Source: Vulcanimicrobiota bacterium
Lineage (GTDB): Bacteria; Vulcanimicrobiota; Vulcanimicrobiia; Vulcanimicrobiales; Vulcanimicrobiaceae
Assembly (NCBI GenBank): GCA_027306785.1
Contig: DAHUZB010000005.1
Coordinates: forward strand, 124,001 to 188,000
Length of the DNA: 64,000 bases
Direction of reading: 5' to 3'
Translations under genes and position numbers: made by a program
The notes under the pieces: generated by a model
What the model saw: the letters and a program-made list of their open reading frames with translations, nothing else
Database searches by the model: none
What the model was told of the DNA's origin: nothing
Shown: piece by piece, positions 1-64,000 of the stretch
Numbering within the stretch: the stretch's first letter is position 1
Layout of the letters: each line of letters opens with the position of its first letter

Positions 1-155
1 GGGTACGACGTGTGCGTCGCGAGCAGGATCGCGATGATCGCGAGCGTGCTCGTGACGACGGGATGGAGGAGCGGCGTGTCGCCGAAGGCGCGGGCCAAGC
101 GTTGCGCGCCGAGATAGATCGCCACCGTGAGCACGGTCCACAGCACGACGCTCAC
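1..155 (-). CDS. lrgB: LrgB/CidB-family membrane protein, N-terminal part (runs off the window)
   Basis: This is the first 51 codons of a membrane protein whose 3' end lies outside the window. The translation has two hydrophobic stretches separated by a short loop containing LLHPVVTST, which matches the LrgB/CidB pattern of a His-Pro after the first helix. The GTG start at 155-153 overlaps the TGA stop of the preceding lrgA-like gene (GTGA). LrgB works with LrgA as a holin-like or antiholin-like pair affecting murein hydrolase activity and metabolite export. The family call rests on a short fragment plus the adjacent LrgA. Confidence 0.7.
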   Translation of the reverse strand, partial: MSVVLWTVLTVAIYLGAQRLARAFGDTPLLHPVVTSTLAIIAILLATHTSY

Positions 156-520
156 GCGCGGCGCACCCGGCGATGGACGGCGGTTCCGACGGCGGCAGCG
201 ACCGCGATGCCGATCAGCGTCGAGAGCACGAGCGTCACGCAGACCCCGAGCCACGCGTGGGCGAGAAGCGTGCCGTACTGCATCACGCCCACGCACGCCG
301 GTACGAAGAGCAGCGCGAACCACCGCAACAGCAGGTGCGCCGCGCGCTCGAGCGGCGGATCGATGCGACGGCGCACCGCGAGCAGCGCGAGCAGCACGAG
401 CATTCCGAGCACCGCGCTCGAAAAACGCAGGTGCGCGTACGCGACGAACGCATCGCAGATCGCGCCGAAGAGCACGAATCCGACGAGCGCGACGGCGACG
501 TAACGCGAGCGGCCGCTCAC
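152..520 (-). CDS. lrgA: CidA/LrgA-family holin-like membrane protein
   Basis: This 122-residue protein has four hydrophobic segments, the usual size and topology of CidA/LrgA. It begins with GTG at 520-518, which overlaps the TGA of murQ (GTGA), and its own stop overlaps the lrgB start. CidA/LrgA proteins sit in the inner membrane and modulate murein hydrolase release or act as small-metabolite exporters. Its place at the end of a wall-recycling operon suggests a role in export or control during peptidoglycan turnover. No single catalytic motif exists for this family, so the call rests on topology, size and pairing with the LrgB-like gene. Confidence 0.75.
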   Translation of the reverse strand: MSGRSRYVAVALVGFVLFGAICDAFVAYAHLRFSSAVLGMLVLLALLAVRRRIDPPLERAAHLLLRWFALLFVPACVGVMQYGTLLAHAWLGVCVTLVLSTLIGIAVAAAVGTAVHRRVRRA

Positions 521-1398
521 AGCAGCGCGCGGAGCGAGCCGTCGACGTCGGCGAGCAGCGCGGCCGCCGTGTCGGCATCGACGCCGCGGCGCGCCATCAC
601 GACCGCGGTCTTCACCCGGCCTCCGGCCTGCGCGAGCAGCGCGCGTGCGCGCGTTTCGTCGATCTCGGCAAGCGTGCAGACGAGGCGTTCCGCCCGTCCG
701 CGCAACTTCTCGTTGGTCGCGACCACGTCGACCATCAGGTTATCGTAGACCTTGCCGATGCGTACCATCAGCGCGGTCGAGATGGCGTTGAGGGCGATCT
801 TCTGCGACGTGCCCGCCTTGAGGCGCGTCGACCCGGTCAACACTTCGGGGCCCGTCTCGAGCACGATTGCATCGCGCGCGGCGTGGATCAGCGGCGCGTT
901 CGGTGAGTTGACGATCGCCACCGTATATGCACCGCATCCATCGGCGGCGCGCAGGGCGGCCGCCACGTAGGGAGCGCCGCCGCTCGCCGAGAGTCCGACG
1001 AGCGCATCGCCCGCCCGGACGTGCCCGCGTACCTCGCGCTCGCCCGCCTCCGCGTCGTCCTCGGCACCTTCGATCGCCGTGCGCAGCGCCGCGTTACCGC
1101 CCGCGATATGCGCGCAGACGAGCGTCGGATCGGTGCCGAAGGTCGGCGGCATCTCCGATGCGTCGAGCACGCCCAGACGCCCGCTCGTCCCCGCGCCGAT
1201 GTAATGCAGCCGTCCGCCCGCCCGCACGCGCGCGGCGATCTCTTCCACCACGCGCGCGATCGCCGCGCGCTGCGCGAGGACCGCGTCGGCCGCGCGGCGC
1301 TGATCCTCGACGATCAAGCGCACGATCTCCACCGTATCGCGTGTGTCGAGATCGCGCGAACGCGCGCTCCGTGCCTCGGTTGCGGGCAACTCGCTCAT
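517..1398 (-). CDS. murQ: N-acetylmuramic acid 6-phosphate etherase MurQ
   Basis: MurQ cleaves the lactyl ether of MurNAc-6-phosphate to give GlcNAc-6-phosphate and D-lactate in the cytoplasm. The 293-residue length is normal for the family (about 300). Visible marks are the SIS-type sugar-phosphate site GAGTSGRLGVLDASE, the glutamate in DASEMPPTFG and the one in IEGAEDD (the two family active-site acids), the SASGG loop, and the segment TGSTRLKAGTSQK. The ATG overlaps the stop of the upstream kinase (ATGA), and its TGA overlaps the lrgA start. It directly follows AnmK and the amino-sugar kinase, which supply its substrate pathway. Confidence 0.95.
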   Translation of the reverse strand: MSELPATEARSARSRDLDTRDTVEIVRLIVEDQRRAADAVLAQRAAIARVVEEIAARVRAGGRLHYIGAGTSGRLGVLDASEMPPTFGTDPTLVCAHIAGGNAALRTAIEGAEDDAEAGEREVRGHVRAGDALVGLSASGGAPYVAAALRAADGCGAYTVAIVNSPNAPLIHAARDAIVLETGPEVLTGSTRLKAGTSQKIALNAISTALMVRIGKVYDNLMVDVVATNEKLRGRAERLVCTLAEIDETRARALLAQAGGRVKTAVVMARRGVDADTAAALLADVDGSLRALL

Positions 1399-2306
1399 GC
1401 GTGCTCCGCCGCAAGCAGCGCGCGTGCGAGCGCGAGTGCGCCGTACTCCGGCCGCGGCGGCTGCTTCACGGCATGCAGAAAGGGCATCTCGTTCACGATG
1501 CGCGTCTCGAGCAAGAACGTCAGCAACGTGTTGCGCTGCAGCAATCCGCCCGCCAGCACGAGCGGCAATTCGCGATTGCGCGCACCGGCTCGCGCCACGA
1601 GCGCCTTGAGTGTCTCGAAGAGATCGAGCGCCGCCGCCTGCACGATCTTGGTCGCGCTGCGCTCGCCCGCCGTGGCCGCATCGAGCACGAGCGGCGCGAA
1701 CGAGGCGATCTCGCGCACCGGTGCAACTGCATCATATATGCGTGCAAGCAGCGCCTGCGCGTCGGTGACCCCGATGCGCTCCTCGATGCGTTCGAGCATC
1801 GCGTCGCGGGGCGCGCGACCGTCGTACGATTTGAGCAGCAACCGCAACGCCGCCGCCCCGAGCGCGTAGCCCGAGCCTTCGTCGCCGAGCAGATAGCCGT
1901 AGCCGCCGGTGCGCACGAAGCGTTCGTCGACGAGCGCGCAGGCGATCGAGCCGGTACCCGCGATCAGCGCGAGCGCATCGCCGTGCGGCGCACCCGCGCG
2001 TAGCGCGATACGCGCATCGTCGCTCACGCCGATTCGCGTGTGCGGCAGACGAACGGCGAGCGCCGCCTGCAGCCCGCGTGCGATCGCCTCGCGTCCCGCG
2101 CCCGCGGCGCCGACGAAGAGCGCATCGGGGACTCCTCCGCCGAGCACGCTCGCAGCCGCGCGAGCGATGGTCTCGGCGGCGGCCTCGACGCTCGCGGTGC
2201 GCGCGTTCGCCGCATCGGCCTCGAACGTTCCGAGGATCGCGCCGTCGCGCTCCGCGACCGCGTTCGTCGAGGTTCCACCGGCATCGACGCCGACGATCAC
2301 CGACAT
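1395..2306 (-). CDS. BadF/BadG-type N-acetylhexosamine kinase
   Basis: This 303-residue protein belongs to the ASKHA-fold BadF/BadG/BcrA/BcrD group, which includes GlcNAc and MurNAc kinases. The N-terminal phosphate loop DAGGTSTNAVAE and the second phosphate loop AGTGSIACAL are visible, and a GDEGSGYALG segment typical of GlcNAc kinases follows. It lies between anmK (overlap of 10 bases) and murQ (ATGA overlap), so the likely job is phosphorylation of GlcNAc released by NagZ, or of MurNAc. The sequence alone does not decide which sugar is used, so no gene symbol is given. Confidence 0.88.
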   Translation of the reverse strand: MSVIVGVDAGGTSTNAVAERDGAILGTFEADAANARTASVEAAAETIARAAASVLGGGVPDALFVGAAGAGREAIARGLQAALAVRLPHTRIGVSDDARIALRAGAPHGDALALIAGTGSIACALVDERFVRTGGYGYLLGDEGSGYALGAAALRLLLKSYDGRAPRDAMLERIEERIGVTDAQALLARIYDAVAPVREIASFAPLVLDAATAGERSATKIVQAAALDLFETLKALVARAGARNRELPLVLAGGLLQRNTLLTFLLETRIVNEMPFLHAVKQPPRPEYGALALARALLAAEHA

Positions 2307-3442
2307 TCCCGAGCTACCTCCGTCATCACGCGCTGCAAGCCGTACGGCGCGATCGCACCGAGCGTGACCGGGCGCGATGCGCCGGTGACGCGCGGAACGT
2401 TTGCCGCCCGCTCGCGCAGCGTCTCGTAGCCGAGGATCGCAAACGCGATCGCCTCGCGCGCGTCGCTCGGCACGCCCGCCGCATCGGTCGGTTCGATGCG
2501 CGCGTGCGGAAGTCGTTCCTGCAGCGACGCCATCAGTGCCAGGTTGCGCGCGCCGCCGCCGCCGACGAGCACGCGCGCGTTCGTGAGGCCGACCGCGTGC
2601 ACCGCGTCGGCGAGCGTGCGCGACGTGAGTTCCGCGAGCGTCGCGCAGCCGTCTTCGAGCGAGAGCGGATCGAGCAGCGCGCGGTGCTCGGCGAGAAACT
2701 GCGCGCCGAAGCGCTCGCGGCCGGTCGATTTCGGCAGCGGCGCCGCGAAGTACGGATCGGCGAGCATCGCGGCGAGCGCGCGCGCATCGGCCGTGCCCGC
2801 CGCCGCGAAGGCCCCGTCCGCGTCGAAGCTCGCGGCGCCGTCGGTGCGCTCGTGCACGAAAGCGTCGATCAGCATATTGCCCGGGCCGGTGTCGAAGGCG
2901 AGGACGTCGTACGGCGCGCAGCCGCGCGGAAGCGCGGTGAGGTTCGCGATGCCGCCGATATTCACCGCGACGCGATCTTCGTCGTCACTGCCGAAGAGCA
3001 GCGCGTCGGTGTAGGGCACGAGCGGTGCGCCGTGGCCGCCGACCGCGCAATCGGCGCTGCGGAAATCGAAGCAGACCGTCGCGCCGAGCGCCTCGCGCAC
3101 GATGAACGGGTCGCCGAGCTGCGTCGTCACGTGTCGCGCGCCGTCGTGATAGATCGTCTGACCGTGCATCGCGACGAGATCGATCGACATCGCGCCCGCG
3201 ACCGTGCGCGCCGCCTGCGCGAACGCAAGCCCGATGTCGCGATGCAATTCGGCCGAGGCGGCGCTCGAGCCCGGATGCGGCGGGAGCGCCGCCCGCAGCC
3301 GCGCGAGCAGTGACGCATCGTACGGCACGATCGCGAACGCCAGCAGATCGAAGGCATAGCGCTCGCCGTCGGGTACGATGCGCAGCAGCGCGGCATCGAT
3401 GCCGTCGAGCGAGGTGCCGCTCATCAAACCGATCGCGATCAT
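2297..3442 (-). CDS. anmK: Anhydro-N-acetylmuramic acid kinase AnmK
   Basis: AnmK hydrolyses and phosphorylates 1,6-anhydro-MurNAc to MurNAc-6-phosphate, the substrate of MurQ. The protein is 381 residues from the ATG at 3442 (family about 370). It starts with the hallmark GLMSGTSLDGIDAA and carries MHGQTIYH, NIGGIANLT, DTGPGNMLID and GGGARNLALM in the expected order. The open frame extends further upstream, but the MIAIGLMSGTS start is the conserved one and overlaps the stop of the serine hydrolase gene by ATGA. The substrate aspartate expected in the DTGPGN region is present. Confidence 0.95.
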   Translation of the reverse strand: MIAIGLMSGTSLDGIDAALLRIVPDGERYAFDLLAFAIVPYDASLLARLRAALPPHPGSSAASAELHRDIGLAFAQAARTVAGAMSIDLVAMHGQTIYHDGARHVTTQLGDPFIVREALGATVCFDFRSADCAVGGHGAPLVPYTDALLFGSDDEDRVAVNIGGIANLTALPRGCAPYDVLAFDTGPGNMLIDAFVHERTDGAASFDADGAFAAAGTADARALAAMLADPYFAAPLPKSTGRERFGAQFLAEHRALLDPLSLEDGCATLAELTSRTLADAVHAVGLTNARVLVGGGGARNLALMASLQERLPHARIEPTDAAGVPSDAREAIAFAILGYETLRERAANVPRVTGASRPVTLGAIAPYGLQRVMTEVARECR

Positions 3443-4473
3443 CGCGCGAGCGCCTCGATCGCCGCGTCGTAGAAGGCTGCGCGCAGCGCACGCGAGTCGG
3501 CGCGCCCGAAGTAGACCGTGTTGGTCAACAGCACGCCCTGCAGATCGCGCTCGGGATCGGCCCACACGCAGGTCCCGGTAAAACCCGTATGTCCGAACGC
3601 GTCACGCGAAAAGGCCGCGCCGCACGAGTTCTCGTCGCTGGTCTTGAGCGCCCACCCGAGGCCGCGCCGCAGAACCGGATCGTAGGCCTGCTCCGCAAGC
3701 GCGTCGCGGACGAGCGCGTGCGGCAGACGCGCAGCGCGCCCGTGCAGCGCTCCGAGGTAGGATTCGGTGAGGAACGCCACGTCGGCGGCGGTGCCGAAAA
3801 GCCCCGCGTGCCCCGCCGCGCCGTTCATGAGATACGCTTTTTCGTCGTGCACGCGTCCCTGCACGCGTCCGCGCCAGGCATCTTCTTCGGTCGCCGGGAT
3901 CGCGGCGCGCTCGCGTTCGTGCGGAACGAAACCGAGCGTCGCGCGCCCGTGCCGTCGGTCCAGCACGCGCGGGAGCGCGCATCCGCCGAGCCGCGCGAGC
4001 ACGACGCCGAGCGCGATCATGCCGAGATCGCTGTAGATCACGCGCTCGCCGGGTGCCGCGACGAGCGGGCGTTCGAGCGTGAAACGCTCGACATTGCAAT
4101 CGAGAAGCGTGCGATAATCGGCGCCCGAGTTCATCCCCGAGGTGTGCGCGAGCAGCATGCGCAGCGTGATCGTCTCGTGCGCGCTTGCGCGCCAGGCATC
4201 GAGGATGCGCGCGACCGGCTCGTCGAGATCGAGCGCGCCGTCGGCGACGAACGCGAGCGCCGCATCGCTCGCGAAGAGTTTGGTGAGCGAGGCGAGATCG
4301 AAGCGGGTATCGACGTAGACCGGAACGGCCGCGGCATCGGCGCGCGTCACGCCGTACGCACGCTCGAAGCGAAGCTCGCCGCCCGCCTCGATACGCGCGA
4401 CCGCCCCGGTGAAGAGTCGTCCCGTCGCCTCGCGCAGCAAGCGATCGACGGCGGCAAAGGGATCAGATCGCAA
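3439..4473 (-). CDS. Serine hydrolase of the class C beta-lactamase/PBP-like family
   Basis: This protein has the SxxK nucleophile motif (DLASLTKLFA), a YSD element in place of YxN (IYSDLGMIALG) and a C-terminal HTG triad (FGHTGFTG). These place it in the beta-lactamase fold family (PF00144) that includes esterases, D-aminopeptidases and amidases. No signal peptide is evident, so it may act on muropeptides in the cytoplasm. The frame is open to 4593, but the conserved sequence begins near the TTG at 4473, which overlaps the nagZ 3' end by 11 bases. I chose that start, and it is uncertain. The position between nagZ and anmK suggests a role in processing wall fragments. Confidence 0.8.
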   Translation of the reverse strand: MRSDPFAAVDRLLREATGRLFTGAVARIEAGGELRFERAYGVTRADAAAVPVYVDTRFDLASLTKLFASDAALAFVADGALDLDEPVARILDAWRASAHETITLRMLLAHTSGMNSGADYRTLLDCNVERFTLERPLVAAPGERVIYSDLGMIALGVVLARLGGCALPRVLDRRHGRATLGFVPHERERAAIPATEEDAWRGRVQGRVHDEKAYLMNGAAGHAGLFGTAADVAFLTESYLGALHGRAARLPHALVRDALAEQAYDPVLRRGLGWALKTSDENSCGAAFSRDAFGHTGFTGTCVWADPERDLQGVLLTNTVYFGRADSRALRAAFYDAAIEALAR

Positions 4474-5965
4474 CCGGAAGCGCTCCCGTCGCGGGCGCGC
4501 CGCCGAAAAGAACGTCGGCAAGCCCCGCGATACTCGGCGCTTCGTCACCGTAGGTCGCGAGCACATGCCGCGCCTCGGTAAAGAGTTCGGCATCGAACGG
4601 CTCTTGCACGGAGATCACGAGCGCGTCGGGCTGCCGCTCCACGATCGCCGCGATCGCGGCCGCTTGCCCCGCGTGCAGGTGCGCGCGGCGCGCCAGTACG
4701 ATCGCTCGGCGCTGCGATGCGGCGAGTCGCGCGAGGGCCCCCGCGAGCTGCTCCGGATCGGGATCGAGCGGGAGGCGCAGCAGATCGAGCGCGGGGGCCT
4801 GCGCCGCGAGTGACGCGGCATCGCGCGCGTCGGTCGCCACGCCGTCGGCACGCGCGCCTTCGAACGAGATCGCACACGCGCTCGTGGGATCGGCGTGCGG
4901 CGTCCCGCGCAGCACCGTAACGGCGCGACGCCCGATCTCGCGCCCGATCCCCGGATGCGGCGGCGGCGTATCGAGCGGCAACGGCGGCTGCGCCTGCTCG
5001 CGCAGACGCATCACGCGATCGTGCGCTTCGCGCAGACGTTCGAGCGGCAGACGTCCGCTCTCGACCTCGACGACGAGTCGATCGGCCGCGGCGAAGGCGA
5101 GATCGAGATCGTGGCTGATCGTCGCGCAATCCGCACCGGCCGCGAGCGCGGCGACAACGCCTTCGACGCTCCCGACGCCGCGCGCGATCGCGTCCATCTG
5201 CATGCAATCGGTGAAGCAGCATCCGCGCAAGCCCCATTCCTCGCGAAACAGGCCGGTAAGCACGCGCCGAGAGAGCGTGGCCGGATGCAGCGGATCGAGT
5301 GCACGCACGATCACGTGCGCGGTCATGAAGGCGCGCGCATCGGCCGCACACGCCGCGAACGGCACGAAGTCGCGCGCGCGCAGCGTCGCTTCGTCGGCGT
5401 CGACGGCGGGTAAACCGACGTGCGAGTCGAGCGCGGTCGATCCGTGTCCCGGTGCGTGTTTGAAGGTCGCGTGCACGCCCGCACGCTGCAGACCGTTCGC
5501 AAAGGCCTGCGCCATGACGGTGACGCGTCGCGGATCGCTCCCGAAGGAGCGCATGCCGATCACGGTGCTTGCCGCCTCGAGCGCGAGATCGACGACCGGT
5601 GCGAAATCGAGCGTCACACCCGCGCGCCGCAGATCCGAGCCGAGCTGTTCGCCCGCGCGTTCCGCGAGCTCCGGCGATCCGGTCGCGCCGAGCGCCATCA
5701 TCGACGGTAGCGCTTCCACGCCGTCGCGCAATCGCGCGACGCGCCCGCCTTCTTGATCGATTGCGATCAGCGGTGACGGATCGTCGAGCGCGCGAAGCCG
5801 GTCGGTCAGCGCGCGCACCTGCGCGAGCGACGCGACGTTGCGCCCGAAGAGCACGTAGGCGCCGAATCCGGCCTCCCGCAGGCGCGCGTGCAGCGCGTCG
5901 TCGAGCGCGGTTCCGGGAATACCGGTCGCGATGACGCCGCGCGCGAGACGCAGCAGATCGTTCAT
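4463..5965 (-). CDS. nagZ: Beta-N-acetylglucosaminidase NagZ (GH3)
   Basis: NagZ removes GlcNAc from GlcNAc-anhydroMurNAc or its peptides. The 500-residue protein starts at ATG 5965, overlapping the stop of the ABC ATPase gene (ATGA). The GH3 core includes IAIDQEGGRVARL (about 67-79), KHAPGHGSTALDSH (169-182) with the NagZ-type His182, and FTDCMQMDAI with the likely nucleophile Asp253. A second domain follows residue 330, as in Gram-positive-type two-domain NagZ rather than the single-domain proteobacterial form. No signal peptide is seen, which favours a cytoplasmic enzyme. Confidence 0.93.
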   Translation of the reverse strand: MNDLLRLARGVIATGIPGTALDDALHARLREAGFGAYVLFGRNVASLAQVRALTDRLRALDDPSPLIAIDQEGGRVARLRDGVEALPSMMALGATGSPELAERAGEQLGSDLRRAGVTLDFAPVVDLALEAASTVIGMRSFGSDPRRVTVMAQAFANGLQRAGVHATFKHAPGHGSTALDSHVGLPAVDADEATLRARDFVPFAACAADARAFMTAHVIVRALDPLHPATLSRRVLTGLFREEWGLRGCCFTDCMQMDAIARGVGSVEGVVAALAAGADCATISHDLDLAFAAADRLVVEVESGRLPLERLREAHDRVMRLREQAQPPLPLDTPPPHPGIGREIGRRAVTVLRGTPHADPTSACAISFEGARADGVATDARDAASLAAQAPALDLLRLPLDPDPEQLAGALARLAASQRRAIVLARRAHLHAGQAAAIAAIVERQPDALVISVQEPFDAELFTEARHVLATYGDEAPSIAGLADVLFGGAPATGALPVAI

Positions 5966-6948
5966 TGCGCCCGCCCGGTCGCGGCGTCGAAGCGCCGCAC
6001 GTCGCGCGGATCGATGCGCAGGCCGATCGTCGCTCCGATCTCGGGAGCATCGCTTGCATCGACGCGCGCGAGCAGCTTCGTGCGGTCGCACGCGAGATGC
6101 AGATAGGTATCGGCGCCCGTGCGTTCCACGCGCGTCACCACCGCGCGGAGCGGCGCATCCGCCGCGACGACGATGCGTTCGGGGCGAATGCCGAGAAGAT
6201 GGCCGCCCGTCTCACCGAGCAGATCGCACGGGACGACGTTCATCGAGCGCACGCCGAGCAGGGTCGCCGCGCGTGCGGTTGCCGGAGCATCATAGACTCG
6301 TTGCGGTTCGCCGTAATCCTCGATTCGCCCGTCGATGAGCACGGCGAGTTCGTCGGAGACGGACATCGCTTCCGTGTGATCGTGGGTGACGAGCAGCATC
6401 GGTCCGCCGAAACGCTCGCGCACGTGCACGAGCTCGTCGCGCACCCGCGCGCGCAGTTCGGGATCGAGCGACGCGAGCGGTTCGTCGAGCAAGAGCGCAT
6501 GCGGCTCGGAGAGCAGCGCTCGCGCGATCGCGACACGCTGCCGTTCGCCCGTCGAGAGCGCGCGCGGGCGACGCTCGAGATGCATCTCGATCGCGAAGGC
6601 GCGTGCGATGTCATCGACGCGCTCGCGCACCCGCGTGCGCGCACGCACCACGAGCGCCAGGTTCTGTCGTACCGTGAGATGATCGAGCAGGGCCGACTCG
6701 GCGAAGACGAGCGCGATGCGGCGCGACTGCGGCGGTCGGTCGCCGACCGAACGACCGTCAAGTTCGATCGTACCGGTCGTCCGCCGCTCGAGCCCGGCGA
6801 GCGCTCGCAGCAGCGTGCTCTTCCCGGCACCGGAGGGCCCGACGACCGCAAGCGTGCGCCCGGCGGCGACACTGAGGGAGACATCGGCGAGCGCGGGAAC
6901 CGGGCGACCCGGAAACCGCACGCCGAGCCGGTGCGCGCGCAGCGTCAT
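5962..6948 (-). CDS. ABC transporter ATP-binding protein, MalK/UgpC type
   Basis: This 328-residue ATPase has Walker A GPSGAGKST, a signature LSTGERQRVAIARAL, Walker B LLLDEP and the switch histidine in VTHDHTEAMS. It is followed by a C-terminal TOBE-like region of about 100 residues, the layout of carbohydrate-importer ATPases such as MalK and UgpC. No permease or binding protein is encoded nearby, so it would have to serve membrane subunits elsewhere. Leading the recycling operon, it plausibly energises uptake of amino sugars or muropeptides. That substrate is inferred from neighbours only. Confidence 0.9.
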   Translation of the reverse strand: MTLRAHRLGVRFPGRPVPALADVSLSVAAGRTLAVVGPSGAGKSTLLRALAGLERRTTGTIELDGRSVGDRPPQSRRIALVFAESALLDHLTVRQNLALVVRARTRVRERVDDIARAFAIEMHLERRPRALSTGERQRVAIARALLSEPHALLLDEPLASLDPELRARVRDELVHVRERFGGPMLLVTHDHTEAMSVSDELAVLIDGRIEDYGEPQRVYDAPATARAATLLGVRSMNVVPCDLLGETGGHLLGIRPERIVVAADAPLRAVVTRVERTGADTYLHLACDRTKLLARVDASDAPEIGATIGLRIDPRDVRRFDAATGRAQ

Positions 6949-6961
6949 CGGCGCACGTGAC

Positions 6962-7348
6962 TCAAGGGGCGAAGCGGATCAACTGTGCGACCAAGCGGCC
7001 GCCGACCTCGTAGACCGAGAGCCGAACCTGTTGCCCCGGGCGCAGGTCGGCGAGCGTCCCGTACTGATTGCCGCGGTAGATCGTCGTGTTGGGCACGATC
7101 GCGACCGTGATCGCGCCGCGGCCGGTCCGCACCACGAGCGAGCCGCCCGCGTAGTCGACCGACTCGATCCGGCCGTGCAGTTCGCCCGCATTGTGCGCTT
7201 GCTTTCCGGCTTCGAGCGAGCGATAGACGTTCGGCGGCGTGCTCGGGGGATCGGCAAACGCAGGCGCGATGCCGGAGAGGCATCCGCAGGCGATCAGCAC
7301 GGCCACGATCGATTGTCGCATCTTCATCGGAAACGTCGATGCGGGCAT
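6962..7348 (-). CDS. Small secreted protein, unknown function
   Basis: The protein has a clear signal peptide ending near APAFA-D and a mature part of about 100 residues. That part looks like a small beta-barrel (segments such as HGRIESVDYAGG, VRTGRGAITVAIVP and LRPGQQVRLSVYEVG), reminiscent of DUF5666-type domains. ATG codons at 7348, 7327 and 7321 are all possible. I prefer 7348 because GGAACGGAA lies just before it. The gene ends 13 bases before the ABC ATPase start and may be co-transcribed with the operon. The function is unknown. Confidence 0.7.
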   Translation of the reverse strand: MPASTFPMKMRQSIVAVLIACGCLSGIAPAFADPPSTPPNVYRSLEAGKQAHNAGELHGRIESVDYAGGSLVVRTGRGAITVAIVPNTTIYRGNQYGTLADLRPGQQVRLSVYEVGGRLVAQLIRFAP

Positions 7349-7364
7349 TTCCGTTCCGCGCCGT

Positions 7365-7676
7365 TCAATCCCCGTTCCGAGCGAGCGCTTCGTGGTATTC
7401 GGCACGCGCCCGCTCCCCGTCGGCTCCGCCGCGGCGGGCCCGCTCCGCGATGCCCCGGAGCGCGACGACGCGCTCGTCCTCGGCGCGCTCGCCCGCGAGC
7501 ACCAGGCGCAGGGCCACGAAGGTGAGGTCCGGCGTCCGGGCGCCGAGCATCCGCATTCCCTCGTAGAAGGGGCGCGCCGCGGGAGTCGCGCTCGGCGCGG
7601 CCAAGAGCGCGCGTACGAGATCGGCCTTCGCGGGCGTGCCGTCGAGGAGATAGCGGTCGAGCAACTCGAAATCCAT
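7365..7676 (-). CDS. Hypothetical helical protein (103 residues)
   Basis: A short open frame starting MDFELLDRYLLDGTP gives a protein rich in charged and leucine residues that looks helical. I recognise no family. It ends 16 bases before the secreted-protein gene, so it could be the first gene of the operon. Its ATG at 7676 is only 3 bases from the GTG of the divergent protease-like gene at 7680, leaving no room for a separate promoter region. The frame is open much further upstream, but that part is a shadow of the opposite gene. Existence as a gene is likely but not certain. Confidence 0.5.
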   Translation of the reverse strand: MDFELLDRYLLDGTPAKADLVRALLAAPSATPAARPFYEGMRMLGARTPDLTFVALRLVLAGERAEDERVVALRGIAERARRGGADGERARAEYHEALARNGD

Positions 7677-7679
7677 ACG

Positions 7680-9167
7680 GTGAGATTCGCCGCGCGTGCC
7701 GCGCTGCTCTGCGCGCTCCTCAGCACCGCCGTCGGAAGCGCCGCGCCCGACGATCTGAACGCGCTCCTCGCGCGGATGCGCGCGCGTAGCGGGCCGGTCT
7801 GGAGCACCCACCTCACGTCGACCTCGCGCGTCGCGCTCGGCGGCGAGACCGCCGAACTGCGCAGCGAGTCGCAAGGCGTGCGCTTTGCATCCTATCGCTG
7901 TTCGGGTGCACTCTGCGTGGGCACCTATTTCGACGGCGAGCGCCTCTACTCGATCAACATCAACGGCACCGTCCTGCCGGAGTCGGACTCGGGCGATCCG
8001 TTCCTACGCGGCGAACGCACGATCGCATCGCTCGCGTTTCTCGATCCGGCCTTCTCCGACGACGGCGGCAGCATCCTCGACCTCGGCACCGCGACGATCT
8101 CCGGCACCACCTATCGCGAACTGCTCGTCGACAACGGGGATGCGACCGCGATGCACGTGTTCGTCGACCCCGCGACGGCGACCGTGCGCTACTTGAGCGA
8201 CGTCAACGGGGACACGACCTTCGAGTACCGCGATTATCGGCGGGTGGACGGCGATCTCTACCTGCCCTTTCTCGTGCTGCGCAACGGCTCCCCGATCGAA
8301 CGGTACGCCGAACGCGGCGTCACGAGCGATCGCTTCGCGCCGCCGCACGGATTGACGCCGCGGTACGGCAGCGGCGCTCCGAGCATTGCGACCGATCCGG
8401 AGCAGACGATTCCGCTCTTCGCCTGCACGGTGCAGAACGTGCCCGCGACCTGCCTGCTCGACTCGGGGAACTCCGGGCTCGCGATCAGCAAAGAACTCGC
8501 GGAGCGCCTGCGCGCGCCGCAGGTCGGGAGCTATAACGTGCGCGGGCTCGGCGATTACGCGACCGACGTGGTGCGTGTCGGTGAGCTCGGTGTCGCGAAC
8601 GTCACCTTTCCGCCCGCAAACTACGTCGTGCTCGACGACATCCATCGCTTCGGCTACGACGTGGTGCTCGGAGCCGACGTCCTCGCGGCAACGACGGTCT
8701 CACTCGATCCCGTGAATCACCGGATCAGCTTCTCGGCGTTGCCGCCGAGCGGCGGCGCGGTGCTCCCGCTCGAGTTCGAGGACTTCGTCCCGACCGTGCT
8801 CGTGCAACTCGGGAACCTCGGAACCCAGCTCGCGCTCGACACCGGGGACGAATCGAACATCAACCTCGACTACGATTTCTATCAAGCGCATCGATCGCTC
8901 TTTGCCGCGACCGAGCAGCGTTCGGTCGCGGGCGTGGGCGGCACGGGCATCGAGCTGCTCGGCACCATCCCGCGGGTGCGCATCGGCTCGATCGCGACGA
9001 GCGCGCAGCCGATCGGCGCGACGCGGATGCACGGCACCGCGTACGGGCATCTCGGCGCGGGCTTCCTTTCCCAATTCGACGTGACGATCGACTACGCGGC
9101 GGGGCTCGTCCACGTGCTCCCGACGCCCGCGCCGCGCCGAGGAGCGAGCGCATTCGCGTGCGCGTGA
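7680..9167 (+). CDS. Secreted retropepsin-like (clan AA) aspartic protease homologue, two protease-like domains
   Basis: The 495-residue protein starts with GTG (7680) and a signal peptide ending near STAVGSAA. An N-terminal region of about 200 residues resembles a LolA/LppX-type lipid-binding beta-sheet domain. Two aspartyl-protease-like halves follow: CLLDSGNSGLAIS (Asp-Ser-Gly, about residue 260) and LALDTGDESNINL (Asp-Thr-Gly, about residue 385), each followed by hydrophobic-Gly segments such as VVLGADVL and GHLGAGFLSQF. Two DTG/DSG motifs in one chain would allow an internal pseudo-dimer, as in pepsins. The start is open to question because the frame is open upstream and no clear ribosome-binding site is seen. 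Confidence 0.8.
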   Translation: MRFAARAALLCALLSTAVGSAAPDDLNALLARMRARSGPVWSTHLTSTSRVALGGETAELRSESQGVRFASYRCSGALCVGTYFDGERLYSININGTVLPESDSGDPFLRGERTIASLAFLDPAFSDDGGSILDLGTATISGTTYRELLVDNGDATAMHVFVDPATATVRYLSDVNGDTTFEYRDYRRVDGDLYLPFLVLRNGSPIERYAERGVTSDRFAPPHGLTPRYGSGAPSIATDPEQTIPLFACTVQNVPATCLLDSGNSGLAISKELAERLRAPQVGSYNVRGLGDYATDVVRVGELGVANVTFPPANYVVLDDIHRFGYDVVLGADVLAATTVSLDPVNHRISFSALPPSGGAVLPLEFEDFVPTVLVQLGNLGTQLALDTGDESNINLDYDFYQAHRSLFAATEQRSVAGVGGTGIELLGTIPRVRIGSIATSAQPIGATRMHGTAYGHLGAGFLSQFDVTIDYAAGLVHVLPTPAPRRGASAFACA

Positions 9168-9364
9168 AGCCGGGCTCGCGCGCGCCCGGCATCGAGACCA
9201 CCTCCGACGGCCTGCTGCTGCGCGGGCGCGAACGCGCGATCGACGGCGCGGCAAACGCCGCGTGCATCCGCGCGCTCGCCGCGCATTACGGCGTGGCGCC
9301 GTCGCGCGTGACGCTCCTACGCGGCGGGACGGCGCGCGAGAAGCTCTTCGAGATCGAGCGCTAG
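9158..9364 (+). CDS. YggU/DUF167 (UPF0235) family protein
   Basis: This 68-residue protein starts with GTG and shows the family pattern: VKPGSRAP at the N terminus, DGAANAACIRALAAHYGV in the middle, and SRVTLLRGGTAREKLFEI near the end. UPF0235 proteins are small alpha/beta proteins of unknown biochemical role. The start overlaps the 3' end of the preceding gene by 10 bases, suggesting coupling. It is slightly shorter than typical members (about 75-100). Confidence 0.85.
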   Translation: MRVKPGSRAPGIETTSDGLLLRGRERAIDGAANAACIRALAAHYGVAPSRVTLLRGGTAREKLFEIER

Positions 9365-9374
9365 CTTCGCGCCC

Positions 9375-11456
9375 TCAGCGCGTTGCGCGGCGCTTCGACT
9401 GCAGATCGGAGAGTAAGCCCAGCGCTTCGTCGGGCGGAGACGGCTCGCCGAGGAAGTAGCCTTGCACTTCGTGCGCACCGATCGCACGAATCTGCTCGAG
9501 CGTGAGGCGCGATTCGATGCCCTCGGCGATCGAGGAGAGGCCGAGGTTTTCCGCAAGCGTCACGATCGCTTTGACGATCGCCTCGTCCTGCGATCCGGGC
9601 AGCATATCGCGCAGGAAGCTCTTGTCGATCTTCAACACGTCGATCGGGAAGCGACGCAGGTAGCTCAGACTGGTGTAGCCGGTGCCGAAATCGTCGATGG
9701 AGAGACGCAAGCCGAGTGCTTTGAGATCGTGCAATTGCGCGATGCCGCCGCTGATATCGCGCATGATCGAACTCTCGGTGAGTTCGAGTTCGATGCGCGA
9801 AGGATCGATCTGCCATTCGCGCAGCACGAGTGCGATCGAATCGCGCAGGCCCGCGCGTTCGAACTGCCGCGCCGAGACGTTCACGCAGACGCGCGGCACG
9901 ACGATCCCGTCCTTATCCCACGCGGTAAGCTGTCGACAGACCTCGCGCAGGACGTAGAGGCTCAGCTCCTCGATCGCGCCCGACTCCTCGGCGAGCGGGA
10001 TGAAATGATCGGGCGGCAGCAGTCCGAGCTCGGGATGCTGCCAGCGCACGAGCGCTTCGAATCCGCCGAAGCCGAGGTCGTTCGCGCGGAAGATCGGCTG
10101 ATAGTGAAGCGTGTACTGTCCGCGGCTCGCCGCGCTGCGCAGATCGCGCTTGAGCGCCAGGCGTTCGGAGGACGACGCGAGCATGCTCGGCACGAAGACG
10201 CGCCATACGTGACCGCCCGACTGCTTTGCCGCCTGCATCGCGGCCGCCGAGGTGCGAAGCAGCGATTGCGGATCGGCGCCGTCGTCGGGAAAGCTGCAGA
10301 TGCCGGAGCTCGCGTTGACGTAGATGTCCGCTTCGCCGATCACGAACGGCGCCTCGAAGATCTCGTGCATGCGCTCCGCGAAGCGTAGGGCCTCGGCGGC
10401 ATCGACCTCGGTGAGCAGCAGCACGAACTGATCCTCGCCCACGCGCGAGACGGTCGACCCGCCGTCGAGCAACCGACGCAGGCGGCTACCGACCATACGC
10501 AGCACCTCGTCGCCGGTGGCGCTGCCGTAGAGTTCGTTGACCTCTTTAAACGAGTCGAGATCGATCGTTACGAGCGAGAGCGCGGTGCGATGGCGCTGCG
10601 CCATGGCGATCGCCTGCATCAAACGGTCTTCGAGCAGCGCGCGATTCGGCAGATCGGTGAGCGGATCGTACTGCGCGAAGTAGGCGATGCGCTGCTCGGC
10701 GATCTTGCGCTCGGTGATATCGAATGCGACCGCGATCGTACCGACGATGCGCGCGTCGACGTCGCGCAGCGGCTCGACGTGCCCGCGGAAGGTCTTGCCG
10801 CCCCAGATCATCTCGTACTCGGCCGATCCCCCCTGCAGCGCCTGGAGGTGCGCGTGGCGGATCGGAAAGCGTGACTCGTCGGCGAGCAGCGCCGATGCGG
10901 CGACGTGCATGCCGAGCAGCGAATCGGGCTCCACGGGCACCTGTGCGAGCTGCGCGCCCTCGACCGAGGTGACGGTCAGATTCGTATCGCACGAGATCAC
11001 GAGCGCGGGGAGCTGTTCGAAGAGCAAGCGCAGGCGCGTCTCGCGTTCGCGCAACTGCACCTCCATCAACGCGCGGGCGCGGCGCAGCTCCGCGTCGCGC
11101 AGCGCACGTTCCGCCGCCGTGCCCAGACGCTTGAGATTGTTCTTGAAGATGTAATCGTAGGCGCCCAAGCGGATCGTTTCGACCGCCGCCTCTTCACCGA
11201 TCGCGCCGGAGACGATCAGGCACGGCGTCTCCGTCCCGAGCTCGCGCAGGAGTTGCAGCATATCGGGTGCGCTGAAACTCGGCATCGAGTAATCGCAGAG
11301 AACGATATCCCAGGCTTGGCCGGTGAGCGCGGCCATCGCGTCGTCGCGTCGATCGACGCGAATGCTTTCGGTCACGAAGCCGTGGCGCTGGAGCGCAAGG
11401 ATGTTGAGATCCGCGTCGTCCTGCGAGTCGTCGACGCAGAGGACGCGCAGTTTCAC
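9375..11456 (-). CDS. Receiver-PAS-GGDEF-EAL signalling protein (probable c-di-GMP phosphodiesterase)
   Basis: Domain order in 693 residues: receiver (1-120, phospho-Asp in VLCDYSMPS), a PAS segment (about 140-260), GGDEF (about 275-430) and EAL (about 445-690). The EAL domain keeps its catalytic set: EALVRW, NVSARQF, ELTES, DDFGTGYTSL, LKIDKSF and AEGIES. The cyclase motif reads VGEDQF instead of GGDEF, so cyclase activity is doubtful and the domain may be regulatory. Its ATG overlaps the stop of the small response regulator by 4 bases, so it is probably the output partner of the kinase upstream. The net effect predicted is c-di-GMP breakdown. Confidence 0.92.
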   Translation of the reverse strand: MKLRVLCVDDSQDDADLNILALQRHGFVTESIRVDRRDDAMAALTGQAWDIVLCDYSMPSFSAPDMLQLLRELGTETPCLIVSGAIGEEAAVETIRLGAYDYIFKNNLKRLGTAAERALRDAELRRARALMEVQLRERETRLRLLFEQLPALVISCDTNLTVTSVEGAQLAQVPVEPDSLLGMHVAASALLADESRFPIRHAHLQALQGGSAEYEMIWGGKTFRGHVEPLRDVDARIVGTIAVAFDITERKIAEQRIAYFAQYDPLTDLPNRALLEDRLMQAIAMAQRHRTALSLVTIDLDSFKEVNELYGSATGDEVLRMVGSRLRRLLDGGSTVSRVGEDQFVLLLTEVDAAEALRFAERMHEIFEAPFVIGEADIYVNASSGICSFPDDGADPQSLLRTSAAAMQAAKQSGGHVWRVFVPSMLASSSERLALKRDLRSAASRGQYTLHYQPIFRANDLGFGGFEALVRWQHPELGLLPPDHFIPLAEESGAIEELSLYVLREVCRQLTAWDKDGIVVPRVCVNVSARQFERAGLRDSIALVLREWQIDPSRIELELTESSIMRDISGGIAQLHDLKALGLRLSIDDFGTGYTSLSYLRRFPIDVLKIDKSFLRDMLPGSQDEAIVKAIVTLAENLGLSSIAEGIESRLTLEQIRAIGAHEVQGYFLGEPSPPDEALGLLSDLQSKRRATR

Positions 11457-11902
11457 GACATGCCACCGGTCGCCGCGGCGGGCGGCGCTTCGTTGAGCAC
11501 GAGCCAGTAGAGGCCGACTTGGCGCACCGCCTCCACGAACTCGTTGAAGTCGACCGGCTTGCGCACGTAGCTGTTCACGCCGAGCCGGTAGCCCGCGAGC
11601 AGGTCCTCGTCCTGTTTGCTCGAGGTGAGAATCACGGTGGGGATCAAACAGGTCGCGTCGTTTGCGCGAATGCGTTCGAGCACTTCGAGCCCGGAGATCT
11701 TGGGGAGCTTCAAATCGAGCAGAATCACCTGCGGCAGCGAGCGCCCGTGGCGATCGGCATCGAAGAGGAATTCGAGCGCCTGGGCGCCGTCCGTGAGCAC
11801 GACCACTTCGTTCGCGATGTGGTTCTTCGCGAAGGCACGACGCGTCAGTTCGACGTCGTCGGGGTTGTCTTCAACCAGCAGGATGTACGGTTTGCTGCTC
11901 AT
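11453..11902 (-). CDS. Single-domain response regulator (Rcp1/CheY-like)
   Basis: The 149-residue protein is a lone receiver domain with the acidic pocket VEDNPDD, phosphoacceptor Asp63 in ILLDLKLP, the Thr/Ser switch ILTSSKQDEDL and the conserved Lys in YVRKPVDF. The long insertion and these motifs match the Rcp1-type receivers that pair with phytochrome-like kinases. The chosen ATG at 11902 fits the domain start. The frame upstream is a shadow of the kinase gene. It overlaps the kinase 3' end by 32 bases and the GGDEF/EAL gene start by 4, so the three form one coupled operon. Confidence 0.93.
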   Translation of the reverse strand: MSSKPYILLVEDNPDDVELTRRAFAKNHIANEVVVLTDGAQALEFLFDADRHGRSLPQVILLDLKLPKISGLEVLERIRANDATCLIPTVILTSSKQDEDLLAGYRLGVNSYVRKPVDFNEFVEAVRQVGLYWLVLNEAPPAAATGGMS

Positions 11903-13832
11903 CGAGCCCGACTCTCTCCTTTGCCGCGGGTAGGGTGAAGTAAAAGGTCGCGCCGGAGCCGACCGCGCCGTCGGCACGCACGCTCCCGCCGTGCCGGTGA
12001 ACGATCCGCGCAACGGTCGCAAGACCGATACCCGTCCCCTCATAGTCATCGGCCGCATGGAGCCGTTGGAACGCACCAAAGAGCTTGTTGCTGTAGGCCA
12101 TATCGAAGCCTGCCCCGTTATCGGCCACGAAGAACTCGCCCTCCGGCGTGCGACCGACGCGAATCTTCGGCCGCTCGGCCAGGCGGGTGAACTTCCACGC
12201 GTTGCCCATCAGGTTGGCAAACACGGCATGAACGAGCCCGGGTTCACCGCTCGCCCGCATCCCCGTCTCGATCTCGATCTCGACATCGCGGCACGGATCG
12301 CCGTCGTGCAGGTCGGCCGCCACCTCGCGCACGATCTCGGTGACGTCGAGCGGCCGCATCTCGATCGAGGCGCGCGCCACCTTCGCAAGGCCGAGCAGCG
12401 CGTCGATCAGATCGGCCATACGCTGGGCGGCCTTCCGCACGCGATCCAGGTAGCCGCGCCCGCCGTCGCCGAGCGCCTCGGCATAATCCTCGACCAGCGC
12501 CTGTGAAAAGCCGTCGATCGCCCGCAGCGGCGCGCGCAGATCGTGCGAGACGGAGTACGAGAACGATTCGAGTTCCTTGTTGGCAAGCTCGAGCTGCTTG
12601 GTTCGTTCGGCCACGCGGCGCTCGAGCTCGACGTTGAGCGCGATCATCCGCTGCTGTTCGTTCTTGCGCCGCGTGATATCGCGTACGTACGCGGCGACGC
12701 CGTCGGAGTACGGATAGAGCCGCACCTCGAACCAGCGCTCGCGAAACGGCATCTCGAAGGTGAGCGGACGATCTTCCCGCAGCGATTCGCGAAAGCGCGC
12801 GGCGCCGTACCCGCCGTCTTCGAACTTCTCGGTGAAGTGCGCGAGCGGACGCCCGATGAAGTCGACCGGCTCACCGCCCCAAAACGCCGCCATGCGCGCG
12901 TTGACGTAGGTGATCCGTTCGTCGCGTCCCACCGCGACGAACGCGTCGCGAATGCTCTCCAACACCTGCGCGATCCGGCGATTCGACTCGCTCGTCCGCG
13001 CGGCTTCGGCGATCGTCTGCGCGAGCGCCTCCACGAAGCGCACATCGACGGCCGAGACGGTGCGCGGTTTGGGATGGAAGGCGACGATCGCGCCGAGCGG
13101 TTCGCGCGCGGACCCGATCGGCACGCAGATGCACGAGAGCACGCCGAGCGCGGCGAGCGGTGCGAGCGAGCGCGCGCGCGACTCGATGCGGATGTCCGAG
13201 GAAACGAACGGCTCGCCGGACTCGACCGCATGGCGAAGATGCTCGAGCGCGGGAAACTCGCGCTCCATCGCCGCGCCCGTGGCCCAGCCCGCGGCATAGC
13301 GCAACGCGAAGCACGCGTTCTGCGGCTCGTAATCGTAGACTTCGATGACGCTCGCGTCGAGCGCCTCGCGCACGAGATCGACCGCGTCGGACAGCAGCGC
13401 ATCCAAGTGTCCGCCCGAGAGCGCGGTGCGCCCGAAATCGATCAGCGCCTGCTGACGGCGCGCGGTGCGCTCGACCTCCTGTTGCGCCTCGATCCGCGCG
13501 GTGACATCGCGAAAGTACACCGAGAGCCCGTCGAGCGACGGGTAGGCCTTCACCTCGAACCAGCGATTGGCGGTCTGGGAGTATTCGACGAACTGCACAG
13601 GGCGCTGATCGCGCATCGCGCGCGTGTACTCGCGCTCGAAGAGCCGTCCCCGTGCCTTCGGAAACGCATCGAGCCAGTAGACGCCGAGCACGTCTTCGCG
13701 CGCATGAAGAAGCTTACGCGCCTCGGCGTTCATGTACGAAATCCGCCACTGCGCGTCCAATGCGAAGAACCCGTCGGTTATGCGCTCGAGCACGAGCGCC
13801 AGATCCGGACGCAGGACCGAATCATCGGCCAT
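11871..13832 (-). CDS. PAS-GAF-PAS sensor histidine kinase
   Basis: This 653-residue kinase has no transmembrane segments. The order is PAS (1-120), GAF (about 125-270), PAS (about 275-390), HisKA with phosphoacceptor His430 in YSVSHDLRAPLRA, and HATPase with N box NLMGNAWKF, G1 DNGAGFDM and G2 GTGIGLATV. Bacteriophytochrome-type kinases share this transmitter, but no chromophore-binding Cys context is evident, so the signal is unknown. It likely phosphorylates the receivers encoded immediately downstream. Confidence 0.93.
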   Translation of the reverse strand: MADDSVLRPDLALVLERITDGFFALDAQWRISYMNAEARKLLHAREDVLGVYWLDAFPKARGRLFEREYTRAMRDQRPVQFVEYSQTANRWFEVKAYPSLDGLSVYFRDVTARIEAQQEVERTARRQQALIDFGRTALSGGHLDALLSDAVDLVREALDASVIEVYDYEPQNACFALRYAAGWATGAAMEREFPALEHLRHAVESGEPFVSSDIRIESRARSLAPLAALGVLSCICVPIGSAREPLGAIVAFHPKPRTVSAVDVRFVEALAQTIAEAARTSESNRRIAQVLESIRDAFVAVGRDERITYVNARMAAFWGGEPVDFIGRPLAHFTEKFEDGGYGAARFRESLREDRPLTFEMPFRERWFEVRLYPYSDGVAAYVRDITRRKNEQQRMIALNVELERRVAERTKQLELANKELESFSYSVSHDLRAPLRAIDGFSQALVEDYAEALGDGGRGYLDRVRKAAQRMADLIDALLGLAKVARASIEMRPLDVTEIVREVAADLHDGDPCRDVEIEIETGMRASGEPGLVHAVFANLMGNAWKFTRLAERPKIRVGRTPEGEFFVADNGAGFDMAYSNKLFGAFQRLHAADDYEGTGIGLATVARIVHRHGGSVRADGAVGSGATFYFTLPAAKERVGLDEQQTVHPAG

Positions 13833-13871
13833 GCGAGGGAGCTTCTACCAGGCCGGAAAAAAGCCCCGTCG

Positions 13872-14426
13872 ATGCGCGCTCTCTTCGCCGTTCTCACCTT
13901 CGCCGCTTCGCTCGCCTTCGGCACCGCCCGCACGAGCGCCGCGCGGCTCGACCTCAACCCCTGCACCGTCGTGGGCGTCGAGATGATGGACGACGTCGAC
14001 TCCTCGACGGCGCTCCCCGGCGACTTCTTTCGCTTCCAGACGATCAATGCGGTGACGAGCGGGAATCGCATCGTGATCCCGGCGCGCACGATGGGCTACG
14101 GCATCGTCTCGATCGCCTCTCCCGCGGGACGCGGCGGGCGCGCGGGGACGCTCGTGCTCGAACCGCGGTATCTCGTGATGCCCGACGGCTCGCATCTCGG
14201 CGTCGTACTCAATCACAACACGGCCTCGCTCGACCGCAGCGGCAAGAGCGGCAATATGCCGGGCTACCTGGGTGCGATTCCCGTTCCCGGCGTGGGCGCG
14301 GCGATCGGCATCTTCAACTTCTTCCACAACGGCAAGAACATCGAGGTGAAACGCGGAGCGGTCTTCACCGTCTTCCCGAGCGACGACCCGAGCGTCGAGC
14401 GCTGCCAGCAGCACCCCGAGTACTAG
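13872..14426 (+). CDS. Secreted protein of unknown function
   Basis: The 184-residue product has a signal peptide (start to about ARTSAA) and a mature domain with PGDFFRFQTINAV and VIPARTMGYGIV, then a glycine-rich hydrophobic stretch PVPGVGAAIGIFNFF. It resembles in layout the secreted protein at 46798-47391. Both have a beta-rich head and a Gly-zipper-like hydrophobic patch, so they may be paralogues. Its stop and the stop of the convergent hydrolase gene share the palindrome CTAG. Long antisense frames across this region are shadows. Confidence 0.75.
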   Translation: MRALFAVLTFAASLAFGTARTSAARLDLNPCTVVGVEMMDDVDSSTALPGDFFRFQTINAVTSGNRIVIPARTMGYGIVSIASPAGRGGRAGTLVLEPRYLVMPDGSHLGVVLNHNTASLDRSGKSGNMPGYLGAIPVPGVGAAIGIFNFFHNGKNIEVKRGAVFTVFPSDDPSVERCQQHPEY

Positions 14427-15205
14427 GTGTTCGCGCGCAGCCAGGCCGCGATGAGTTCGAGCGACTCCGGCCGTTCGCGATGCGGCGCGTGACCGCATCC
14501 GTCGAGGAGCAGACGATCCACCCGCCCCGCCGTGCCGCGTGCGATCGCATCGAGCTGCGCGAGGGTGCCGTACTCGTCGTCGGCGCCTTGCACCGCGAAG
14601 AGCGGCGCGGAGATCGTCGGCAGCGACGCCTCGATATTCCACGTCCGAAAGGCCGGCGCGAGCCAGATGTCGTTCCAGCCGAAAAAGGTACGGTCGACGT
14701 CGTGATGGTGGCGCGCCATCTTCGCCCGCAGATCGCTCGTGCGATAGCGCTCGCCGATTGCCGCGATGCTCTCGATCGAGAGCTCTTCGACGAACACGTG
14801 CGGCGCCTCGACGACGAGCGCGCGAACCTCGCGCGGAAAGGCGCCCGCATAGATCAGCGCGATCGACGCACCGTCCGAATGTCCGAAGAGGATCGGCCGG
14901 CGCACGCGAGCGGCGCGCAGGAGTTCGGGCAGCACGACGAGCGCTTCGTCGTGCATGTAGCGCACGCCGCGCGGAGCGTCGAGCGGCTCGGAGAAGCCGT
15001 TGCCGCGCCGCGAGTAGACGAGCGCGCCGAAGCCGGTCAGCCGGTGCACGCGCATCGGCACGTCGCGCCACAGCCGCACCGAGCCGAGCCCTTCGTGCAG
15101 AAAGACGATCGTCGGCGCATCCGCGTCGCGCGGCGGCACCTGCAGTACTTCGAGTTCCGCCCCGCCGATCGACCGGCGTTCGACGGCGCCTTCGTCGATC
15201 AGCAT
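14423..15205 (-). CDS. Alpha/beta hydrolase
   Basis: The 260-residue enzyme has the oxyanion segment FLHEGLGSVRLW, nucleophile elbow GHSDGAS, acid residue in QGADDEYGT and catalytic His in GCGHAPHRERPE, so the triad is complete. The substrate is not evident. I place the start at ATG 15205, which is preceded directly by GGTGAG; a GTG at 15235 is an alternative. The much longer open frame upstream is a shadow of the PilZ and kinase genes on the other strand. Confidence 0.88.
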   Translation of the reverse strand: MLIDEGAVERRSIGGAELEVLQVPPRDADAPTIVFLHEGLGSVRLWRDVPMRVHRLTGFGALVYSRRGNGFSEPLDAPRGVRYMHDEALVVLPELLRAARVRRPILFGHSDGASIALIYAGAFPREVRALVVEAPHVFVEELSIESIAAIGERYRTSDLRAKMARHHHDVDRTFFGWNDIWLAPAFRTWNIEASLPTISAPLFAVQGADDEYGTLAQLDAIARGTAGRVDRLLLDGCGHAPHRERPESLELIAAWLRANT

Positions 15206-15325
15206 CTCACCGGCCGGAGCCGCGCCGTCGCCCACGTCGTGAAAAGAAATCGCATGAATCTCGTGGCGTATGCCTGAAGTGCGGGGAAACCCTGCGCCCC
15301 CGCGTCGAAACGGGTACCAGGCTCG

Positions 15326-15994
15326 ATGCTCAACGACTTGATTACATTTTTCACCGGAGCACCCCAGAACCGCCGCAAGTACGCGCGGCGGCCCGGCCCC
15401 TTCCCGGCATGGGTGGCGCTCGGCAATCAGTGGACCTCGTGTGCCTGCCTGGATATTTCGGGCAGCGGCATCGGCGTCGTCGCGCCCGTCGCGATTCCCG
15501 ACGAAGCGAATTTCCGCGTGAAGATCGAGGAGCGCACGATCACGATCCGCGCGAAGCGGGTCTGGACGCAGCCGGGCCAGACGCAGGGCAAACCCGCCTG
15601 GCGTTGCGGGCTTACCTTCACCGGCATCAGCGCCGACGATTGGGACGCCGTGGTCCGCTTCTGCAATAACGAGGCGGTCGTCGTGGAGAACAAGGCGCAG
15701 AAAGAGCTCGAACTCGTCAAGCTCAAAGCCGACGACGTGGCGCGCCTGATTCCGAAGAAGCTGCAGGATCAACTGCTGAGCATGCTGGTCGCGCGTGGGC
15801 GTCTGGCGCCGATCACGGAGAAGAACCCGCTCGTGCAATACGCGTACGGCGGCGTCGTGAAACGGCAGGGACGCGCGCTCCACCGCCTCTCGATCCATTC
15901 GCGCGTCGTCGATCCGAAGACCGGCGAGACGCGTGCGTTCGATACCCGCTTCTTCTTCGACGATCAAGGATCGAGCGTCCAGGTCGACGAGTAG
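15326..15994 (+). CDS. PilZ-domain protein (c-di-GMP receptor)
   Basis: The 222-residue protein has an N-terminal PilZ domain with the RxxxR box (RRKYARR, about residues 16-22) and the D/NxSxxG box (DISGSGIG, about 43-50), the two elements that clamp c-di-GMP. The C-terminal half of about 110 residues has no recognised domain and contains charged helices followed by a beta-rich tail. The gene lies about 4 kb from the GGDEF/EAL operon, suggesting it responds to the same second messenger, though no operon link is visible. Confidence 0.85.
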   Translation: MLNDLITFFTGAPQNRRKYARRPGPFPAWVALGNQWTSCACLDISGSGIGVVAPVAIPDEANFRVKIEERTITIRAKRVWTQPGQTQGKPAWRCGLTFTGISADDWDAVVRFCNNEAVVVENKAQKELELVKLKADDVARLIPKKLQDQLLSMLVARGRLAPITEKNPLVQYAYGGVVKRQGRALHRLSIHSRVVDPKTGETRAFDTRFFFDDQGSSVQVDE

Positions 15995-16000
15995 GCCGCC

Positions 16001-16942
16001 GTGGCCGCACCGTCGCCGATTCTCACCCTCACCCTCAACCCCGCCATCGATGAAGCGATCTCGATCGACGCGCTCGCGCTCGGATCGACGAATCGCTGCC
16101 GCCTCGACGGCCTCGATCCCGGCGGCAAGGGCATCAACGCCAGTCGCGTGATCCGCCGACTCGGCCGCGCGACGCTCGCGATCGCCTGTACCGGCGGCGT
16201 GACGGGTGCCCTGCTCGCGGAGCGCCTGCGCGACGAGGACGTACCGCACGCCTTCGTCGACGTGGGCGGCGAAACGCGCGTCAACGTGATGCTCTACGAA
16301 TGGAGCAGCGGCCATCGCACCCGGCTCTATCTGCCCGGCCCGAACGTCGATGCCGCGCACCTGCACGAGGTCGAGCGTCTGCTGGCACCGATCGGCGCCG
16401 ATGCGATCGCGGTCCTCGCCGGGAGCCTGCCGCCGGGTCTACCCGCCGACACCTACCGCACGCTCGCGCGCGGACTCGCCGCGCGCGGCATCCGCACGAT
16501 CGTCGATACCTCGGGACCGGCGCTCGCGGCGGCACTCGAGAGCGCACCGCTGCTCGTGAAGCCGAACGTGGAGGAGCTCGAGGAGCTGGTCGGGCGAACG
16601 CTGCCCGATGAGGCGGCACTGCTGAGCGCGGCGCGCGATCTGCAGGCACGCGGTCCGGACTACGTGGTGATCTCCCAAGGCGCCGAAGGGGCGCTCGCGG
16701 TCGGCCCGAGCGAGGCATGGAAAGTACACGCGCCCGCCGTCGAGGCGATCAGCACGGTCGGTTCGGGCGATTCGATGGTCGCCGGGCTCGCGATCGGCTT
16801 CCGCGAGGGCGCGTCCTTCGCCGATGCGCTTCGCCTCGGCGCCGCGGCCGGAGCGGCGACCGCGATCCGTTCGGGCACGCAGCTCGGCGAAGCGCGCGAC
16901 GTGGAGCGCCTGGTCGGCGACGTTCGACTCGAGCCGCGTTAA
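16001..16942 (+). CDS. PfkB-family sugar kinase, 1-phosphofructokinase/tagatose-6-phosphate kinase type
   Basis: The 313-residue kinase starts with GTG at 16001, 6 bases after the PilZ gene. Ribokinase-family signatures are present: the N-terminal TLNPAIDEAIS and PGGKGINASRVI typical of FruK/LacC, KPNVEELEELVG in the middle, and the C-terminal anion hole and base in STVGSGDSMVAG. The GKGINAS form favours phosphorylated hexose substrates (fructose-1-P or tagatose-6-P). Its TAA stop shares the palindrome TTAA with the stop of the convergent gene. Confidence 0.9.
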   Translation: MAAPSPILTLTLNPAIDEAISIDALALGSTNRCRLDGLDPGGKGINASRVIRRLGRATLAIACTGGVTGALLAERLRDEDVPHAFVDVGGETRVNVMLYEWSSGHRTRLYLPGPNVDAAHLHEVERLLAPIGADAIAVLAGSLPPGLPADTYRTLARGLAARGIRTIVDTSGPALAAALESAPLLVKPNVEELEELVGRTLPDEAALLSAARDLQARGPDYVVISQGAEGALAVGPSEAWKVHAPAVEAISTVGSGDSMVAGLAIGFREGASFADALRLGAAAGAATAIRSGTQLGEARDVERLVGDVRLEPR

Positions 16943-17991
16943 CCGCCGCGCCGGTTCCAGGCCGCGACCCGCGGATCCATCACCGCAAACCAGAGCGGCG
17001 GCACGAGCGCGAGCAGATACATCCCCGCGTAACCGGTCGGCAGTTGCGGCGCTTCTTCGGCATCGAAGGTGCGCAGGATCTGCCAGCGGCGGCTCGCCGC
17101 GGCGTGATGATCGGAGTGACGCCCGAGGTTGATCAGAAACCAATTCGTCACGCGCTGCGCGGCATTCCACGAATGGCGCGGACGCACGCGCTCGTATGCG
17201 CCGTCGGCGCCGCGCGCGCGAATGAGGCCGTAGTGTTCGAGATAGTTGGTGATCTCGAGTGAGGTGAACGCGGTGAGGCTCTGCAGCGCGAAGAAGGCGA
17301 TGCCGTACCACCCGAAAGCCCGACCGAGCGCCCCGTAGAGCGCGACGAGCACGACGGCATAAACGAGCATGCGATTGCGCGGCGACCAGCGGGCTACGCC
17401 CGCGCGCGCGAGACGTTCGTTCTCCAGATGCCACGCCGAGCGCACCTGCCCGGGCACCGAGCGCGCGTAGAAGCGATAGAAGCTCTCGCCCGCGCGCGCG
17501 GTCGCCGGATCGCGCGGCGTGCCGACGAAGCGATGGTGCCCGTACACGTGCTCGATGCGGAAGTGCGGATAGCTCACGAGCATCAGCAACGCCTCGCCCA
17601 ACAGCGGCTCGAAGCGACCGGCGCGATGCACGAGTTCGTGCGCGTAGACGATTCCGACGACGCTGTTCATCAGGCCGACGCCGAAGGCGAGGACCAAGCG
17701 CTCGGGCCAGCTCCATCCCGGTGCCGCCGCCGTCGCGAGCGCGAAGAGCGTTACGGCGATGGCGACCGGCACCCACGCCCAGGTCAGCGCGCGGAAGGCG
17801 GGATGCCGCTGCAGCGCCGCCTCACGATCGGGCTCGGCGTTCCACGGGGTGCCGCCGAGCGCCGCATCGAGTATCGGAAGCAGCACGAACGAGAGCAGGG
17901 GAGGCAGCGCAAGCCACGGGCCGCGCCAAACGGCCGCGGCGAGGACGGCGGCCGCATACAGGTAGCCGAGACCGAACGGAAGCCAACGCAT
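16939..17991 (-). CDS. AlkB-like integral-membrane alkane/fatty-acid hydroxylase
   Basis: This is a 350-residue membrane-bound di-iron oxygenase. The histidine clusters are AHELVHR (HExxHR), EHVYGHHRFVG (HxxxHH) and LGRHSDHHAA (HxxHH), together with NYLEHYGLIR, the NYxEHYG motif diagnostic of alkane monooxygenases. Several transmembrane helices alternate with these motifs. AlkB enzymes hydroxylate n-alkane termini using rubredoxin as electron donor. No rubredoxin or regulator is nearby. The ATG at 17991 is preceded by AAGGA. The longer frame upstream overlaps the divergent helicase and is rejected. Confidence 0.9.
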   Translation of the reverse strand: MRWLPFGLGYLYAAAVLAAAVWRGPWLALPPLLSFVLLPILDAALGGTPWNAEPDREAALQRHPAFRALTWAWVPVAIAVTLFALATAAAPGWSWPERLVLAFGVGLMNSVVGIVYAHELVHRAGRFEPLLGEALLMLVSYPHFRIEHVYGHHRFVGTPRDPATARAGESFYRFYARSVPGQVRSAWHLENERLARAGVARWSPRNRMLVYAVVLVALYGALGRAFGWYGIAFFALQSLTAFTSLEITNYLEHYGLIRARGADGAYERVRPRHSWNAAQRVTNWFLINLGRHSDHHAAASRRWQILRTFDAEEAPQLPTGYAGMYLLALVPPLWFAVMDPRVAAWNRRGG

Positions 17992-18058
17992 GTCCTTGAC
18001 GGGATGACCCTCCTCGTGCGATACTTCGCCGTCCCCTCCCGCGCGATCTTTCGACTGT

Positions 18059-19285
18059 ATGCGATCGAATTGCGCACACTCGAAAGATTTGACGACCATT
18101 ACAACCTCATTCGACCAGCTCGGCCTCCAGCCGGAGCTTCTCCGCGCGCTTGCGGACCTGAAATTCACCGAACCGACCCCGATTCAAGCCCAGTCGATTC
18201 CGCCCGCCCTCGAAGGACGCGACGTCCTGGGCAGCGCGCAGACCGGCAGCGGCAAATCCGCCGCGTTCGGCCTGCCGATCATCTCGAAGCTGATCGATCT
18301 CCCCCGCGGTAGCACGCAGGCACTGATCCTCGCGCCGACGCGCGAGCTCGCCGAGCAGATCACCGTGCATCTCACGGCGCTCGCCAAGCATACGACCGTG
18401 CGCGTCGCCGCCATCTACGGCGGCGTCGGCTTCGGGCGCCAGCTCACCGCGCTCAAACGCGGCACCGAGATCATCGTCGCCACGCCGGGACGCTTGCTCG
18501 ATCACATGCGCGAAGGCAATGCGCGTCTGCGCGACGTGCGGATGCTCGTGCTCGACGAAGCGGATCGTATGCTCGACATGGGCTTTCTGCCCTCGGTGCG
18601 CCGTATTCTCGAAGCGGTGCCGGGCGAACGACAGACGCTCTTCTTCTCCGCCACGTTGCCGCCCGCGATCTCGGCGCTCGTCCGCGACATGCTGCACGAT
18701 CCCGTGCGCGTGGAACTGGCCGTGAAGAGCGCGCAGATCGAGACCCTCACGCAGCGCCTCTACGCGGTGCCGCAGGAGAAGAAAACCGAACTGCTGCTCG
18801 AGCTGCTCAAAGACAACAACATCTTCACCGCGATCGCGTTCACGCGCACGAAGGCGCGCGCGAACCGTCTCGCCGCCGCGCTCGCGAAGCAGAAAGTGCC
18901 GACCGAGCTGCTGCACGGCGACCGCTCGCAGGCGCAGCGCACGCGTGCACTCGACAGCCTGAAGAAGGGCCGCGTGCGCGTGCTGGTCGCGACGGATATC
19001 GCGGCGCGCGGCATCGACGTGGCCGAACTCGGACACGTCATCAACTACGACGTTCCGCTCGCCGCCGAAGATTACGTGCACCGCGTGGGCCGCACCGCGC
19101 GCGCCAACGCCTCGGGCGACGCGATCACTTTCGTCGCGACCGACGAAGAGCCGCTGATCCACAAGATCGAGTTCGTGCTCGGGCGCAAACTCGATCGCGA
19201 GGTCAACCCGCTCTTCCCCGAAGTTCCCGCGATCGCGCCGAAGCCGCGTCGCGTCTACAGCTCGCGCCCGCGCCGCCGCCGCTAA
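18059..19285 (+). CDS. rhlE: DEAD-box RNA helicase, RhlE type
   Basis: The helicase core is complete in 408 residues: Q motif FDQLGL...PTPIQAQSIP, motif I AQTGSGKS, Ia PTRELAEQ, Ib TPGRLLDHM, II DEAD, III SAT, IV FTRTKA, V ATDIAARGIDV and VI HRVGRTAR, then a short basic tail ending in RPRRRR. It probably remodels RNA in ribosome assembly or decay. ATG 18059 and TTG 18089 are both possible starts. The next gene on the opposite strand is another RNA helicase. Confidence 0.93.
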   Translation: MRSNCAHSKDLTTITTSFDQLGLQPELLRALADLKFTEPTPIQAQSIPPALEGRDVLGSAQTGSGKSAAFGLPIISKLIDLPRGSTQALILAPTRELAEQITVHLTALAKHTTVRVAAIYGGVGFGRQLTALKRGTEIIVATPGRLLDHMREGNARLRDVRMLVLDEADRMLDMGFLPSVRRILEAVPGERQTLFFSATLPPAISALVRDMLHDPVRVELAVKSAQIETLTQRLYAVPQEKKTELLLELLKDNNIFTAIAFTRTKARANRLAAALAKQKVPTELLHGDRSQAQRTRALDSLKKGRVRVLVATDIAARGIDVAELGHVINYDVPLAAEDYVHRVGRTARANASGDAITFVATDEEPLIHKIEFVLGRKLDREVNPLFPEVPAIAPKPRRVYSSRPRRRR

Positions 19286-19300
19286 CCGGCACGCACCGCG

Positions 19301-21250
19301 CTAGCGACGCCCGCGCCCGGGCGGAGTTTTGCGCGGGCGCGGCTTCGCGCGGCGCGCCGGCTCGGCGAACTTTTTCGCCGTCTTCTTGCGCGCGCCGCGC
19401 GCGAGCAGCGCCGCGTGGATGTCGTCGTCGATACTGTCGCGGATCTGCGCGATCTCGGCCGCGTTGCGATAGGCCTCGGGAAAGCGCTGCGCGAGCCAGA
19501 GGTAGAGCGTCGCGAGCCGCGAGCGATCCTCGTAGGCGAGGAGACGATCGCGTGCGCCGCCTTCGAACATCAACTCCGAACCGTCGACCACGCCGTCGCT
19601 TGCGTGCTGCACGCCCCACTGCGCGAGGATCGCGAGTCCCGGTCCGCGCGTGTTCACCGGCGCGCGGCTGTAGGTGCAGCGCACCTCCAGCGGCAGATCG
19701 AGAAAGCCTTCGGTGAATTCGAGCGTGTTTGCGACCTCGATCGTCTCGCTCAAGTCGGCGATGCGCAGATCCACGTCACCTTCGCGCAGCACGCGCTCCT
19801 GAAAGAACTGCAGCAATCGCCCGACGCGTGCGGTTCCGATGATCGCCGAGAGACGGCGCAAATGCTCGTCGGTCGGCGAGATCCAGATCGGCCCTTCGAC
19901 CGAGGAGATATCCGAACGCTCGATGCTGCGTTTGAGCAGCCCCAGATGATGGCGTTCGAGTGCGGTGACAAGGCCCTCTTCGTGCAGACCGAACCGTCCG
20001 GCACGCCCGGCGATCTGACGGATTTCCTGCGGCGTGAGCACGCGTTCCGAGATGCCGTCGTACTTTTCCAACGTCGCGAAGATGATGCGTCGGATCGGTA
20101 GGTTCAAGCCCAGACCGATCGCATCGGTTGCGACGAGCACGTCGGCCGCTCCGGTGCGAAAGCGTTCGGCTTCGCGTCGGCGCACGAGCGGCGAGAGCGA
20201 GCCGTAGATCGCAGCCGACGTGAAGCCGCGTCGGCCGACCTCCCCCTGCAATTCGACGACCGCGTTGCGCGAGAATCCCACGAGCGCGTCGCCGCGCCGA
20301 AGATCGCTCAAGCTGACCGGCGGTACCACGCGCAGCGGGTTCTTGCGCTCGAAGCGCCGCACCGCAAGCGACGTCCCGAAGCGGCGAACCAGGCGCTGCG
20401 TGGCGCGCAATCCTTCGTCGGAGCCGCACACGATCACGCGCGATGCGCGCACCGCCGCGATCGCGAGCGTCCACGCCCACCCGCGCTGCGGATCTTCGAG
20501 CATCTGCGCTTCGTCGATCACCGCCACGTCGTAGCGGCGTGAGAGATCGACCATCTCGACCGTCGCGCTCGCGTGGCGCGCGTCGGGCGTGAGGATGCGC
20601 TCCTCACCGGTCACGAGCGAGGCCGGCGTGCCGAGTTCGTTGAGCCGCTCGTAGACCTCGAGCGCGAGCAGTCGTAACGGCGCGAGATAGACGCCGCTCT
20701 CGGCGGCGGCCAGCGCCTCGATCGCCGCGTGCGTCTTGCCCGAATTCGTCGGGCCCACGTAGTACTCCACGGTGCGCTCGTCGGCGGTAAAGCCGTCGAG
20801 ATAGAACTTCAGTCCGAGTTCGGCCTCCACGCGATCGTCCAGGCGCCGGTTCTCGAGCGTCTGATAGATCTGCGTGAGCGCGCGCCGCGCATCTTCGAGC
20901 GCGGTAAAGAACGACGGGCGCTCGAACACGTGGGTCCGCTCGACATCGTCGGGCTGACTGAGGATCTTCTTCGCCACGTGTTCCATCGTGTGCGCGAAGA
21001 GATCCATCGTGGGATCGACGATCGCATCGGCCGCCGCGCGCCCGGTCGGTTCGTCGAGCGGCTCCGGGATCGTGATCGAGACCCCGCCGCGCACCACGAG
21101 CGTGCGCGGGCCGAGGAGCAGTTCGCGCTCGCACGGCACCGCGACGCTCTCGCGATTGATCCACTTCCAGCCGAGCTTCTCGACCGCGCGGCGTTGTTTG
21201 GCGCGCTCGGCCTTCGCGGAGGGGCCGGGGGCATCGACGGCATCATCCAT
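19301..21250 (-). CDS. SUV3-like DExH RNA helicase
   Basis: The 649-residue protein carries a helicase core with the SUV3-type Walker A GPTNSGKTHAA (about residue 167), Walker B DEAQM (SUV3 has DEIQM), GSLSPLVRRREAERF, motif V ATDAIGLGLNLPIRRIIF and motif VI QIAGRAGRFG, followed by C-terminal regions and a basic tail. SUV3 is the mitochondrial degradosome helicase of the Ski2 group; bacterial members are patchy. The N-terminal 160 residues show no known domain. It lies convergent to the RhlE-type helicase, with 15 bases between the two ends. Confidence 0.85.
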   Translation of the reverse strand: MDDAVDAPGPSAKAERAKQRRAVEKLGWKWINRESVAVPCERELLLGPRTLVVRGGVSITIPEPLDEPTGRAAADAIVDPTMDLFAHTMEHVAKKILSQPDDVERTHVFERPSFFTALEDARRALTQIYQTLENRRLDDRVEAELGLKFYLDGFTADERTVEYYVGPTNSGKTHAAIEALAAAESGVYLAPLRLLALEVYERLNELGTPASLVTGEERILTPDARHASATVEMVDLSRRYDVAVIDEAQMLEDPQRGWAWTLAIAAVRASRVIVCGSDEGLRATQRLVRRFGTSLAVRRFERKNPLRVVPPVSLSDLRRGDALVGFSRNAVVELQGEVGRRGFTSAAIYGSLSPLVRRREAERFRTGAADVLVATDAIGLGLNLPIRRIIFATLEKYDGISERVLTPQEIRQIAGRAGRFGLHEEGLVTALERHHLGLLKRSIERSDISSVEGPIWISPTDEHLRRLSAIIGTARVGRLLQFFQERVLREGDVDLRIADLSETIEVANTLEFTEGFLDLPLEVRCTYSRAPVNTRGPGLAILAQWGVQHASDGVVDGSELMFEGGARDRLLAYEDRSRLATLYLWLAQRFPEAYRNAAEIAQIRDSIDDDIHAALLARGARKKTAKKFAEPARRAKPRPRKTPPGRGRR

Positions 21251-21263
21251 TGCCCCCTAAACT

Positions 21264-22106
21264 TCACCGCGCGGAGGCCAATCTCTCGTCTCGCAGGCTC
21301 ATCCCGCGGACGAAGCGCGCGACGTCGTCGCGCAAGCGCTCCTTCATGGAGAACACGATGCCGTGATTGCCGCCTTCGTACACGTTGACGCGCGCGTGCG
21401 CAACGAGCTCCGCCGTCCGCGCCGCGGTCAACGAGAAGGGCGCGAAGCTATCCCGGTCGCCGTGGATGAGCTCGAGCGGCTTCGTGAATGCGGTCAGATC
21501 TTCGCTGAAGTCGGCATCCTCCGAGATGCCGATGCGCGCGCATGCAATGGCGCTCGCGAGCGGCGGGCGCAGCGAGAGTTCGAGCACGTGGCGACGCATC
21601 TCGGCCGAGGTTCCGGGTTCGAGAAACGCATCGAGCAGCGAGGCGAACAGGGCGGGCCGGTCGGCGATCGTGGCATCGATCACCTGCTGTAACTCGTGCA
21701 CCGGGATGCCGTCGCGCTGCGCGCCCTGCACGACGCACGGCGTCACGGTGCCGATGAACACGGCGCCCGCAATTCGCTCCGAACCATACCGCGCGGCGTA
21801 GCGGCTGATCGCCCCGCAGCCCATCGAATACCCGACGAGAACCACCTCGCGCAGGTCGAGCGCGCCCAGGACCGCGTCGAGATCGGCGGCGAGCAGGTCG
21901 TAGGAGAAGCGCCCCGTCATATCCGAGCGCCCGAAGCCGCGCTGATCGTAGGCGATGCAGCGAAAGCCCTCGGCGAGCAGGCTCGTGGCGAGATCGTCCC
22001 AGGTTACCGCATCGAGATTGTTGCCGTGAACGAAGACGAGCGGCATCCCCTCGCCGAGATCGCGCACGTGCAGTTGAAGACCGTCATGAGAAAGAACGTA
22101 TGGCAC
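21264..22106 (-). CDS. Alpha/beta hydrolase (haloperoxidase-like subgroup)
   Basis: The 280-residue enzyme has FVHGNNLDAVTW (oxyanion), DQRGFGRSD, the nucleophile elbow GYSMGCG, Asp in HGDRDSFAP and His in GGNHGIVFS. These match cofactor-free haloperoxidase/esterase-type hydrolases. It starts at GTG 22106 with a strong GGAGG 9 bases upstream. It is divergent from the XRE regulator, and the shared 104-bp gap contains a perfect inverted repeat, so it is a probable target of that regulator. Confidence 0.88.
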   Translation of the reverse strand: MPYVLSHDGLQLHVRDLGEGMPLVFVHGNNLDAVTWDDLATSLLAEGFRCIAYDQRGFGRSDMTGRFSYDLLAADLDAVLGALDLREVVLVGYSMGCGAISRYAARYGSERIAGAVFIGTVTPCVVQGAQRDGIPVHELQQVIDATIADRPALFASLLDAFLEPGTSAEMRRHVLELSLRPPLASAIACARIGISEDADFSEDLTAFTKPLELIHGDRDSFAPFSLTAARTAELVAHARVNVYEGGNHGIVFSMKERLRDDVARFVRGMSLRDERLASAR

Positions 22107-22155
22107 GAATCATTACCTCCGACGCAGTGATACCACGGGACGGCTCCGAAGATCG

Positions 22156-22172
22156 ATTACCTCACGGGTAAT
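22156..22172. promoter_or_regulatory. Perfect inverted repeat, candidate operator of the XRE regulator
   Basis: ATTACC (22156-22161) and GGTAAT (22167-22172) are exact inverse copies separated by 5 bases. They lie in the divergent gap between the hydrolase start (22106) and the regulator start (22211). Size and location fit a dimeric helix-turn-helix operator controlling both genes. Binding is inferred. Confidence 0.5.
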
Positions 22173-22210
22173 TGACGTTCGACGAGCGATGCGTGAGAGT
22201 GCGAAGAGCG

Positions 22211-23008
22211 ATGCTGATAGATCAGGAACGAACGACGGTCGGAGCGCTGATCCGCGCATGGCGCGAGCGGAGACGGCTCAGTCAGCTCGACCTCGCGAGC
22301 GATGCCGGAATTTCGACGCGTCATTTGAGCTTCATCGAGACGAATCGTTCCAAGCCGAGCGTCGGCGTGCTCGTGCGCCTCGGCGATCGCCTGGATGTTC
22401 CGCTCGGTGAGCGCAACGCGATGATGCTTGCGGCGGGATATGCGCCCGCCTATGCGGCGACGGCGCTAGATGCGCCGTCGGTGGAACCGATTCGGCATAT
22501 CCTGGATGCGATGCTCGCGACGACGGCGCCGACCGTGATCGTCACGCGCCGCTGGGACCTCATCGACCTCAACGACTCCGCTCGCATCTTTACGACCGGC
22601 GTCGCCGATCATCTCCTCGCAGCGCCCGCAAACGCGCTCCGCATCGCACTCCACCCCGAAGGCATGGCGCCGCGAATTCGCAATTTCGATCGGTGGTGCG
22701 AACACGCACTCGGGCGACTGCGACGAGAGGCACGCTTCACCGGCGACCATCGTCTCTTCGCGCTCCTCGATGAGCTGCGCGCGTACGGAAATCCCGATGC
22801 AACCGGTGACGGGCAGCCTTCGAGCCCGGCTATTCCCCTCCGTTTCGAGTACAACGGCGAGGAACTCGCATTTATCTCGACCGTGGCCACCTTCGGCACG
22901 CCCGTCGACGTCACGGTCTCCGAGTTGATGATCGAAACATTCCATCCGATCAACGACGCGGCGCGCCGCGTCTGCCGAGAGCGCGAATCCGCGCGGGCCA
23001 TCGATTAA
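22211..23008 (+). CDS. XRE-family transcriptional regulator with MmyB-like ligand domain
   Basis: Of 265 residues, the first 70 form a helix-turn-helix (RRRLSQLDLASDAGISTRHLSFIE, split here as RRRLSQLDLASDAG and ISTRHLSFIETNRSKPS), a signature shared by MmyB-like regulators. The rest matches the MmyB-like PAS-type domain thought to bind fatty acids or similar ligands. An upstream TTG at 22172 is possible, but ATG 22211 better fits the family start. Regulators of this kind commonly control an adjacent divergent hydrolase or dehydrogenase gene, as here. Confidence 0.88.
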   Translation: MLIDQERTTVGALIRAWRERRRLSQLDLASDAGISTRHLSFIETNRSKPSVGVLVRLGDRLDVPLGERNAMMLAAGYAPAYAATALDAPSVEPIRHILDAMLATTAPTVIVTRRWDLIDLNDSARIFTTGVADHLLAAPANALRIALHPEGMAPRIRNFDRWCEHALGRLRREARFTGDHRLFALLDELRAYGNPDATGDGQPSSPAIPLRFEYNGEELAFISTVATFGTPVDVTVSELMIETFHPINDAARRVCRERESARAID

Positions 23009-23037
23009 GCGAGCGGCGGCATGGGTATGAACCCTGA

Positions 23038-24075
23038 ATGCCCTTGCGCCATCTGCAAACCATCGCGATCGATCTCGTTGCGATGAATTCCGCATTTCAG
23101 TTCGCGCTTGCAGCGGGCGTGCTCGTCATCGGCGCATTTGCGTCGCTGCTGCTCACGCGGGGTCCGTTCGTGCGGTTCCTGGAGCGCCGCATCGCCGCCA
23201 CCCCCGAACGCGCCCGGCTCGAACGCGCCGTCAGCGCGCACGCGCGGCCGACGCTGCTGCCGCTGGTCATCGTGCTCAGCCTCGGTGCAGCAGTCGGCAC
23301 GTTGAGCGCGCCGGCTCCGTTCGAACGCGCCGTCGGCACGATCGTGGAAGCCGCGATCATCTTCGCGATCGCGCGCGTCCTCTCGTCGCTGGCTGCGGCA
23401 GCCGCAGGGCGTCTGCACGCTCTCGTGCCTATCGCCCAGGTGACGATCTGGCTGATCGCCCTCGTCATCTTACTCGAAAACGACGGCGTGAAAATCTCGA
23501 CGCTGGTAGCGGGGCTCGGAATCGGCGGCGTCGCGGTCGCACTCGGCGCGCAGGCGGTGCTCAAGGATGCCTTCGCCTATGTCGCGATCGTGGTCGACCG
23601 ACCGTTCGAGATCGGCGATTTCATCCTGTCGGGGGCCGTACTCGGCTCGGTCGAGCACGTCGGCATAAAAACGACGCGCATCCGCAGTCTCTCGGGCGAG
23701 CAGGTGGTGATGGCGAACGCGGCCCTCACCGATCAGCTCATCCACAACTTCAAACGCATGCAGGAACGGCGCGTGCAGTTCCGATTCGGCGTCACGTACG
23801 ACACGGCGACGTCCACGCTGCGCGAGATTCCCGTTCGCGTACGCGCGGCGATCGAGTCTCTGCCGCAGACACGCTTCGACCGCGCGCATTTCGTCGAATT
23901 CGGAGCGTCGAGCCTCGATTTCGAGGTCGCATATTACCTCCTCAACCCCGATTACACGCTCTACATGGATACACAGCAAGAGCTCAACCTGAAGATCAAG
24001 GCGATCGTCGAAGAATTGGGAACGGACTTCGCCTTCCCGTCGATGACCGTGTACACGGCAACGCCCTCAACCTGA
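23038..24075 (+). CDS. MscS-family mechanosensitive channel
   Basis: The 345-residue protein has three or four N-terminal transmembrane segments. The pore-lining helix is rich in Gly and Ala (LVAGLGIGGVAVALGAQAVL), followed by DAFAYVAIVVDRPFEIGDFI and the beta-domain segment that includes GIKTTRIRSLSGEQVVMANA. This is the standard MscS architecture of pore helix TM3, beta domain and alpha/beta cytoplasmic vestibule. It would release solutes on hypo-osmotic shock. ATG 23038 is used; ATG 23083 is an alternative nearer the first helix. It overlaps the convergent SGNH-like gene by 9 bases. Confidence 0.92.
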   Translation: MPLRHLQTIAIDLVAMNSAFQFALAAGVLVIGAFASLLLTRGPFVRFLERRIAATPERARLERAVSAHARPTLLPLVIVLSLGAAVGTLSAPAPFERAVGTIVEAAIIFAIARVLSSLAAAAAGRLHALVPIAQVTIWLIALVILLENDGVKISTLVAGLGIGGVAVALGAQAVLKDAFAYVAIVVDRPFEIGDFILSGAVLGSVEHVGIKTTRIRSLSGEQVVMANAALTDQLIHNFKRMQERRVQFRFGVTYDTATSTLREIPVRVRAAIESLPQTRFDRAHFVEFGASSLDFEVAYYLLNPDYTLYMDTQQELNLKIKAIVEELGTDFAFPSMTVYTATPST

Positions 24076-24870
24076 CGCGGCGCCCGCCTCGCGCAACCGC
24101 GTGTGGAGCATCGCGAGGATGACCTCGGCGCTCGCCGCATTCAGATGCAGGCCGTGGCCGTTGAATTGCGGATCGCGCACGCCGTCGCGCGTCACGAGCG
24201 GCCACGTATCGAGGAGTTCGATCCCGGGTTCGGCCGCGACGAACTCGGCAATGAGATCGTTCCCGAGCAACGTGAAGCCGTAATGGAGGTGCGGAAACGG
24301 GACGGCCGCGGTCGCGACGCCGGGCGGCGGCGGCAGATCGAGCACGAAGAGCCTGCGGAAGCCCGCATCGCGTACGCCGCGCAATCCGTCGAAGAGCGGA
24401 TTCAGACACGCGCGCACGAGATCGCGTGCAAACTCGTAGGGCAATGCGGGCACCTCGCCCACATCATCGAGCGGCACGTTCGCAAGTCGTGCGTCGCCGG
24501 GTGCGAGTTCGACCCGTGCGTGACCGGCGTATTGCCTCATCAAATCGAAGACATCGACGTCGCCGTACGAAAAGATGAGCACCGCGTCCTCGAAGCCCGG
24601 ACGCGGCGCAAACTCCCAGAGTTCGTCCTGCTCCGGGGCGATGGCCATGAGCAACGGCGGAAAGGGCGGGCACCCCTGCCGCGCTCGCGCGATGAATCGC
24701 TGCTCGACGAAGATGCGCGCCGTCTGCTCGTCGAGGATTCCATGCCGTGAGAAGCTCGACGCCCGCACGAACGGATGCCAGCGCGCCTTTACGACGACGC
24801 GCAGATCGCCGTCGTCGAGCGTAAGCCCGTCGAATCGGTACGAATGGCAGTCGCCTATGACATAGTACAT
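24067..24870 (-). CDS. SGNH/GDSL-like hydrolase-type protein, function unknown
   Basis: This 267-residue protein begins MYYVIGDCHSYRF and ends with GHGLHLNAASAEVIL. A GDxHS block near the N terminus and a GxxLH block near the C terminus are spaced as in the SGNH hydrolase fold, although the classic GDSL serine is replaced by GDCHS. It may be a divergent member acting on a polysaccharide or lipid ester. Upstream ATGs at 24882 and 24900 are in frame. I use 24870 because it fits the domain start. It is divergent from the lipase-like gene. Confidence 0.6.
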   Translation of the reverse strand: MYYVIGDCHSYRFDGLTLDDGDLRVVVKARWHPFVRASSFSRHGILDEQTARIFVEQRFIARARQGCPPFPPLLMAIAPEQDELWEFAPRPGFEDAVLIFSYGDVDVFDLMRQYAGHARVELAPGDARLANVPLDDVGEVPALPYEFARDLVRACLNPLFDGLRGVRDAGFRRLFVLDLPPPPGVATAAVPFPHLHYGFTLLGNDLIAEFVAAEPGIELLDTWPLVTRDGVRDPQFNGHGLHLNAASAEVILAMLHTRLREAGAASG

Positions 24871-24931
24871 GGCACGACGCATACCGGGGTTACTTCTCAT
24901 CCCCGGTCTAGCGCTCCCGTTCGGATGCGGC

Positions 24932-24958
24932 GAAGCGCGCGTCTCAGACGCGCGCTTC
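24932..24958. promoter_or_regulatory. Perfect 27-bp dyad in divergent gap
   Basis: Two 13-base arms (24932-24944 and 24946-24958, arm GAAGCGCGCGTCT) are perfect inverse repeats around a single central base. The dyad lies in the 149-bp gap between two divergent genes. It could be an operator or a transcript hairpin. No T-run follows on either strand, which argues against a simple terminator. Confidence 0.5.
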
Positions 24959-24986
24959 CCGGGCACCGGCATCGCCGTTGTATGCT

Positions 24987-25006
24987 GCGCTCGCACATGC
25001 GAGCGC
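24987..25006 (+). promoter_or_regulatory. 5' UTR hairpin before the lipase-like gene
   Basis: GCGCTCGCA (24987-24995) and TGCGAGCGC (24998-25006) are perfect inverse repeats separated by 2 bases. They end just before the GGGAG ribosome-binding site of the gene starting at 25020. In RNA this would form a strong stem abutting the ribosome site, so it could influence translation or mRNA stability. Confidence 0.4.
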
Positions 25007-25019
25007 CGGGAGATTTCAC

Positions 25020-26909
25020 ATGAACGACGAGCACGCGAACGACACGATGACACCGCAGCAAACGGCATCCGACGGGCGCCTCGAGAGCCTGCAAGCGGCG
25101 CTGATGCAGCAGGTGAGCGATGAGAGCCTCCCTTCCGGGATCTTGCTGCTTACCAACAGCTTCAACGAGGAGCTCGATGCCCTCGACGGCTCCGCCGGCG
25201 CCTCGCGCTTGAATCAGCTCGAATGGCTCAACCTGTATTACGCGCTCTCGAGCAGCGCAACGCGGCCGCTCGCTAGCACGGGAGAAGACATCGCGCAAGA
25301 GGCGACCGCCTTCGCTGCGGAGGGCATCGTTCCGATCTACATTGCGGACTTCGTCTACCGTCGCGTGCGTCCGCGCTGGTTTGCCTACGTGCGCCGCGCC
25401 CTCGATGCGGAGCGCAACGAGAGCGCCGCGGCTGCGCAACTCTCCGAGATGACCGAAGAAGCGCATGCGTTCTTCGGATCGGCGCAGCCGCCGCTCCGTT
25501 ACGATCTGTTCACACCGCTTCCGGGTCAACACTACGGAAAGCTGACGAAATTCGTCGTCCCGCAGACGGCCTTCAAGAGCAATACCGGACGCAGCATCGT
25601 CGGCATTACGATCGATTTCGGGGACGGCGGTGGCGCTCAGGCGGCGCCCGACGAGGTGATCGAGCACGAGTTCACCGATTACGGGCGCAAGCACATCGAC
25701 CTTACCGTGGCCTTGTCGGACGGGAGCTCGCAGCGTGCATCGCTCGAACTCGAGATAGCCGCAGCCGCGCCGGTGCCGAACGAAATCTGGGAGTTCAAGG
25801 AGTCGAGCGGAAAGGTTGCGGCGACCGCGTGGGTCTACTACGCCAACGTCGCCGGACGCACGAAGCTCGAAAAACCCGTGCTGCTAGCCGAAGGCTTCCC
25901 CGGTGGCCGAACGCTCGATCAACTCTGGCCGCTCGTCAATCAGTCCGGGTTCGTCGACGAGTTGCGCAGAAAGGGACGCGACTTCGTCATTCTCGGATTT
26001 GCCGACGGGACGAGACGCATTCAGGAGAACGGCGGTTACTACGCAGCCTGCGTGCAGCGCATCATCGACGCCAAGAAGAACGGCGAGAAGATCGCTGCAG
26101 GCGGTGCGAGCATGGGCGGTCTCATCGCGCGCTTCGCGCTTTGCCGCATGGAGCACGGAAGCGACCATCAGGTGGGGCTCTTCTTCACCATCGACACGCC
26201 GCACGAAGGTGCGAACATCCCGGTCAGCGTCCAGGCATTCGCGCAACTCTATGCCGCACAGCCCTGCGGCGAAGCCGCTCGTCCCTCCGCGACGCAGCTC
26301 GCGAGCCCCGCCGCACAGCAGATGCTGCTCCAATGGATTCCGCCGCGTTCGCAATGGGTATCCGGCCGATTGTACCCGGTCGAGTCGCCCGAGCGGAAAA
26401 CATTTCTGGAAGATTTGCGCCGCTTCGGCTGGATGCCGCGCAAAGTCGGACGCCGGATCGGCGTCGCCGACGGCACCGCGAACGGCACCGGTAACGGCGT
26501 ACCATCGGGGGTCCATGCGCTCTGGTTCGAGCTCTCGATATTTCATTGGGCAAATTTGTGGGCGAGCCAAGAGGGAACCGCGCAGATCGTCGACATGCAG
26601 AATTGGGAGCAACGTTGGACCTGGCGCGCCGGCGGACGACGCATCGACGGCGCGCCCGGCGGTACGCGTGACTCGTGGGGCGAGGCCGCCCGCAATCTAC
26701 CGGGACGCTGGAGCAATCCGCATCCGAATCACTGCTTCGTACCGAGCGTCAGCGCCTGCGCGATCAAGACGCATGACCTCTATGCCGGGAATCTCGAACA
26801 GCTTCCCTCGGATCTCGATGCATTCAAAACGAGCCCCACGAATCGCGCCCACGTCGATCTGCCCGCCGACCTCAAGGACTTCCTCGTCGAGGAAATCCTC
26901 AAAATCTGA
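25020..26909 (+). CDS. Large alpha/beta-fold lipase/esterase-like protein
   Basis: The 629-residue protein starts at ATG 25020 with GGGAG about 8 bases upstream. No signal peptide is obvious. The hydrolase features lie in the second half: EGFPGGRTLDQLWPLVNQSGF, nucleophile elbow GGASMGGLIARF (about residue 365), TIDTPHEGANIP (a lipase-like acid loop) and a late His in NPHPNHCFVPSVSA. The architecture resembles PGAP1/lipase-type serine esterases. The N-terminal 250 residues have no recognised fold. Substrate unknown. Confidence 0.75.
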   Translation: MNDEHANDTMTPQQTASDGRLESLQAALMQQVSDESLPSGILLLTNSFNEELDALDGSAGASRLNQLEWLNLYYALSSSATRPLASTGEDIAQEATAFAAEGIVPIYIADFVYRRVRPRWFAYVRRALDAERNESAAAAQLSEMTEEAHAFFGSAQPPLRYDLFTPLPGQHYGKLTKFVVPQTAFKSNTGRSIVGITIDFGDGGGAQAAPDEVIEHEFTDYGRKHIDLTVALSDGSSQRASLELEIAAAAPVPNEIWEFKESSGKVAATAWVYYANVAGRTKLEKPVLLAEGFPGGRTLDQLWPLVNQSGFVDELRRKGRDFVILGFADGTRRIQENGGYYAACVQRIIDAKKNGEKIAAGGASMGGLIARFALCRMEHGSDHQVGLFFTIDTPHEGANIPVSVQAFAQLYAAQPCGEAARPSATQLASPAAQQMLLQWIPPRSQWVSGRLYPVESPERKTFLEDLRRFGWMPRKVGRRIGVADGTANGTGNGVPSGVHALWFELSIFHWANLWASQEGTAQIVDMQNWEQRWTWRAGGRRIDGAPGGTRDSWGEAARNLPGRWSNPHPNHCFVPSVSACAIKTHDLYAGNLEQLPSDLDAFKTSPTNRAHVDLPADLKDFLVEEILKI

Positions 26910-26929
26910 CGCTTTGATCGGCACGGCCG

Positions 26930-29374
26930 TCACGAGGCCTCCGCGACGTTGCGGGGGCCTCGTTCAATTTCGGCCCATGCGTTCGAGCCGCAGTAGCGAT
27001 GGACGCGGCCTTCGGATTCAAGGGCAAAGAGATGCACCCACTGATTTTCGATGAGCTCACGCGCGCTCGGCGTCGCGGCGATCGCGCGCTCGATCATGTC
27101 GCGCGGCGCTTCGATGAATGCGTTCAAGCGAATGGGCTCATGCACGAACGAGGTGCCGTCGTGAACGGACTGCATGGGCAAGCCGACGCGAAGATCGCCG
27201 CCGTTGCCTTCGAGTACGCCGACCGCGCCGACCACGTTATGCAGCACCTTGTTGCCGCTGCCGAAGGCACGGTTGTTCGCGGTCGAGCCGAAGTACTGCA
27301 GGTTGATCCAACTGCCGACCACGAGCGGCGCGGCGAGGATCGACGCGAGCACGCTGCCGTCGGGATCGCTCGTCCAATCGTAGTCGTGTAGAAAGGCGCG
27401 ACCGCCGAGATCGATGCCGCGCGTCCGCGCGCGTCGCCCCACGACGAAGGCGGCATTGCCCGCCAAACCCCATTCGGGGCGAACCTGCGCCCAATCGCGA
27501 GCACGTTGAAAGATCTGCCACTCGCGTGTGACGCCGAGACGACGGGCGCGCTCCAGGCGTGCGTGCGTCCCGGCCTCCAGCAGCGCCGCGCGCAGCGGAT
27601 CGAAGCGCGGATCGCTCGCCGGGAGATCGAAGACGCGCACCTCGTCGGTCGTAGTGTCGTGCAGCGCCGCCATGAAGCGTGTCTCGTCGGGGATCGCGAT
27701 GCCGCGCGCGCGCAGGTCCGCGCGCACGCCCGGGTCGTTGAGCACCCGTGCGGCCACACGGGCGTTTGCTTCGCCGGTGAATCCGCCGCACGCGCCGCAG
27801 TCGAGGCCCGAGGCGTAGGGATTGTTCACGCTACTGCTGCCGTGCCCCACGAAGAGCACCGTGCGCGCGAAACCGTCGACGAGCGACATTCCGCGCAACG
27901 CCGCTTCGGCGAAATCGACGAAGTGCGCGGGTTCGACGTCGGGTCCGAGGCGTTCGCGCTCCGAACGTCCCAACCCGTCGGACGACGGATCGTGCACCGG
28001 TCTCGTGAGCGCGAGCGAATCGCTCGCGAGCTTGAATCCGGAGAGCAATCCCGCGGTCTCGACGAAGACGAACGAAGAGACGGCGGCACTGCGAAATGCC
28101 TTCCACGCCTTGGCGGCGCGGCGACGCAGACGTCGCAGCGAGAGCACGCGCTCGTTCTCTTCTTCCGAGGCGCCCGCCACCGTTTCGTGCACGACGCAGG
28201 CGGGCGCGATCAGTGCGGGGCATTGCGCTCCGCCGTGATGCTGCCCGATGCGCACGTACTCGATCGGAAAGCCGAAGAATCCGGCGAAGCCGAGCGTCCG
28301 TATCTGCGGGGCGACGGCTTCGAGCGCGCGGCGAAAGATCTCGGAGCGCACGTCGATGCAAAAGATCGCTTGCACCTCGGGCGCCTCGGGTGAGGCGAGC
28401 GGAGCAGCACGCAGCGCCGCGACGAAGCGCCGTTGAAAGGCGCGTTCGTAGGCATCGTGCGCCACGATATCGAGCGCGAGCTCCGGATCGAAGGTCATGC
28501 GCTCGTCGCGCGGTTCGACCGCCGCATGCTGCATCGCTCGACTCCAGGCCTCCGCAAACGCATCGCCTCGATGCTGCGCGTAGAGCGCGTACCCGAAACT
28601 CAAGCGGATCGCGAGCACGTCCACGATCGCTTCGTCGTCCTCGCCGCGCAACTCGGCGGACCATTGGAGATAACGCGCGTAGGCCGCCCAGCCGCCGATG
28701 CTCGCGAGCGCCTGGTGGAGATAATCCACGAGCGCGCGGTCGGGCACGCCTTGCAAGCGCGCGATCTCGGCGATCGCGTCGTAGGGATCGGCGGGCAGCG
28801 CCGCGACGATCGCGCGAAAGTTCTCGATTCCGTAGACTTCCGGATTGCGATCGAAGCGAATCGCCTCGCGCCACGCGGCGTACGGACGCAACTCGCGCCA
28901 CGGTAGCCGCCACGCCGACTGCCCTTCGTCGAAATAGGCGGCGAGGAACGTTGAGATTTCGTCGATCATGAACGCGGTACCGGAACGAATCCGATCGCCC
29001 GCCGCGAGCGAATCGAGCACGTCGCCGACCGTCGGCACGCGCGCGAACGGCTGCTCCGCCCACGGTCGATCGGCAGCGAGCGCAGCAATGAACGACGGGA
29101 CCTCGGCGGGGACGTTCCAGTGTCGCGACACGGCGAGCGCGAGCGCATCGGCGAGATCGGACGGCGCGATCGTGCCGTCGTCGACGGCGCGTCGGTAAAA
29201 GGCGCGCGGCATCAGCATATCCACGCGCGCGACGCGACGCAAAAGGGCCGCCGTGGCATGAAACGGACGGTCGGCAAAGCCGAGAAACGGATTGACCGCC
29301 ACGAAGTGACGTAACGGCCAGAGCGGCGCGATACGGCGCGCCGCCTCGCGGATCGCGCTCGATTCCGCGCGCAT
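26930..29374 (-). CDS. dabA: DabA, zinc-binding subunit of the DAB inorganic-carbon pump (DUF2309)
   Basis: The 814-residue protein carries the beta-carbonic-anhydrase-like zinc site of DabA: Cys339 and Asp341 in IFCIDVRSE, His511 in FVGHGSSS, and Cys526 in DCGACGG. The His-to-Cys spacing of 15 equals that in the characterised Halothiobacillus protein. With DabB it is thought to convert CO2 to bicarbonate unidirectionally, driven by a cation gradient. ATG 29374 shares its A with the TGA of dabB (TGATG), so translation is coupled. The open frame further upstream is spurious. Presence of DAB suggests an autotrophic or anaplerotic carbon need. Confidence 0.93.
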   Translation of the reverse strand: MRAESSAIREAARRIAPLWPLRHFVAVNPFLGFADRPFHATAALLRRVARVDMLMPRAFYRRAVDDGTIAPSDLADALALAVSRHWNVPAEVPSFIAALAADRPWAEQPFARVPTVGDVLDSLAAGDRIRSGTAFMIDEISTFLAAYFDEGQSAWRLPWRELRPYAAWREAIRFDRNPEVYGIENFRAIVAALPADPYDAIAEIARLQGVPDRALVDYLHQALASIGGWAAYARYLQWSAELRGEDDEAIVDVLAIRLSFGYALYAQHRGDAFAEAWSRAMQHAAVEPRDERMTFDPELALDIVAHDAYERAFQRRFVAALRAAPLASPEAPEVQAIFCIDVRSEIFRRALEAVAPQIRTLGFAGFFGFPIEYVRIGQHHGGAQCPALIAPACVVHETVAGASEEENERVLSLRRLRRRAAKAWKAFRSAAVSSFVFVETAGLLSGFKLASDSLALTRPVHDPSSDGLGRSERERLGPDVEPAHFVDFAEAALRGMSLVDGFARTVLFVGHGSSSVNNPYASGLDCGACGGFTGEANARVAARVLNDPGVRADLRARGIAIPDETRFMAALHDTTTDEVRVFDLPASDPRFDPLRAALLEAGTHARLERARRLGVTREWQIFQRARDWAQVRPEWGLAGNAAFVVGRRARTRGIDLGGRAFLHDYDWTSDPDGSVLASILAAPLVVGSWINLQYFGSTANNRAFGSGNKVLHNVVGAVGVLEGNGGDLRVGLPMQSVHDGTSFVHEPIRLNAFIEAPRDMIERAIAATPSARELIENQWVHLFALESEGRVHRYCGSNAWAEIERGPRNVAEAS
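26933..26962 (+). terminator. Intrinsic terminator of the lipase-like gene, embedded in the 3' end of dabA
   Basis: CGAGGCCTCCGC (26933-26944) and GCGGGGGCCTCG (26951-26962) form a 12-bp stem with one G-U pair and a 6-base loop, followed by TTCAATTT on the plus strand. The lipase-like gene ends at 26909. The hairpin lies inside the last codons of dabA on the opposite strand (stop at 26930). Confidence 0.7.
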
Positions 29375-30954
29375 CAGCGCTCCTCCGCGGCGGTACGCCC
29401 CGCGCCGGGCCACGCGCGCAACAGCAGCCGATTCGCGAACGTGTTCACGTACAAGCCGTTCGCGATCCACATGTAGGCGCGACGCCACTGCAGCGCGCCG
29501 CCGTTGCCGGGGAGCAGGCTCTGCACGTAGGTGACGCCCGCAAATGCCGCGACGACGAGCACGGCGATCCACGCCGTGATGATGCCGTGCAACGCCGATT
29601 CGTTCGGCAGCGTGTTCGCGAAGATGCGCTGTGCGCCGAACTGCAGCAGCACGTATGCGGCGGCGACCAACGCCGACCATCCGAGCGTGGCGCCGACGAC
29701 GCGCGCGCTCGGCTTCTCGTCAAGGCCGCTCGCAATGAGGTGAATGATGCCGAGCGATGCGACGATACCGAGCGCGAAGAGCCCGGGCTGCGCGACCGGC
29801 GAGACGTGAAAGATGAACGCAAGCGACGCGAGCACCGCGCCGACGCCGGATGCCACGACCAAACGGCGCGCGCGGTGCGCCGCGCCCGAGGGCCCCGGCG
29901 TCCACGCGGAGCGCGCGATATCGATCACGCTGCCGGAGCTCAAGAAGGCGTGGGCTTTGTAAAACGAGTGGGCGACGATGTGCAGGAGCGCCGCCGGGAA
30001 GGCGCCGAGCCCGCATTCGAGCATCATGAAGCCCATCTGCGCGATCGTGGAGTAGGCGAGGGCGACTTTGATCGACGTCTGTGCGAGCATCACGACCGAT
30101 CCGAAGAGCGCCGTGAACGCGCCCACGATCGCGAGCACTTCGAGCGAGGCGAACGCGTGCACCGCGAGCGACGAGAAGCGCAGCACGAGAAACCCGCCCG
30201 CATTCACGATGCCCGCATGGAGCAGCGCGGAGACGGGTGTCGGCGCCTCCATCACCTCGGTGAGCCAGCCGTGCAGCGGAAACTGCGCGGATTTCAGCAA
30301 CGCCGCGATCACGATGCAGAGCGATGCCGCCTGCAGCGCGATCGGCAGACCGGCGCGGGCGGCCGCGAAGACGTGCACGTAATCGAGCGAGCGCACCTGC
30401 GCGTAGATGAGGAGCGCCGCCGCGATCAAGAAGATTTCGCCGATGCGCGCGATGACGAAGCGCTTGCGCGCGGCGAGCACCGCGAAGGGACGCTCGGCGT
30501 AGAAACGCAGCAGACCGTCGAGCGCGAGGCTGGTCGCGAGCCACGCGACGCAGAGCAGCAACACGTTCCCCGCGATGGCGATGGTCAGCACCGATGCGAG
30601 CGTCGCCGCGAGCAGACGCAGAAAGCGCAGCCGCCGCGGATCGCCTTCGAGATACGTGATGCTGTACGTCACGACGATGAGCCCGATGAACGCCACGAGC
30701 GCGTTCATGGTGACCGAAAGCGGATCCAAGTAGATCGAGACGCCGACCCCGTGGATGCCGAGCGTGCCGCTCGTCATGGAGCCGCCGAGCGCCACGGCGA
30801 GGGCCCAGCCAAGCGCTGAGAGCAGCGCGATCCAGGCCGCGAGCGTAAAGCGCCGGAAGGATGCGCCCCCTCGCCCCGGCACGGCCGCGACGAACGCAAG
30901 CGCCGCAGGCCCAAGCGCCGCGATCCAGACCAGACCGATCACCTGCGGGTGCAT
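29374..30954 (-). CDS. dabB: DabB, NuoL/MrpA-like membrane subunit of the DAB carbon pump
   Basis: The 526-residue polytopic protein belongs to the proton-conducting antiporter-like family (complex I ND5/Mrp). It has about 14 hydrophobic segments with LDPLSVTMNALVAFIGLIV near the N terminus, the family core LKSAQFPLHGWLTEVMEAPTPVSALLHAG (seen as KSAQFPLHGWLTEVMEAPT and VSALLHAGIVNAGG), and KVALAYSTIAQMGFM. A complex I subunit would be surrounded by other nuo genes. Here only dabA follows, which identifies the DAB pair. AGGGA lies about 11 bases before the ATG. Confidence 0.92.
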   Translation of the reverse strand: MHPQVIGLVWIAALGPAALAFVAAVPGRGGASFRRFTLAAWIALLSALGWALAVALGGSMTSGTLGIHGVGVSIYLDPLSVTMNALVAFIGLIVVTYSITYLEGDPRRLRFLRLLAATLASVLTIAIAGNVLLLCVAWLATSLALDGLLRFYAERPFAVLAARKRFVIARIGEIFLIAAALLIYAQVRSLDYVHVFAAARAGLPIALQAASLCIVIAALLKSAQFPLHGWLTEVMEAPTPVSALLHAGIVNAGGFLVLRFSSLAVHAFASLEVLAIVGAFTALFGSVVMLAQTSIKVALAYSTIAQMGFMMLECGLGAFPAALLHIVAHSFYKAHAFLSSGSVIDIARSAWTPGPSGAAHRARRLVVASGVGAVLASLAFIFHVSPVAQPGLFALGIVASLGIIHLIASGLDEKPSARVVGATLGWSALVAAAYVLLQFGAQRIFANTLPNESALHGIITAWIAVLVVAAFAGVTYVQSLLPGNGGALQWRRAYMWIANGLYVNTFANRLLLRAWPGAGRTAAEER

Positions 30955-30979
30955 GCGCTTGCTGTTCCCTGCCTCTCAC

Positions 30980-31009
30980 ATGATGCGTATTTCATGAATC
31001 ATACATCAT
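30980..31009. promoter_or_regulatory. 30-bp dyad overlapping the dabBA promoter, candidate operator
   Basis: The sequence is symmetric around 30994/30995: ATGATG (30980-30985) mirrors CATCAT (31004-31009), and the centre is the palindrome TTCATGAA (30991-30998). It covers the predicted -10 box and start site, the usual position for repressor control. No regulator gene is adjacent to dabB, so the binding protein is unknown. Confidence 0.55.
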
Positions 31010-31026
31010 CATGGCCCGCCGGGCAA
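30998..31026 (-). promoter_or_regulatory. Predicted dabBA promoter
   Basis: On the minus strand TTGCCC (31026-31021) is followed by a 17-base spacer and TATGAT (31003-30998), a sigma-70-like pair. The predicted start is near 30990, about 36 bases upstream of the dabB ATG. The -10 box lies inside the 30-bp dyad described separately. Confidence 0.5.
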
Positions 31027-31035
31027 GGTGCCGAG

Positions 31036-31536
31036 TTACACCCTCCGAGCGAGCAGGGCGTCCAACGCGTCGAACTGCGCGGGCAGCCCTTCGGCGGATC
31101 CCGCGATCGCGTCGTCGAGAGCCGCCTTCGTGGGGTACCGTTCGTGGAAGGTGACCAGCGTTTTTCCGGCATGCTCGCGGAACGTCACCGTGGTGACGGC
31201 GCCCTGATCGCTCTCCTCGTTCGTCCAGACGATGCGCTCGTTCGGCGTCACGTCGTTATACGTGCCGAAGAACGCCATCGGCTGATCGGCGGACGGATGA
31301 CGGAAGACGAGGCGATACGAGCCCCCGGTGCGCACGTCCATCTCGCACGAGAGCAGCGTTAGGCTCGCCGATTCGGGAACCCACCAGCGCTTGAACACGT
31401 CGGCGTTGCTCCACGCCTCGAATACGATGTGCACCGGCGCATCGAACGTGCGCGTGACGACCACCTCGAGATCGGACGTGCGCTCCACGACCGTGCGGTT
31501 CGCGGCGGCGCGGCTATCTGCGGTTCCTTCGGGCAT
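31036..31536 (-). CDS. SRPBCC/AHSA1-type ligand-binding protein
   Basis: The 166-residue protein matches the Aha1/CalC-like START superfamily: FDAPVHIVFEAWSNADVFKRWW near the N terminus (seen as FDAPVHIVFEAWSN followed by ADVFKRWW), then GGSYRLVFRHPS, FGTYNDVTPNERIVWT and a C-terminal helix. These small proteins bind hydrophobic ligands. ATG 31536 has AAGGAG at an ideal distance. The start overlaps the ArsR regulator by 23 bases. ArsR-SRPBCC pairs are common, and the regulator probably controls both. Confidence 0.9.
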   Translation of the reverse strand: MPEGTADSRAAANRTVVERTSDLEVVVTRTFDAPVHIVFEAWSNADVFKRWWVPESASLTLLSCEMDVRTGGSYRLVFRHPSADQPMAFFGTYNDVTPNERIVWTNEESDQGAVTTVTFREHAGKTLVTFHERYPTKAALDDAIAGSAEGLPAQFDALDALLARRV

Positions 31537-31879
31537 CGGCCTTCTCCTTACGGTGTAATTGCTCGACGATCGTGTCCAGGGCGTCGAAACGCGCGCTCCA
31601 GAGCCGGCGGTGCCGCTCGATCCAGGCGGCTTCACCTTCCAGCGCCCGCGCATTGAGTCTGCAGGTTCTCACGCGCCCGGCTTTCTCGGTCGTAATGAGC
31701 CCCGCTCGCTCCAACACGCCGACGTGTTTCTTCATGCCCGTGAGGGTCATGCGAAATTTCTCGGCGAGCTCGGTGATCGACGTGTCGGCGCGGCCGAGCT
31801 CTTTGAGCACCCCGCGCCGCGTGGCATCCGACAGAGCGCCGAACGACGCATCGAGTCGCGCCTCGCTATACTGAACCAT
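31514..31879 (-). CDS. ArsR-family winged-helix regulator
   Basis: The 121-residue protein has a winged helix: FGALSDATRRGVLKELGR, then SITELAEKFRMTLTGMKKHV (recognition helix) and AGLITTEKAGRVRTCRLN (wing). No metal-binding Cys motif is seen, as is usual for ArsR members paired with SRPBCC proteins. The ATG at 31879 lies in the loop of a perfect 14-bp inverted repeat, so the transcript is probably leaderless and autoregulated. Confidence 0.92.
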   Translation of the reverse strand: MVQYSEARLDASFGALSDATRRGVLKELGRADTSITELAEKFRMTLTGMKKHVGVLERAGLITTEKAGRVRTCRLNARALEGEAAWIERHRRLWSARFDALDTIVEQLHRKEKADARRNRR

Positions 31880-31915
31880 AAGGTTCAGTATAGCGTATCG
31901 AAGTGCGGCGCGCAA
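31864..31915 (-). promoter_or_regulatory. ArsR operator-promoter: 14-bp perfect inverted repeat with the start codon in its loop
   Basis: CGCTATACTGAACC (31864-31877) and its exact inverse (31882-31895) are separated by ATAA. On the minus strand the right arm contains a -10-like TATACT (31892-31887), with TTGCGC (31915-31910) 17 bases upstream as the -35 box. The -10 lies 7 bases before the A of the ATG, which predicts a leaderless mRNA. A dimer bound to the repeat would cover the promoter and start site. Confidence 0.7.
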
Positions 31916-32080
31916 TCGCAGCCGCTCGTCGCCCGAGACGGGGCCGGTAGCATGGCGCGGCGATGGAGGACGCGCTGATGCGGAACGAATCTCCCGGCGA
32001 CGACCACCAGCCGCCTCTTCGCCGATGCCCACCACGACGCGCCGCTCCTCGTGCATGCGCGCTTCCAGCCGTTCAACGAC

Positions 32081-32110
32081 GAGGCCCCCGCAGATGACTG
32101 CGGGGGCCTC
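32081..32110 (-). terminator. Strong hairpin downstream of the TonB receptor gene
   Basis: GAGGCCCCCGCA (32081-32092) and TGCGGGGGCCTC (32099-32110) form a perfect 12-bp stem with a 6-base loop, 47 bases past the stop of the receptor gene (32157). The minus-strand side lacks a T-run while the plus side reads GCTCTTCTTC, so it may stop transcription from either direction. Confidence 0.6.
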
Positions 32111-32156
32111 GCTCTTCTTCACCCGTGGGCGAAGGAGATGCGTGCGTCGTTCGTCC

Positions 32157-35100
32157 TTAGAGCTTGACGTTGACCTGCAGGTACGCTTGGAACGGTACCG
32201 CGTTGATCGACGTGGCGTAGCTCTGGTTGAAGATCGCGGGATACCCGGCGGTCCCGTTTTGCGACGCGGACGGCGATGCTCCATAGAAGAAGCCTTCGCC
32301 GGGAACGGCGCCGACGTAATTGCCGCCGTCGGGAGCATAGCCGCAGACGTAGCTGTTCGGCTTGTAGGCCTGCTGCCACGGCGTCTTGGTACCGCCGAAG
32401 CAGCGATTCACCACGTTCGCGAGCGTGAGCGTCGCGTGGATGCGCGGATTCACGTCGTATCCGAATTGCATCCCGAGGTTGAACTGCCACGGATTCCGAT
32501 ACGTCGCGAGCCCGTCGAAGGAGCCCGTCTGCGGATTCGGAACCGCGAGGTCGCCGCCCGGCGTCGCCAGGGAAGACTGGCAGGTCTGGTAATCCGGCAG
32601 AAGGCCGTACTTCGAACCCGCGAGCGACGGCTGGCTGCCGGCCTCGTTGCCCGCGCAGGTGCGAGGATCGAGACCCACGACCGTGAGCGGCGAACCGTAG
32701 AGCGTTCCCTGGTTGAGCTGGAACGATGCCGTCGCCGTGAAGCGGTTGTGCTTCCAGTTCAGGAATCCGGTAAAGGCGTTCGGAGAGATCGCCGTCGAGC
32801 CGACGTTGTCCGGCGCCGTGTACGGCGGGTTATTCGCGTACACCGGATAGTACGCATTGCGATCCAGCAGGCTACCCGGCTTCATGCCGTAGTACGGATT
32901 CTGGATCGGGGTTCCGGCCGCGCACGTTGCCGTCGACGACGGTGCGTTCGAGCCGTTCGGTCCGGTGGGATTCCCCGCGCAATAGTACGGTGAGCCGCCG
33001 CCGGCCGAGGTGAGGCCGTTGAAGCCCTGGATGTACGAGTTGATGACGTCGATGGCGTTGGTACCGTTCGCGAGCGAATTGAACTTCAGGCGAGCGTCCG
33101 TATAGGTGTACGAGAGCTGGCCGGAGAGTCCGTTGCGCGACGGGTCGCCCTTTTGAATGGCGAGCTCGATACCGCTCGACTTCTGCGTTCCCGCATTGAC
33201 GCCCGAGGCGAAGTTACCGCCCAGGGAGACGGTGACCAACTGATTGGTCGTGTAGCGATAGAACGGCGACAGCTTGAGCGTCGTATCGGTGTTCTTGAAA
33301 TGATGCTCGAGCGAGAAATCGAAGTTGTTCGAGGTCTGCACCGGGTTGTCGTGAGCCGGGGTATGGAATCCGAGGCCCCAGAAGTGCGTGAAGTCGAACT
33401 TCGCCGCGCCGAGTCCCGATGCGTTGGAGTACTGCTCGAACGCCGTCTCGGTCGGCTGCGAATAGCGACCGTACGAGAAGCGCAGCACGTTATCGGCGTT
33501 GATCGTGTACGTGCCTGCGATGCGCGGCGAGAACAGCGAGTGCGTCAAGGTGCCCGGGCCCACGTTCGTGTAGAGCAGGCTTCCGTTCATACCGTTCGGA
33601 TGCAGTGCCTGCTTGCCGGAGGGCGCGATGAGCGGTGTGAAGGTGCCGTTCGCGAGATTTTGCGAGTAGCACATGCCCGGGTTTTCGCCCGGAAGCGAAT
33701 TGAACGCCGTGACCGGACCCTGCGCGGAGGGCGGCGTCGACGGCGAGAGTTCGAGGAGCATCGGCTGCCCCGTTCCCGGATCGTAACAGTAGGCATTCGC
33801 CGCCTGCTTAAACCAGAACGAGAATTCGGGGCTGTTCGTGTTTCCGAGCACGTACGAGTAGTTCTCGTAACGCACGCCGAGATTGAAGTTCAGACGATCG
33901 GTCGGCTGCCACTGATCCTGCAGCGCGATCGAAGAGAAACGCGGCTGAACGTTGTTATACGATCCGTACGCGCCCGGACGCGTCACGATCCACTTCGCAT
34001 TCGCGGCCGCGGCATTGCCGACGACCGGGAAGCCGACCGGCGACGCGTAGGTACCCTGCGTCGCTCCGCTCAGGCATGACGCGATGTTCCCCTTGCTGTT
34101 GTAGCAGTTGGTACCGTCGCTCAGGTTGGTCACGCCTGCGGGCGCACCATAGAACGAATTGTTCCAGCGCGCGACCGTTGCCGTGGTGTAGTTTCCGGTC
34201 AGGCTGATGAGGTTTTGGGCGTTGATCTGATCCTCGAAATCGAGCTGGAATCCGCGCGAATGCGTGGAGAGCTCGTAATCGGGCGAGGGATACCCGTTGC
34301 CGACGCCGGGTGCGCCGAGCGCGGTGAGGCCGTAGGCGGCGGCACCGTTAGGCGACGTCTGCAGCCAGTCGGAGTAGAACGTGTATCCGAGCACGCGGAG
34401 CAGCGCGTTCGATCCGAAGTTCTTCTGATATTGGAGTTTTACGATCGATCCGTCGTTCCAGAGCGCATCCGAATAGTTCGGATCGATTCCGCTGTGGAGC
34501 GGACGATTCGTGGTCTGCCCCGGGACGTAGTACGGAACCACGCTCGCCGTGCTCGCGCTTTGTCCGAAGGCCGTTCCCGGCGCGAAGATCTGCGTGTCGG
34601 CGTAGCTGATCGGCGAAGGACCGGTGGTCGCGCACGACCTTCCGGCTACCGCCTGAAACGCGCAGAAGTTGCTGTACGGGCCGTTTTCGCCGACATATCC
34701 GTTCGCGATGAACTGGTTGCCCACCGCGTATCCGTTGGGGCCGCCCCAACCCGACAAGGCGCTATTCCAGTAGGCCGGTCCGCCCATCGCGTTGATGCCG
34801 TCGTTGTAGAGCGACTGATACGCGAAGTTGTAGAACAGCAACTGAAGATCGTCGCGACCGCTGTCATGCTTGTGCGGGATCGCGACGTGGAAGTTCATCA
34901 CGTTCTCGCGATCGCGCAGCGTGCTCGCCAAGCCGAGATTGTTCGCGAAGTTCGGCGAGTAGTAGCTGCACGCCGGGATTCCCCCGTAGGTGGGAGAGCC
35001 GGTCGGCGCCCCGGTCGACGTACACGTCGGGAAGGGTCCGTTATTGTAGAACGGCGCGAAGAGGGTCGCTTCGGGGTTGAAGAGCGATCCGAAGATACCG

Positions 35101-36050
35101 TTGCTACCCGAGCCGTCGTTCGGGAAGTTTCCGCCCTGCTGGTTATTGTAAGCCGGAACGTTCGCATTCGATCCTTGCAGACCGACATAATACGAGAACA
35201 TCCGGTCCGGCGACGCGCCGCCCGCTTCCACCGAGAGTTTGTGGTAGAAGGACGGGCCGCCGATTCCGCCGGTCAGCGTTCCGTATCCCGGATACGTGCC
35301 GGTTTTGATGACCTGGTTCAGGTAGCCCGCGAGGGTAGACGAGGCGCCGCCTGCGGGTGAACCGCCGGTGTAGACTTCCGTCTCCTGCGCGCCGAGACTC
35401 GAGAGCGAGTTGGCGTTGTAATTGTCGAACGCGCGATTGACCGGCACGCCGTCATACTCGTACCCGACCTGCGAGTACGCCGAGCCGCGGATGTAAAACA
35501 CCTGGCCCACGCCGGAGTTACCGATCTGCGACGTGACGCCCGGCTGCGAATAGATCGCCGAGTACGCGCTGTCGAGATTGTACCCGCCGCCCAGACCCTG
35601 CACCGCGTGCGCGGTGGCGGCATTGACGGAGTATACGTCGGAGGTCGTTCCCGACTTCACCAGGCTTCCGGCGGCGCGCGCCGTCACCTTGGCAATCGTC
35701 TGGAGCGATTTGGAGAGTTTGAACGCGAGCGACTGCGACTGGTCGGCGAAGACCGTCACACCCGCGAGGTTCGCCGGAGCGAAGTTCGTCTTCTCGACCG
35801 TCACCGTATACGTGTCCGGCGCGAGCGAGATAAAGACGAAGTGACCGCTTGAGTCCGTCGTTGTGGAAGCCGTCTGCGACGCGGAGGAGACTTTTACGCT
35901 CGCTCCGGCGATCGGCGCTCCCGCATCGTTCGTAACCGTACCATTGAGACTACCCGTCGTTCCCGCCAGTGCCCATGTTCCCTGGAAGAGGAAGGAGACG
36001 AGGAGTGCCAATGCTACCATTACACGACGGAGGGATATCGATGTTTGCAT
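32157..36050 (-). CDS. Large Oar-like TonB-dependent receptor
   Basis: The 1297-residue protein has a signal peptide (MQTSISLRRVMVALAL... to about ALAG), a carboxypeptidase-regulatory-like domain (about 40-115, GSLNGTVTNDAGAPIAGASV), a plug region (about 135-260 with FYIRGSAYSQVGYEYDGVP) and a long beta-barrel rich in Tyr, Asn and Gly ending in QAYLQVNVKL. These Oar-like receptors sit in the outer membrane and import large or poorly known substrates. ATG 36050 has GAGGGC upstream. GC is lower (36 of 60 in one sampled line) than the flanking core genes. It is divergent from two TPR regulators that may control it. Confidence 0.88.
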   Translation of the reverse strand: MQTSISLRRVMVALALLVSFLFQGTWALAGTTGSLNGTVTNDAGAPIAGASVKVSSASQTASTTTDSSGHFVFISLAPDTYTVTVEKTNFAPANLAGVTVFADQSQSLAFKLSKSLQTIAKVTARAAGSLVKSGTTSDVYSVNAATAHAVQGLGGGYNLDSAYSAIYSQPGVTSQIGNSGVGQVFYIRGSAYSQVGYEYDGVPVNRAFDNYNANSLSSLGAQETEVYTGGSPAGGASSTLAGYLNQVIKTGTYPGYGTLTGGIGGPSFYHKLSVEAGGASPDRMFSYYVGLQGSNANVPAYNNQQGGNFPNDGSGSNGIFGSLFNPEATLFAPFYNNGPFPTCTSTGAPTGSPTYGGIPACSYYSPNFANNLGLASTLRDRENVMNFHVAIPHKHDSGRDDLQLLFYNFAYQSLYNDGINAMGGPAYWNSALSGWGGPNGYAVGNQFIANGYVGENGPYSNFCAFQAVAGRSCATTGPSPISYADTQIFAPGTAFGQSASTASVVPYYVPGQTTNRPLHSGIDPNYSDALWNDGSIVKLQYQKNFGSNALLRVLGYTFYSDWLQTSPNGAAAYGLTALGAPGVGNGYPSPDYELSTHSRGFQLDFEDQINAQNLISLTGNYTTATVARWNNSFYGAPAGVTNLSDGTNCYNSKGNIASCLSGATQGTYASPVGFPVVGNAAAANAKWIVTRPGAYGSYNNVQPRFSSIALQDQWQPTDRLNFNLGVRYENYSYVLGNTNSPEFSFWFKQAANAYCYDPGTGQPMLLELSPSTPPSAQGPVTAFNSLPGENPGMCYSQNLANGTFTPLIAPSGKQALHPNGMNGSLLYTNVGPGTLTHSLFSPRIAGTYTINADNVLRFSYGRYSQPTETAFEQYSNASGLGAAKFDFTHFWGLGFHTPAHDNPVQTSNNFDFSLEHHFKNTDTTLKLSPFYRYTTNQLVTVSLGGNFASGVNAGTQKSSGIELAIQKGDPSRNGLSGQLSYTYTDARLKFNSLANGTNAIDVINSYIQGFNGLTSAGGGSPYYCAGNPTGPNGSNAPSSTATCAAGTPIQNPYYGMKPGSLLDRNAYYPVYANNPPYTAPDNVGSTAISPNAFTGFLNWKHNRFTATASFQLNQGTLYGSPLTVVGLDPRTCAGNEAGSQPSLAGSKYGLLPDYQTCQSSLATPGGDLAVPNPQTGSFDGLATYRNPWQFNLGMQFGYDVNPRIHATLTLANVVNRCFGGTKTPWQQAYKPNSYVCGYAPDGGNYVGAVPGEGFFYGASPSASQNGTAGYPAIFNQSYATSINAVPFQAYLQVNVKL

Positions 36051-36122
36051 ATATGCCCTCGGAAATGTGTAGTAACGAAGAGCGCGTGACACTTATTCGC
36101 ACGCGCTGCGACATCGGTAAGC

Positions 36123-36140
36123 GTTCGTACCTTAACGAAC
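36123..36140. promoter_or_regulatory. Inverted repeat in the receptor leader region
   Basis: GTTCGT (36123-36128) and ACGAAC (36135-36140) are exact inverse repeats with a 6-base spacer, 73 bases upstream of the TonB receptor start. It is a possible operator for the receptor gene. Confidence 0.4.
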
Positions 36141-36191
36141 CTTTATGGGCGATGCTCCTCGTCGCATACGTGTCTCACTGAGGCAATCCTG

Positions 36192-36207
36192 AGAATTAGC
36201 TGATTCT
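36192..36207. promoter_or_regulatory. Near-perfect 16-bp palindrome upstream of the TPR regulator
   Basis: AGAAT-T-AGCT-G-ATTCT is symmetric except at one pair, lies 55 bases before the GTG of the regulator and is followed by an unusually AT-rich tract (36208-36231). The motif TGAGAAT recurs at 36249-36255 just before the start. It is a candidate operator for the divergent receptor/regulator pair. Confidence 0.4.
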
Positions 36208-36261
36208 TGGTTTCTATTTTATGACTTTTTAGCCGTGGAACGCGTACAGTGAGAATCAACC

Positions 36262-38064
36262 GTGAGCACCGCATCACTTCGATTCGATCCCGCATGCGAA
36301 GACACCGAACGCGCAGTGCGCCAAATGTTGTTGCGCGCGCGAAAGCCGAGCAAACTCGCTGAACTCGACACCGTCAACCAACTGCGCCGCTTATACGGCA
36401 TCATGGATCCGGTGGCCACGCTACGCCGCCTGGTCGATGATACGTTTTCCGACGCGGGCGCATCGATGCAGCGCCTTCGCGAGATGATCGTGCGCTGCGA
36501 CATCGACGCGAGCGTGACACAGAAGGCGTTCGCGCAAGAACTGCACGTCAGTTACCGCCACTTTCATCGCATTCGCGCCGAGGCGGTTGCGGCGATTGCC
36601 GCGCATCTCGGCCTTATTCTCGGCATATCACCGACAGCACCACCGGAATTGCCGGAGGTCAGTGCGCTCGCCGAGATTCTCGCCGAACAGCGTCCGCGAT
36701 CGGCCGAGGGCATCTTCAGCATCTTCGGTGCGCGCTCGGCGCTCGTACAGATTACGCGGCTCCAAGCACTGATCGAATCGGGCGAAGAACTCGACGACCG
36801 CGCGTTGGAGGCGGCGCCCGCGGTATCGCAAGCCACGCTCTACGCGCTGATCGCCCAATCGAAAGAGCTCAACGGCAAGCCGTTCGAAGCGCAAGCCTAC
36901 GTTCAACGCCTCAACCGGCATCTCAACGAGAACCGAGGCGTGATGGACGACACGACGCGTGCCGAGTTAACATGGCGGGCGTTCTTGAACGCCAAGTACC
37001 GTGCGAGCGCAATCGCGATCGAGAGTCAGTCGCGCGCGCTCGAACGCTTCGCGACCGAGCATGCCCGTGCCGTGCGTCGCGCGGTACTTGCCCGCGTGAC
37101 CGCATACATGCATGCGGGTGATCTCGAGAACGCGCAAGCGTCGCTCGAACGCTTCGAGCACATCGGGTACCGTCGCGGCGACGGCGACGGGATGGCGACC
37201 GCACTGCTCCTACGCGCACAGATGGCGCACATGGCGGCCGAACCCGATCGCGCGGTTGCCTACGCTCGCGCCGCGTCCGCGGCGATCGAGCGCCCGCATC
37301 TGCGCAGCGAATGCGCCGCCACGCTCCTCAACGCCGAGATCGCCGCCGGACGGCCGCTCGGCACGCATCTGCCGCTGCGCGGTTCGAAGACGTACGGCAA
37401 CCTGCAGTTTCGCCTCGCGTACGCGCGGCTTCAGCTCCACGTCGGCAACCTCCGCGACGCGCTCATCGAGGCCGAGGCGACAGCCGCTCGCGCCGACGAA
37501 CTCGGCTACGACGGACTCGCGGCGCGCGCGGTCGCAACCGTAGGCACGGCGCACGCGCGACTCGGAAACGCCGCTGCCGCGCGGGCGGCCTACCTGCGTG
37601 CGCTCGCGCGCTACGCGCCGACCTGGAGCCTCCTCGTGGCGTTCGATCTCTTCTCTGCTCCAGGCACGCGGCAGGAGCACCTCGACGCGCTTTCGGCGAG
37701 CGAGGATCTCGCGGACCTCACGTTTGAACGCCTACGCGTGATCGTTCCGCAGATCGCCGACGACGACGCGATCCAGCGCAGGCGAACCCGCGTCTGGCTG
37801 CAGAGCGCGTTCGCCCGCACGATCGCTATCGGCTCGGCGGAGAGCCTGCGCGATGCGACGGTGCAGTTGAGTGCCGCAAATGCGACGCTCGCACATGCGC
37901 TCCCACGACGTTCGGCCGATATCCGCCACGTGCTTGCGATGATGCTCATGCCGCTTCTTCCACATTCGCAGCGCTCGGCGCTCACCTCGTCCGTAGGTGC
38001 GTCGGTCAACGAAGGCATCGCGCTCCTCCAACCCGCGTCCGAGCGAGGCGACTTCGTCGTATAG
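36262..38064 (+). CDS. TPR-containing putative transcriptional regulator
   Basis: The 600-residue protein starts with GTG. Residues 60-120 contain an HTH-like stretch (VTQKAFAQELHVSYRHFHRIRAEAV, seen as TQKAFAQELHVSYRHFHRI), and residues 150-560 are helical repeats of the TPR type (for example ARALERF-like pairs and GNAAAARAAYLRALARYAP). No enzymatic motif is seen. It is divergent from the large TonB receptor and followed by another HTH-TPR protein, suggesting a local regulatory pair. The DNA-binding role is inferred. Confidence 0.65.
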   Translation: MSTASLRFDPACEDTERAVRQMLLRARKPSKLAELDTVNQLRRLYGIMDPVATLRRLVDDTFSDAGASMQRLREMIVRCDIDASVTQKAFAQELHVSYRHFHRIRAEAVAAIAAHLGLILGISPTAPPELPEVSALAEILAEQRPRSAEGIFSIFGARSALVQITRLQALIESGEELDDRALEAAPAVSQATLYALIAQSKELNGKPFEAQAYVQRLNRHLNENRGVMDDTTRAELTWRAFLNAKYRASAIAIESQSRALERFATEHARAVRRAVLARVTAYMHAGDLENAQASLERFEHIGYRRGDGDGMATALLLRAQMAHMAAEPDRAVAYARAASAAIERPHLRSECAATLLNAEIAAGRPLGTHLPLRGSKTYGNLQFRLAYARLQLHVGNLRDALIEAEATAARADELGYDGLAARAVATVGTAHARLGNAAAARAAYLRALARYAPTWSLLVAFDLFSAPGTRQEHLDALSASEDLADLTFERLRVIVPQIADDDAIQRRRTRVWLQSAFARTIAIGSAESLRDATVQLSAANATLAHALPRRSADIRHVLAMMLMPLLPHSQRSALTSSVGASVNEGIALLQPASERGDFVV

Positions 38065-38175
38065 CTGCAACGACTTCACCGCGCACCGTGTCGGGAGTCT
38101 CGCCATGACCTTCGGCATCTTGTACGATACCCGTGGATGGGGTGCAACTCCGTGGGGGTGCCTCTCCCGACCGAG

Positions 38176-39489
38176 ATGACAATGGAACACTATCGTTTCG
38201 CGAACTTTCACTTAGACGTTCGTCGACAGCGCCTTTACCGCGATGGGCTGCCGATAACGCTCACGCAGAAATGCTTTGCCATTCTCTGCGAACTCGTGCG
38301 CTATGCAGGTGACATCGTCACGCGCGAACGCATTGCGGACGCGGTGTGGGGACCGGGAGCCGCGTCCGATGCGACGATCACCCAGCATATCGCGATGCTG
38401 CGTCGCGCCCTACATGACGCGGGCGCAAGCGACGTGATCGTGACCGCATCGGGACACGGCTACCGTTTCGTGGAGCCGGTGGTGCCGGCGGAAAATAGCG
38501 ACACGAACGAACTCGTCGATGCGCTCTGCGAAAACGCGCGCTATTTCTCGCGCTTGCGATCGGATCGCGCGCTGCGCTCGGCCGTGCATCTCTACGACCG
38601 CGCGCTCGCGCTGAAGCGCGACGCGGTTCCGGCGCTCGCCGGGAAAGCCGAGGCGCTGATGCTCACGGCGATCAACGCGCACGCTCCCGGCATGCCGCTC
38701 GTGGGCGAGGCGCTGGAAATTGCGGAGCAGGCGATCGTAGGCGACCCGACCGACGCCGACGCCGCGTATGCCTACGGCCTCGCGCTGATCCACCACGACT
38801 ACGATTGGTCGCGCGGACTGCGCCATCTCGACCGTGCGATCGAACGCAATCCCGCGCACGAGGAGGCCTTGATCGCTCGGGTCCTCGCCGAGACGTACAC
38901 GGGCGCATTCGACGCGGCGGAGACGCATGCGCGCGAAGCCCGCATCACTCTCCCCGATTCACATCGCATTCGGTTTTTGCTTCCCGCCGTTCACGTGTTC
39001 TCTCGGCGCTACGCGAGCGGGATTCCCGAACTCGAAGCGCTCTGTCTCGTGCGCCCCGATTACTGGGCTGCTCAGGGCCTGCTCGGCATCGCGTGCTACT
39101 GGTCGGGGGCGATCGACGACGCGATCGCAAGATGGGAACTCGTGCGTACCGGCTTCCCCGACCACGAGTCGCTGTGGCAGCCCGGCGTTCGCATACGCGT
39201 GCACGGATATTTGTTGCACGCGTATGCGACGCTCGGCCGCGACGCGGAGTACGAGGCGCTGCGCGCGCAGATCGAACGCCTGCGGCAGACGCGCTACTTT
39301 CCGGCGCTCACCGACGCATTCGAACCGCTCGCGGCCGGGCGATTCGACGATGCGATGGCGCCGATTCACACCTCACTCGAGCGACGCGACCCGTGGACCA
39401 CTCGTCTGGGCATCGACCCTTTCTTCGACCCGCTTCGCGACCGCGCCGACTTTCAGAATATCCTCCGCGTCTTGTTCGCGCACGAGTAA
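38176..39489 (+). CDS. CadC/HilA-type winged-helix regulator with TPR domain
   Basis: In 437 residues, an OmpR/PhoB-type winged helix (about 1-105) shows FHLDVRRQRLYRDG, LTQKCFAILCELVRYAGDIVTRE (read as LTQKCFAILCELV then RYAGDIVTRE), VWG and TASGHGYRFV. The C-terminal 300 residues are TPR-like repeats. There is no receiver domain, so control is by protein or ligand contacts instead of phosphorylation. ATG 38176 or ATG 38182 could initiate. It may act with the upstream TPR protein on the divergent receptor gene. Confidence 0.85.
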   Translation: MTMEHYRFANFHLDVRRQRLYRDGLPITLTQKCFAILCELVRYAGDIVTRERIADAVWGPGAASDATITQHIAMLRRALHDAGASDVIVTASGHGYRFVEPVVPAENSDTNELVDALCENARYFSRLRSDRALRSAVHLYDRALALKRDAVPALAGKAEALMLTAINAHAPGMPLVGEALEIAEQAIVGDPTDADAAYAYGLALIHHDYDWSRGLRHLDRAIERNPAHEEALIARVLAETYTGAFDAAETHAREARITLPDSHRIRFLLPAVHVFSRRYASGIPELEALCLVRPDYWAAQGLLGIACYWSGAIDDAIARWELVRTGFPDHESLWQPGVRIRVHGYLLHAYATLGRDAEYEALRAQIERLRQTRYFPALTDAFEPLAAGRFDDAMAPIHTSLERRDPWTTRLGIDPFFDPLRDRADFQNILRVLFAHE

Positions 39490-39577
39490 CCGTTGGCCTA
39501 ACGCGTGCGGCACGAAGCATCGCCGCGAAATCGATGCGCGCCGCCGATTCCAAGCCGCTTCACCGCTTCCGGGCGGC

Positions 39578-41299
39578 TTACTTGACCCGGCCGATCTTGT
39601 TGCTGCCGTTCTCGGTAAACCAGAGCGCGCCATCCGGCCCCGCCGTGATGGCCTGTGGAACGCTGTTCAGCGTGGGCACGCTGTACTCGGTGATCGCGCC
39701 GGACGTCGTGATGCGGCCGATCTTGTTGCCGCCGCTCTCGGCAAACCAGAGCGCGCCGTCCGGTCCCGCCGTGATGCTTTTGGGATTGCCGCCGGACGTG
39801 GGTACGCTATACTCGGTAATCGCGCCGGACGTTGTGATGCGGCCGATGTTGTTGCTGTTGATCTCGGTGAACCAAAGCGCGCCGTCGGGCCCCGCCGTCA
39901 TGGCCTGTGGAACGCTGCTCTACGAGGGCACGCTGGACTCGGTGATCGTCCCGGCCGTCGTGATGCGGCCGATCTGGTTGCTGATAAGCTCGGTCAACCA
40001 GAGCGCGCCGTCCGACCCCGCCGTGATGGCCTGTGGAAATCTGCCCGATGTGGGCACGCTGTACTCGGTAATCGCCCCGGCCGTCGTGATGCGACCGATC
40101 TTGTTGCCCTGGCCCTCCGTAAACCAGAGCGCGCCGTCCGGCCCCGCCGTGATACCGTAGGGACCGCTGTTCAATGTGGGCACGTTGTACTCGGTGATCG
40201 CGCCCGACGTCGTGATGCGGCCGATCTTGTTGCCGCTGTACTCGGTAAACCAGAGCGCGCCGTCCGGCCCCGCCGTGATATCGAAGGAACCGGTGCCGGA
40301 CGCGGGCACGCTGTACTCGGTAATCGCGCCGGATGTCGTGACGCGACCGATCTTGTTGCCGCTGTATTCGGTAAACCAGAGCGCGCCGTCCGGACCCGCC
40401 GTAATACCGTAGGGACTGCTGCCTGACGTGGGCACGCCGTAATCGGCGATCGTACCGGCCAGCGATTCGCCGAGTTGCAGTGTCAGGGGGATCACCGCGT
40501 TCGTTGCGGCGGTGCCGGTCCCCGATTGCGGCGTTGCGGTCGCCGTGAGATGCACGGCCGACGTGAACGGCGTCAAGCAGTTGACGCTGAAGGCGTTGGG
40601 CGATGCAGACCCGAGCGCGGCCGTCGTAACCGCGTTTGGCGTGTCACTCGACACGCTCATCGTGGGCGCGCCCGAGCCGAGAATGTAGTTACCGTCCGCG
40701 TCAACCCCGAACGCGCTAACGATCTGGGTGCTGCCGCATCCGGTAAGGGTGTATCCCGTGCTGTTGGTGCCGGAGAGCGCCGCCGCCGCGCTCGGCACAA
40801 GAATGACGGAGCTCGCAATTCCGCCCAGCGTCACGCCGATGTTGTTCGCAGCATCGGCGAGGATGGTGAACGGCACGTCCAGGTCGGCCGAGAGCTTACT
40901 GCCGGTCGGGTTGCCGCCGCTGAGCGGTCCGTCGTAGGTCGTGAAGTCGAACGTGTACGACCCCGGAGAGAGCGGGATGGTGATCGCGCAGGTCAGCGAC
41001 GAAATCGGCGTCGGCGTCGTGCAGCCGGGCGAGCCCGTCGTGATGTTCTGATTGGCCGTGCTGAGTAGCGTGGTATGCGTGCTGTCGTACACGCCGATCG
41101 CAATCGACTGCGTCGCGGGCGAAATGTACGCGGGACGACGCGCCTGCGTCGACGCCGCCTTCGGCACCGTGATGGTGAAGACCGCAGCTTGCGTTGCGTC
41201 GGCACTTCTCGGCGGCGTCATATTCGGTACGACGCTATGCGCGCCGCCGCACCCCGCCAAAAGCACTGCCGCAGCAATGACGATTCCAAACAGCTTCAT
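39578..41299 (-). pseudogene. Vgb-like seven-bladed propeller lipoprotein gene, interrupted by an in-frame amber codon
   Basis: The frame encodes a lipoprotein (signal MKLFGIVIAAAVLLAGC, lipobox Cys17), a beta-rich domain of about 270 residues and seven repeats of about 42 residues with GPDGALWFTE and GRITTSGAITEYSVP. A TAG at 39922-39920 lies between repeats 4 and 5; reading resumes in the same frame to 39578. The intact paralogue next to it has a serine codon (TCG) at that position. The product would be a four-bladed fragment unless the stop is read through. A GTG at 41317 overlapping the paralogue stop is an alternative start. Confidence 0.85.
39581..40446. repeat. 126-bp tandem repeats coding for propeller blades (array 1)
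   Basis: Seven units with a 126-bp period, the last one partial, encode the blades of the interrupted lipoprotein. Units are highly similar at the DNA level (recurring CCAGAGCGCGCCGTCCGG on the plus strand), so slippage or recombination between units is plausible. Antisense open frames here arise from the periodicity. Confidence 0.9.
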
Positions 41300-41313
41300 C
41301 GCTTTCGGGGACC

Positions 41314-43035
41314 TCACTTGAGCTGCCCGATCTTGTTGCTGGCGAACTCGGTAAACCAGAGCGCGCCGTTCGGGGCCGCCGTGATACCTTCGGGACCGCT
41401 GCTCGACGTGGGCACGTTGTACTCGGTGATCGCGCCGGCCGTCGTGATGCGACCGATGTTGTTGCCGTCGTGCTCGGTAAACCAGAGCGCACCGTCCGGC
41501 CCCGCCGTGATAATGCCCGGATAGCTGCTCGATGTGGGGACGCTGTACTCGGTAATCGCGCCGGACGTCGTAACGCGGCCGATCTTGTTGCCGCCGAACT
41601 CGGTAAACCAGAGCGCGCCGTCCGGGCCCGCCGTGATACTGACGGGAAATGGGCTCGACGTGGGCACGCTATATTCGGTGATCGCGCCGGACGTCGTGAT
41701 GCGGCCGATCTTACCACTGTAGTACTCCGTAAACCAGAGCGCGCCATCCGGTCCCGCCGTGATATAGAGGGGCTCACTGCCCGACGTGGGCACGCTGTAC
41801 TCGGTGATCGCGCCGGACGTCGTGATGCGGCCGATCTTGCCACTAGCGTACTCGGTAAACCAGAGCGCGCCGTCGGGCCCCGCCGTGATACCGTCGGGAT
41901 CGCTGCTCGACGTAGGCACGCTGTACTCGGTGATCGCGCCGGACGTTGTGATACGGCCGATCTTGTTACCGTTCTGTTCCGTAAACCAGAGCGCGCCGTC
42001 CGGGCCCGCCGTGATACCGAGGGGACGGCTGCTCGACGTGGGCACGCTGTACTCGGTGATCGCGCCGGACATCGTGATGCGGCCGATCTTGTTTCCATTC
42101 TGTTCCGCAAACCAGAGCGCGCCGTCCGGGCCCGCCGTGATACCTTGGGGAAGACTGCCGGACGTCGGCACGCCGTACTCGGTGATCGTACCGGTTAGCG
42201 ATTCGCCGAGCTGCAGCATCAGGGGGATCACCGCGTTCGTTGCCGCGGTGCCCGTCCCCGATTGCGCCGTTGCGGTCGCCGTGAGATGCACCGCCGACGT
42301 GAACGGTGTCAGGCAGTTTATGCTGAAGGCGTTGGGCGACGCAGGACCAAGCGCGGCCGTCGTGATCGCGCTTGGCGTGTCACTCGACACGCTCATCGTG
42401 GGCGCGCCCGAGCCTAAAATATAGTTACCGTCCGCGTCGACCCCGAACGCGCTGACGATCTGCGTGCTGCCGCATCCGGTAAGCGTGTATCCCGTGCTGT
42501 TGGTGCCGGAGAACGCCGCCGTTGCGCTCGGGGCGAGAATGACGGAGCTCGCGATACCGCCGAGCGAAACGCCGATGTTGTTCGCCGTACCGGCGACGAT
42601 CGTGAACGGCACGTCCAAGTTGGCCGACAGTTTACTACCGGTCGGACTGCCGCCGCTGAGCGGTCCGTCGTACGTCGTGAAATCGAACGTGTACGACCCC
42701 GGTGAGAGCGGGAGGGTGATCGCGCAGGTCAGCGGCGAGATCGGCGTCGGCGTCGTGCAGCCGGGCGCACCCACCGTGATATTCTGGTTGGCCGCGCTCA
42801 GCAGCGTAGTATGCTTGCTGTCGTACACGCCGATCGCAATCGACTGCGTGGCGGGCGAGATGTAGGCGGGACGCCGCGCCTGCGCTGACGCCGCCTTCGG
42901 CACCGTGATGGTGAAGACCGCAGCTTGCGTTGCCCCCGCACTTCTCGGCGGCGTCATATTCGGTACGACGCTATGCGCGCCGCCGCACCCCGCCAGAACG
43001 ACTACCGCCGCAATAACGATTCCAAGCCGCTGCAT
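41314..43035 (-). CDS. Vgb/SMP-30-like seven-bladed beta-propeller lipoprotein
   Basis: The 573-residue protein begins with a lipoprotein signal (MQRLGIVIAAVVVLAGC, Cys17), then a domain of about 270 residues with SYTFDFTTYDGPLSGG and GTNSTGYTLTGCGSTQIV, then seven 42-residue blades (ITAGPDGALWFTE...GRITTSGAITEYSVPTSS). Seven such repeats are the blade number of virginiamycin B lyase (Vgb). Family members often serve as secreted binding or sensor proteins, so lyase activity should not be assumed. It is the upstream member of a tandem pair whose N-terminal halves are nearly identical at DNA level, suggesting recent duplication or gene conversion. Confidence 0.88.
   Translation of the reverse strand: MQRLGIVIAAVVVLAGCGGAHSVVPNMTPPRSAGATQAAVFTITVPKAASAQARRPAYISPATQSIAIGVYDSKHTTLLSAANQNITVGAPGCTTPTPISPLTCAITLPLSPGSYTFDFTTYDGPLSGGSPTGSKLSANLDVPFTIVAGTANNIGVSLGGIASSVILAPSATAAFSGTNSTGYTLTGCGSTQIVSAFGVDADGNYILGSGAPTMSVSSDTPSAITTAALGPASPNAFSINCLTPFTSAVHLTATATAQSGTGTAATNAVIPLMLQLGESLTGTITEYGVPTSGSLPQGITAGPDGALWFAEQNGNKIGRITMSGAITEYSVPTSSSRPLGITAGPDGALWFTEQNGNKIGRITTSGAITEYSVPTSSSDPDGITAGPDGALWFTEYASGKIGRITTSGAITEYSVPTSGSEPLYITAGPDGALWFTEYYSGKIGRITTSGAITEYSVPTSSPFPVSITAGPDGALWFTEFGGNKIGRVTTSGAITEYSVPTSSSYPGIITAGPDGALWFTEHDGNNIGRITTAGAITEYNVPTSSSGPEGITAAPNGALWFTEFASNKIGQLK
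41317..42183. repeat. 126-bp tandem repeats coding for propeller blades (array 2)
   Basis: Seven tandem units, the last partial, encode the blades of the intact lipoprotein. Period and consensus match array 1, about 1.7 kb away, so the two arrays are potential substrates for homologous exchange. Confidence 0.9.
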
Positions 43036-43352
43036 CGCTGTAATTAATCCCAACTCCCGACGACGTGTACGTGATGGTGACGCTTTTCGTGTTGCCGTCA
43101 GCCGGCGAGCAACCTCGCCGAAGGGAACGTTCAACGGTAATACCGTAAAGCGCACCTTCGCATCGATAGCGATCCTAATACAAAGAAAACTAAAGCTTCG
43201 CTTAGGCAAAAAGAGCCGTTCGCGCACTCATACCTTTGACTTGATTTCACAATCAGCCGCTCCTCCACCTGGGGTGCAACCACACCGGCCAAGCCGGCCG
43301 CTAGAGGAACTCACCCCTCGCAAAATGCCTCTCTGAACCCTGGATGCGACGT
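43036..43352. other. 317-bp intergenic region upstream of the propeller lipoproteins
   Basis: No gene is supported here. The region is AT-richer around 43170-43230, holds a 13-bp palindrome (43134-43146), and presumably contains the minus-strand promoter of the lipoprotein pair. I could not assign -35 and -10 boxes with confidence. Confidence 0.6.
43134..43146. promoter_or_regulatory. 13-bp perfect palindrome upstream of the lipoprotein pair
   Basis: ACGGTA-A-TACCGT is a perfect inverted repeat with one central base, about 100 bases upstream of the intact lipoprotein start. It is a candidate operator. Confidence 0.4.
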
Positions 43353-43389
43353 AAAAACAAAGCCACCCGATTGGGGCGGCTTTGTTTTT
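43353..43389 (-). terminator. Intrinsic terminator after tRNA-Asn
   Basis: AAAAACAAAGCC(A)CCC at 43353-43368 pairs with GGG(C)GGCTTTGTTTTT at 43374-43389 around a 5-base loop, with one mismatch or wobble. The A- and T-rich ends flank both sides, so it can terminate in either direction. It starts 3 bases past the tRNA 3' end on the minus strand. Confidence 0.85.
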
Positions 43390-43391
43390 CA

Positions 43392-43467
43392 TGGCTCCGG
43401 ATGCTGGACTCGAACCAGCGACCCGCTGATTAACAGTCAGCTGCTCTACCAACTGAGCTAATCCGGA
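43392..43467 (-). tRNA. tRNA-Asn (anticodon GTT), CCA encoded
   Basis: The minus strand folds into a full cloverleaf: acceptor TCCGGAT/ATCCGGA, D arm GCTC-AGTTGGTA-GAGC, anticodon arm GCTGA-CTGTTAA-TCAGC with GTT at 43434-43432, T arm GCTGG-TTCGAGT-CCAGC, discriminator G and genomically encoded CCA (43394-43392). Total 76 nt. Confidence 0.97.
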
Positions 43468-43614
43468 ACGCGCTACCTGCGGGATTTTACTCGATGCGGG
43501 CGGCTTGCGCAACCCGTATCGCCACAGGGCCGGGGACCGAGGTTCTGCACCCCGCGCGTTGCCCCTCCCTGTGGCTGGACGGGTGCGGCTTTCGTCGCCG
43601 AACCCGTCGTCGGG

Positions 43615-44109
43615 TTAGGGAGCGGCGACCGGGCAACTCACCGTCGGGATGTGAGCGGCATAGTCGCTATGCCAGATCGCCGTCTTCTGCTCGTAGATCA
43701 GGACGCCGGTGAGAACCACGACACCGTAGCCGAAGGGAATGGCCCGAACGTTACAGAGTTGCGGCCGAATTTCGGCGTCGATCGTTCCGCGAAATTTCGC
43801 CGTGATTTGGTACAGCGAGCCCGCGAGAATGCAGCAGGTGTTGAGGTACACGGTATCGCCCGTGTTGACCGCCGCTTCTTGCACGAGATGCCTGCCGTTC
43901 AAGTAGAGACGCAGGTCGTACTTCGCGACGTCGCCGTGTCGCAAAACGCGCGTCCCGTCGGGCCGTTCATCGTAAATCTTGATCTGGTTGACAACCTCGA
44001 TATACCCGTTATGAAGGTTGACGTGCGGCGGGATCACCGACTGTGCGGAAGCGCCGAGCGGGAAAAGAACAACTGCTGCAACGAGCACGCCCATGAATCG
44101 ACGGAACAT
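43615..44109 (-). CDS. Secreted protein of unknown function
   Basis: The 164-residue product has a clear signal peptide (to about PLGASAQS) and a beta-rich mature part with a pair of adjacent cysteines (NTCCILAGS) and two further cysteines (PQLCNVRA and VSCPVAAP), suggesting disulfides. GGAGGATTCA precedes the ATG. I do not recognise the family. It sits alone between the tRNA and the sigma factor gene. Confidence 0.8.
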   Translation of the reverse strand: MFRRFMGVLVAAVVLFPLGASAQSVIPPHVNLHNGYIEVVNQIKIYDERPDGTRVLRHGDVAKYDLRLYLNGRHLVQEAAVNTGDTVYLNTCCILAGSLYQITAKFRGTIDAEIRPQLCNVRAIPFGYGVVVLTGVLIYEQKTAIWHSDYAAHIPTVSCPVAAP

Positions 44110-44220
44110 TGAATCCTCCGAGTTTGCCGAGCAAGGCGGTAACGAGCCGCCATGGTCCGGTAAACGTTACCAACCGGCAGCTTGTTCCCTTTCCCCGCGG
44201 GCGCGGCTCGGGGCGTGCGC

Positions 44221-45111
44221 TTAGTCGCCGAACCAGTAGTCGCGAAGCGCCTTCCCGCGCGAAGGATGGCGCAGTTTACGCAGGGCCTTGGCCTCGATCT
44301 GACGGATGCGCTCGCGCGTCACGCCGAAGCTGCGGCCCACCTCTTCGAGCGTGCGCTGCTGGCCGTCATCGAGGCCGTAGCGCAGGCTCAGCACGGCGCG
44401 CTCGCGCTCGGAGAGCAATTCCAGCACCGCCCGCGTCTTTTCCTGAAGCGCGCGATCGGTCACGGCGTCGAGCGGTGCCACGGCATCGCGGTCTTCGATG
44501 AAGTCCGCGAGCAGCGCATCTTCTTCTTCACCCACCGGGGTATCGAGCGAGAGCGGCTCCTGCGCCACCTTGAGCACGTCGCGCACGCGCTCGGGCGCGA
44601 GATCCAGGCGCTCGGCGATCTGCTCGATCGTGGGGTCGCCGCCGAGTTCGATCGTCATCTCGCGCATGCACTTCGTCACGCGGTTGATCAGCTCGACCAT
44701 GTGCACGGGCACGCGAATGGTGCGCCCGTGATCGGCGAGCGCGCGCGCAATCCCCTGGCGAATCCACCACGTCGCGTACGTGGAAAATTTGTATCCCATG
44801 CGGTAGTCGAATTTTTCGACCGCGCGCATCAGGCCCAGATTGCCCTCTTGAATGAGGTCGAGCAGCGGCATGCCGCGTCCGAGATATTTGCGCGCAACCG
44901 AGACCACGAGCCGCAGATTCGCTTCGGCGAGTTCGCGCTTCGCGTCTTCGCTGTCGCCGCCGCCCGCTTCGATGCGCTGCGCGAGCCGCGCTTCGTCTTC
45001 CCGTGCGAGCAACGACACGCCGCCGATCTCGCGCAGATAGAGGCGTACCGAGTCGTTTGCTCCGTCACCCTGGTCCGTGCGCCCCTGCGTTTCAACCCGA
45101 TCGCCGTGCAT
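44221..45111 (-). CDS. rpoD: RNA polymerase sigma-70 factor (RpoD/SigA-like, no region 1.1)
   Basis: The 296-residue factor has region 1.2 ([15 protein letters not shown]), region 2 ([21 protein letters not shown]-type core with [18 protein letters not shown]), region 3 and region 4 ([27 protein letters not shown]). Region 1.1 is absent, so it could be the principal factor of a lineage lacking 1.1 or a group 2 paralogue. The sequence does not show which. Promoter recognition residues of regions 2.4 and 4.2 look like consensus sigma-70. Confidence 0.9.
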
Positions 45112-45196
45112 GATCTACAAACTCATATACTCGACGGTCGGCATCCGCGGAAGCGCGAAACGTCATCGACGTTTGTCGCAAAACGTGCTATGTTCA

Positions 45197-45466
45197 TCAC
45201 GCGGCGTCGATGAGCTCGATCAGGTGCTCGACGCCCGCGATGCGCGCGAAATGCGCGATCGCTTCATCGCCGTGAATTTCCAGGTTGCGATATTGTTCCG
45301 CTATCGTTTTGCTCAGTGCGACGAGCACCGATATGCCGAACGTGTCGATCTCGTTCACCTCGGAGAGGTCGAGCGTCGTGTCGGTGCTCCCGATGAGTCG
45401 GGAAACGAGAAGGTCGATCTCGTCCTTGCGGTCATACGTGAAGGCACCCGTGATCCGTATGGTCAT
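45197..45466 (-). CDS. Stand-alone STAS-domain protein
   Basis: The 89-residue protein is a single STAS domain (TLDLSEVNEIDTFGISVLVALSK, read as DLSEVNEIDTFGISVLVAL). In anti-sigma antagonists of this family the phosphorylated serine follows the Asp in DSxG; here DTFGIS carries Thr and Ser at neighbouring positions. AGGA lies 8 bases before the ATG. Proximity to the sigma gene invites a partner-switching role, but no anti-sigma kinase is present in the window. Confidence 0.8.
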   Translation of the reverse strand: MTIRITGAFTYDRKDEIDLLVSRLIGSTDTTLDLSEVNEIDTFGISVLVALSKTIAEQYRNLEIHGDEAIAHFARIAGVEHLIELIDAA

Positions 45467-45620
45467 GCTCGCATCCTACGCATCCGACCGGCAGCACGAG
45501 AGAAGGAACGAAGAACGGCGCTCGATACCCCTTCTCGAACGGTACGCAATTCGGCGCTTCGCCTACCGCTCGCTCACTTGCTCGGGAACGCAACGGCCTC
45601 GAGGCGAATCGCGGGGCGTG

Positions 45621-46796
45621 ATGATACCGGGACCCCACAAGCGCGTCATGCGCATCGCGGCGCTTTTGCTCGCGCCGATCGCCTTCGTCGCCGCGACGCC
45701 CGCGGCACCGCCTTCGCTTTCGACGATTGTCGCTCGAGCCGTGCGTCCCGTGATGGCGCGCTATCGCGTGCCCGGGATGGCGGTCGGCATCGTGGTCGAC
45801 GGCGTGCCGCACGTCTTCACCTACGGCCTAGCCGACGTTGCGCGCAAGCGTCCCGTGACCCATCGCACGCTCTTCGAGCTCGGCTCGGTGAGCAAGACCC
45901 TCACCGCGACCCTCGTCTCGCGCGAGGTGCTCGCCGGCCGCCTCTCGCTCGATGCACCGGTCGCGCGCTACCTCCCCGACCTGCGCGGCACCGCCTTCGG
46001 GCGACTCACGCTGCTCGAACTCGGCACCCACACGACGGGCGGTCTGCCGCTTCAAGTTCCCGACGACGTGCACGACACGCGCGGGCTCTTCGGCTACCTG
46101 GCTCGCTGGCGCCCGCGCTACGCTCCCGGCACCTACCGCACCTACTCGAACATCGGCATCGGCGTGCTCGGGCTCATCGCCGCGCGGCGCGCGGGCAGCA
46201 GCAACAGCGGGTACGGCGCGCTGATGCAGCGCGAGATTTTCGCACCGCTCGGCATGCACCGTACGTTCATCGATCTGCCGCCCTCGGCGATGGCCTTCTA
46301 CGCCGAAGGCTATCGGCACGGGAAGCCGATTCGCATGCATCCCGGCGTGCTCGACCATGAAGCCTACGGGGTCCGCACCACGGCGAGCGATATGTTGCGC
46401 TTTCTGAGCGCAAACATGAACGAACTCGCAGTCGCCCCCGCCCTGCGCGCGGCGATCGAGGCGACACATACGGGCTACTTTCGCGACGGCGCGATGACGC
46501 AGGATCTGATCTGGGAGCAGTTGCCCGATCCCGTCTCGCACAACGTGCTCGCGTCGGCCAACGGCGTTGCGATGCTCTTCGATCCCACGCCGGTGCGAGC
46601 GCTCCGTCCGCCGATGGCGCCGCAGCAGCGCGTCTGGTTGAACAAGACCGAATCGACGAACGGCTTCGGCGCGTACGTCGCGGTCTTGCCGAGCGAACGC
46701 ATCGGCATCGTACTGCTCGCGAACGAGAGCTACCCGATCGCGGCGCGCGTGGAGCTCGCCGAGCGCATCGTCGACGCGCTCCACGCGGCCCGGTGA
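45621..46796 (+). CDS. AmpC-like class C beta-lactamase homologue with KTE in place of KTG
   Basis: The 391-residue protein has a signal peptide (to about AATPAAPP), the SxxK box Ser89-Val-Ser-Lys92 in LGSVSKTLTA, the YxN box Tyr175-Ser-Asn177, and LNKTESTNGFGAYVAV near the C terminus. That last segment aligns with the AmpC stretch around KTG, but the third residue is Glu344 instead of Gly. Overall length and motif spacing match class C enzymes (about 360 mature). Start at ATG 45621; ATG 45648 is an alternative nearer the hydrophobic core. It may be a periplasmic lactamase or peptidase. Confidence 0.88.
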   Translation: MIPGPHKRVMRIAALLLAPIAFVAATPAAPPSLSTIVARAVRPVMARYRVPGMAVGIVVDGVPHVFTYGLADVARKRPVTHRTLFELGSVSKTLTATLVSREVLAGRLSLDAPVARYLPDLRGTAFGRLTLLELGTHTTGGLPLQVPDDVHDTRGLFGYLARWRPRYAPGTYRTYSNIGIGVLGLIAARRAGSSNSGYGALMQREIFAPLGMHRTFIDLPPSAMAFYAEGYRHGKPIRMHPGVLDHEAYGVRTTASDMLRFLSANMNELAVAPALRAAIEATHTGYFRDGAMTQDLIWEQLPDPVSHNVLASANGVAMLFDPTPVRALRPPMAPQQRVWLNKTESTNGFGAYVAVLPSERIGIVLLANESYPIAARVELAERIVDALHAAR

Positions 46797-46797
46797 G

Positions 46798-47391
46798 CTA
46801 GTAGTTGCTCTGACGGCGGATCGTCACCGTCTGGTTCAGCGTAATCTGCAGATTCGAACCCGCAGGCAACTGGAAGTTCGTCTTTTTGTTCACGCCGTAG
46901 AGCAGGCCGCCCGCGGCGCCCACGATGCCGCCGCCGCCGGTGTGAAAGATCGTCTTTCCGAGCATATTGCCGAGCAGCATACCGCCGAGCGTGGTGAGCG
47001 CGACATGTCCGCCGTTCGCCTGTTCTTGCTTGCGCTGGTCCTGCGTGAGGCTGGCCGCGATATTCACCGTCGTCCCGTCCGCGAGGCGCAGATAATCGAA
47101 CTGCAGGCCGAGTTTCGGTTTCGTGCCCTGCCCCGCGCTCTGCACGCTCGTCACCTCGCCCGCCACGATCGCGCCCTGGAACGTCGGATCACCGCTCGGG
47201 TACGGCGGCACGACGTCCATCACGAAGCGGTCACCCACGTGCGCGCTGCCCGAATCGAGCGTGGTACGCAGGCGGCCGTTGATCTGCGCGCCCTGATAGA
47301 GCGTCAGCGTCTGCTGCGCCGATGCCGTCAACGTGGTGCCGACGATGGCCGCAAGCGCGGCGAGCGCCATCAGGCCGTTACGAAATCTCAT
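46798..47391 (-). CDS. Secreted protein with glycine-zipper-like segment
   Basis: The 197-residue product has a signal peptide (to about LTASAQQ), a domain with VGDRFVMDVVPPYP and FQGAIVAGEVTSVQSAG, and a Gly-rich hydrophobic stretch (LGGMLLGNMLG and GGGGIVGAAGGLLYG) that could insert into a membrane. AAGGAG lies 5 bases before the ATG. It resembles the secreted protein at 13872-14426 in layout. Function unknown. Confidence 0.78.
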   Translation of the reverse strand: MRFRNGLMALAALAAIVGTTLTASAQQTLTLYQGAQINGRLRTTLDSGSAHVGDRFVMDVVPPYPSGDPTFQGAIVAGEVTSVQSAGQGTKPKLGLQFDYLRLADGTTVNIAASLTQDQRKQEQANGGHVALTTLGGMLLGNMLGKTIFHTGGGGIVGAAGGLLYGVNKKTNFQLPAGSNLQITLNQTVTIRRQSNY

Positions 47392-47450
47392 GTGTGCTCC
47401 TTCTTATGCGCGGATCGTTGGATCCCGATGCTTCATACCCAGAAACGAAA

Positions 47451-47478
47451 GAACCCCGCGCAATGTTGCGCGGGGTTC
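47451..47478 (-). terminator. Intrinsic terminator after metK
   Basis: GAACCCCGCGCAA (47451-47463) and its exact inverse (47466-47478) form a 13-bp stem with a 2-base loop. The minus-strand continuation TTTCGTTTCT is T-rich. It sits 24 bases past the metK stop. Confidence 0.9.
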
Positions 47479-47501
47479 GGTTCTCAGGATTCCGACGCGC
47501 C

Positions 47502-48728
47502 TTACTTCGCGAAGTTCGGCACGCGCAGCGCTTCACCGGTGAAGCCGGTCGCGGCGCGCAGCGCCTCGACCTTGTCGAGCCGCTCCCACGGAAGATCCAA
47601 GTCCGGGCGTCCGAAGTGCCCGTACGCCGCCGTTTGCTTGTAGATCGGACGGCGCAGATCGAGGTGATGGATGATCGCGGCGGGACGCAGATCGAAGACC
47701 TGCATCACGGCGTTCGCGATCTGCTCCTCGGCGATCTTGGCGGTGCCGAAGGTCTCCACGAGCACGCTCACGGGCTTGGCGACGCCGATCGCGTAGGCAA
47801 CCTGCACTTCGCAGCGATCCGCAAGCCCGGCCGCGACCACGTTCTTCGCCACGTAGCGCGCCGCGTACGCAGCGGAACGATCCACCTTCGTCGGATCCTT
47901 GCCCGAGAAGGCGCCGCCGCCGTGACGCGCCATGCCGCCGTAGGTGTCGGCGATGATCTTGCGCCCGGTAAGGCCCGCGTCGCCCATCGGTCCGCCGATG
48001 ACGAAGCGTCCGGTCGGGTTCACGTAGATACGCGTCTTCGCATCGATCATCGCGGCGGGAATCACCGCCTTGATGATCTTCTCGGTGACGTCGGCACGAA
48101 TCTGCTCGAGCGTCACGTCGGGATCATGCTGCGTCGAGATGACGACCGCATCCACGCGCACCGGAGCGTCGCCGTGATACTCCACCGTCACCTGCGACTT
48201 GCCGTCGGGGCGCAGGTAGGGCAGCGTCCCGTCCTTGCGCAGCTTGGTGAGGCGGCGCGTGAGGTTGTGCGCGAGCGTGATCGGCAGCGGCATCAGTTCG
48301 TCGGTCTCGCGGCACGCGTACCCGAACATCATGCCCTGGTCGCCCGCGCCGGTCGATTCGAACGCGTCGTTGTCGCCGCCGCGCGCTTCGAGCGACTGAT
48401 CGACGCCCATCGCGATGTCGGGCGACTGCTCGTCGAGCGAGACGTTCACGCCGCAGGTATCGGCGTCGAAGCCGACCACCGAGCCGTTGTAGCCGATCTC
48501 GCGGATCGTCTCGCGCACGATGCGCGGAATATCCACGTAGGTCTTCGTCGTGATCTCGCCCGCGATGTGGATCTGTCCCGTGATCGCGAACGTTTCGCAC
48601 GCCACGCGCGACATGGGATCGTCCTTGAGCATCGCGTCGAGAATCGCATCGGAGATCGCGTCGGCGACCTTGTCGGGGTGACCCTCGGTCACCGATTCAG
48701 AGGTGAAGAGTCGTTTGTATTCGGCCAC
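47502..48728 (-). CDS. metK: S-adenosylmethionine synthetase MetK
   Basis: MetK makes S-adenosylmethionine from methionine and ATP. In 408 residues it shows [19 protein letters not shown], the hexapeptide GAGDQG, the TVEYHGD-type segment and [23 protein letters not shown] (read as [18 protein letters not shown]). I choose the GTG at 48728 because GGAGGG lies 10 bases upstream; the longer frame start at 48749 has none. The ribosome site lies inside the end of ahcY, whose stop is 2 bases before this start, so the two are coupled. Confidence 0.96.
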
Positions 48729-48730
48729 GC

Positions 48731-50023
<1,293 letters not shown>

Positions 50024-50060
50024 CTAGTGGAATTGGGTTAACCGCCATAGGTTCGATACC

Positions 50061-50723
50061 GTGGATAAGGGGCCTACCTCTCGGGCCGAGAAGAGCCCCC
50101 GCGTGGAAAGCGTCGACGATTATTTAACACAACTCGCATCGGAATGGCCGACGCCGGGCGGCGGAAGCGCTGCGACCATGGTCGGAGCCGCCGGAGCCGC
50201 GCTCGTCGCGATGGTCAACCGCATCAACTCCGCCAACCCGAAATATGCCGCGCAGGCTGCACTCGCGCACGCGCTCGTCGCGCGGGCCGACGATCTGCGC
50301 GCCGAACTGCAGCGCGCCCGCGCGCGCGACGAAGCGGCTTTCGACCGCGTCGTCGCGGCGACCGCGATGCCCAAAAGCAGCGACGCCGAGAAAGCGACTC
50401 GCCGCGCCGCGCTCGAGATCGCGCTGAACCACGCCGCCGCGGAGCCGCTGCTCGCCGCGCAGAGCGCGCTCGAGGTGCTACGCCTGGCGGCCGAGAGCCT
50501 GAATATCCCGAACAAGAACCTGATCAGCGACATCGGGTGCGCCGCCGAATTCGCCGCCGCGGCGCTCGCCGCGTGCGCCTACAACGTGCGCATCAATCAC
50601 CGCTTCATGAAAGACGCCGACGCGATCGAGGCACAAGCGAATGCCCTCGCGCGCTACGAACGCGAAGGCAACGCCCTGCAGCAGTCGATCCGCCGCGCGG
50701 TCGGAGCGGCGCTCCGCAGTTAG
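50061..50723 (+). CDS. fchA: Cyclodeaminase/cyclohydrolase-family protein (FTCD_C-like)
   Basis: The 220-residue all-helical protein has the family signature PTPGGGSAATMVGAAGAALVAM and the long C-terminal helices of formimidoyl-THF cyclodeaminase or methenyl-THF cyclohydrolase. Both activities belong to folate one-carbon metabolism, which fits its location beside the methyl-cycle genes. Start is GTG 50061, divergent from ahcY. The last five codons and the TAG lie inside the 34-bp repeat that bounds the neighbouring insert. Confidence 0.9.
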   Translation: MDKGPTSRAEKSPRVESVDDYLTQLASEWPTPGGGSAATMVGAAGAALVAMVNRINSANPKYAAQAALAHALVARADDLRAELQRARARDEAAFDRVVAATAMPKSSDAEKATRRAALEIALNHAAAEPLLAAQSALEVLRLAAESLNIPNKNLISDIGCAAEFAAAALAACAYNVRINHRFMKDADAIEAQANALARYEREGNALQQSIRRAVGAALRS

Positions 50724-50739
50724 GGTTTCGGCGCCACGA
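50706..50739. repeat. 34-bp direct repeat, left copy (insert boundary)
   Basis: This sequence matches 54245-54278 at 33 of 34 positions (A at 50718 against G at 54257). It contains the last codons and stop of the cyclodeaminase gene on the plus strand. On the minus strand it contains a fragment equal to the last codons and stop of the M16 peptidase gene (reading VAPKP-stop), although that gene is 3.5 kb away. Confidence 0.9.
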
Positions 50740-50923
50740 CCGGACACCCACGGCCCGAGGCAGGGACGGGGGGGGGTGTGAGAAAACGCATTGACGGGTG
50801 TGGGCATATATGTACGCGTTCAGAGCCTCGCGGCTCGTAACACGCTGCGAAGCGTAAGCGTACGCCAAAGCTCGCTTCCCTATTTCGCCTTCGCGCCTGA
50901 GCGCGACGTTTAAGGAGTTGGAA

Positions 50924-51112
50924 GTGAAACATTTTCTCAAAGCGGCCTTCTGTCTCGGCCTCGTATTCTCGTCACTCGGCACCGCACGGGCAGCAACGTG
51001 CACGCACACTATTCTTGCTGTCACGCATTTTCGAAATGCGGCCGGTGGTCTCGAGACGTGCGCCCTCATTCAACTGAGCAACTGCTCCGTCGAAACCTCC
51101 TGCGATTACTAA
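50924..51112 (+). CDS. Small secreted cysteine-rich peptide
   Basis: The 62-residue product starts at GTG 50924 with AAGGAG 6 bases upstream. A canonical signal peptide (MKHFLKAAFCLGLVFSSLG followed by TARA) would release a 39-residue peptide starting ATCTH and ending SCDY. The mature part holds four cysteines at positions 3, 23, 31 and 37, enough for two disulfides. I recognise no family. A strong hairpin follows the gene before the next one, as often seen where a peptide must be made in excess over downstream products. A bioactive or signalling peptide is conceivable but unproven. Confidence 0.7.
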   Translation: MKHFLKAAFCLGLVFSSLGTARAATCTHTILAVTHFRNAAGGLETCALIQLSNCSVETSCDY

Positions 51113-51126
51113 CGCCCGGAACTTCC

Positions 51127-51152
51127 GCGCGGGCCACAATCGTGGCCCGCGC
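51127..51152 (+). terminator. Intra-operon hairpin (attenuator or partial terminator)
   Basis: GCGCGGGCCAC (51127-51137) and GTGGCCCGCGC (51142-51152) form a perfect 11-bp stem with an AATC loop, 15 bases after the peptide stop. No uninterrupted T-run follows (CGCCATCGAACTTT), so partial termination or 3'-end protection of the peptide mRNA is more likely than a full stop. Confidence 0.65.
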
Positions 51153-51190
51153 CGCCATCGAACTTTACCCGCAATTAGGATGATGCGAAT

Positions 51191-51901
51191 ATGAAGCTCC
51201 TCACTCCGGTCTTTACCAGCATAGCGATTTGCGTACTGACATCCGGAAACGCCGCGTCGGAGCCGATCTCACTGTTTGAACCGCACGTTCACGTCGGCGA
51301 GCAGCTCTCGTACCAGAGCGTCGAGTACGCCGGAGAACCGGTCAACATGCTGCATCGAGAATCAATCTCGATCAAAATCAGCAAGGTCGACCAAGGCAGA
51401 ATCGAATTTACCTATGACTGGCAAGGACACGCCGGTAAAGACTACGAGCGTGCTCAAGATGGCTCTCTTCGATGGCTGAACGGCGACAAGTGGGATAGTC
51501 CTCCGCTGGTGTTTTTCTGGCCGAAACAACAGTATGGAACTCCGCCTGATAATGTAAAGGTGGGGACATCCTGGACCGTCGACATGACGGAGCCGTCCTT
51601 TTTCGGAGGAATCGGAATCGCGAAGCTCACGGTGACCCGCATGAATGCGGGTTCACGGACGCTCGGGCTCCAATTGCTCATGCGCTCCATCGATAATGCG
51701 ACAGGGACGCCACCCGGAGTCAATGCTCCGGTTCAGTTTAAGATTTACAGCACGCGCGAAGCGAATATTACGCTGAAGAACGGGATCATTCAATCCATCA
51801 CGGTTTCGGGGCAGGACGTGCAAAAATCAAGCGGCGGCTTTACGGGTTCCGTTACCATGCCGATACACGATACCTTCACGCTGGTACACGACAAGCCGTA
51901 G
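51191..51901 (+). CDS. Secreted protein of unknown function
   Basis: The 236-residue product has a signal peptide (to about SGNAASE) and a mature beta-rich domain of about 210 residues (for example VGEQLSYQSVEYAG, IEFTYDWQGHAGKDYER, VKVGTSWTVDM and GIIQSITVSG). No cysteines remain in the mature part. It resembles in general form periplasmic lipid- or polymer-binding beta proteins, but I recognise no family. It sits between the small peptide and the receptor-like gene, 14 bases before the latter. AT-rich codons set it apart from core genes nearby. Confidence 0.75.
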   Translation: MKLLTPVFTSIAICVLTSGNAASEPISLFEPHVHVGEQLSYQSVEYAGEPVNMLHRESISIKISKVDQGRIEFTYDWQGHAGKDYERAQDGSLRWLNGDKWDSPPLVFFWPKQQYGTPPDNVKVGTSWTVDMTEPSFFGGIGIAKLTVTRMNAGSRTLGLQLLMRSIDNATGTPPGVNAPVQFKIYSTREANITLKNGIIQSITVSGQDVQKSSGGFTGSVTMPIHDTFTLVHDKP

Positions 51902-51915
51902 CGCATCGACTTTCG

Positions 51916-54243
51916 ATGCTTCGGAAAGCGTTCATCTGGTGCTTCGTCGCGGCGATTCTTCTGCCGCGAATCGCGCTTGCGCAGGCAACCCTGACACTTA
52001 AACTATCGGTTCTGGGCAAGCCGCTGAGCGGAGCCGCAATACGCATCGACCTCCCGGGCCGCGTGGTCGAAGCGACCTCGAATGCGCACGGTAAAGCCGT
52101 CATCGCGAACGTTCCTACCGGTCGATTCCTGCTGCATATCGAGAGCCCCGACACCGCCCCAACAACGACCTACGTTGTCGTCAAGTACGATACGAGCACG
52201 TTAACCCTGGCGATCGTTTTGGAAGCAAAGACGATCGCGACCGCAATCGCGTCTCCTCCGTTGCATGTGAGTCGCACGTACGTCAACCCGTCCACACCCC
52301 TCGGAAAGCTCTCCAGCGACCTCTACGACGAGCTCAATCGACTAGGCGGCGCCGATGTCAGAACCAATGCTTTGGGGCAACTGACCGGAATCTCGCTCGA
52401 GGGGCGAGATCCCAGATTGACGACCTACTCGCTCGATGGCGGGCTTCTCCCGTCGCCGCAAGCACTGCTCTCGCTCGATCCCGAGTTGCTGCAGTCGGCA
52501 ACCGTCGATACGGTCAGCAAGCCGGAGGTCGCGTTTTTTACGCTATCGCCCACCACATGGCCGACGTACACGATCAAGACGGTAGGCGGCGGCTTCAAGA
52601 CGGCGAAGGCCGATGTTACCGTACAGGGGACGACGGGCACGGTCGGATACGTCGTAGAAGCCGAAACGCACGCGAATGCCGGTCCGCTCGACAATCAACT
52701 CTTCCGAGACGCAAGTGGCCTCGACTACGTTCACCACGACGATCGGCGTGGTGGTGGCGCTCTCGCCAAGATCACCCAACAAGTCGGCCCCGCGAGCGCG
52801 ATAACGGCCGAGTTCGCGGCGAATGCATCCCGCGGAGCTTTCGTCGTACCCTATCTGCTCGGCTCCACGCCCGCCGGCGTCGGCCCGGGAAACTTCACAG
52901 CAACGAGCGGCCGGTACGGCGAAGTCGAATATGACACCCATACTGCAGGTTGGGACATTCGCTTTAACGCGCTCGATCTAGCCAACGAGCAAGCTGACGA
53001 ATTGCAACATCGTTTGATTGCCGGGGTGCCGAACCCGGGTTCCGACGGGTCGTCGTTTCAGGCGCAATCCGACTCTCTTGCTCTCATCCGAACATCTAAC
53101 CTCGGAACCCTCAACATCAACGTCGGAACGTCCCTGCTGAGAAGCAATGCGTACACGGCCTCATCTGTGACGCCGACGTTTGATGCGAGTCTCGGCAACC
53201 GCGCTCGGGACACCAGCGGTTCCGTCGATCTGGCACTGCATCACGGAAGCATCAAAGACATCAAGGTTTCATACAACCGCTATATGGGCCGGCCGGCAAC
53301 GCTGTATTTCGAGGGAAACGCTCGCCGCGAAAACGCCGCACATCTCACGTGGTTCTCCACCATCGGTTACGGATCGCTCGCTGAGCCTCCCTCGAGCGCG
53401 CAAACTTTCGGCAATCCGGCCTCCGCCACGTACGACTGCCAAGGGAATCAAATATTCGCTCAAGCACCGAACGAGACCGTCGATGTCACGCACGAACTCT
53501 ACGCGCGCGCCGGAATCACGCAGACACGGCCGACGGGGAGCTTTTCGGCGCAAGCATACGCAATCTCCGACTCCGGCGTGGGTGTCTCAAGCGCTACCGT
53601 ACCTGTGGAAGCATTCGGAGGCACGATCCCGACCGGCTACCTGGCTTCGCTGCTCGGAGACTTTGCGAGCGTCGGCGGATGTTCACCGGCTCCACAACCT
53701 CCTACGGTATTTTTCCAACACGATATCTCCGGCTTGCGCGTCGCCTACGAAGGACTCGAAATAAGTCTAAGCCGTCACATCGGACCGCATCTTATCATGC
53801 AGGCGAACCTAGAGTATCATCGAGCCCGACTGACGGCCGCAACGCGCGAACTCCTGAGCGCTCAGTCATCACCGTACATCGTCGGCACGCAATTGCCCGC
53901 GGTATCGCCGCTGTCTGCGTCGGTCACGTTCGATTGGGGTTTGCCCGATCAGCGCACCGAAGCGATTATCAACGCCCTCTATACAAGCCGGAACAACCCA
54001 AATAATCTCCCGGCCTACACACTCATAACAGCCGGACTCGAACGAAAACTCTCGCCGACCACCTCACTCACCCTCGTAGCGACCAACCTGGGGCATCGTT
54101 TTACGGATGCCTTCGTTTCGCCTCGCTTTGCGGTGCCTCTCGCCACCCGTTCGGGAGCACCGCTTCTTCTACCGGCGATTCCGCTTGCGGCGCCGCAGCT
54201 TTTCCTCACACTGCAGACGCGCATCGAGCGCGCTCCCTTCTAG
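51916..54243 (+). CDS. TonB-dependent-receptor-like outer-membrane protein, divergent plug
   Basis: In 775 residues the order is signal peptide (to about RIALAQA), a carboxypeptidase-regulatory-like beta-sandwich (about 25-105, VLGKPLSGAAIRIDLPG), a plug-like region (about 125-240, GISLEGRDPRLTTYSLDGG), and a beta-barrel ending TLQTRIERAPF with a terminal Phe, as in outer-membrane barrels. It is much shorter than the 1297-residue receptor in the window and its plug is poorly conserved. As the last gene of the cassette it may import or sense a ligand linked to the small peptide. That is inference. Confidence 0.75.
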   Translation: MLRKAFIWCFVAAILLPRIALAQATLTLKLSVLGKPLSGAAIRIDLPGRVVEATSNAHGKAVIANVPTGRFLLHIESPDTAPTTTYVVVKYDTSTLTLAIVLEAKTIATAIASPPLHVSRTYVNPSTPLGKLSSDLYDELNRLGGADVRTNALGQLTGISLEGRDPRLTTYSLDGGLLPSPQALLSLDPELLQSATVDTVSKPEVAFFTLSPTTWPTYTIKTVGGGFKTAKADVTVQGTTGTVGYVVEAETHANAGPLDNQLFRDASGLDYVHHDDRRGGGALAKITQQVGPASAITAEFAANASRGAFVVPYLLGSTPAGVGPGNFTATSGRYGEVEYDTHTAGWDIRFNALDLANEQADELQHRLIAGVPNPGSDGSSFQAQSDSLALIRTSNLGTLNINVGTSLLRSNAYTASSVTPTFDASLGNRARDTSGSVDLALHHGSIKDIKVSYNRYMGRPATLYFEGNARRENAAHLTWFSTIGYGSLAEPPSSAQTFGNPASATYDCQGNQIFAQAPNETVDVTHELYARAGITQTRPTGSFSAQAYAISDSGVGVSSATVPVEAFGGTIPTGYLASLLGDFASVGGCSPAPQPPTVFFQHDISGLRVAYEGLEISLSRHIGPHLIMQANLEYHRARLTAATRELLSAQSSPYIVGTQLPAVSPLSASVTFDWGLPDQRTEAIINALYTSRNNPNNLPAYTLITAGLERKLSPTTSLTLVATNLGHRFTDAFVSPRFAVPLATRSGAPLLLPAIPLAAPQLFLTLQTRIERAPF

Positions 54244-54244
54244 C

Positions 54245-54278
54245 GCGGCGCTCCGCGGTTAGGGTTTCGGCGCCACGA
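54245..54278. repeat. 34-bp direct repeat, right copy (insert boundary)
   Basis: This copy includes the true 3' end of the M16 peptidase gene (stop at 54261-54259) and a remnant of the cyclodeaminase 3' end (GCG CTC CGC GGT TAG in frame order), although that gene lies 3.5 kb upstream. See the left copy at 50706. Confidence 0.9.
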
Positions 54279-56913
54279 TCACACGCGTGAAGTGCGCAGG
54301 ATCGATCCAGCGCCGCATCGCGCGCTGCACGTCGGCGGGCGTCACCGCGAGCACGCGGTCGTAGTAGCGCGTCACGTCGTTGTCGTCGATGCCGTCGCGC
54401 AGATCGATGAGCAACTCGTCGGCCACCGCGCCGTAGCTGTCGAGCGAGACGGTGTAGTTGGAGAGCAGCATCGCCTTCGCGAGGGCGAGATCGCTCGCGC
54501 TCGGCGGCATCGCCCGCAAGCGCTCGATCGTCGCGAACGCCGTTCGCTGCGCCGCGCTCACGTTTTTGGGATCGGCGGCAAACGCGAGCGAGAAAGTCGA
54601 ACCGTTGCGACCGGCGTTGAGCGCGGAATCGATCGAGTACACGTAGCCGTGCGCCTCGCGAACGTCGCGGAAGAGCATCGAACCCGTTCCTTCGCCCGAG
54701 AGCATCGTATTCGCGACTTCGAGCGCGACCAGATCGCCGTTTCCGCGTCGCAACGGCAGACGCTGCGTGAGCGTCACCTGCGACTGCTTCACCGTCGCCG
54801 ACGCGATCGTGGTCGAGGTGGAGCGCACCTTGCCCTTCACCGACGGATAGGCCATCGACGGTTTCGGACCAACGGCTTTCCAGGCGCCGAAGTAACGTTC
54901 GAAGGCGGCCTTCACTTCGGCGGGAGAGACGTCGCCGACCACCGAGACCGACGTGAGATCGGGGCGATAGGCGAACGCGTACCAGCGCTTGACGTCGGCG
55001 AGCGTCACCGCGGCCGCGCTTGCCGCCGTCGCATGGCGGCGGTGCGGATCGCCCGGCGGATAGAGCGCATCGACGCGCGCGAGCTCCGCCTTAGTCTCCG
55101 GACGATTCTCCACCGCCGCGAGCGATTTGATCGCATCGCGGGCGACGATGGCGAAGCGAGCCGGCGAGAAGGCCGGGTGCAGTTCGCCGTCGGCGAGCAG
55201 CGCGATCGTGCGATCGAAATCGGCCGCGCGCGCCTGCGCCGCGAACGACGTGCCGAGCGAGACCGACGCGGCGATGCGATCGAGCTGCGCCTGATAGGCC
55301 TTCACGTCGTAGGTGGTGGTTCCGAAGGGCATGAGCGAGCTCGTCAAGTCGGCCACGCCCTCTTTGCCCTTCGGTTCGTACACGTCGGGATTGCTGCGAA
55401 TCTCCGCGCGCACCACGAACGTCGGCGAGAAGCGCTCGCGCCGCACCGCGATCTTCATGCCGTTGGGCAAGGTGAACGTGCTCGCCGGATCGCGATCGCG
55501 TGGCGCATGCAGCGGCGCCGCGAAGTAGGCGTTCGTCCACGCGGGCAGCGTGACGTCCTTACTCGCTGTCACCTTCACGTTCTCGGTTGCGCTCATCCGA
55601 TCGACGTGCGGCATCGCAGCCGTCGGATTTGCGAGCAGCGCGAGCGAGATGCGCGGGGCGCCGCTCACGTACGTGCGGAAGACGCGATTCACGTCGGCAT
55701 CGGTCACGCGCTCGAGCGCGGCGTAGTAGGCCGCGGGCGTGCGATGCTCGATCGCGCGTTCGATCGACCACTCGGCCGCCTGACCCGGAATGCTCGACGC
55801 CTCGTAGGCGCGCGATGCGAGCAGACGCGCCTTCGCCGCGGCGATGAGATCGTCGGGGATGCCCGTGCGGGCGTACTCCGCGAGGATCGTATCGAGCGCG
55901 GAGAGCGTCGCCTTCGGGTCGCCGCCGGGCAGTGGAGCCGCGACGAATACGCCGCTGCCGCCCTGCGGAAAGCCGGTCGATAGGCCGAGCGCGATGAGCG
56001 CTTTGCCGCTTAGCGCGAGATCGGCGAGCCGTCCTCGCGCGTTATCGAGCGCGGTGAAGAGCACCTGATCCGCGGCGTAATCGGGATCGTCGAGGCCCGG
56101 CGCGCGAAACGACTCCACCGCGAACGAGAGCGGGAAGTCGACGCGCTGCACGATCGTCTTGGCCTGCAACACACCGAGCGGCAGCGCGGGATGGGCGGGC
56201 AGCGGCGCCGACGGAATCGCGCCGAAACGGCGGCGCACCGAGGCGAGCGCGCGCTGCGGATCGACATCACCGACGATCACGAGCGTCGCATTGTTGGGGT
56301 GATACCAGGTCTTGTAGAACGCGGCGATGTCGGATGCGCGCATGCGGTTGAAGCCCGCGATCGTGCCGACCGGATCGCGCCCCCACGGCGAGGTGCCGTA
56401 GAAGACGTCGTTCACTTGCTTCATCGCGGGCAGCAGCGGATTGCCCAGATGCGCCTTCACCTCTTGTTCGATCGCACCGCGCTCGTGCTCCCACGCGCGC
56501 TCGCTCATCCGCGCATGCTGCATGCGATCGGCTTCGAGGCGCAGCACGATGCCCAAATAGTTCGCCGGAATCGTGAAGTAGTAGCGGGTGGAGATCGCGG
56601 TCGTCTCGGCGTCGTACTGCGCTCCCATGCGCGTCGCGATGTTCGCGAACTGCTCGCTCGAGATGTCGGTGGTACCGCGGAAGAGCATGTGCTCGGTCGC
56701 ATGCGCGATGCCGGGAATCGTATCGTCCACGCCGCCGACCCCGTAGACGATCGAGGTCGTCACCACCGGTGCGAGCCGGTTGCGCACGATCACCACGTGC
56801 ATCCCGTTCGAGAGTACGGCATCGACGGGCGCTCCGTCGGCGGCACGCGCCGCCGTCATGGCCGAGCACGCGAGAACGCCGGCAATGATACCGGCGAGGA
56901 ACGTAGGTTTCAC
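54259..56913 (-). CDS. Secreted M16-family (insulinase-like) zinc peptidase, fused two-half form
   Basis: The 884-residue protein has a signal peptide (to about MTAARA), a first M16 half with the inverted zinc motif HxxEH in HATEHMLFRG and a downstream Glu in AIEQEVKAH, and a second half (from about 480) with the usual non-catalytic M16 fold (LPNGMKIAVRRE and SVVGDVSP). Full-length fused M16 proteins degrade or process peptides in the periplasm. GTG 56913 follows GGGAG and gives a normal signal peptide; the track start 56925 adds 4 residues. Its 3' end forms one side of the insert boundary. Confidence 0.93.
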   Translation of the reverse strand: MKPTFLAGIIAGVLACSAMTAARAADGAPVDAVLSNGMHVVIVRNRLAPVVTTSIVYGVGGVDDTIPGIAHATEHMLFRGTTDISSEQFANIATRMGAQYDAETTAISTRYYFTIPANYLGIVLRLEADRMQHARMSERAWEHERGAIEQEVKAHLGNPLLPAMKQVNDVFYGTSPWGRDPVGTIAGFNRMRASDIAAFYKTWYHPNNATLVIVGDVDPQRALASVRRRFGAIPSAPLPAHPALPLGVLQAKTIVQRVDFPLSFAVESFRAPGLDDPDYAADQVLFTALDNARGRLADLALSGKALIALGLSTGFPQGGSGVFVAAPLPGGDPKATLSALDTILAEYARTGIPDDLIAAAKARLLASRAYEASSIPGQAAEWSIERAIEHRTPAAYYAALERVTDADVNRVFRTYVSGAPRISLALLANPTAAMPHVDRMSATENVKVTASKDVTLPAWTNAYFAAPLHAPRDRDPASTFTLPNGMKIAVRRERFSPTFVVRAEIRSNPDVYEPKGKEGVADLTSSLMPFGTTTYDVKAYQAQLDRIAASVSLGTSFAAQARAADFDRTIALLADGELHPAFSPARFAIVARDAIKSLAAVENRPETKAELARVDALYPPGDPHRRHATAASAAAVTLADVKRWYAFAYRPDLTSVSVVGDVSPAEVKAAFERYFGAWKAVGPKPSMAYPSVKGKVRSTSTTIASATVKQSQVTLTQRLPLRRGNGDLVALEVANTMLSGEGTGSMLFRDVREAHGYVYSIDSALNAGRNGSTFSLAFAADPKNVSAAQRTAFATIERLRAMPPSASDLALAKAMLLSNYTVSLDSYGAVADELLIDLRDGIDDNDVTRYYDRVLAVTPADVQRAMRRWIDPAHFTRVIVAPKP

Positions 56914-56941
56914 CTGGACTCCCACACCGCTTGCGAGCGAT

Positions 56942-57748
56942 TTATCGAAGGACGAGATGCAGAAAAGGCTGGATATCTTCGCGCTCGACCGTGACCCCTA
57001 CTCCGTGCGCGTGATAGCGAATATCGTGAAAATCCGAGCCCGCGGTCATTACGAGGCCGTAGTGCCGTGCCTTCTCACGAAAGACGCGGATGTCGTCGGC
57101 GTCGTGCGTGGGGTAGAAGACCTCGAGCCCGCGCAGTCCGGCTTGGGCGAGTTCGTCGACGATCGCGCGGTCCTTCAAGCGGCCCGGATGCGCGAGCACC
57201 GGCACCCCGCCCGCGGCGGCGATCGCCGCGATCGCCTGCTGCGGCGTCGCATGGGTGGAAGGAACGTAGCCCGGCTTTCCGCGGCGCAGCAGGTTGCGGA
57301 AGGCCCATTCGATATCGGGCGCCATGCCGCGACGGATCAGGGCCTTGCCCACGTGCGGGCGCCCGAGCGCGTGCGCCGACGCGGCTTCGCGCCGCACGTC
57401 GTCGAGGGTGATGCCGTAGCCGGCCGCGCGCAGCCGCGCGACCATCTTCTCGGCGCGTTTCACACGTTCGCTGCGGTTGTGCTCGATCAGGGCGGCGAGC
57501 TCGGGTGCGTCGGGTGAGACCGCGTAGCCGAGCACGTGCACTTCGTTCTCGCGGTAGGTCGTATTGATCTCGATCCCGGTGATGGCGCGCGCGCCGTTGC
57601 GCGGCTCGAACGCTCCGTGGGCGCCGAGCGTATCGTGATCGCTGATCGCGAAGATCTCGACCCCGCGCTCGCCCATGAAATCGGCGAGCGCCTGCGGATC
57701 GAGCGTGCCGTCGCTCAGATGCGTGTGCGAATGAAAGTCGACGATCAC
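56942..57748 (-). CDS. PHP-domain phosphoesterase (RNase AM/TrpH-like)
   Basis: The 268-residue metal-dependent phosphoesterase shows VDFHSHTHLSDGTL, ISDHDTLGAH, GIEINTTY, VLAHPGRLKD and TAGSDFHD, the PHP motif set. Members such as RNase AM act on small nucleotides or 5' RNA ends. GTG 57748 overlaps the spoVS stop (GTGA). It is the last gene of a coupled operon with ymdB and spoVS, suggesting a shared role in nucleotide or RNA metabolism. Confidence 0.9.
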   Translation of the reverse strand: MIVDFHSHTHLSDGTLDPQALADFMGERGVEIFAISDHDTLGAHGAFEPRNGARAITGIEINTTYRENEVHVLGYAVSPDAPELAALIEHNRSERVKRAEKMVARLRAAGYGITLDDVRREAASAHALGRPHVGKALIRRGMAPDIEWAFRNLLRRGKPGYVPSTHATPQQAIAAIAAAGGVPVLAHPGRLKDRAIVDELAQAGLRGLEVFYPTHDADDIRVFREKARHYGLVMTAGSDFHDIRYHAHGVGVTVEREDIQPFLHLVLR

Positions 57749-58035
57749 CCGCGCCGTTCCACGGTGAGCGAGATCCCGGTGCGCTCGTGCTCGCTGATCT
57801 CGACGGTGATGAACGACGGCACGCACACGAGATCGATGCCGCCTTCTTTAAGATAGCTGCGGGCGATCGCCACGGCCTTGACCGCCTGGTTGATGGCGCC
57901 CGCGCCGACGGCCTGCATCTCCGCGCGCTCGCGTTCGCGCAGCGCCGCGGCGAGCGCGCCCGCCACGGCGTTCGGGTTACTCTTGGCCGAGACTTTCAGC
58001 GTTTCGGGTGCGACGCGTTCCGAATCCTCATTCAT
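57745..58035 (-). CDS. spoVS: SpoVS-family protein
   Basis: The 96-residue protein closely matches SpoVS along its length: LKVSAKSNPNAVAGALAAALRER, AVGAGAINQAVKAVAIARSYL and DLVCVPSFITVEI (each shown in part). SpoVS is an Alba-like protein of sporulating Firmicutes and some other phyla. ATG 58035 overlaps the ymdB stop (ATGA), and its stop overlaps the PHP gene. In many genomes spoVS lies by rny and ymdB; rny is absent here. Confidence 0.95.
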   Translation of the reverse strand: MNEDSERVAPETLKVSAKSNPNAVAGALAAALRERERAEMQAVGAGAINQAVKAVAIARSYLKEGGIDLVCVPSFITVEISEHERTGISLTVERRG

Positions 58036-58811
58036 GCAATGCCTCGCAGGAAGATGCGCTTGATCTCTCGCGCGCGTCCGGTACTCCGATCGATGCTCAC
58101 GACCGCCGCACAAAATTGCTTGGTACCGGTCTTTTGAACATTGAACCGTTCGGACATTCCCGTCAAGAAGCGGTCGAGCACGGCGGCTTGCTCCATGCCG
58201 ATCACGCCGTCGCTCGGGCCGGTCATCCCGACGTCGGTGATGTAGGCGGTACCGCCCGCGAGGATCTGCTCGTCGGCGGTCTGCACGTGCGTGTGCGTTC
58301 CGTAGATCGCCGAGGCGCGTCCGTCGAGAAAGCGGGAGAGCGCCACCTTTTCGCTGGTCGCCTCGGCATGCACGTCGACGATCACGATCGGCGTATGCAC
58401 GCGCAGGTCGTCGATCAGCGGGTCGATCACGCGGAACGGATCGTCGACCGGCGGCATGAAGGTGCGGCCCATCACGTTGATCACGCCGACGGTCGTGCCG
58501 TCGGCCTCGAACGTGCCGTAGCCGCGCCCGGGCGTCGTCGGCGGATAGTTCGCCGGGCGAATGACGCGGTCGGTCGACTCCAGATACGTCTTGAAGTCGC
58601 GTTTGTCGAAAATGTGATTGCCGCTCGTGATGAAGTCGACGCCGGCGGCGAACATCTCCTCGGCGGTCTGGGCGGTCAGCCCGAAGCCGCCGGCGGCGTT
58701 CTCACCGTTGGCGATGCAGGCGTGAATGTGGTACTGATCCCGCACGAGCGCGACGCAGCGCTTGAGGGTGTCGCGACCCGGGGAACCGACGACGTCCCCG
58801 ATGAGCAGCAG
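58032..58811 (-). CDS. ymdB: YmdB-type 2',3'-cyclic nucleotide phosphodiesterase, apparent CTG start
   Basis: Conserved YmdB sequence runs upstream of the first ATG/GTG/TTG (GTG 58745). In the same frame reading back gives NLLLIGDVVGSPGRDTLKRC before VRDQYH. The metal-ligand Asp in IGDVVG lies in this part, so the protein must begin there. The frame has no ATG, GTG or TTG up to the preceding region, which makes CTG 58811 (or the next CTG) the likely start, 11 bases after the upstream gene stop. From there it is 259 residues, near the usual 264. Other motifs: NGEN, SGNHIFDKRD, DVHAEATSEK and GTHTHVQTAD. Confidence 0.9.
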   Translation of the reverse strand: MLLIGDVVGSPGRDTLKRCVALVRDQYHIHACIANGENAAGGFGLTAQTAEEMFAAGVDFITSGNHIFDKRDFKTYLESTDRVIRPANYPPTTPGRGYGTFEADGTTVGVINVMGRTFMPPVDDPFRVIDPLIDDLRVHTPIVIVDVHAEATSEKVALSRFLDGRASAIYGTHTHVQTADEQILAGGTAYITDVGMTGPSDGVIGMEQAAVLDRFLTGMSERFNVQKTGTKQFCAAVVSIDRSTGRAREIKRIFLRGIA

Positions 58812-58822
58812 GTTGAGCGGTT

Positions 58823-59374
58823 CTAGCGGCGAGACGAAGCCTTCGCTTTCCGTGACTTGATGAAGTAAACCAGGACCCGAGCCTCTTCGCGGAATCCCAC
58901 CAAACTCTTCGACTGCGTGGGATCGCGCAGTGCCTCGATCGCGTAGAGCGCGGACTCGTCTTGGGCGACCGGGTCGGCGTCGAACGCATCCTCCGGCTGC
59001 GGACTGCGCACCAGCGCCTCGCCGAAGCGATCGGCGAAGAACGCCACCAGCAACTCGAGTTCTTCTTTAGAGAAGCTCTCCGTGTCGCGCGTGACGTGCA
59101 CGAAGCTCACCGTGCGATCGCTCTCGCACTCGACGCGCAACGTCTGCGCCTCGTCTTTGACGAGCAGCAGGTAGCCGTCGACGTGATCCGCCAGCGCATC
59201 GGCGAGCGACGCCTGGGCGGGTTTGTCCAGACGCGTGCGGAGGGCGAAAGTGAGACGCACGTTCCGTTCGGCGGGCATCGAGCGAATCGAAGCGAGCTCC
59301 GGAAAGCGCACGAGCAGGGCGCAAACCAGACTCACGGTATCGGCGTTCTCTACGGGTAGACGACTATTCATCAT
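58823..59374 (-). CDS. Hypothetical protein upstream of ymdB
   Basis: The 183-residue protein has no signal peptide or membrane segment. It alternates beta and helix segments (RLTFALRTRLDKPAQ, GYLLLVKDEAQTLRVE, SFSKEELELLVAFFADRFG) and ends in a basic tail. I recognise no family. It starts at ATG 59374 (or 59371) and its stop is 11 bases before the proposed CTG start of ymdB, so it probably begins this operon. Confidence 0.7.
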   Translation of the reverse strand: MMNSRLPVENADTVSLVCALLVRFPELASIRSMPAERNVRLTFALRTRLDKPAQASLADALADHVDGYLLLVKDEAQTLRVECESDRTVSFVHVTRDTESFSKEELELLVAFFADRFGEALVRSPQPEDAFDADPVAQDESALYAIEALRDPTQSKSLVGFREEARVLVYFIKSRKAKASSRR

Positions 59375-59453
59375 TGCAGTCCGGGGGGCGGGCCCCCTCA
59401 GTACGACGCGGGCGGAGCGGTCCCCCTGCGTCTTGTGGAGAATTGAACCGTTG

Positions 59454-60005
59454 GTGAGAACCCGGGGGTTGCCCGGCGCCCTCGCACTCGGCTTGCTTGC
59501 CTCCTTGGTCGCCCACGCGGCGGCCTTCGGGGACGGGCACAGCCAAGCAGGCGCCTATCACAACGTCTTCCTCGGACTCGCCGCGTTCGGCCTGACGGCC
59601 CTCGCGGCGGGTGTGTTCGCATGCGCCCTCCGTTCGGGCTGCTGTCGAGACGGCAGCGTGCTCGCCGCTCGACTGGCCGGCTTTATCCCCGGTAAGCGCC
59701 TCCTCGTGCTCAGTAGCGTCGGGTGGTTTGCGCTCGGCGAGTCGCTCGAACGCGCGCATGCTCCGGCTCCGTTGCTGCTCCTCGCCGCACTGATCGCGGC
59801 GGCGGTCCTCGTGATCCGCGCGCTTGCCATCGTGCTTCTGCGCGCGATCGCCGCGATCGCAATAGCGATCCTCCGCGTCCCCTTCGCACCGCGTCTGCCG
59901 GTGCGTGCCCACCGCCTGCGGCGTCCGGCTCCGCGCCGGCGCGCCGCGATCCTCCGCCGCCCCGTAACGCGGCCACCTCCGACGACCGTGATCGTACCCG
60001 CCTAA
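59454..60005 (+). CDS. Small membrane protein with basic C-terminal tail
   Basis: The 183-residue protein has about four hydrophobic segments (ALALGLLASLVAHAAAF, VFLGLAAFGLTALAAGVFA, LLVLSSVGWFALG and LLLLAALIAAAVLVIRALAIVLL read in part) followed by an Arg/Pro-rich tail of about 45 residues. GGAG lies upstream of TTG 59451 and GTG 59454, either of which could start it. Function unknown. The gene ends 33 bases before the next receptor. Confidence 0.6.
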   Translation: MRTRGLPGALALGLLASLVAHAAAFGDGHSQAGAYHNVFLGLAAFGLTALAAGVFACALRSGCCRDGSVLAARLAGFIPGKRLLVLSSVGWFALGESLERAHAPAPLLLLAALIAAAVLVIRALAIVLLRAIAAIAIAILRVPFAPRLPVRAHRLRRPAPRRRAAILRRPVTRPPPTTVIVPA

Positions 60006-60038
60006 ACTCGATCACTTCTTTTCGTCAGAGGAATTCCA

Positions 60039-62435
60039 ATGTACCGAATCTCAGCGGCGGCTCTCGCCGTCTGTTTGCTGTTATCCGCGGGCACGGCGCT
60101 CGCCGACACCACCGGCCTCGTGCGCGGCGAGGTCACCATCGCGGGCAAACCGCAGCCGCATGCCGCCGTCACCTTGAGCGGCGAAGGCTCGCGCTTCGCC
60201 ACCACGACCGACGCGCACGGTGAGTACCGCTTTCCGGCGGTCCCCTTCGGACGCTACACCATTCTCGTGCACGAGGCGGGCGTCGCCGACCGTACCGTCG
60301 AGGTGGACGTAACCGCCGACTCCGTCGCGACCGTGAACGTCGCGCTCGGCCTCAAGCAGATTGCGAGGGTCGTCTCGACTGCCTCGGCCGGAGCGGGGGG
60401 CACGCCCGTCTCGGTCAACACGATTACCAAGTCGCAGATTGCCACGTCCCCCGACCGCGACAACCTCAACAAGCTGATCGCGACGGTGCCCGGCATCGTG
60501 CGCTTCTCCTATAACGAGCCGGTCGCCCACGGCTTTCACGGCGTTACGTACGAGATCGACGGCGCGCCGCTGCCGCTCGCGACGAGCTCGAACTTCGGCC
60601 AGGTCTTCGATCCCAAGAGCATCGACTCGCTCGAGATCTCGACCGGCGCGATTCCCGCCGAGTTCGGCGGCAGCCGCATGGGCGCGGTGGTGAACATCGT
60701 CTCTACGCGCCTCTCCGATCTCAAGCCGGGCAGCTACGGCCATCTCAGCGTCGGCGGCGGGAACGAAGGCACGGGTTCGGCCTCGCTGAACGATCTGATC
60801 CGCTTCAAGAGCAGCGAGCTCTACCTGAGCCTCAACGGCGGGCATACCGATCGCGGTATCGATGCGCCGACCTACCACCCGATCCACGATCGCTCGTCGA
60901 ACGCCGACCAGTTTCTCCGCTACGTAGCACAGCTCGGCTCGCGTTCCACGCTCGCCTTCGACGCATCGAACCAGCTCGGCCAGTTTCAGATTCCGATCAA
61001 TACCGATCCCAACAACGCGCTCGATCCGATCTTCGCTCCGGCCGCCACGAACGACGTGCAGCGGGAGTACGATCGCTTCTTCAATCTGAACTACACGACG
61101 ACGTCGCGCGACGGGAACGGCGTCTTTCAAATCGTGCCGTACGTGCGTTCCACCCGCATCGCCTATGACGGAAATTTGGCGAACGACGTGCTGACGCTCG
61201 GGCCGAACCCCTCGTACGGCGATCCCGCCTCGCCCAACGCTCCGCAGTTCGCACATCAGATCGGCCTGCGTCAAGATCGCCGTGCGAACTACGTGGGTCT
61301 GCGCGCCTCGGAATTCCGCGCGAGCGATCATCACGCGTGGAAGGTCGGGTTCGATGCGAGCCGCGAGACCTTCAACGCTTCACAGACCTTCGGCTGCTAC
61401 GATCCGACCTGCACTATCTCGCCCACCTCGGCGCTCCCGCCGCCTCCGGCGCCCGGCTACTACGCGTTTACGAGCGGACAGAACAAAGCCGGAACGCAGG
61501 TCGGCATCTTCGCACAAGACAAGTGGCAGCCGAACCGTAACGTGGCCGTCGACTACGGTCTGCGCTACGACCACTCGACCGGTTACGTGGGCGGGTACAT
61601 GCTCGAACCGCGCATCGGCGTCAATATCTCCGACGGCGGCCGTAACGTGGCGCACGTGTATTACGGCCGGTTCTACGCCGCGCCGCAACTCGAAGACGTG
61701 CGCGCCGACTGCGTGATCCTCAACGGCTGCTCCGGCAATCCCGTCTACGATCTGCAGCCGGAGCGCGATTCGTATTACGAATTCGGTCTCTCGCATCAAT
61801 TCAACGACACGCTGCACGGCTATTTCAACATCTTCTCCCGTCGCGTGACGAACGTGCTCGACACCACGCAGTTTCTCAACACGCCGCTCTTCGCGGTCTT
61901 CAACAACGCGACGGGTATCGACAACGGCGTGGAGTTCCGCCTCGAAAACAGCACGCGCTCGGGCGACTCGTGGTTCCTGAGTTCGACGATCTCGGGGTCG
62001 TACGCGGGCGGCATCTCGGGGTCGACCTTCCTCTTCTCGCCGAGCGCGCTCGACACGGGCGGCCTCCCGCTCACGTCGTCGGCGCTCCTCTCGCCCGAAG
62101 ACCACGATCAGACGGTCGCGCTCGAGGCTGCCTACACGCACCGTTTCGGCCAAGAACGCGCCTGGTACGGCACGCTGCAGGCGAACTACGGAACCGGCTA
62201 TCCGGTCGGCTTCGAGAACGTGACGACGGGCGCGTCGTTCAACGGGCGCCTGCCCGCTCACACGACCTTCGACCTCTCGCTCGGGCGTCAGGCCCTGCAC
62301 GGGGGCCTCGGGGTGAACCTCGACGTCACGAACCTGCTGAACCACCAGTACGTGCTGAAGATCGCCAACGGCTTCAACACGACGCAGATCGCCAACGGCC
62401 GCCGGGTGCTGCTGCGCCTGACCGCCCCGTTCTAG
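60039..62435 (+). CDS. TonB-dependent receptor with carboxypeptidase-regulatory-like domain
   Basis: The 798-residue protein has a signal peptide (to about TALAD), a CarboxypepD_reg-like domain (about 25-105, GLVRGEVTIAGKPQPHAAV), a plug (about 125-240 with NLNKLIATVPGIVRFSYNEP and YEIDGAPLP), and a barrel ending RRVLLRLTAPF with the terminal Phe typical of outer-membrane proteins. AGAGGAATTCC precedes the ATG. Substrate unknown. It is more canonical than the shorter receptor in the insert. Confidence 0.9.
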   Translation: MYRISAAALAVCLLLSAGTALADTTGLVRGEVTIAGKPQPHAAVTLSGEGSRFATTTDAHGEYRFPAVPFGRYTILVHEAGVADRTVEVDVTADSVATVNVALGLKQIARVVSTASAGAGGTPVSVNTITKSQIATSPDRDNLNKLIATVPGIVRFSYNEPVAHGFHGVTYEIDGAPLPLATSSNFGQVFDPKSIDSLEISTGAIPAEFGGSRMGAVVNIVSTRLSDLKPGSYGHLSVGGGNEGTGSASLNDLIRFKSSELYLSLNGGHTDRGIDAPTYHPIHDRSSNADQFLRYVAQLGSRSTLAFDASNQLGQFQIPINTDPNNALDPIFAPAATNDVQREYDRFFNLNYTTTSRDGNGVFQIVPYVRSTRIAYDGNLANDVLTLGPNPSYGDPASPNAPQFAHQIGLRQDRRANYVGLRASEFRASDHHAWKVGFDASRETFNASQTFGCYDPTCTISPTSALPPPPAPGYYAFTSGQNKAGTQVGIFAQDKWQPNRNVAVDYGLRYDHSTGYVGGYMLEPRIGVNISDGGRNVAHVYYGRFYAAPQLEDVRADCVILNGCSGNPVYDLQPERDSYYEFGLSHQFNDTLHGYFNIFSRRVTNVLDTTQFLNTPLFAVFNNATGIDNGVEFRLENSTRSGDSWFLSSTISGSYAGGISGSTFLFSPSALDTGGLPLTSSALLSPEDHDQTVALEAAYTHRFGQERAWYGTLQANYGTGYPVGFENVTTGASFNGRLPAHTTFDLSLGRQALHGGLGVNLDVTNLLNHQYVLKIANGFNTTQIANGRRVLLRLTAPF

Positions 62436-62437
62436 CG

Positions 62438-62451
62438 GTCCTTTAAAGGAC
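62438..62451 (+). terminator. Short palindrome after the TonB receptor gene
   Basis: GTCCTTTAAAGGAC is a perfect 14-bp palindrome starting 3 bases after the receptor stop, with CGACGTTTT close behind. It could form a weak terminator hairpin (4-bp stem with A/T loop) or be an operator before hldD. Confidence 0.35.
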
Positions 62452-62489
62452 TCGACGTTTTGCGCCGGGGAATAGGCCGATTCGCCACT

Positions 62490-63515
62490 ATGCACGATCT
62501 CACATCAGGCCCCATCGTTGTCACGGGCGGCGCCGGCCTCATTGGCAGCGCCCTCATTTGGTCGCTGAATCGCCGCGGTTTCGAAGACATCGTCGTCGTC
62601 GACTCGATGGACCGCTCGGAGAAGTGGAAGCATCTGGTTCCGCTGCGCTTCACCGATTACGTCGACTGCGAAGACTTCATCGATCTCGCGGGCGAGCATC
62701 GGAACTACTTCGGCGACGTGCGGACGGTCTTTCATCTCGGCGCGTGCAGCGCGACCACCGAGACCGACGCCGACTACCTGATGCGCAATAATTACGAATA
62801 TACCAAGCACATCGCGCATTGGGCGATCGATCTCGGAGCACGCTTCGTCTATGCCTCGTCGGCGGCCACCTACGGCCCGCTCGAAGACGGCCTCTCCGAC
62901 GAAGCCGATCTGCACGCGCTACGCCCGCTCAACATGTACGCGTATTCCAAGCATATGTTCGATCTCTACGCGCAGCGCACCGGGCTCGCCGACCGTTGCA
63001 TCGGCCTGAAATACTTCAATATTTTCGGGCCGAACGAAGATCACAAAGCCGAGATGCGCAGCGTCGTGGTGAAGGCCTACGAGCAGATCCGCGAGAGCGG
63101 CAGCGTGAAACTCTTCAAGAGCTATCGCCCCGAATTTCGCGACGGCGAGCAGTGCCGCGATTTTCTCTACGTAAAAGACGCGGTCGAAATGACCGTGCAC
63201 GCGGCGCAGAGCGGCATCACCGGACTGCTGAACATCGGGTCGGGCGAGGCGCACACGTGGCTCGATCTCGTGCGGCCCATCTTCCGCGCGATGCAGGTTC
63301 CCGAACGGATCGAGTTCACGGAGATGCCCGAAACCTTGCGTCCCAAGTATCAATATTGCACGCAGGCGCGGGTCGAGCGTCTGCGCGCGAGCGGCTACAC
63401 CGCACCGGTCACACCGCTGGCCGACGCCGTCCACGACTACGTCGTGAACTATCTCATTCCCGGCCGCGTTCTCGATTCGTCGGAGCACAGCACCACCGCA
63501 CTCACCGCATCATAG
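62490..63515 (+). CDS. hldD: ADP-L-glycero-D-manno-heptose 6-epimerase HldD
   Basis: The 341-residue short-chain epimerase has the NAD site VVTGGAGLIGSALIWSLN, the HldD-type VVDSMDRSEKWKHLVPL, Ser/Tyr/Lys catalysis in YASSAATYG and YAYSKHMFD, and FNIFGPNEDHKAEMRSVV (with the HldD H/KAEMRS segment). It epimerises the ADP-heptose used in LPS inner core, supporting a diderm envelope. ATG 62490 is used; a TTG at 62460 would add 10 residues without conserved sequence. Confidence 0.92.
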   Translation: MHDLTSGPIVVTGGAGLIGSALIWSLNRRGFEDIVVVDSMDRSEKWKHLVPLRFTDYVDCEDFIDLAGEHRNYFGDVRTVFHLGACSATTETDADYLMRNNYEYTKHIAHWAIDLGARFVYASSAATYGPLEDGLSDEADLHALRPLNMYAYSKHMFDLYAQRTGLADRCIGLKYFNIFGPNEDHKAEMRSVVVKAYEQIRESGSVKLFKSYRPEFRDGEQCRDFLYVKDAVEMTVHAAQSGITGLLNIGSGEAHTWLDLVRPIFRAMQVPERIEFTEMPETLRPKYQYCTQARVERLRASGYTAPVTPLADAVHDYVVNYLIPGRVLDSSEHSTTALTAS

Positions 63516-63523
63516 AGGTTCGC

Positions 63524-64000
63524 TTGTCACAGCCCAACTCTCGCACCGCGCGCCGCCAAAAGCAGCGCGGCGGTTCCGCCGGGGCGCCGCCCCCGCGCGA
63601 CCCCATGACCAACGTCTACATCGGCGTCGCGGTCGCGGTCGTGCTGATCATCGCCGCGTTCGGCTTCCTGCGCTGGCAGCAGAATAAGGAACTCGCCGCG
63701 GCCTACGCCACGCCGACCCCCGCGGCGAGCGGCGCGCCGACCGCTTCGCCGATCCCGCTCGTCGACGGCGAGACGCTCGGCAAAGCGGTGATCCCGACCT
63801 ACGACAAGGGCGCGGTGGCCGATACGCCCTCGGGCGGACGCGGTCAGACCGTGGACGGCATTCCCTGCGCGAATCAGGAGTACGTCACGCTGCACGTCCA
63901 CCCGCATCTTTCGATCTACGACCACGGCGTGCAGGTGCAGGTGCCGAAGTTCATCGGCGGCGTGCCGACGGCGACCGGCGGCTGCCTCTACTGGATCCAC
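63524..64000 (+). CDS. Membrane-anchored protein, N-terminal part (runs off the window)
   Basis: A frame opens at TTG 63524, 6 bases after AGAGG and 8 bases after the hldD stop, and stays open to the window end (159 codons). It has a basic N terminus, one transmembrane segment (VYIGVAVAVVLIIAAFGFL), an Ala/Pro/Thr linker and an extracytoplasmic part with LHVHPHLSIYDHGVQVQVP and a Cys in GGCLYWIH. The His-rich and CLYWxH pattern recalls extracytoplasmic domains in other environmental bacteria of unknown role. The C terminus is missing. Confidence 0.7.
   Translation, partial: MSQPNSRTARRQKQRGGSAGAPPPRDPMTNVYIGVAVAVVLIIAAFGFLRWQQNKELAAAYATPTPAASGAPTASPIPLVDGETLGKAVIPTYDKGAVADTPSGGRGQTVDGIPCANQEYVTLHVHPHLSIYDHGVQVQVPKFIGGVPTATGGCLYWIH

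Follow-up and report, generated by a model that had tools for sequence, protein, structure and literature searches.

Which DNA-binding protein acts at the promoter of this inorganic-carbon pump operon, and is the symmetric element lying over that promoter its operator? Within the window, i.e., the whole 64,000-nucleotide stretch that we analyzed, dabB (29374..30954, minus strand) encodes a proton-conducting membrane subunit of 526 aa (PF00361, E 4e-41; PF00662) and sits directly upstream of dabA (26930..29374, minus strand; PF10070, E 2.6e-259), whose start codon overlaps the dabB stop. DabA (P0001) matches 747/747 positions of PF10070, and its residues C404, D406, R408, H576 and C591 correspond to the zinc-site residues Cys351, Asp353, Arg355, His524 and Cys539 of DabA2, as these are given in part of the source (PMC13144422); the first-pass annotation had called dabBA present and complete at the zinc site, and it is. 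Judged from the genes, with a complete zinc site in DabA and DabB in the same operon, the locus is predicted to encode a DAB transporter. A family profile search for the RuBisCO large subunit (PF00016) did not find it in the window's own genome (G000, 3.14 Mb) or in that of a sister species of the same genus (G001). RuBisCO leaders therefore cannot carry the dabB element here, and the pump probably supplies ordinary carboxylases rather than autotrophy.

The element is a 30-bp dyad in the dabB leader, ATGATG-N5-TTCATGAA-N5-CATCAT (30980..31009, minus strand), with two outer half-sites that are symmetric about a middle CATG. A pattern search of the window returned it at exactly the position first reported, with 0 mismatches and 0 expected from 100 dinucleotide shuffles of the window. 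When up to 3 mismatches are allowed, neither the window nor the 3.14-Mb genome has a second copy, and the symmetric arm pattern, 6-(5)-8-(5)-6, fits the window at the single position 30980-31009. The dabB promoter, also on the minus strand, consists of a -35 box, TTGCCC (31026-31021, 4/6), a 17-bp spacer and a -10 box, TATGAT (31003-30998), a combination found once vs. 0.1 expected in shuffles. The dyad thus lies over the -10 box and the expected start of transcription and does not reach the start codon of dabB, at 30954. Elsewhere in the window (39578-41317) are ORFs rich in ITAGPDGALWFTE-type repeats, which we take to resemble the beta-propeller repeats of the virginiamycin-B-lyase type.

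The statement that no regulator is adjacent to dabB does not survive inspection of the locus: two genes upstream and on the same strand lies an ArsR-type HTH regulator gene (31514..31879, minus strand), whose product matches SdpR and HTH_metalloreg, both under cut-off, and between it and dabB is a gene for an AHSA1/SRPBCC-domain protein (31036..31536, minus strand). It might be supposed that the ArsR-type protein has a second operator in the dabB dyad and that dabBA belongs to an ArsR-AHSA1-dabBA regulon, in that the genes all have the same orientation, no more than 81 bp precede dabB, and TGAA/TTCA steps appear both in the dabB element and in a dyad at the ArsR-type gene. That dyad, however, is a perfect 12-4-12 repeat of a different sequence, CTATACTGAACC-N4-GGTTCAGTATAG (31866..31893), placed over the start of the ArsR-type gene and likely its own operator, and it has no second match in the window with up to 3 mismatches. 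Moreover, relatives of the ArsR and AHSA1 genes were not found in the dab locus of the sister species, where the dabB element is conserved, nor in six other family loci that were searched. On these grounds we consider such a regulon distinctly improbable and rejected the ArsR-type gene as the regulator of dabB. The ArsR-type and AHSA1 genes make up a self-contained pair, and since this pair is missing from the sister's dab locus, it looks inserted upstream of dabB.

Comparison with relatives' dabB leaders, which the first-pass annotation had proposed, gave a clear result in the sister species. Its DabA is only 73% identical to that of the window, and its dabB leader carries ATGCTTTACAATGCATGAAATGGAAATCAT at the same place and in the same register, behind the promoter TCGACA-17-TACAAT. 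To find further occurrences, we took the letters common to the two dabB elements as a consensus and searched 99 genomes of the family, allowing 3 mismatches. Matches were recovered in 8/99 genomes, and a reversed control pattern matched in 0/99. All of the matches outside dab that were read fall between icd, a gene whose product passes the NCBIfam models for NADP-isocitrate dehydrogenase, and a divergently transcribed gene encoding a winged-helix protein of ~97 aa (hereafter wHTH). The window's own genome is among them: its second place for the consensus is the icd/wHTH gap (G000:C33:171869-171898), and its wHTH gene (G000:C33:171939-172229), divergent from icd, is on a different contig from dab.

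The icd/wHTH gaps show what the conserved unit is. Fifteen of them carry a 24-bp palindrome, ATACATGAAA-N4-TTTCATGTAT, with 16 to 19 of its 20 letters; four longer gaps retain a weaker site near icd; and in most icd sites there is a third TGAA half-site 14 bp upstream of the middle one, the left half-site not being visible in the icd site of one genome (G094). At dabB the operator-like site corresponding to this consensus is ATTCATGAAATACGCATCATGTGA (30976..30999, minus strand), with 15/20 consensus letters, and in the sister species it is ATGCATGAAATGGAAATCATGTAT, with 17/20. Symmetry about the palindrome axis at dabB amounts to 5/12 pairs in G000 and 8/12 in G001, and symmetry about the axis of the 30-bp dyad to 11/15 pairs in each species. 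Since both axes are kept, we dropped the dyad axis as the only operator axis and favor a reading with three half-sites, in which the better-conserved unit is the 24-bp site (30976-30999) plus the third half-site and the 30-bp dyad is one symmetric reading of it. The window's dabB site is the weakest among the good sites (15/20 letters, 5/12 pairs, 9.7 bits).

The position of the site relative to the promoter is likewise shared. In 14/15 genomes, the best -10 box of icd begins 6 bp before the site; the corresponding distance at dabB is 4 bp in G000 and in G001, and 6 bp in G010. In the window the final two bases of TATGAT are the opening two of the 24-bp site, and TACAAT of the sister stands at the same offset (-4). 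The window's genome accordingly has both traits of the icd/wHTH regulon as we define it, encoding the wHTH gene and bearing the 24-bp site at the -10 edge of dabB.

Could this resemblance be a chance symmetry at an AT-rich promoter? AT-rich leaders do exceed background with matrices of this kind. We scored sites with a symmetrised 24-bp matrix that was built solely from icd/wHTH sites, using a background of 66% G+C in the leader, plasmid and permutation scans. With this matrix, the dabB leader is the top site of the window at 20.6, the next non-overlapping site reaching 9.8; the maximum over 6 Mb of random Markov sequence was 19.8, none being as high as 20.6; and 0/1000 column-permuted matrices scored as high in the same leader. 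Given these permutation controls, together with in-register conservation in a sister species whose DabA has diverged so far, chance is a scarcely credible explanation. A sequence-only model (R1), made from 13 distinct sites of which none comes from dab, returned the dab site as its sole match in the window with filters off (9.7 bits, E 0.15), and in a whole-genome search of the sister species it placed the dabB leader second (E 0.005), after icd/wHTH. In the whole genome of G000, the same model found icd/wHTH only, on both strands, and missed the dab site at E <=10, for which reason we claim no regulon beyond icd/wHTH and dab.

If the site belongs to the wHTH protein, it should occur in dabB leaders according to whether the genome encodes that protein. 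DabA is present in 8/99 family genomes and the wHTH gene in 26/99 (27 genes, excluding seven further matches at E ~1e-4 to 1e-3 that are other proteins); 6/8 of the dab-bearing genomes have the wHTH gene (hypergeometric P 0.004, relatedness ignored). We scanned 78 dabB leaders, 8 from the family and 70 others, the latter including one (L036) that is presumably identical to the contig of a family member, G031; seven loci with a truncated dabB leader were skipped, dabB was not matched in L064 or L086, and L078 is also absent. The six leaders from genomes with the wHTH gene scored 33.4, 24.1, 24.1, 20.6, 18.0 and 10.3, i.e., 5/6 at >=17.9, and the two family leaders from genomes in which it was not found scored -1.7 and -3.7. 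The six average 21.8 vs. 3.9 (sd 2.2) for permuted matrices, 0/1000 of which reach this value, and the 70 other leaders average 5.1, identical to their permuted mean of 5.1. Only 2/70 of these others attain >=15 (top score 19.1), AT-rich leaders giving false positives.

Not all of these leaders are independent. The 27 wHTH genes comprise 19 that are divergent from icd, 3 that are divergent from dabB and 5 with neither arrangement, and in the three genomes concerned (G024, G010 and G009) the wHTH gene borders the same intergenic region as dabB, where the site could serve the wHTH gene alone. Because the wHTH gene shares the dabB gap in these genomes, independent tests at dabB are confined to G000 and G001. 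An exception to the rule is G018, in which dab and the wHTH gene are on different contigs (L025, L171): the dabB leader has a weak site (10.3), and there is no site at the wHTH gene. Absence of the dyad from relatives with dabBA had been named in advance as evidence against the element; it is indeed absent from most of them, and these are precisely the ones in which the regulator was not found or was not sought. In two of the family genomes (G004 and G031), dabB lies behind an unrelated gene and has no dyad. At three dab loci without the dyad (L021, L022, L046), dabB directly follows a gene that, by eye, resembles a thiamine-phosphate synthase (ThiE/TenI).

The wHTH protein itself scores above cut-off with the HTH_24 profile. 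Among solved structures none is close, the best being PcaV at E 0.0017. Searches of an open-access literature collection yielded no paper on this regulator.

Beyond the family, the wHTH gene occurs in three genomes from another family of the window's phylum, once divergent from icd, where the gap contains a site scoring 23.3, once ~1.3 kb from dabA, and once with neither. The wHTH family also matches 43 plasmid records, nearly all from Actinomycetota plus one from Deinococcus, of which we read 16 neighbourhoods that were picked to span organisms and are not a random sample. Seven of the 16 have a carbon gene or icd within ~4 kb of the wHTH gene: a divergent carbonic anhydrase in Pseudonocardia, the bicarbonate permease SbtA on three plasmids of Arthrobacter, a divergent NADP-isocitrate dehydrogenase in Deinococcus psychrotolerans, DabB in Mycolicibacterium and DabBA in Nocardia. 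None was seen near the wHTH gene in the other 9/16 (H33, H18 and seven of the second set). When the stretches were scanned with the family matrix, the top site fell in the SbtA gap of all three Arthrobacter plasmids (15.2, 26.4 and 27.5), in the icd gap of Deinococcus (22.3) and in the dabB gap of Nocardia (22.6), and the carbon-gene gap was second-best in Mycolicibacterium and Pseudonocardia (14.0 and 12.9). Taken as a set, these gaps, which were chosen after the scores had been seen, are equalled by 0/1000 permuted matrices.

TerC genes are near the wHTH gene in 8/16 of the plasmid neighbourhoods. In the actinomycete plasmids L193-L207, the two are often side by side and matching sites stand before TerC, with scores of 24.5 in Prescottella and 17.4 in Kocuria; because of this association, the wHTH regulon may include metal or pH homeostasis.

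These distributions bear on whether the site belongs to the wHTH protein at all. The element might instead be the operator of some other unlinked factor with a site like the wHTH operator, for which the icd/wHTH gap would be a further target, and such a reading draws on the fact that the wHTH protein is tied to the site through site sequence and gene neighbourhood. It would not, however, lead us to expect that the site tracks the wHTH gene, which is present in all 5 dab genomes where the site is good and not found in the 2 dab genomes of the family that have no site, nor that plasmid loci from two other phyla, picked by their wHTH gene, would have their best sites before SbtA, DabB, icd, TerC or the wHTH gene itself. 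We regard an unlinked factor of this kind as unlikely. The proposal that dabBA is controlled by a distant factor sensing carbon supply thus gains a candidate in the wHTH gene on another contig, with a matching operator and a family that stands beside inorganic-carbon genes elsewhere; the sensing of carbon by this factor is the more conjectural part.

The element, its conservation in the sister species, the motif shared with icd, the promoter geometry and the gene neighbourhoods are all supported directly by sequence. From them we infer that the wHTH protein binds the site, acts as a repressor and responds to a signal; we consider it probable that the element is the operator of the icd-linked wHTH regulator, which most likely represses icd and dabBA, and probably also itself. 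Under this model, the wHTH protein would recognize CATGAA half-sites, arranged as the palindrome ATACATGAAA-N4-TTTCATGTAT plus a third half-site 14 bp upstream. The palindrome at both icd and dabB begins where the -10 box ends; the protein, once bound, would therefore lie over the start point and obstruct RNA polymerase, repressing icd, dabBA and probably the wHTH gene. Repression would be released upon a change of inorganic carbon or of a metabolite that reports inorganic carbon; by analogy with CcmR of cyanobacteria, the first candidates for the signal are bicarbonate/CO2 and a product of isocitrate dehydrogenase.

Sequence does not reveal in which direction control runs, and the wHTH protein might activate its targets, or bind without strong effect. 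Joint control of an uptake pump and a CO2-releasing enzyme would be odd in a simple response to carbon shortage. An operator that begins at the -10 edge and extends over the start point is nonetheless in the position typical of repressors, and the site is so placed at dabB in 3 genomes and at icd in 14/15; we give activation, or binding of little consequence, a low probability, and retain repression by the wHTH protein as our model.

The dabBA operons tied to the wHTH gene appear to be of more than one origin. In a tree of DabA (45/83 rows, long branches, quick method), G000 and G001 group with G004, G031 and proteobacterial sequences (95 SH-aLRT), and G010, G024 and G018 form a distant clade. 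Because of the long branches and the quick method, we use only this coarse split, which implies that dabBA of two ancestries are tied to one wHTH regulator. Among the 70 other dab loci, the divergent neighbor of dabB is a LysR protein in 56/62 that were readable. No LysR gene is divergent from dabB in the window, where the ArsR-type and AHSA1 genes are upstream on the same strand, and by eye the listed stretch upstream of dabB in G001 shows none that is LysR-like. The wHTH protein thus seems to have taken the place of LysR control in the window's lineage. Many proteobacterial dabB leaders (L030-L107) have a common element of the type TTCTAT..AACGAACG..CAATCTTTG, beside the divergent LysR gene, which is probably the LysR site. 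We also considered the dyad as a LysR element and set this aside, since by eye it is unlike the one common to LysR-linked dab leaders.

A broader possibility, which we advance tentatively and hold to be slightly short of an even chance, is that one single-domain winged-helix family with one conserved operator controls DabBA, SbtA, carbonic anhydrase and isocitrate dehydrogenase across phyla (Candidatus Eremiobacterota, Actinomycetota and Deinococcota), that a dabBA of the proteobacterial, mostly LysR-linked type came under its control in the window's lineage, and that it reads CO2/bicarbonate either directly or via a product of isocitrate dehydrogenase. Little is known of how bacterial cells that have no Calvin cycle regulate their supply of bicarbonate. 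If the link between the wHTH protein and dabBA holds, a protein of ~97 residues and a defined operator would, in several phyla, couple the uptake of inorganic carbon to isocitrate dehydrogenase. A large unnamed winged-helix group of actinomycetes would acquire a function, and a single small protein with a short piece of DNA would suffice to test how low CO2 is sensed. The same regulator would also act on dabBA operons that differ in ancestry.

Relative to known systems, the window has both subunits, the gene order and the zinc-site residues of the DAB inorganic-carbon transporters (DabA, PF10070, plus DabB; DAB2, MpsAB). What sets it apart is that no RuBisCO large subunit was detected in G000 or G001; the pump probably feeds ordinary carboxylases, as is reported for the MpsAB of a non-autotroph (PMC6689103). 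As in LysR-regulated dab operons, a DNA-binding protein would control the dabB promoter from the leader, but no LysR gene was seen in the stretches read at the G000 and G001 loci, and their site is of another type. The wHTH protein resembles the MarR and ArsR/SmtB families in its winged-helix profile, although it misses the cut-offs of both Pfam MarR (24.2 bits for the G000 protein, cut-off 24.6) and NCBIfam HTH_metalloreg (28.5 bits, cut-off 55). A further parallel is CcmR/NdhR of cyanobacteria, which is reported to sense alpha-ketoglutarate and NADP+ (PMC3401165): CcmR belongs to the LysR proteins and has a large ligand domain, whereas the wHTH protein is a winged-helix protein of ~97 aa, but CcmR likewise controls carbon-uptake genes, and the proposed link to products of isocitrate dehydrogenase would be analogous.

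Follow-up and report, generated by a model that had tools for sequence, protein, structure and literature searches.

How can three genes come to lie exactly where two convergent neighbours meet, and leave both neighbours intact? The question is raised by a 3505-bp cassette that separates fchA from an M16 peptidase gene in the window analysed here (the whole stretch of 64,000 nucleotides from a Vulcanimicrobiota bacterium, genome G000) and that is bordered by 34-bp direct repeats. The locus offers a clean, roughly datable case in which new genes that bring no recombinase have entered a compact bacterial chromosome. Its features, in window coordinates, are:

50061-50723, plus strand: fchA, an intact FTCD_C-family cyclohydrolase/cyclodeaminase gene forming the left flank (Pfam PF04961, E 8.3e-46)
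50706-50739: left 34-bp copy, comprising the last 15 nt and the TAG of fchA followed by a remnant of the M16 3′ end (50720-50739)
50740-54244: inserted cassette, 3505 bp, 58.7% GC, absent from the same junction at six other loci
50768-50776, plus strand: G9 homopolymer, 28 bp inside the cassette and upstream of the peptide gene
50924-51112, plus strand: gene for a 62-aa peptide with a GTG start, a signal-peptide-like N-terminus and 5 Cys; weak sequence counterparts and positional counterparts elsewhere
51191-51901, plus strand: P3, a 236-aa exported all-beta protein of no Pfam family, with homologues at 17-23% identity in five other modules
51916-54243, plus strand: P4, a 775-aa outer-membrane barrel of the TonB-dependent-receptor type, 26-32% identical to its module homologues
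54245-54278: right 34-bp copy, in which a remnant of the fchA 3′ end (54245-54262) overlaps the true M16 3′ end
54259-56925, minus strand: M16 peptidase gene, the intact right flank (Pfam Peptidase_M16_C, E 1.4e-48; also Peptidase_M16)
56942-57826, minus strand: the next gene past M16, which from our reading of its sequence we take to encode a PHP-domain protein, and which is directly convergent with fchA where M16 is absent

The two 34-bp copies, with a spacing of 3539 bp, are identical at 33 of 34 positions; the left copy reads GCGGCGCTCCGCAGTTAGGGTTTCGGCGCCACGA, and the sole mismatch is an A/G difference at the 13th base, G being the base in the right copy. About 2e-8 such pairs would be expected by chance in 64 kb. 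Each copy holds the final 15 nt of fchA together with about 17 nt of M16, including the motif TTAG in which the two stop codons overlap (the fchA stop is TAG at 50721-50723; the M16 stop is TTA at 54259-54261, on the minus strand), and each is a full miniature of the fchA–M16 junction. The initial annotation had described these repeats, with their 33/34 identity and both gene 3′ ends inside each copy, correctly, and had noted that a widely dispersed, unrelated repeat would tell against its reading; in the whole 3.14-Mb genome the sequence occurs in these two copies only, even when up to 3 mismatches are allowed, which rules out a dispersed repeat. A loxP-like arrangement was also rejected, as the 34 bp contain no dyad and no 13-8-13 symmetry beyond that of shuffled sequences. 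In roughly 0.32 Mb of the same genome the only other long direct repeats are paralogous or tandem ones and the att repeat of an element at tRNA-Glu described below. Imperfect long direct repeats of 100-190 bp, many of them spaced 1736 bp apart, lie at 39600-42800 of the window and are probably coding.

Relatives of fchA are present in 73 of 78 genomes, and at six loci, from six genomes in five genera, fchA and M16 are convergent and adjacent without the cassette. Two of these belong to the same genus (G002, and contig C78 of G001) and four to the same family (G038, G008, G036 and G013). All six keep the order MetK-AHCY-fchA-M16-PHP, with the ends of fchA and M16 close together; G038 carries additional DNA between M16 and the PHP gene. 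The sequence preceding the left copy aligns with the fchA ends of the six, and TCACACGCGTGAAG, which follows the right copy, aligns with their M16 ends, so that the M16 C-terminus can be followed across the empty junction. Only the present genome, among those examined, carries the cassette there. The comparison of this junction among relatives for which the initial annotation had called thus yields a clean empty site and shows that in the ancestor fchA and M16 stood tail to tail, with stops overlapping or nearly so, as had been supposed. Given the cassette-free junction in these six relatives, the insertion is derived. In many other family members M16 is absent, with fchA meeting the PHP gene directly, or other genes intervene, and the fchA–PHP region is therefore variable in general. 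One relative, G001, has two MetK-AHCY-fchA-PHP loci (L064 and L065, on contigs C78 and C131), one with M16 and one without, possibly because two species were binned together (4% contamination) rather than through duplication.

The composition of the cassette is foreign to the window. Its GC content of 58.7% compares with 66.3% for the rest of the window and lies below that of every other 3505-bp stretch of it (minimum 60.7%), bearing out the lower GC first noticed there, and GC3 is 0.60-0.67 in the cassette genes against 0.80-0.87 in the flanking genes. Taken together, the aligned sequences strongly support a derived insertion of 3505 bp that duplicated the fchA–M16 junction and broke neither gene, which is the simplest reading and the one first proposed for the locus; the empty junction in relatives and the uniqueness of the repeats within the genome both support it. 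The duplicated junction of overlapping stops shows that two neighbours can survive an insertion placed exactly on top of both. The reverse history, in which the cassette is ancestral and the relatives lost it, has the attraction that recombination between the 34-bp copies would yield just such a clean empty junction, but it would have to account for empty sites at six loci in five genera, with M16 aligned through and the cassette in this genome alone, for repeats whose two gene ends already presuppose an empty junction, and for a composition unlike the host; we consider it extremely improbable. A chimeric join is also conceivable in a draft genome of 35 contigs; against such an artefact, the cassette lies well inside a contig of 206,690 bp, its module is a real, conserved gene set, and a false join would not reproduce 34 bp of the junction while leaving the two genes whole at their ends, which makes this explanation very unlikely. 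The repeat copies differ at 1 of 34 positions, against 38-41% of the four-fold sites in M16 and fchA when congeners are compared, and the insertion is therefore probably far more recent than the genus.

Neither open reading frames nor Pfam searches reveal a recombinase or transposase among the three genes of the cassette, in agreement with the initial annotation. The stop codon of P4 lies 1 bp ahead of the right repeat, and its C-terminus aligns fully with its homologues. The N-terminus is CarboxypepD_reg-like (a match below cut-off). In an alignment of the family, four of the five members match Pfam Plug (best E 4.3e-6) and one matches the barrel, P4 of the window itself having no Pfam match to either; the family profile matches a TonB-dependent receptor of known structure (PDB 9rvq, E 4e-6). 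By these Plug and barrel domains P4 counts as a predicted TonB-dependent receptor. Structure prediction for P4 from five sequences was poor (pLDDT 48). An AlphaFold model of P3 (pLDDT 74) is all-beta and matches numerous beta barrels and half-pipes with Z 7-10; as no match is a clear winner, we claim no function for this protein. Searched as single sequences, the peptide had no relatives in the class and P3 none in the family. A contig scan for homologues returned only a 21-residue Burkholderia match, taken as chance, as were DNA matches to the peptide region in G033, G013 and G001.

A TonB-dependent transporter of the Oar type is needed for secretion of PopC in Myxococcus (PMC6434023). P4 resembles Oar in its domain order, a likeness that serves as a lead only: both combine a TonB-dependent barrel with an N-terminal carboxypeptidase-regulatory-like domain and are encoded beside exported proteins, whereas P4 has no known substrate and is encoded beside a Cys-rich peptide and a beta protein that is an orphan. 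The module presumably brings its own function in transport or secretion, in which the small peptide would be a variable Cys-rich partner.

The same trio recurs elsewhere. Upstream of each of the best P4 homologues, in G032:C27 and G015:C101, lie a P3-like gene and a gene for a short exported peptide, and a P3 profile built from three rows recovered further full modules at G015:C168, G096:C232 and G103:C48, so that the search for other copies of the cassette suggested by the initial annotation places homologous three-gene modules in G032, G015 (twice), G096 and G103; some relative of P3 is present in 10 of 117 genomes. The cassette is a three-gene module that recurs in other genera at different loci; the present case exposes its patchy inheritance and its pairing of a TonB-dependent barrel with a short, exported Cys-rich peptide. 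The module peptides are 62-86 aa long; five of the six contain 5-7 Cys, and that of G015:C101 has no Cys. All three genes show a dN/dS of about 0.13-0.16 between G096 and G103, indicating purifying selection, and hence that the peptide is a real gene in these two genomes and the trio is maintained. The other modules are also poorer in GC than their flanks (0.59-0.61 in four of five, 0.63 in G015:C168), so low GC may in part belong to the module itself and not reflect a donor.

The sites occupied by these modules differ. In G096 and G103, of genus g25, the module sits between an ABC-F gene and a gene that, on reading its sequence, we presume to be 2-oxoacid dehydrogenase E2-like; the same intergene is empty in G026 and G102 and holds other DNA in G097, G098, G100 and G101. 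This intergene upstream of ABC-F (L137-L143) is an insertion hot spot, with differing DNA in several genomes. In G015, one copy (L092 with L182; 141 bp are shared by contigs C110 and C101) separates a ligD-like gene from ku, two NHEJ genes that adjoin each other in G000, G002, G008, G032 and others. Both flanks can be read at four modules (G096, G103, G032 and G015:C101), and none of these has flanking direct repeats; other insertions at the fchA–PHP site likewise have no comparable flanking repeat, apart from one 11-bp match in G032, and no duplications were found at the M16 edges. The 34-bp duplication thus belongs to this event and not to the module, and the compared loci present no apparent signature of module-specific or site-specific recombination. 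The missing repeats are weak evidence, since older insertions could have lost theirs by decay.

As possible mechanisms, the initial annotation named an att-like site, homologous capture and an element acting in trans. An att-type origin would make the 34 bp the attL and attR of a tyrosine-recombinase-type element whose integrase has been lost or which was mobilised in trans, with an attP that mimicked the ends of the target genes and so kept both intact. Sites of the att type usually take the form of long direct repeats that rebuild a gene 3′ end, a mismatch between the copies would be natural, and an integrated element of 26 kb, with an att repeat of 24 bp, is already present in the genome. 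That element, at tRNA-Glu (contig C29 of G000, about 161.2-187.4 kb; L144:11153-11321 to L145), has a phage-type integrase and the att repeat TTCGATTCCCGTTGGCGCTACCAC, and its GC falls to about 0.52-0.55 inside. The genome encodes two tyrosine recombinases, this phage-type enzyme adjoining tRNA-Glu and an Xer-like one, which from its sequence we take to be the Xer housekeeping enzyme; no member of the resolvase family was found in it. The resident phage-type integrase, however, uses the tRNA-Glu 3′ end, which is unlike the 34 bp, the repeat lacks dyad symmetry, the single base pair between the P4 gene and the right repeat leaves no room for lost genes, and the homologous modules have no att-like repeats. 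No cognate integrase with a matching att was found in the cassette or elsewhere in the genome; it is possible that the integrase was on a lost plasmid or in another strain.

Elements that keep attL and attR without integration genes are known as CIMEs (PMC5704250). With these and other integrase-less islands (decayed ICEs or IMEs) the cassette shares the character of non-self-mobile DNA enclosed by long direct repeats through which a gene end is restored. Of what defines a CIME, the flanking direct repeats (34 bp, 33/34) and the empty site are present and a cognate integrase was not found; the junction is empty in all six relatives, whose sequences there have diverged too far for attB to be defined at the base level. 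In contrast to CIMEs, the cassette contains no remnant of integration or transfer genes, its repeat spans two convergent protein genes, and its homologous modules have no flanking repeats. On balance an att-type origin is possible but rather unlikely.

A target-site duplication left by a transposon would share with this locus a direct duplication of the target on either side of the insert. Such duplications are usually 2-14 bp long, which 34 bp exceeds, and a transposon or insertion sequence is disfavoured by the lack of a transposase and of terminal inverted repeats: the best end-to-end match (p 0.05 against shuffles) is displaced by about 40-50 bp and provides no convincing arms.

Under homologous capture, the cassette would have come from a strain already possessing it, either circular or within a longer fragment and in both cases accompanied by the 34 bp, and would have integrated by homologous recombination. 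This would account for neat boundaries and a recent date, and a length of 34 bp is close to the shortest that supports such recombination. The duplication would then have arisen earlier, in the donor strain, so that the proposal merely shifts its origin to another strain, and no other genome examined has the cassette at the fchA–M16 junction. We regard it as unlikely.

Our preferred, and tentative, reading, whose chances we place a little short of even, is capture independent of any recombinase, at a staggered break or by template switching at a replication fork. In the first form, a staggered break at the fchA–M16 junction would have received a foreign fragment, and fill-in of the overhangs followed by end joining (Ku, LigD) would have produced the 34-bp duplication; in the second, a replication fork would have left its template and returned 34 bp upstream, the template switch itself creating the duplication. 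The genome encodes Ku with an adjoining LigD-like gene. A filter would then act on the outcome: without duplication, one or both gene ends would be changed by the insertion, leaving only duplicating insertions to survive. The overlap of the stops in TTAG, where only a duplicating insertion spares both genes, may thus explain why a duplication is seen here and not at roomier intergenes.

Capture is favoured by a cassette without a recombinase or convincing terminal inverted repeat, by the lack of dyad in the 34 bp, and by related modules and other fchA–PHP insertions that have no flanking repeat. With illegitimate recombination, non-homologous end joining and template switching the locus shares the missing recombinase, the arbitrary sites, which differ between modules, and lower-GC foreign DNA. 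Against capture, 34 bp is long for break fill-in and longer than is known to be typical of these processes, we know of no direct bacterial precedent for a fill-in duplication of this length, and a literature search of partial coverage returned no paper on a recombinase-free 34-bp duplication. The mismatch between the repeats is also what an attP/attB pair could show. A boundary 1 bp past the P4 stop is neat for a random fragment, although it fits capture, att recombination in trans and homologous capture alike. No donor sequence for the cassette was found among the genomes searched. It is conceivable, though we think it improbable, that the trio is an unrecognised roaming surface module of this class, acquired without a recombinase while duplicating overlapping gene ends and leaving the neighbours intact; the module often has a rare G tract upstream.

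In a first sample, G/C runs of at least 8 numbered one in 379 kb of this genome and two in 495 kb of relatives, all three directly upstream of a module. Genome-wide, G000 has runs of at least 9 at about five places and G015 at six (of which two are one locus on overlapping contigs), so the association of tract and module is strong and not exclusive. Tracts of 9-11 stand upstream of the module in G000 (50768-50776) and of both G015 copies, the G015 tracts being G10-G11; besides that of the window, the tract positions are L092:73-82, L126:9162-9172, L180:6227 and L183:6405. The promoter of the FetA receptor is phase-variable (PMC5231331). As in FetA-like promoters, where the homopolymer occupies the spacer, three tracts of G015 (on C168, C40 and C188) fill, as judged by eye, a spacer of 19-21 bp between TTGACA and TATACT, TAATCT or TATTCT, suggesting phase-variable promoters in this bacterial class, whereas the G9 tract of the window lies outside any spacer between recognisable -35 and -10 hexamers. 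A C49 run in G026:C3 (L189:4599) and a G54 run (G103:C57:96-149) are possibly sequencing or assembly artefacts. On contig C30 of G000 (L177:5477 and L178:6432), C9-C10 runs are followed by GTGTCACCCTGAGC...GTCGAAGGGC, apparently a dispersed repeat family of this genome.
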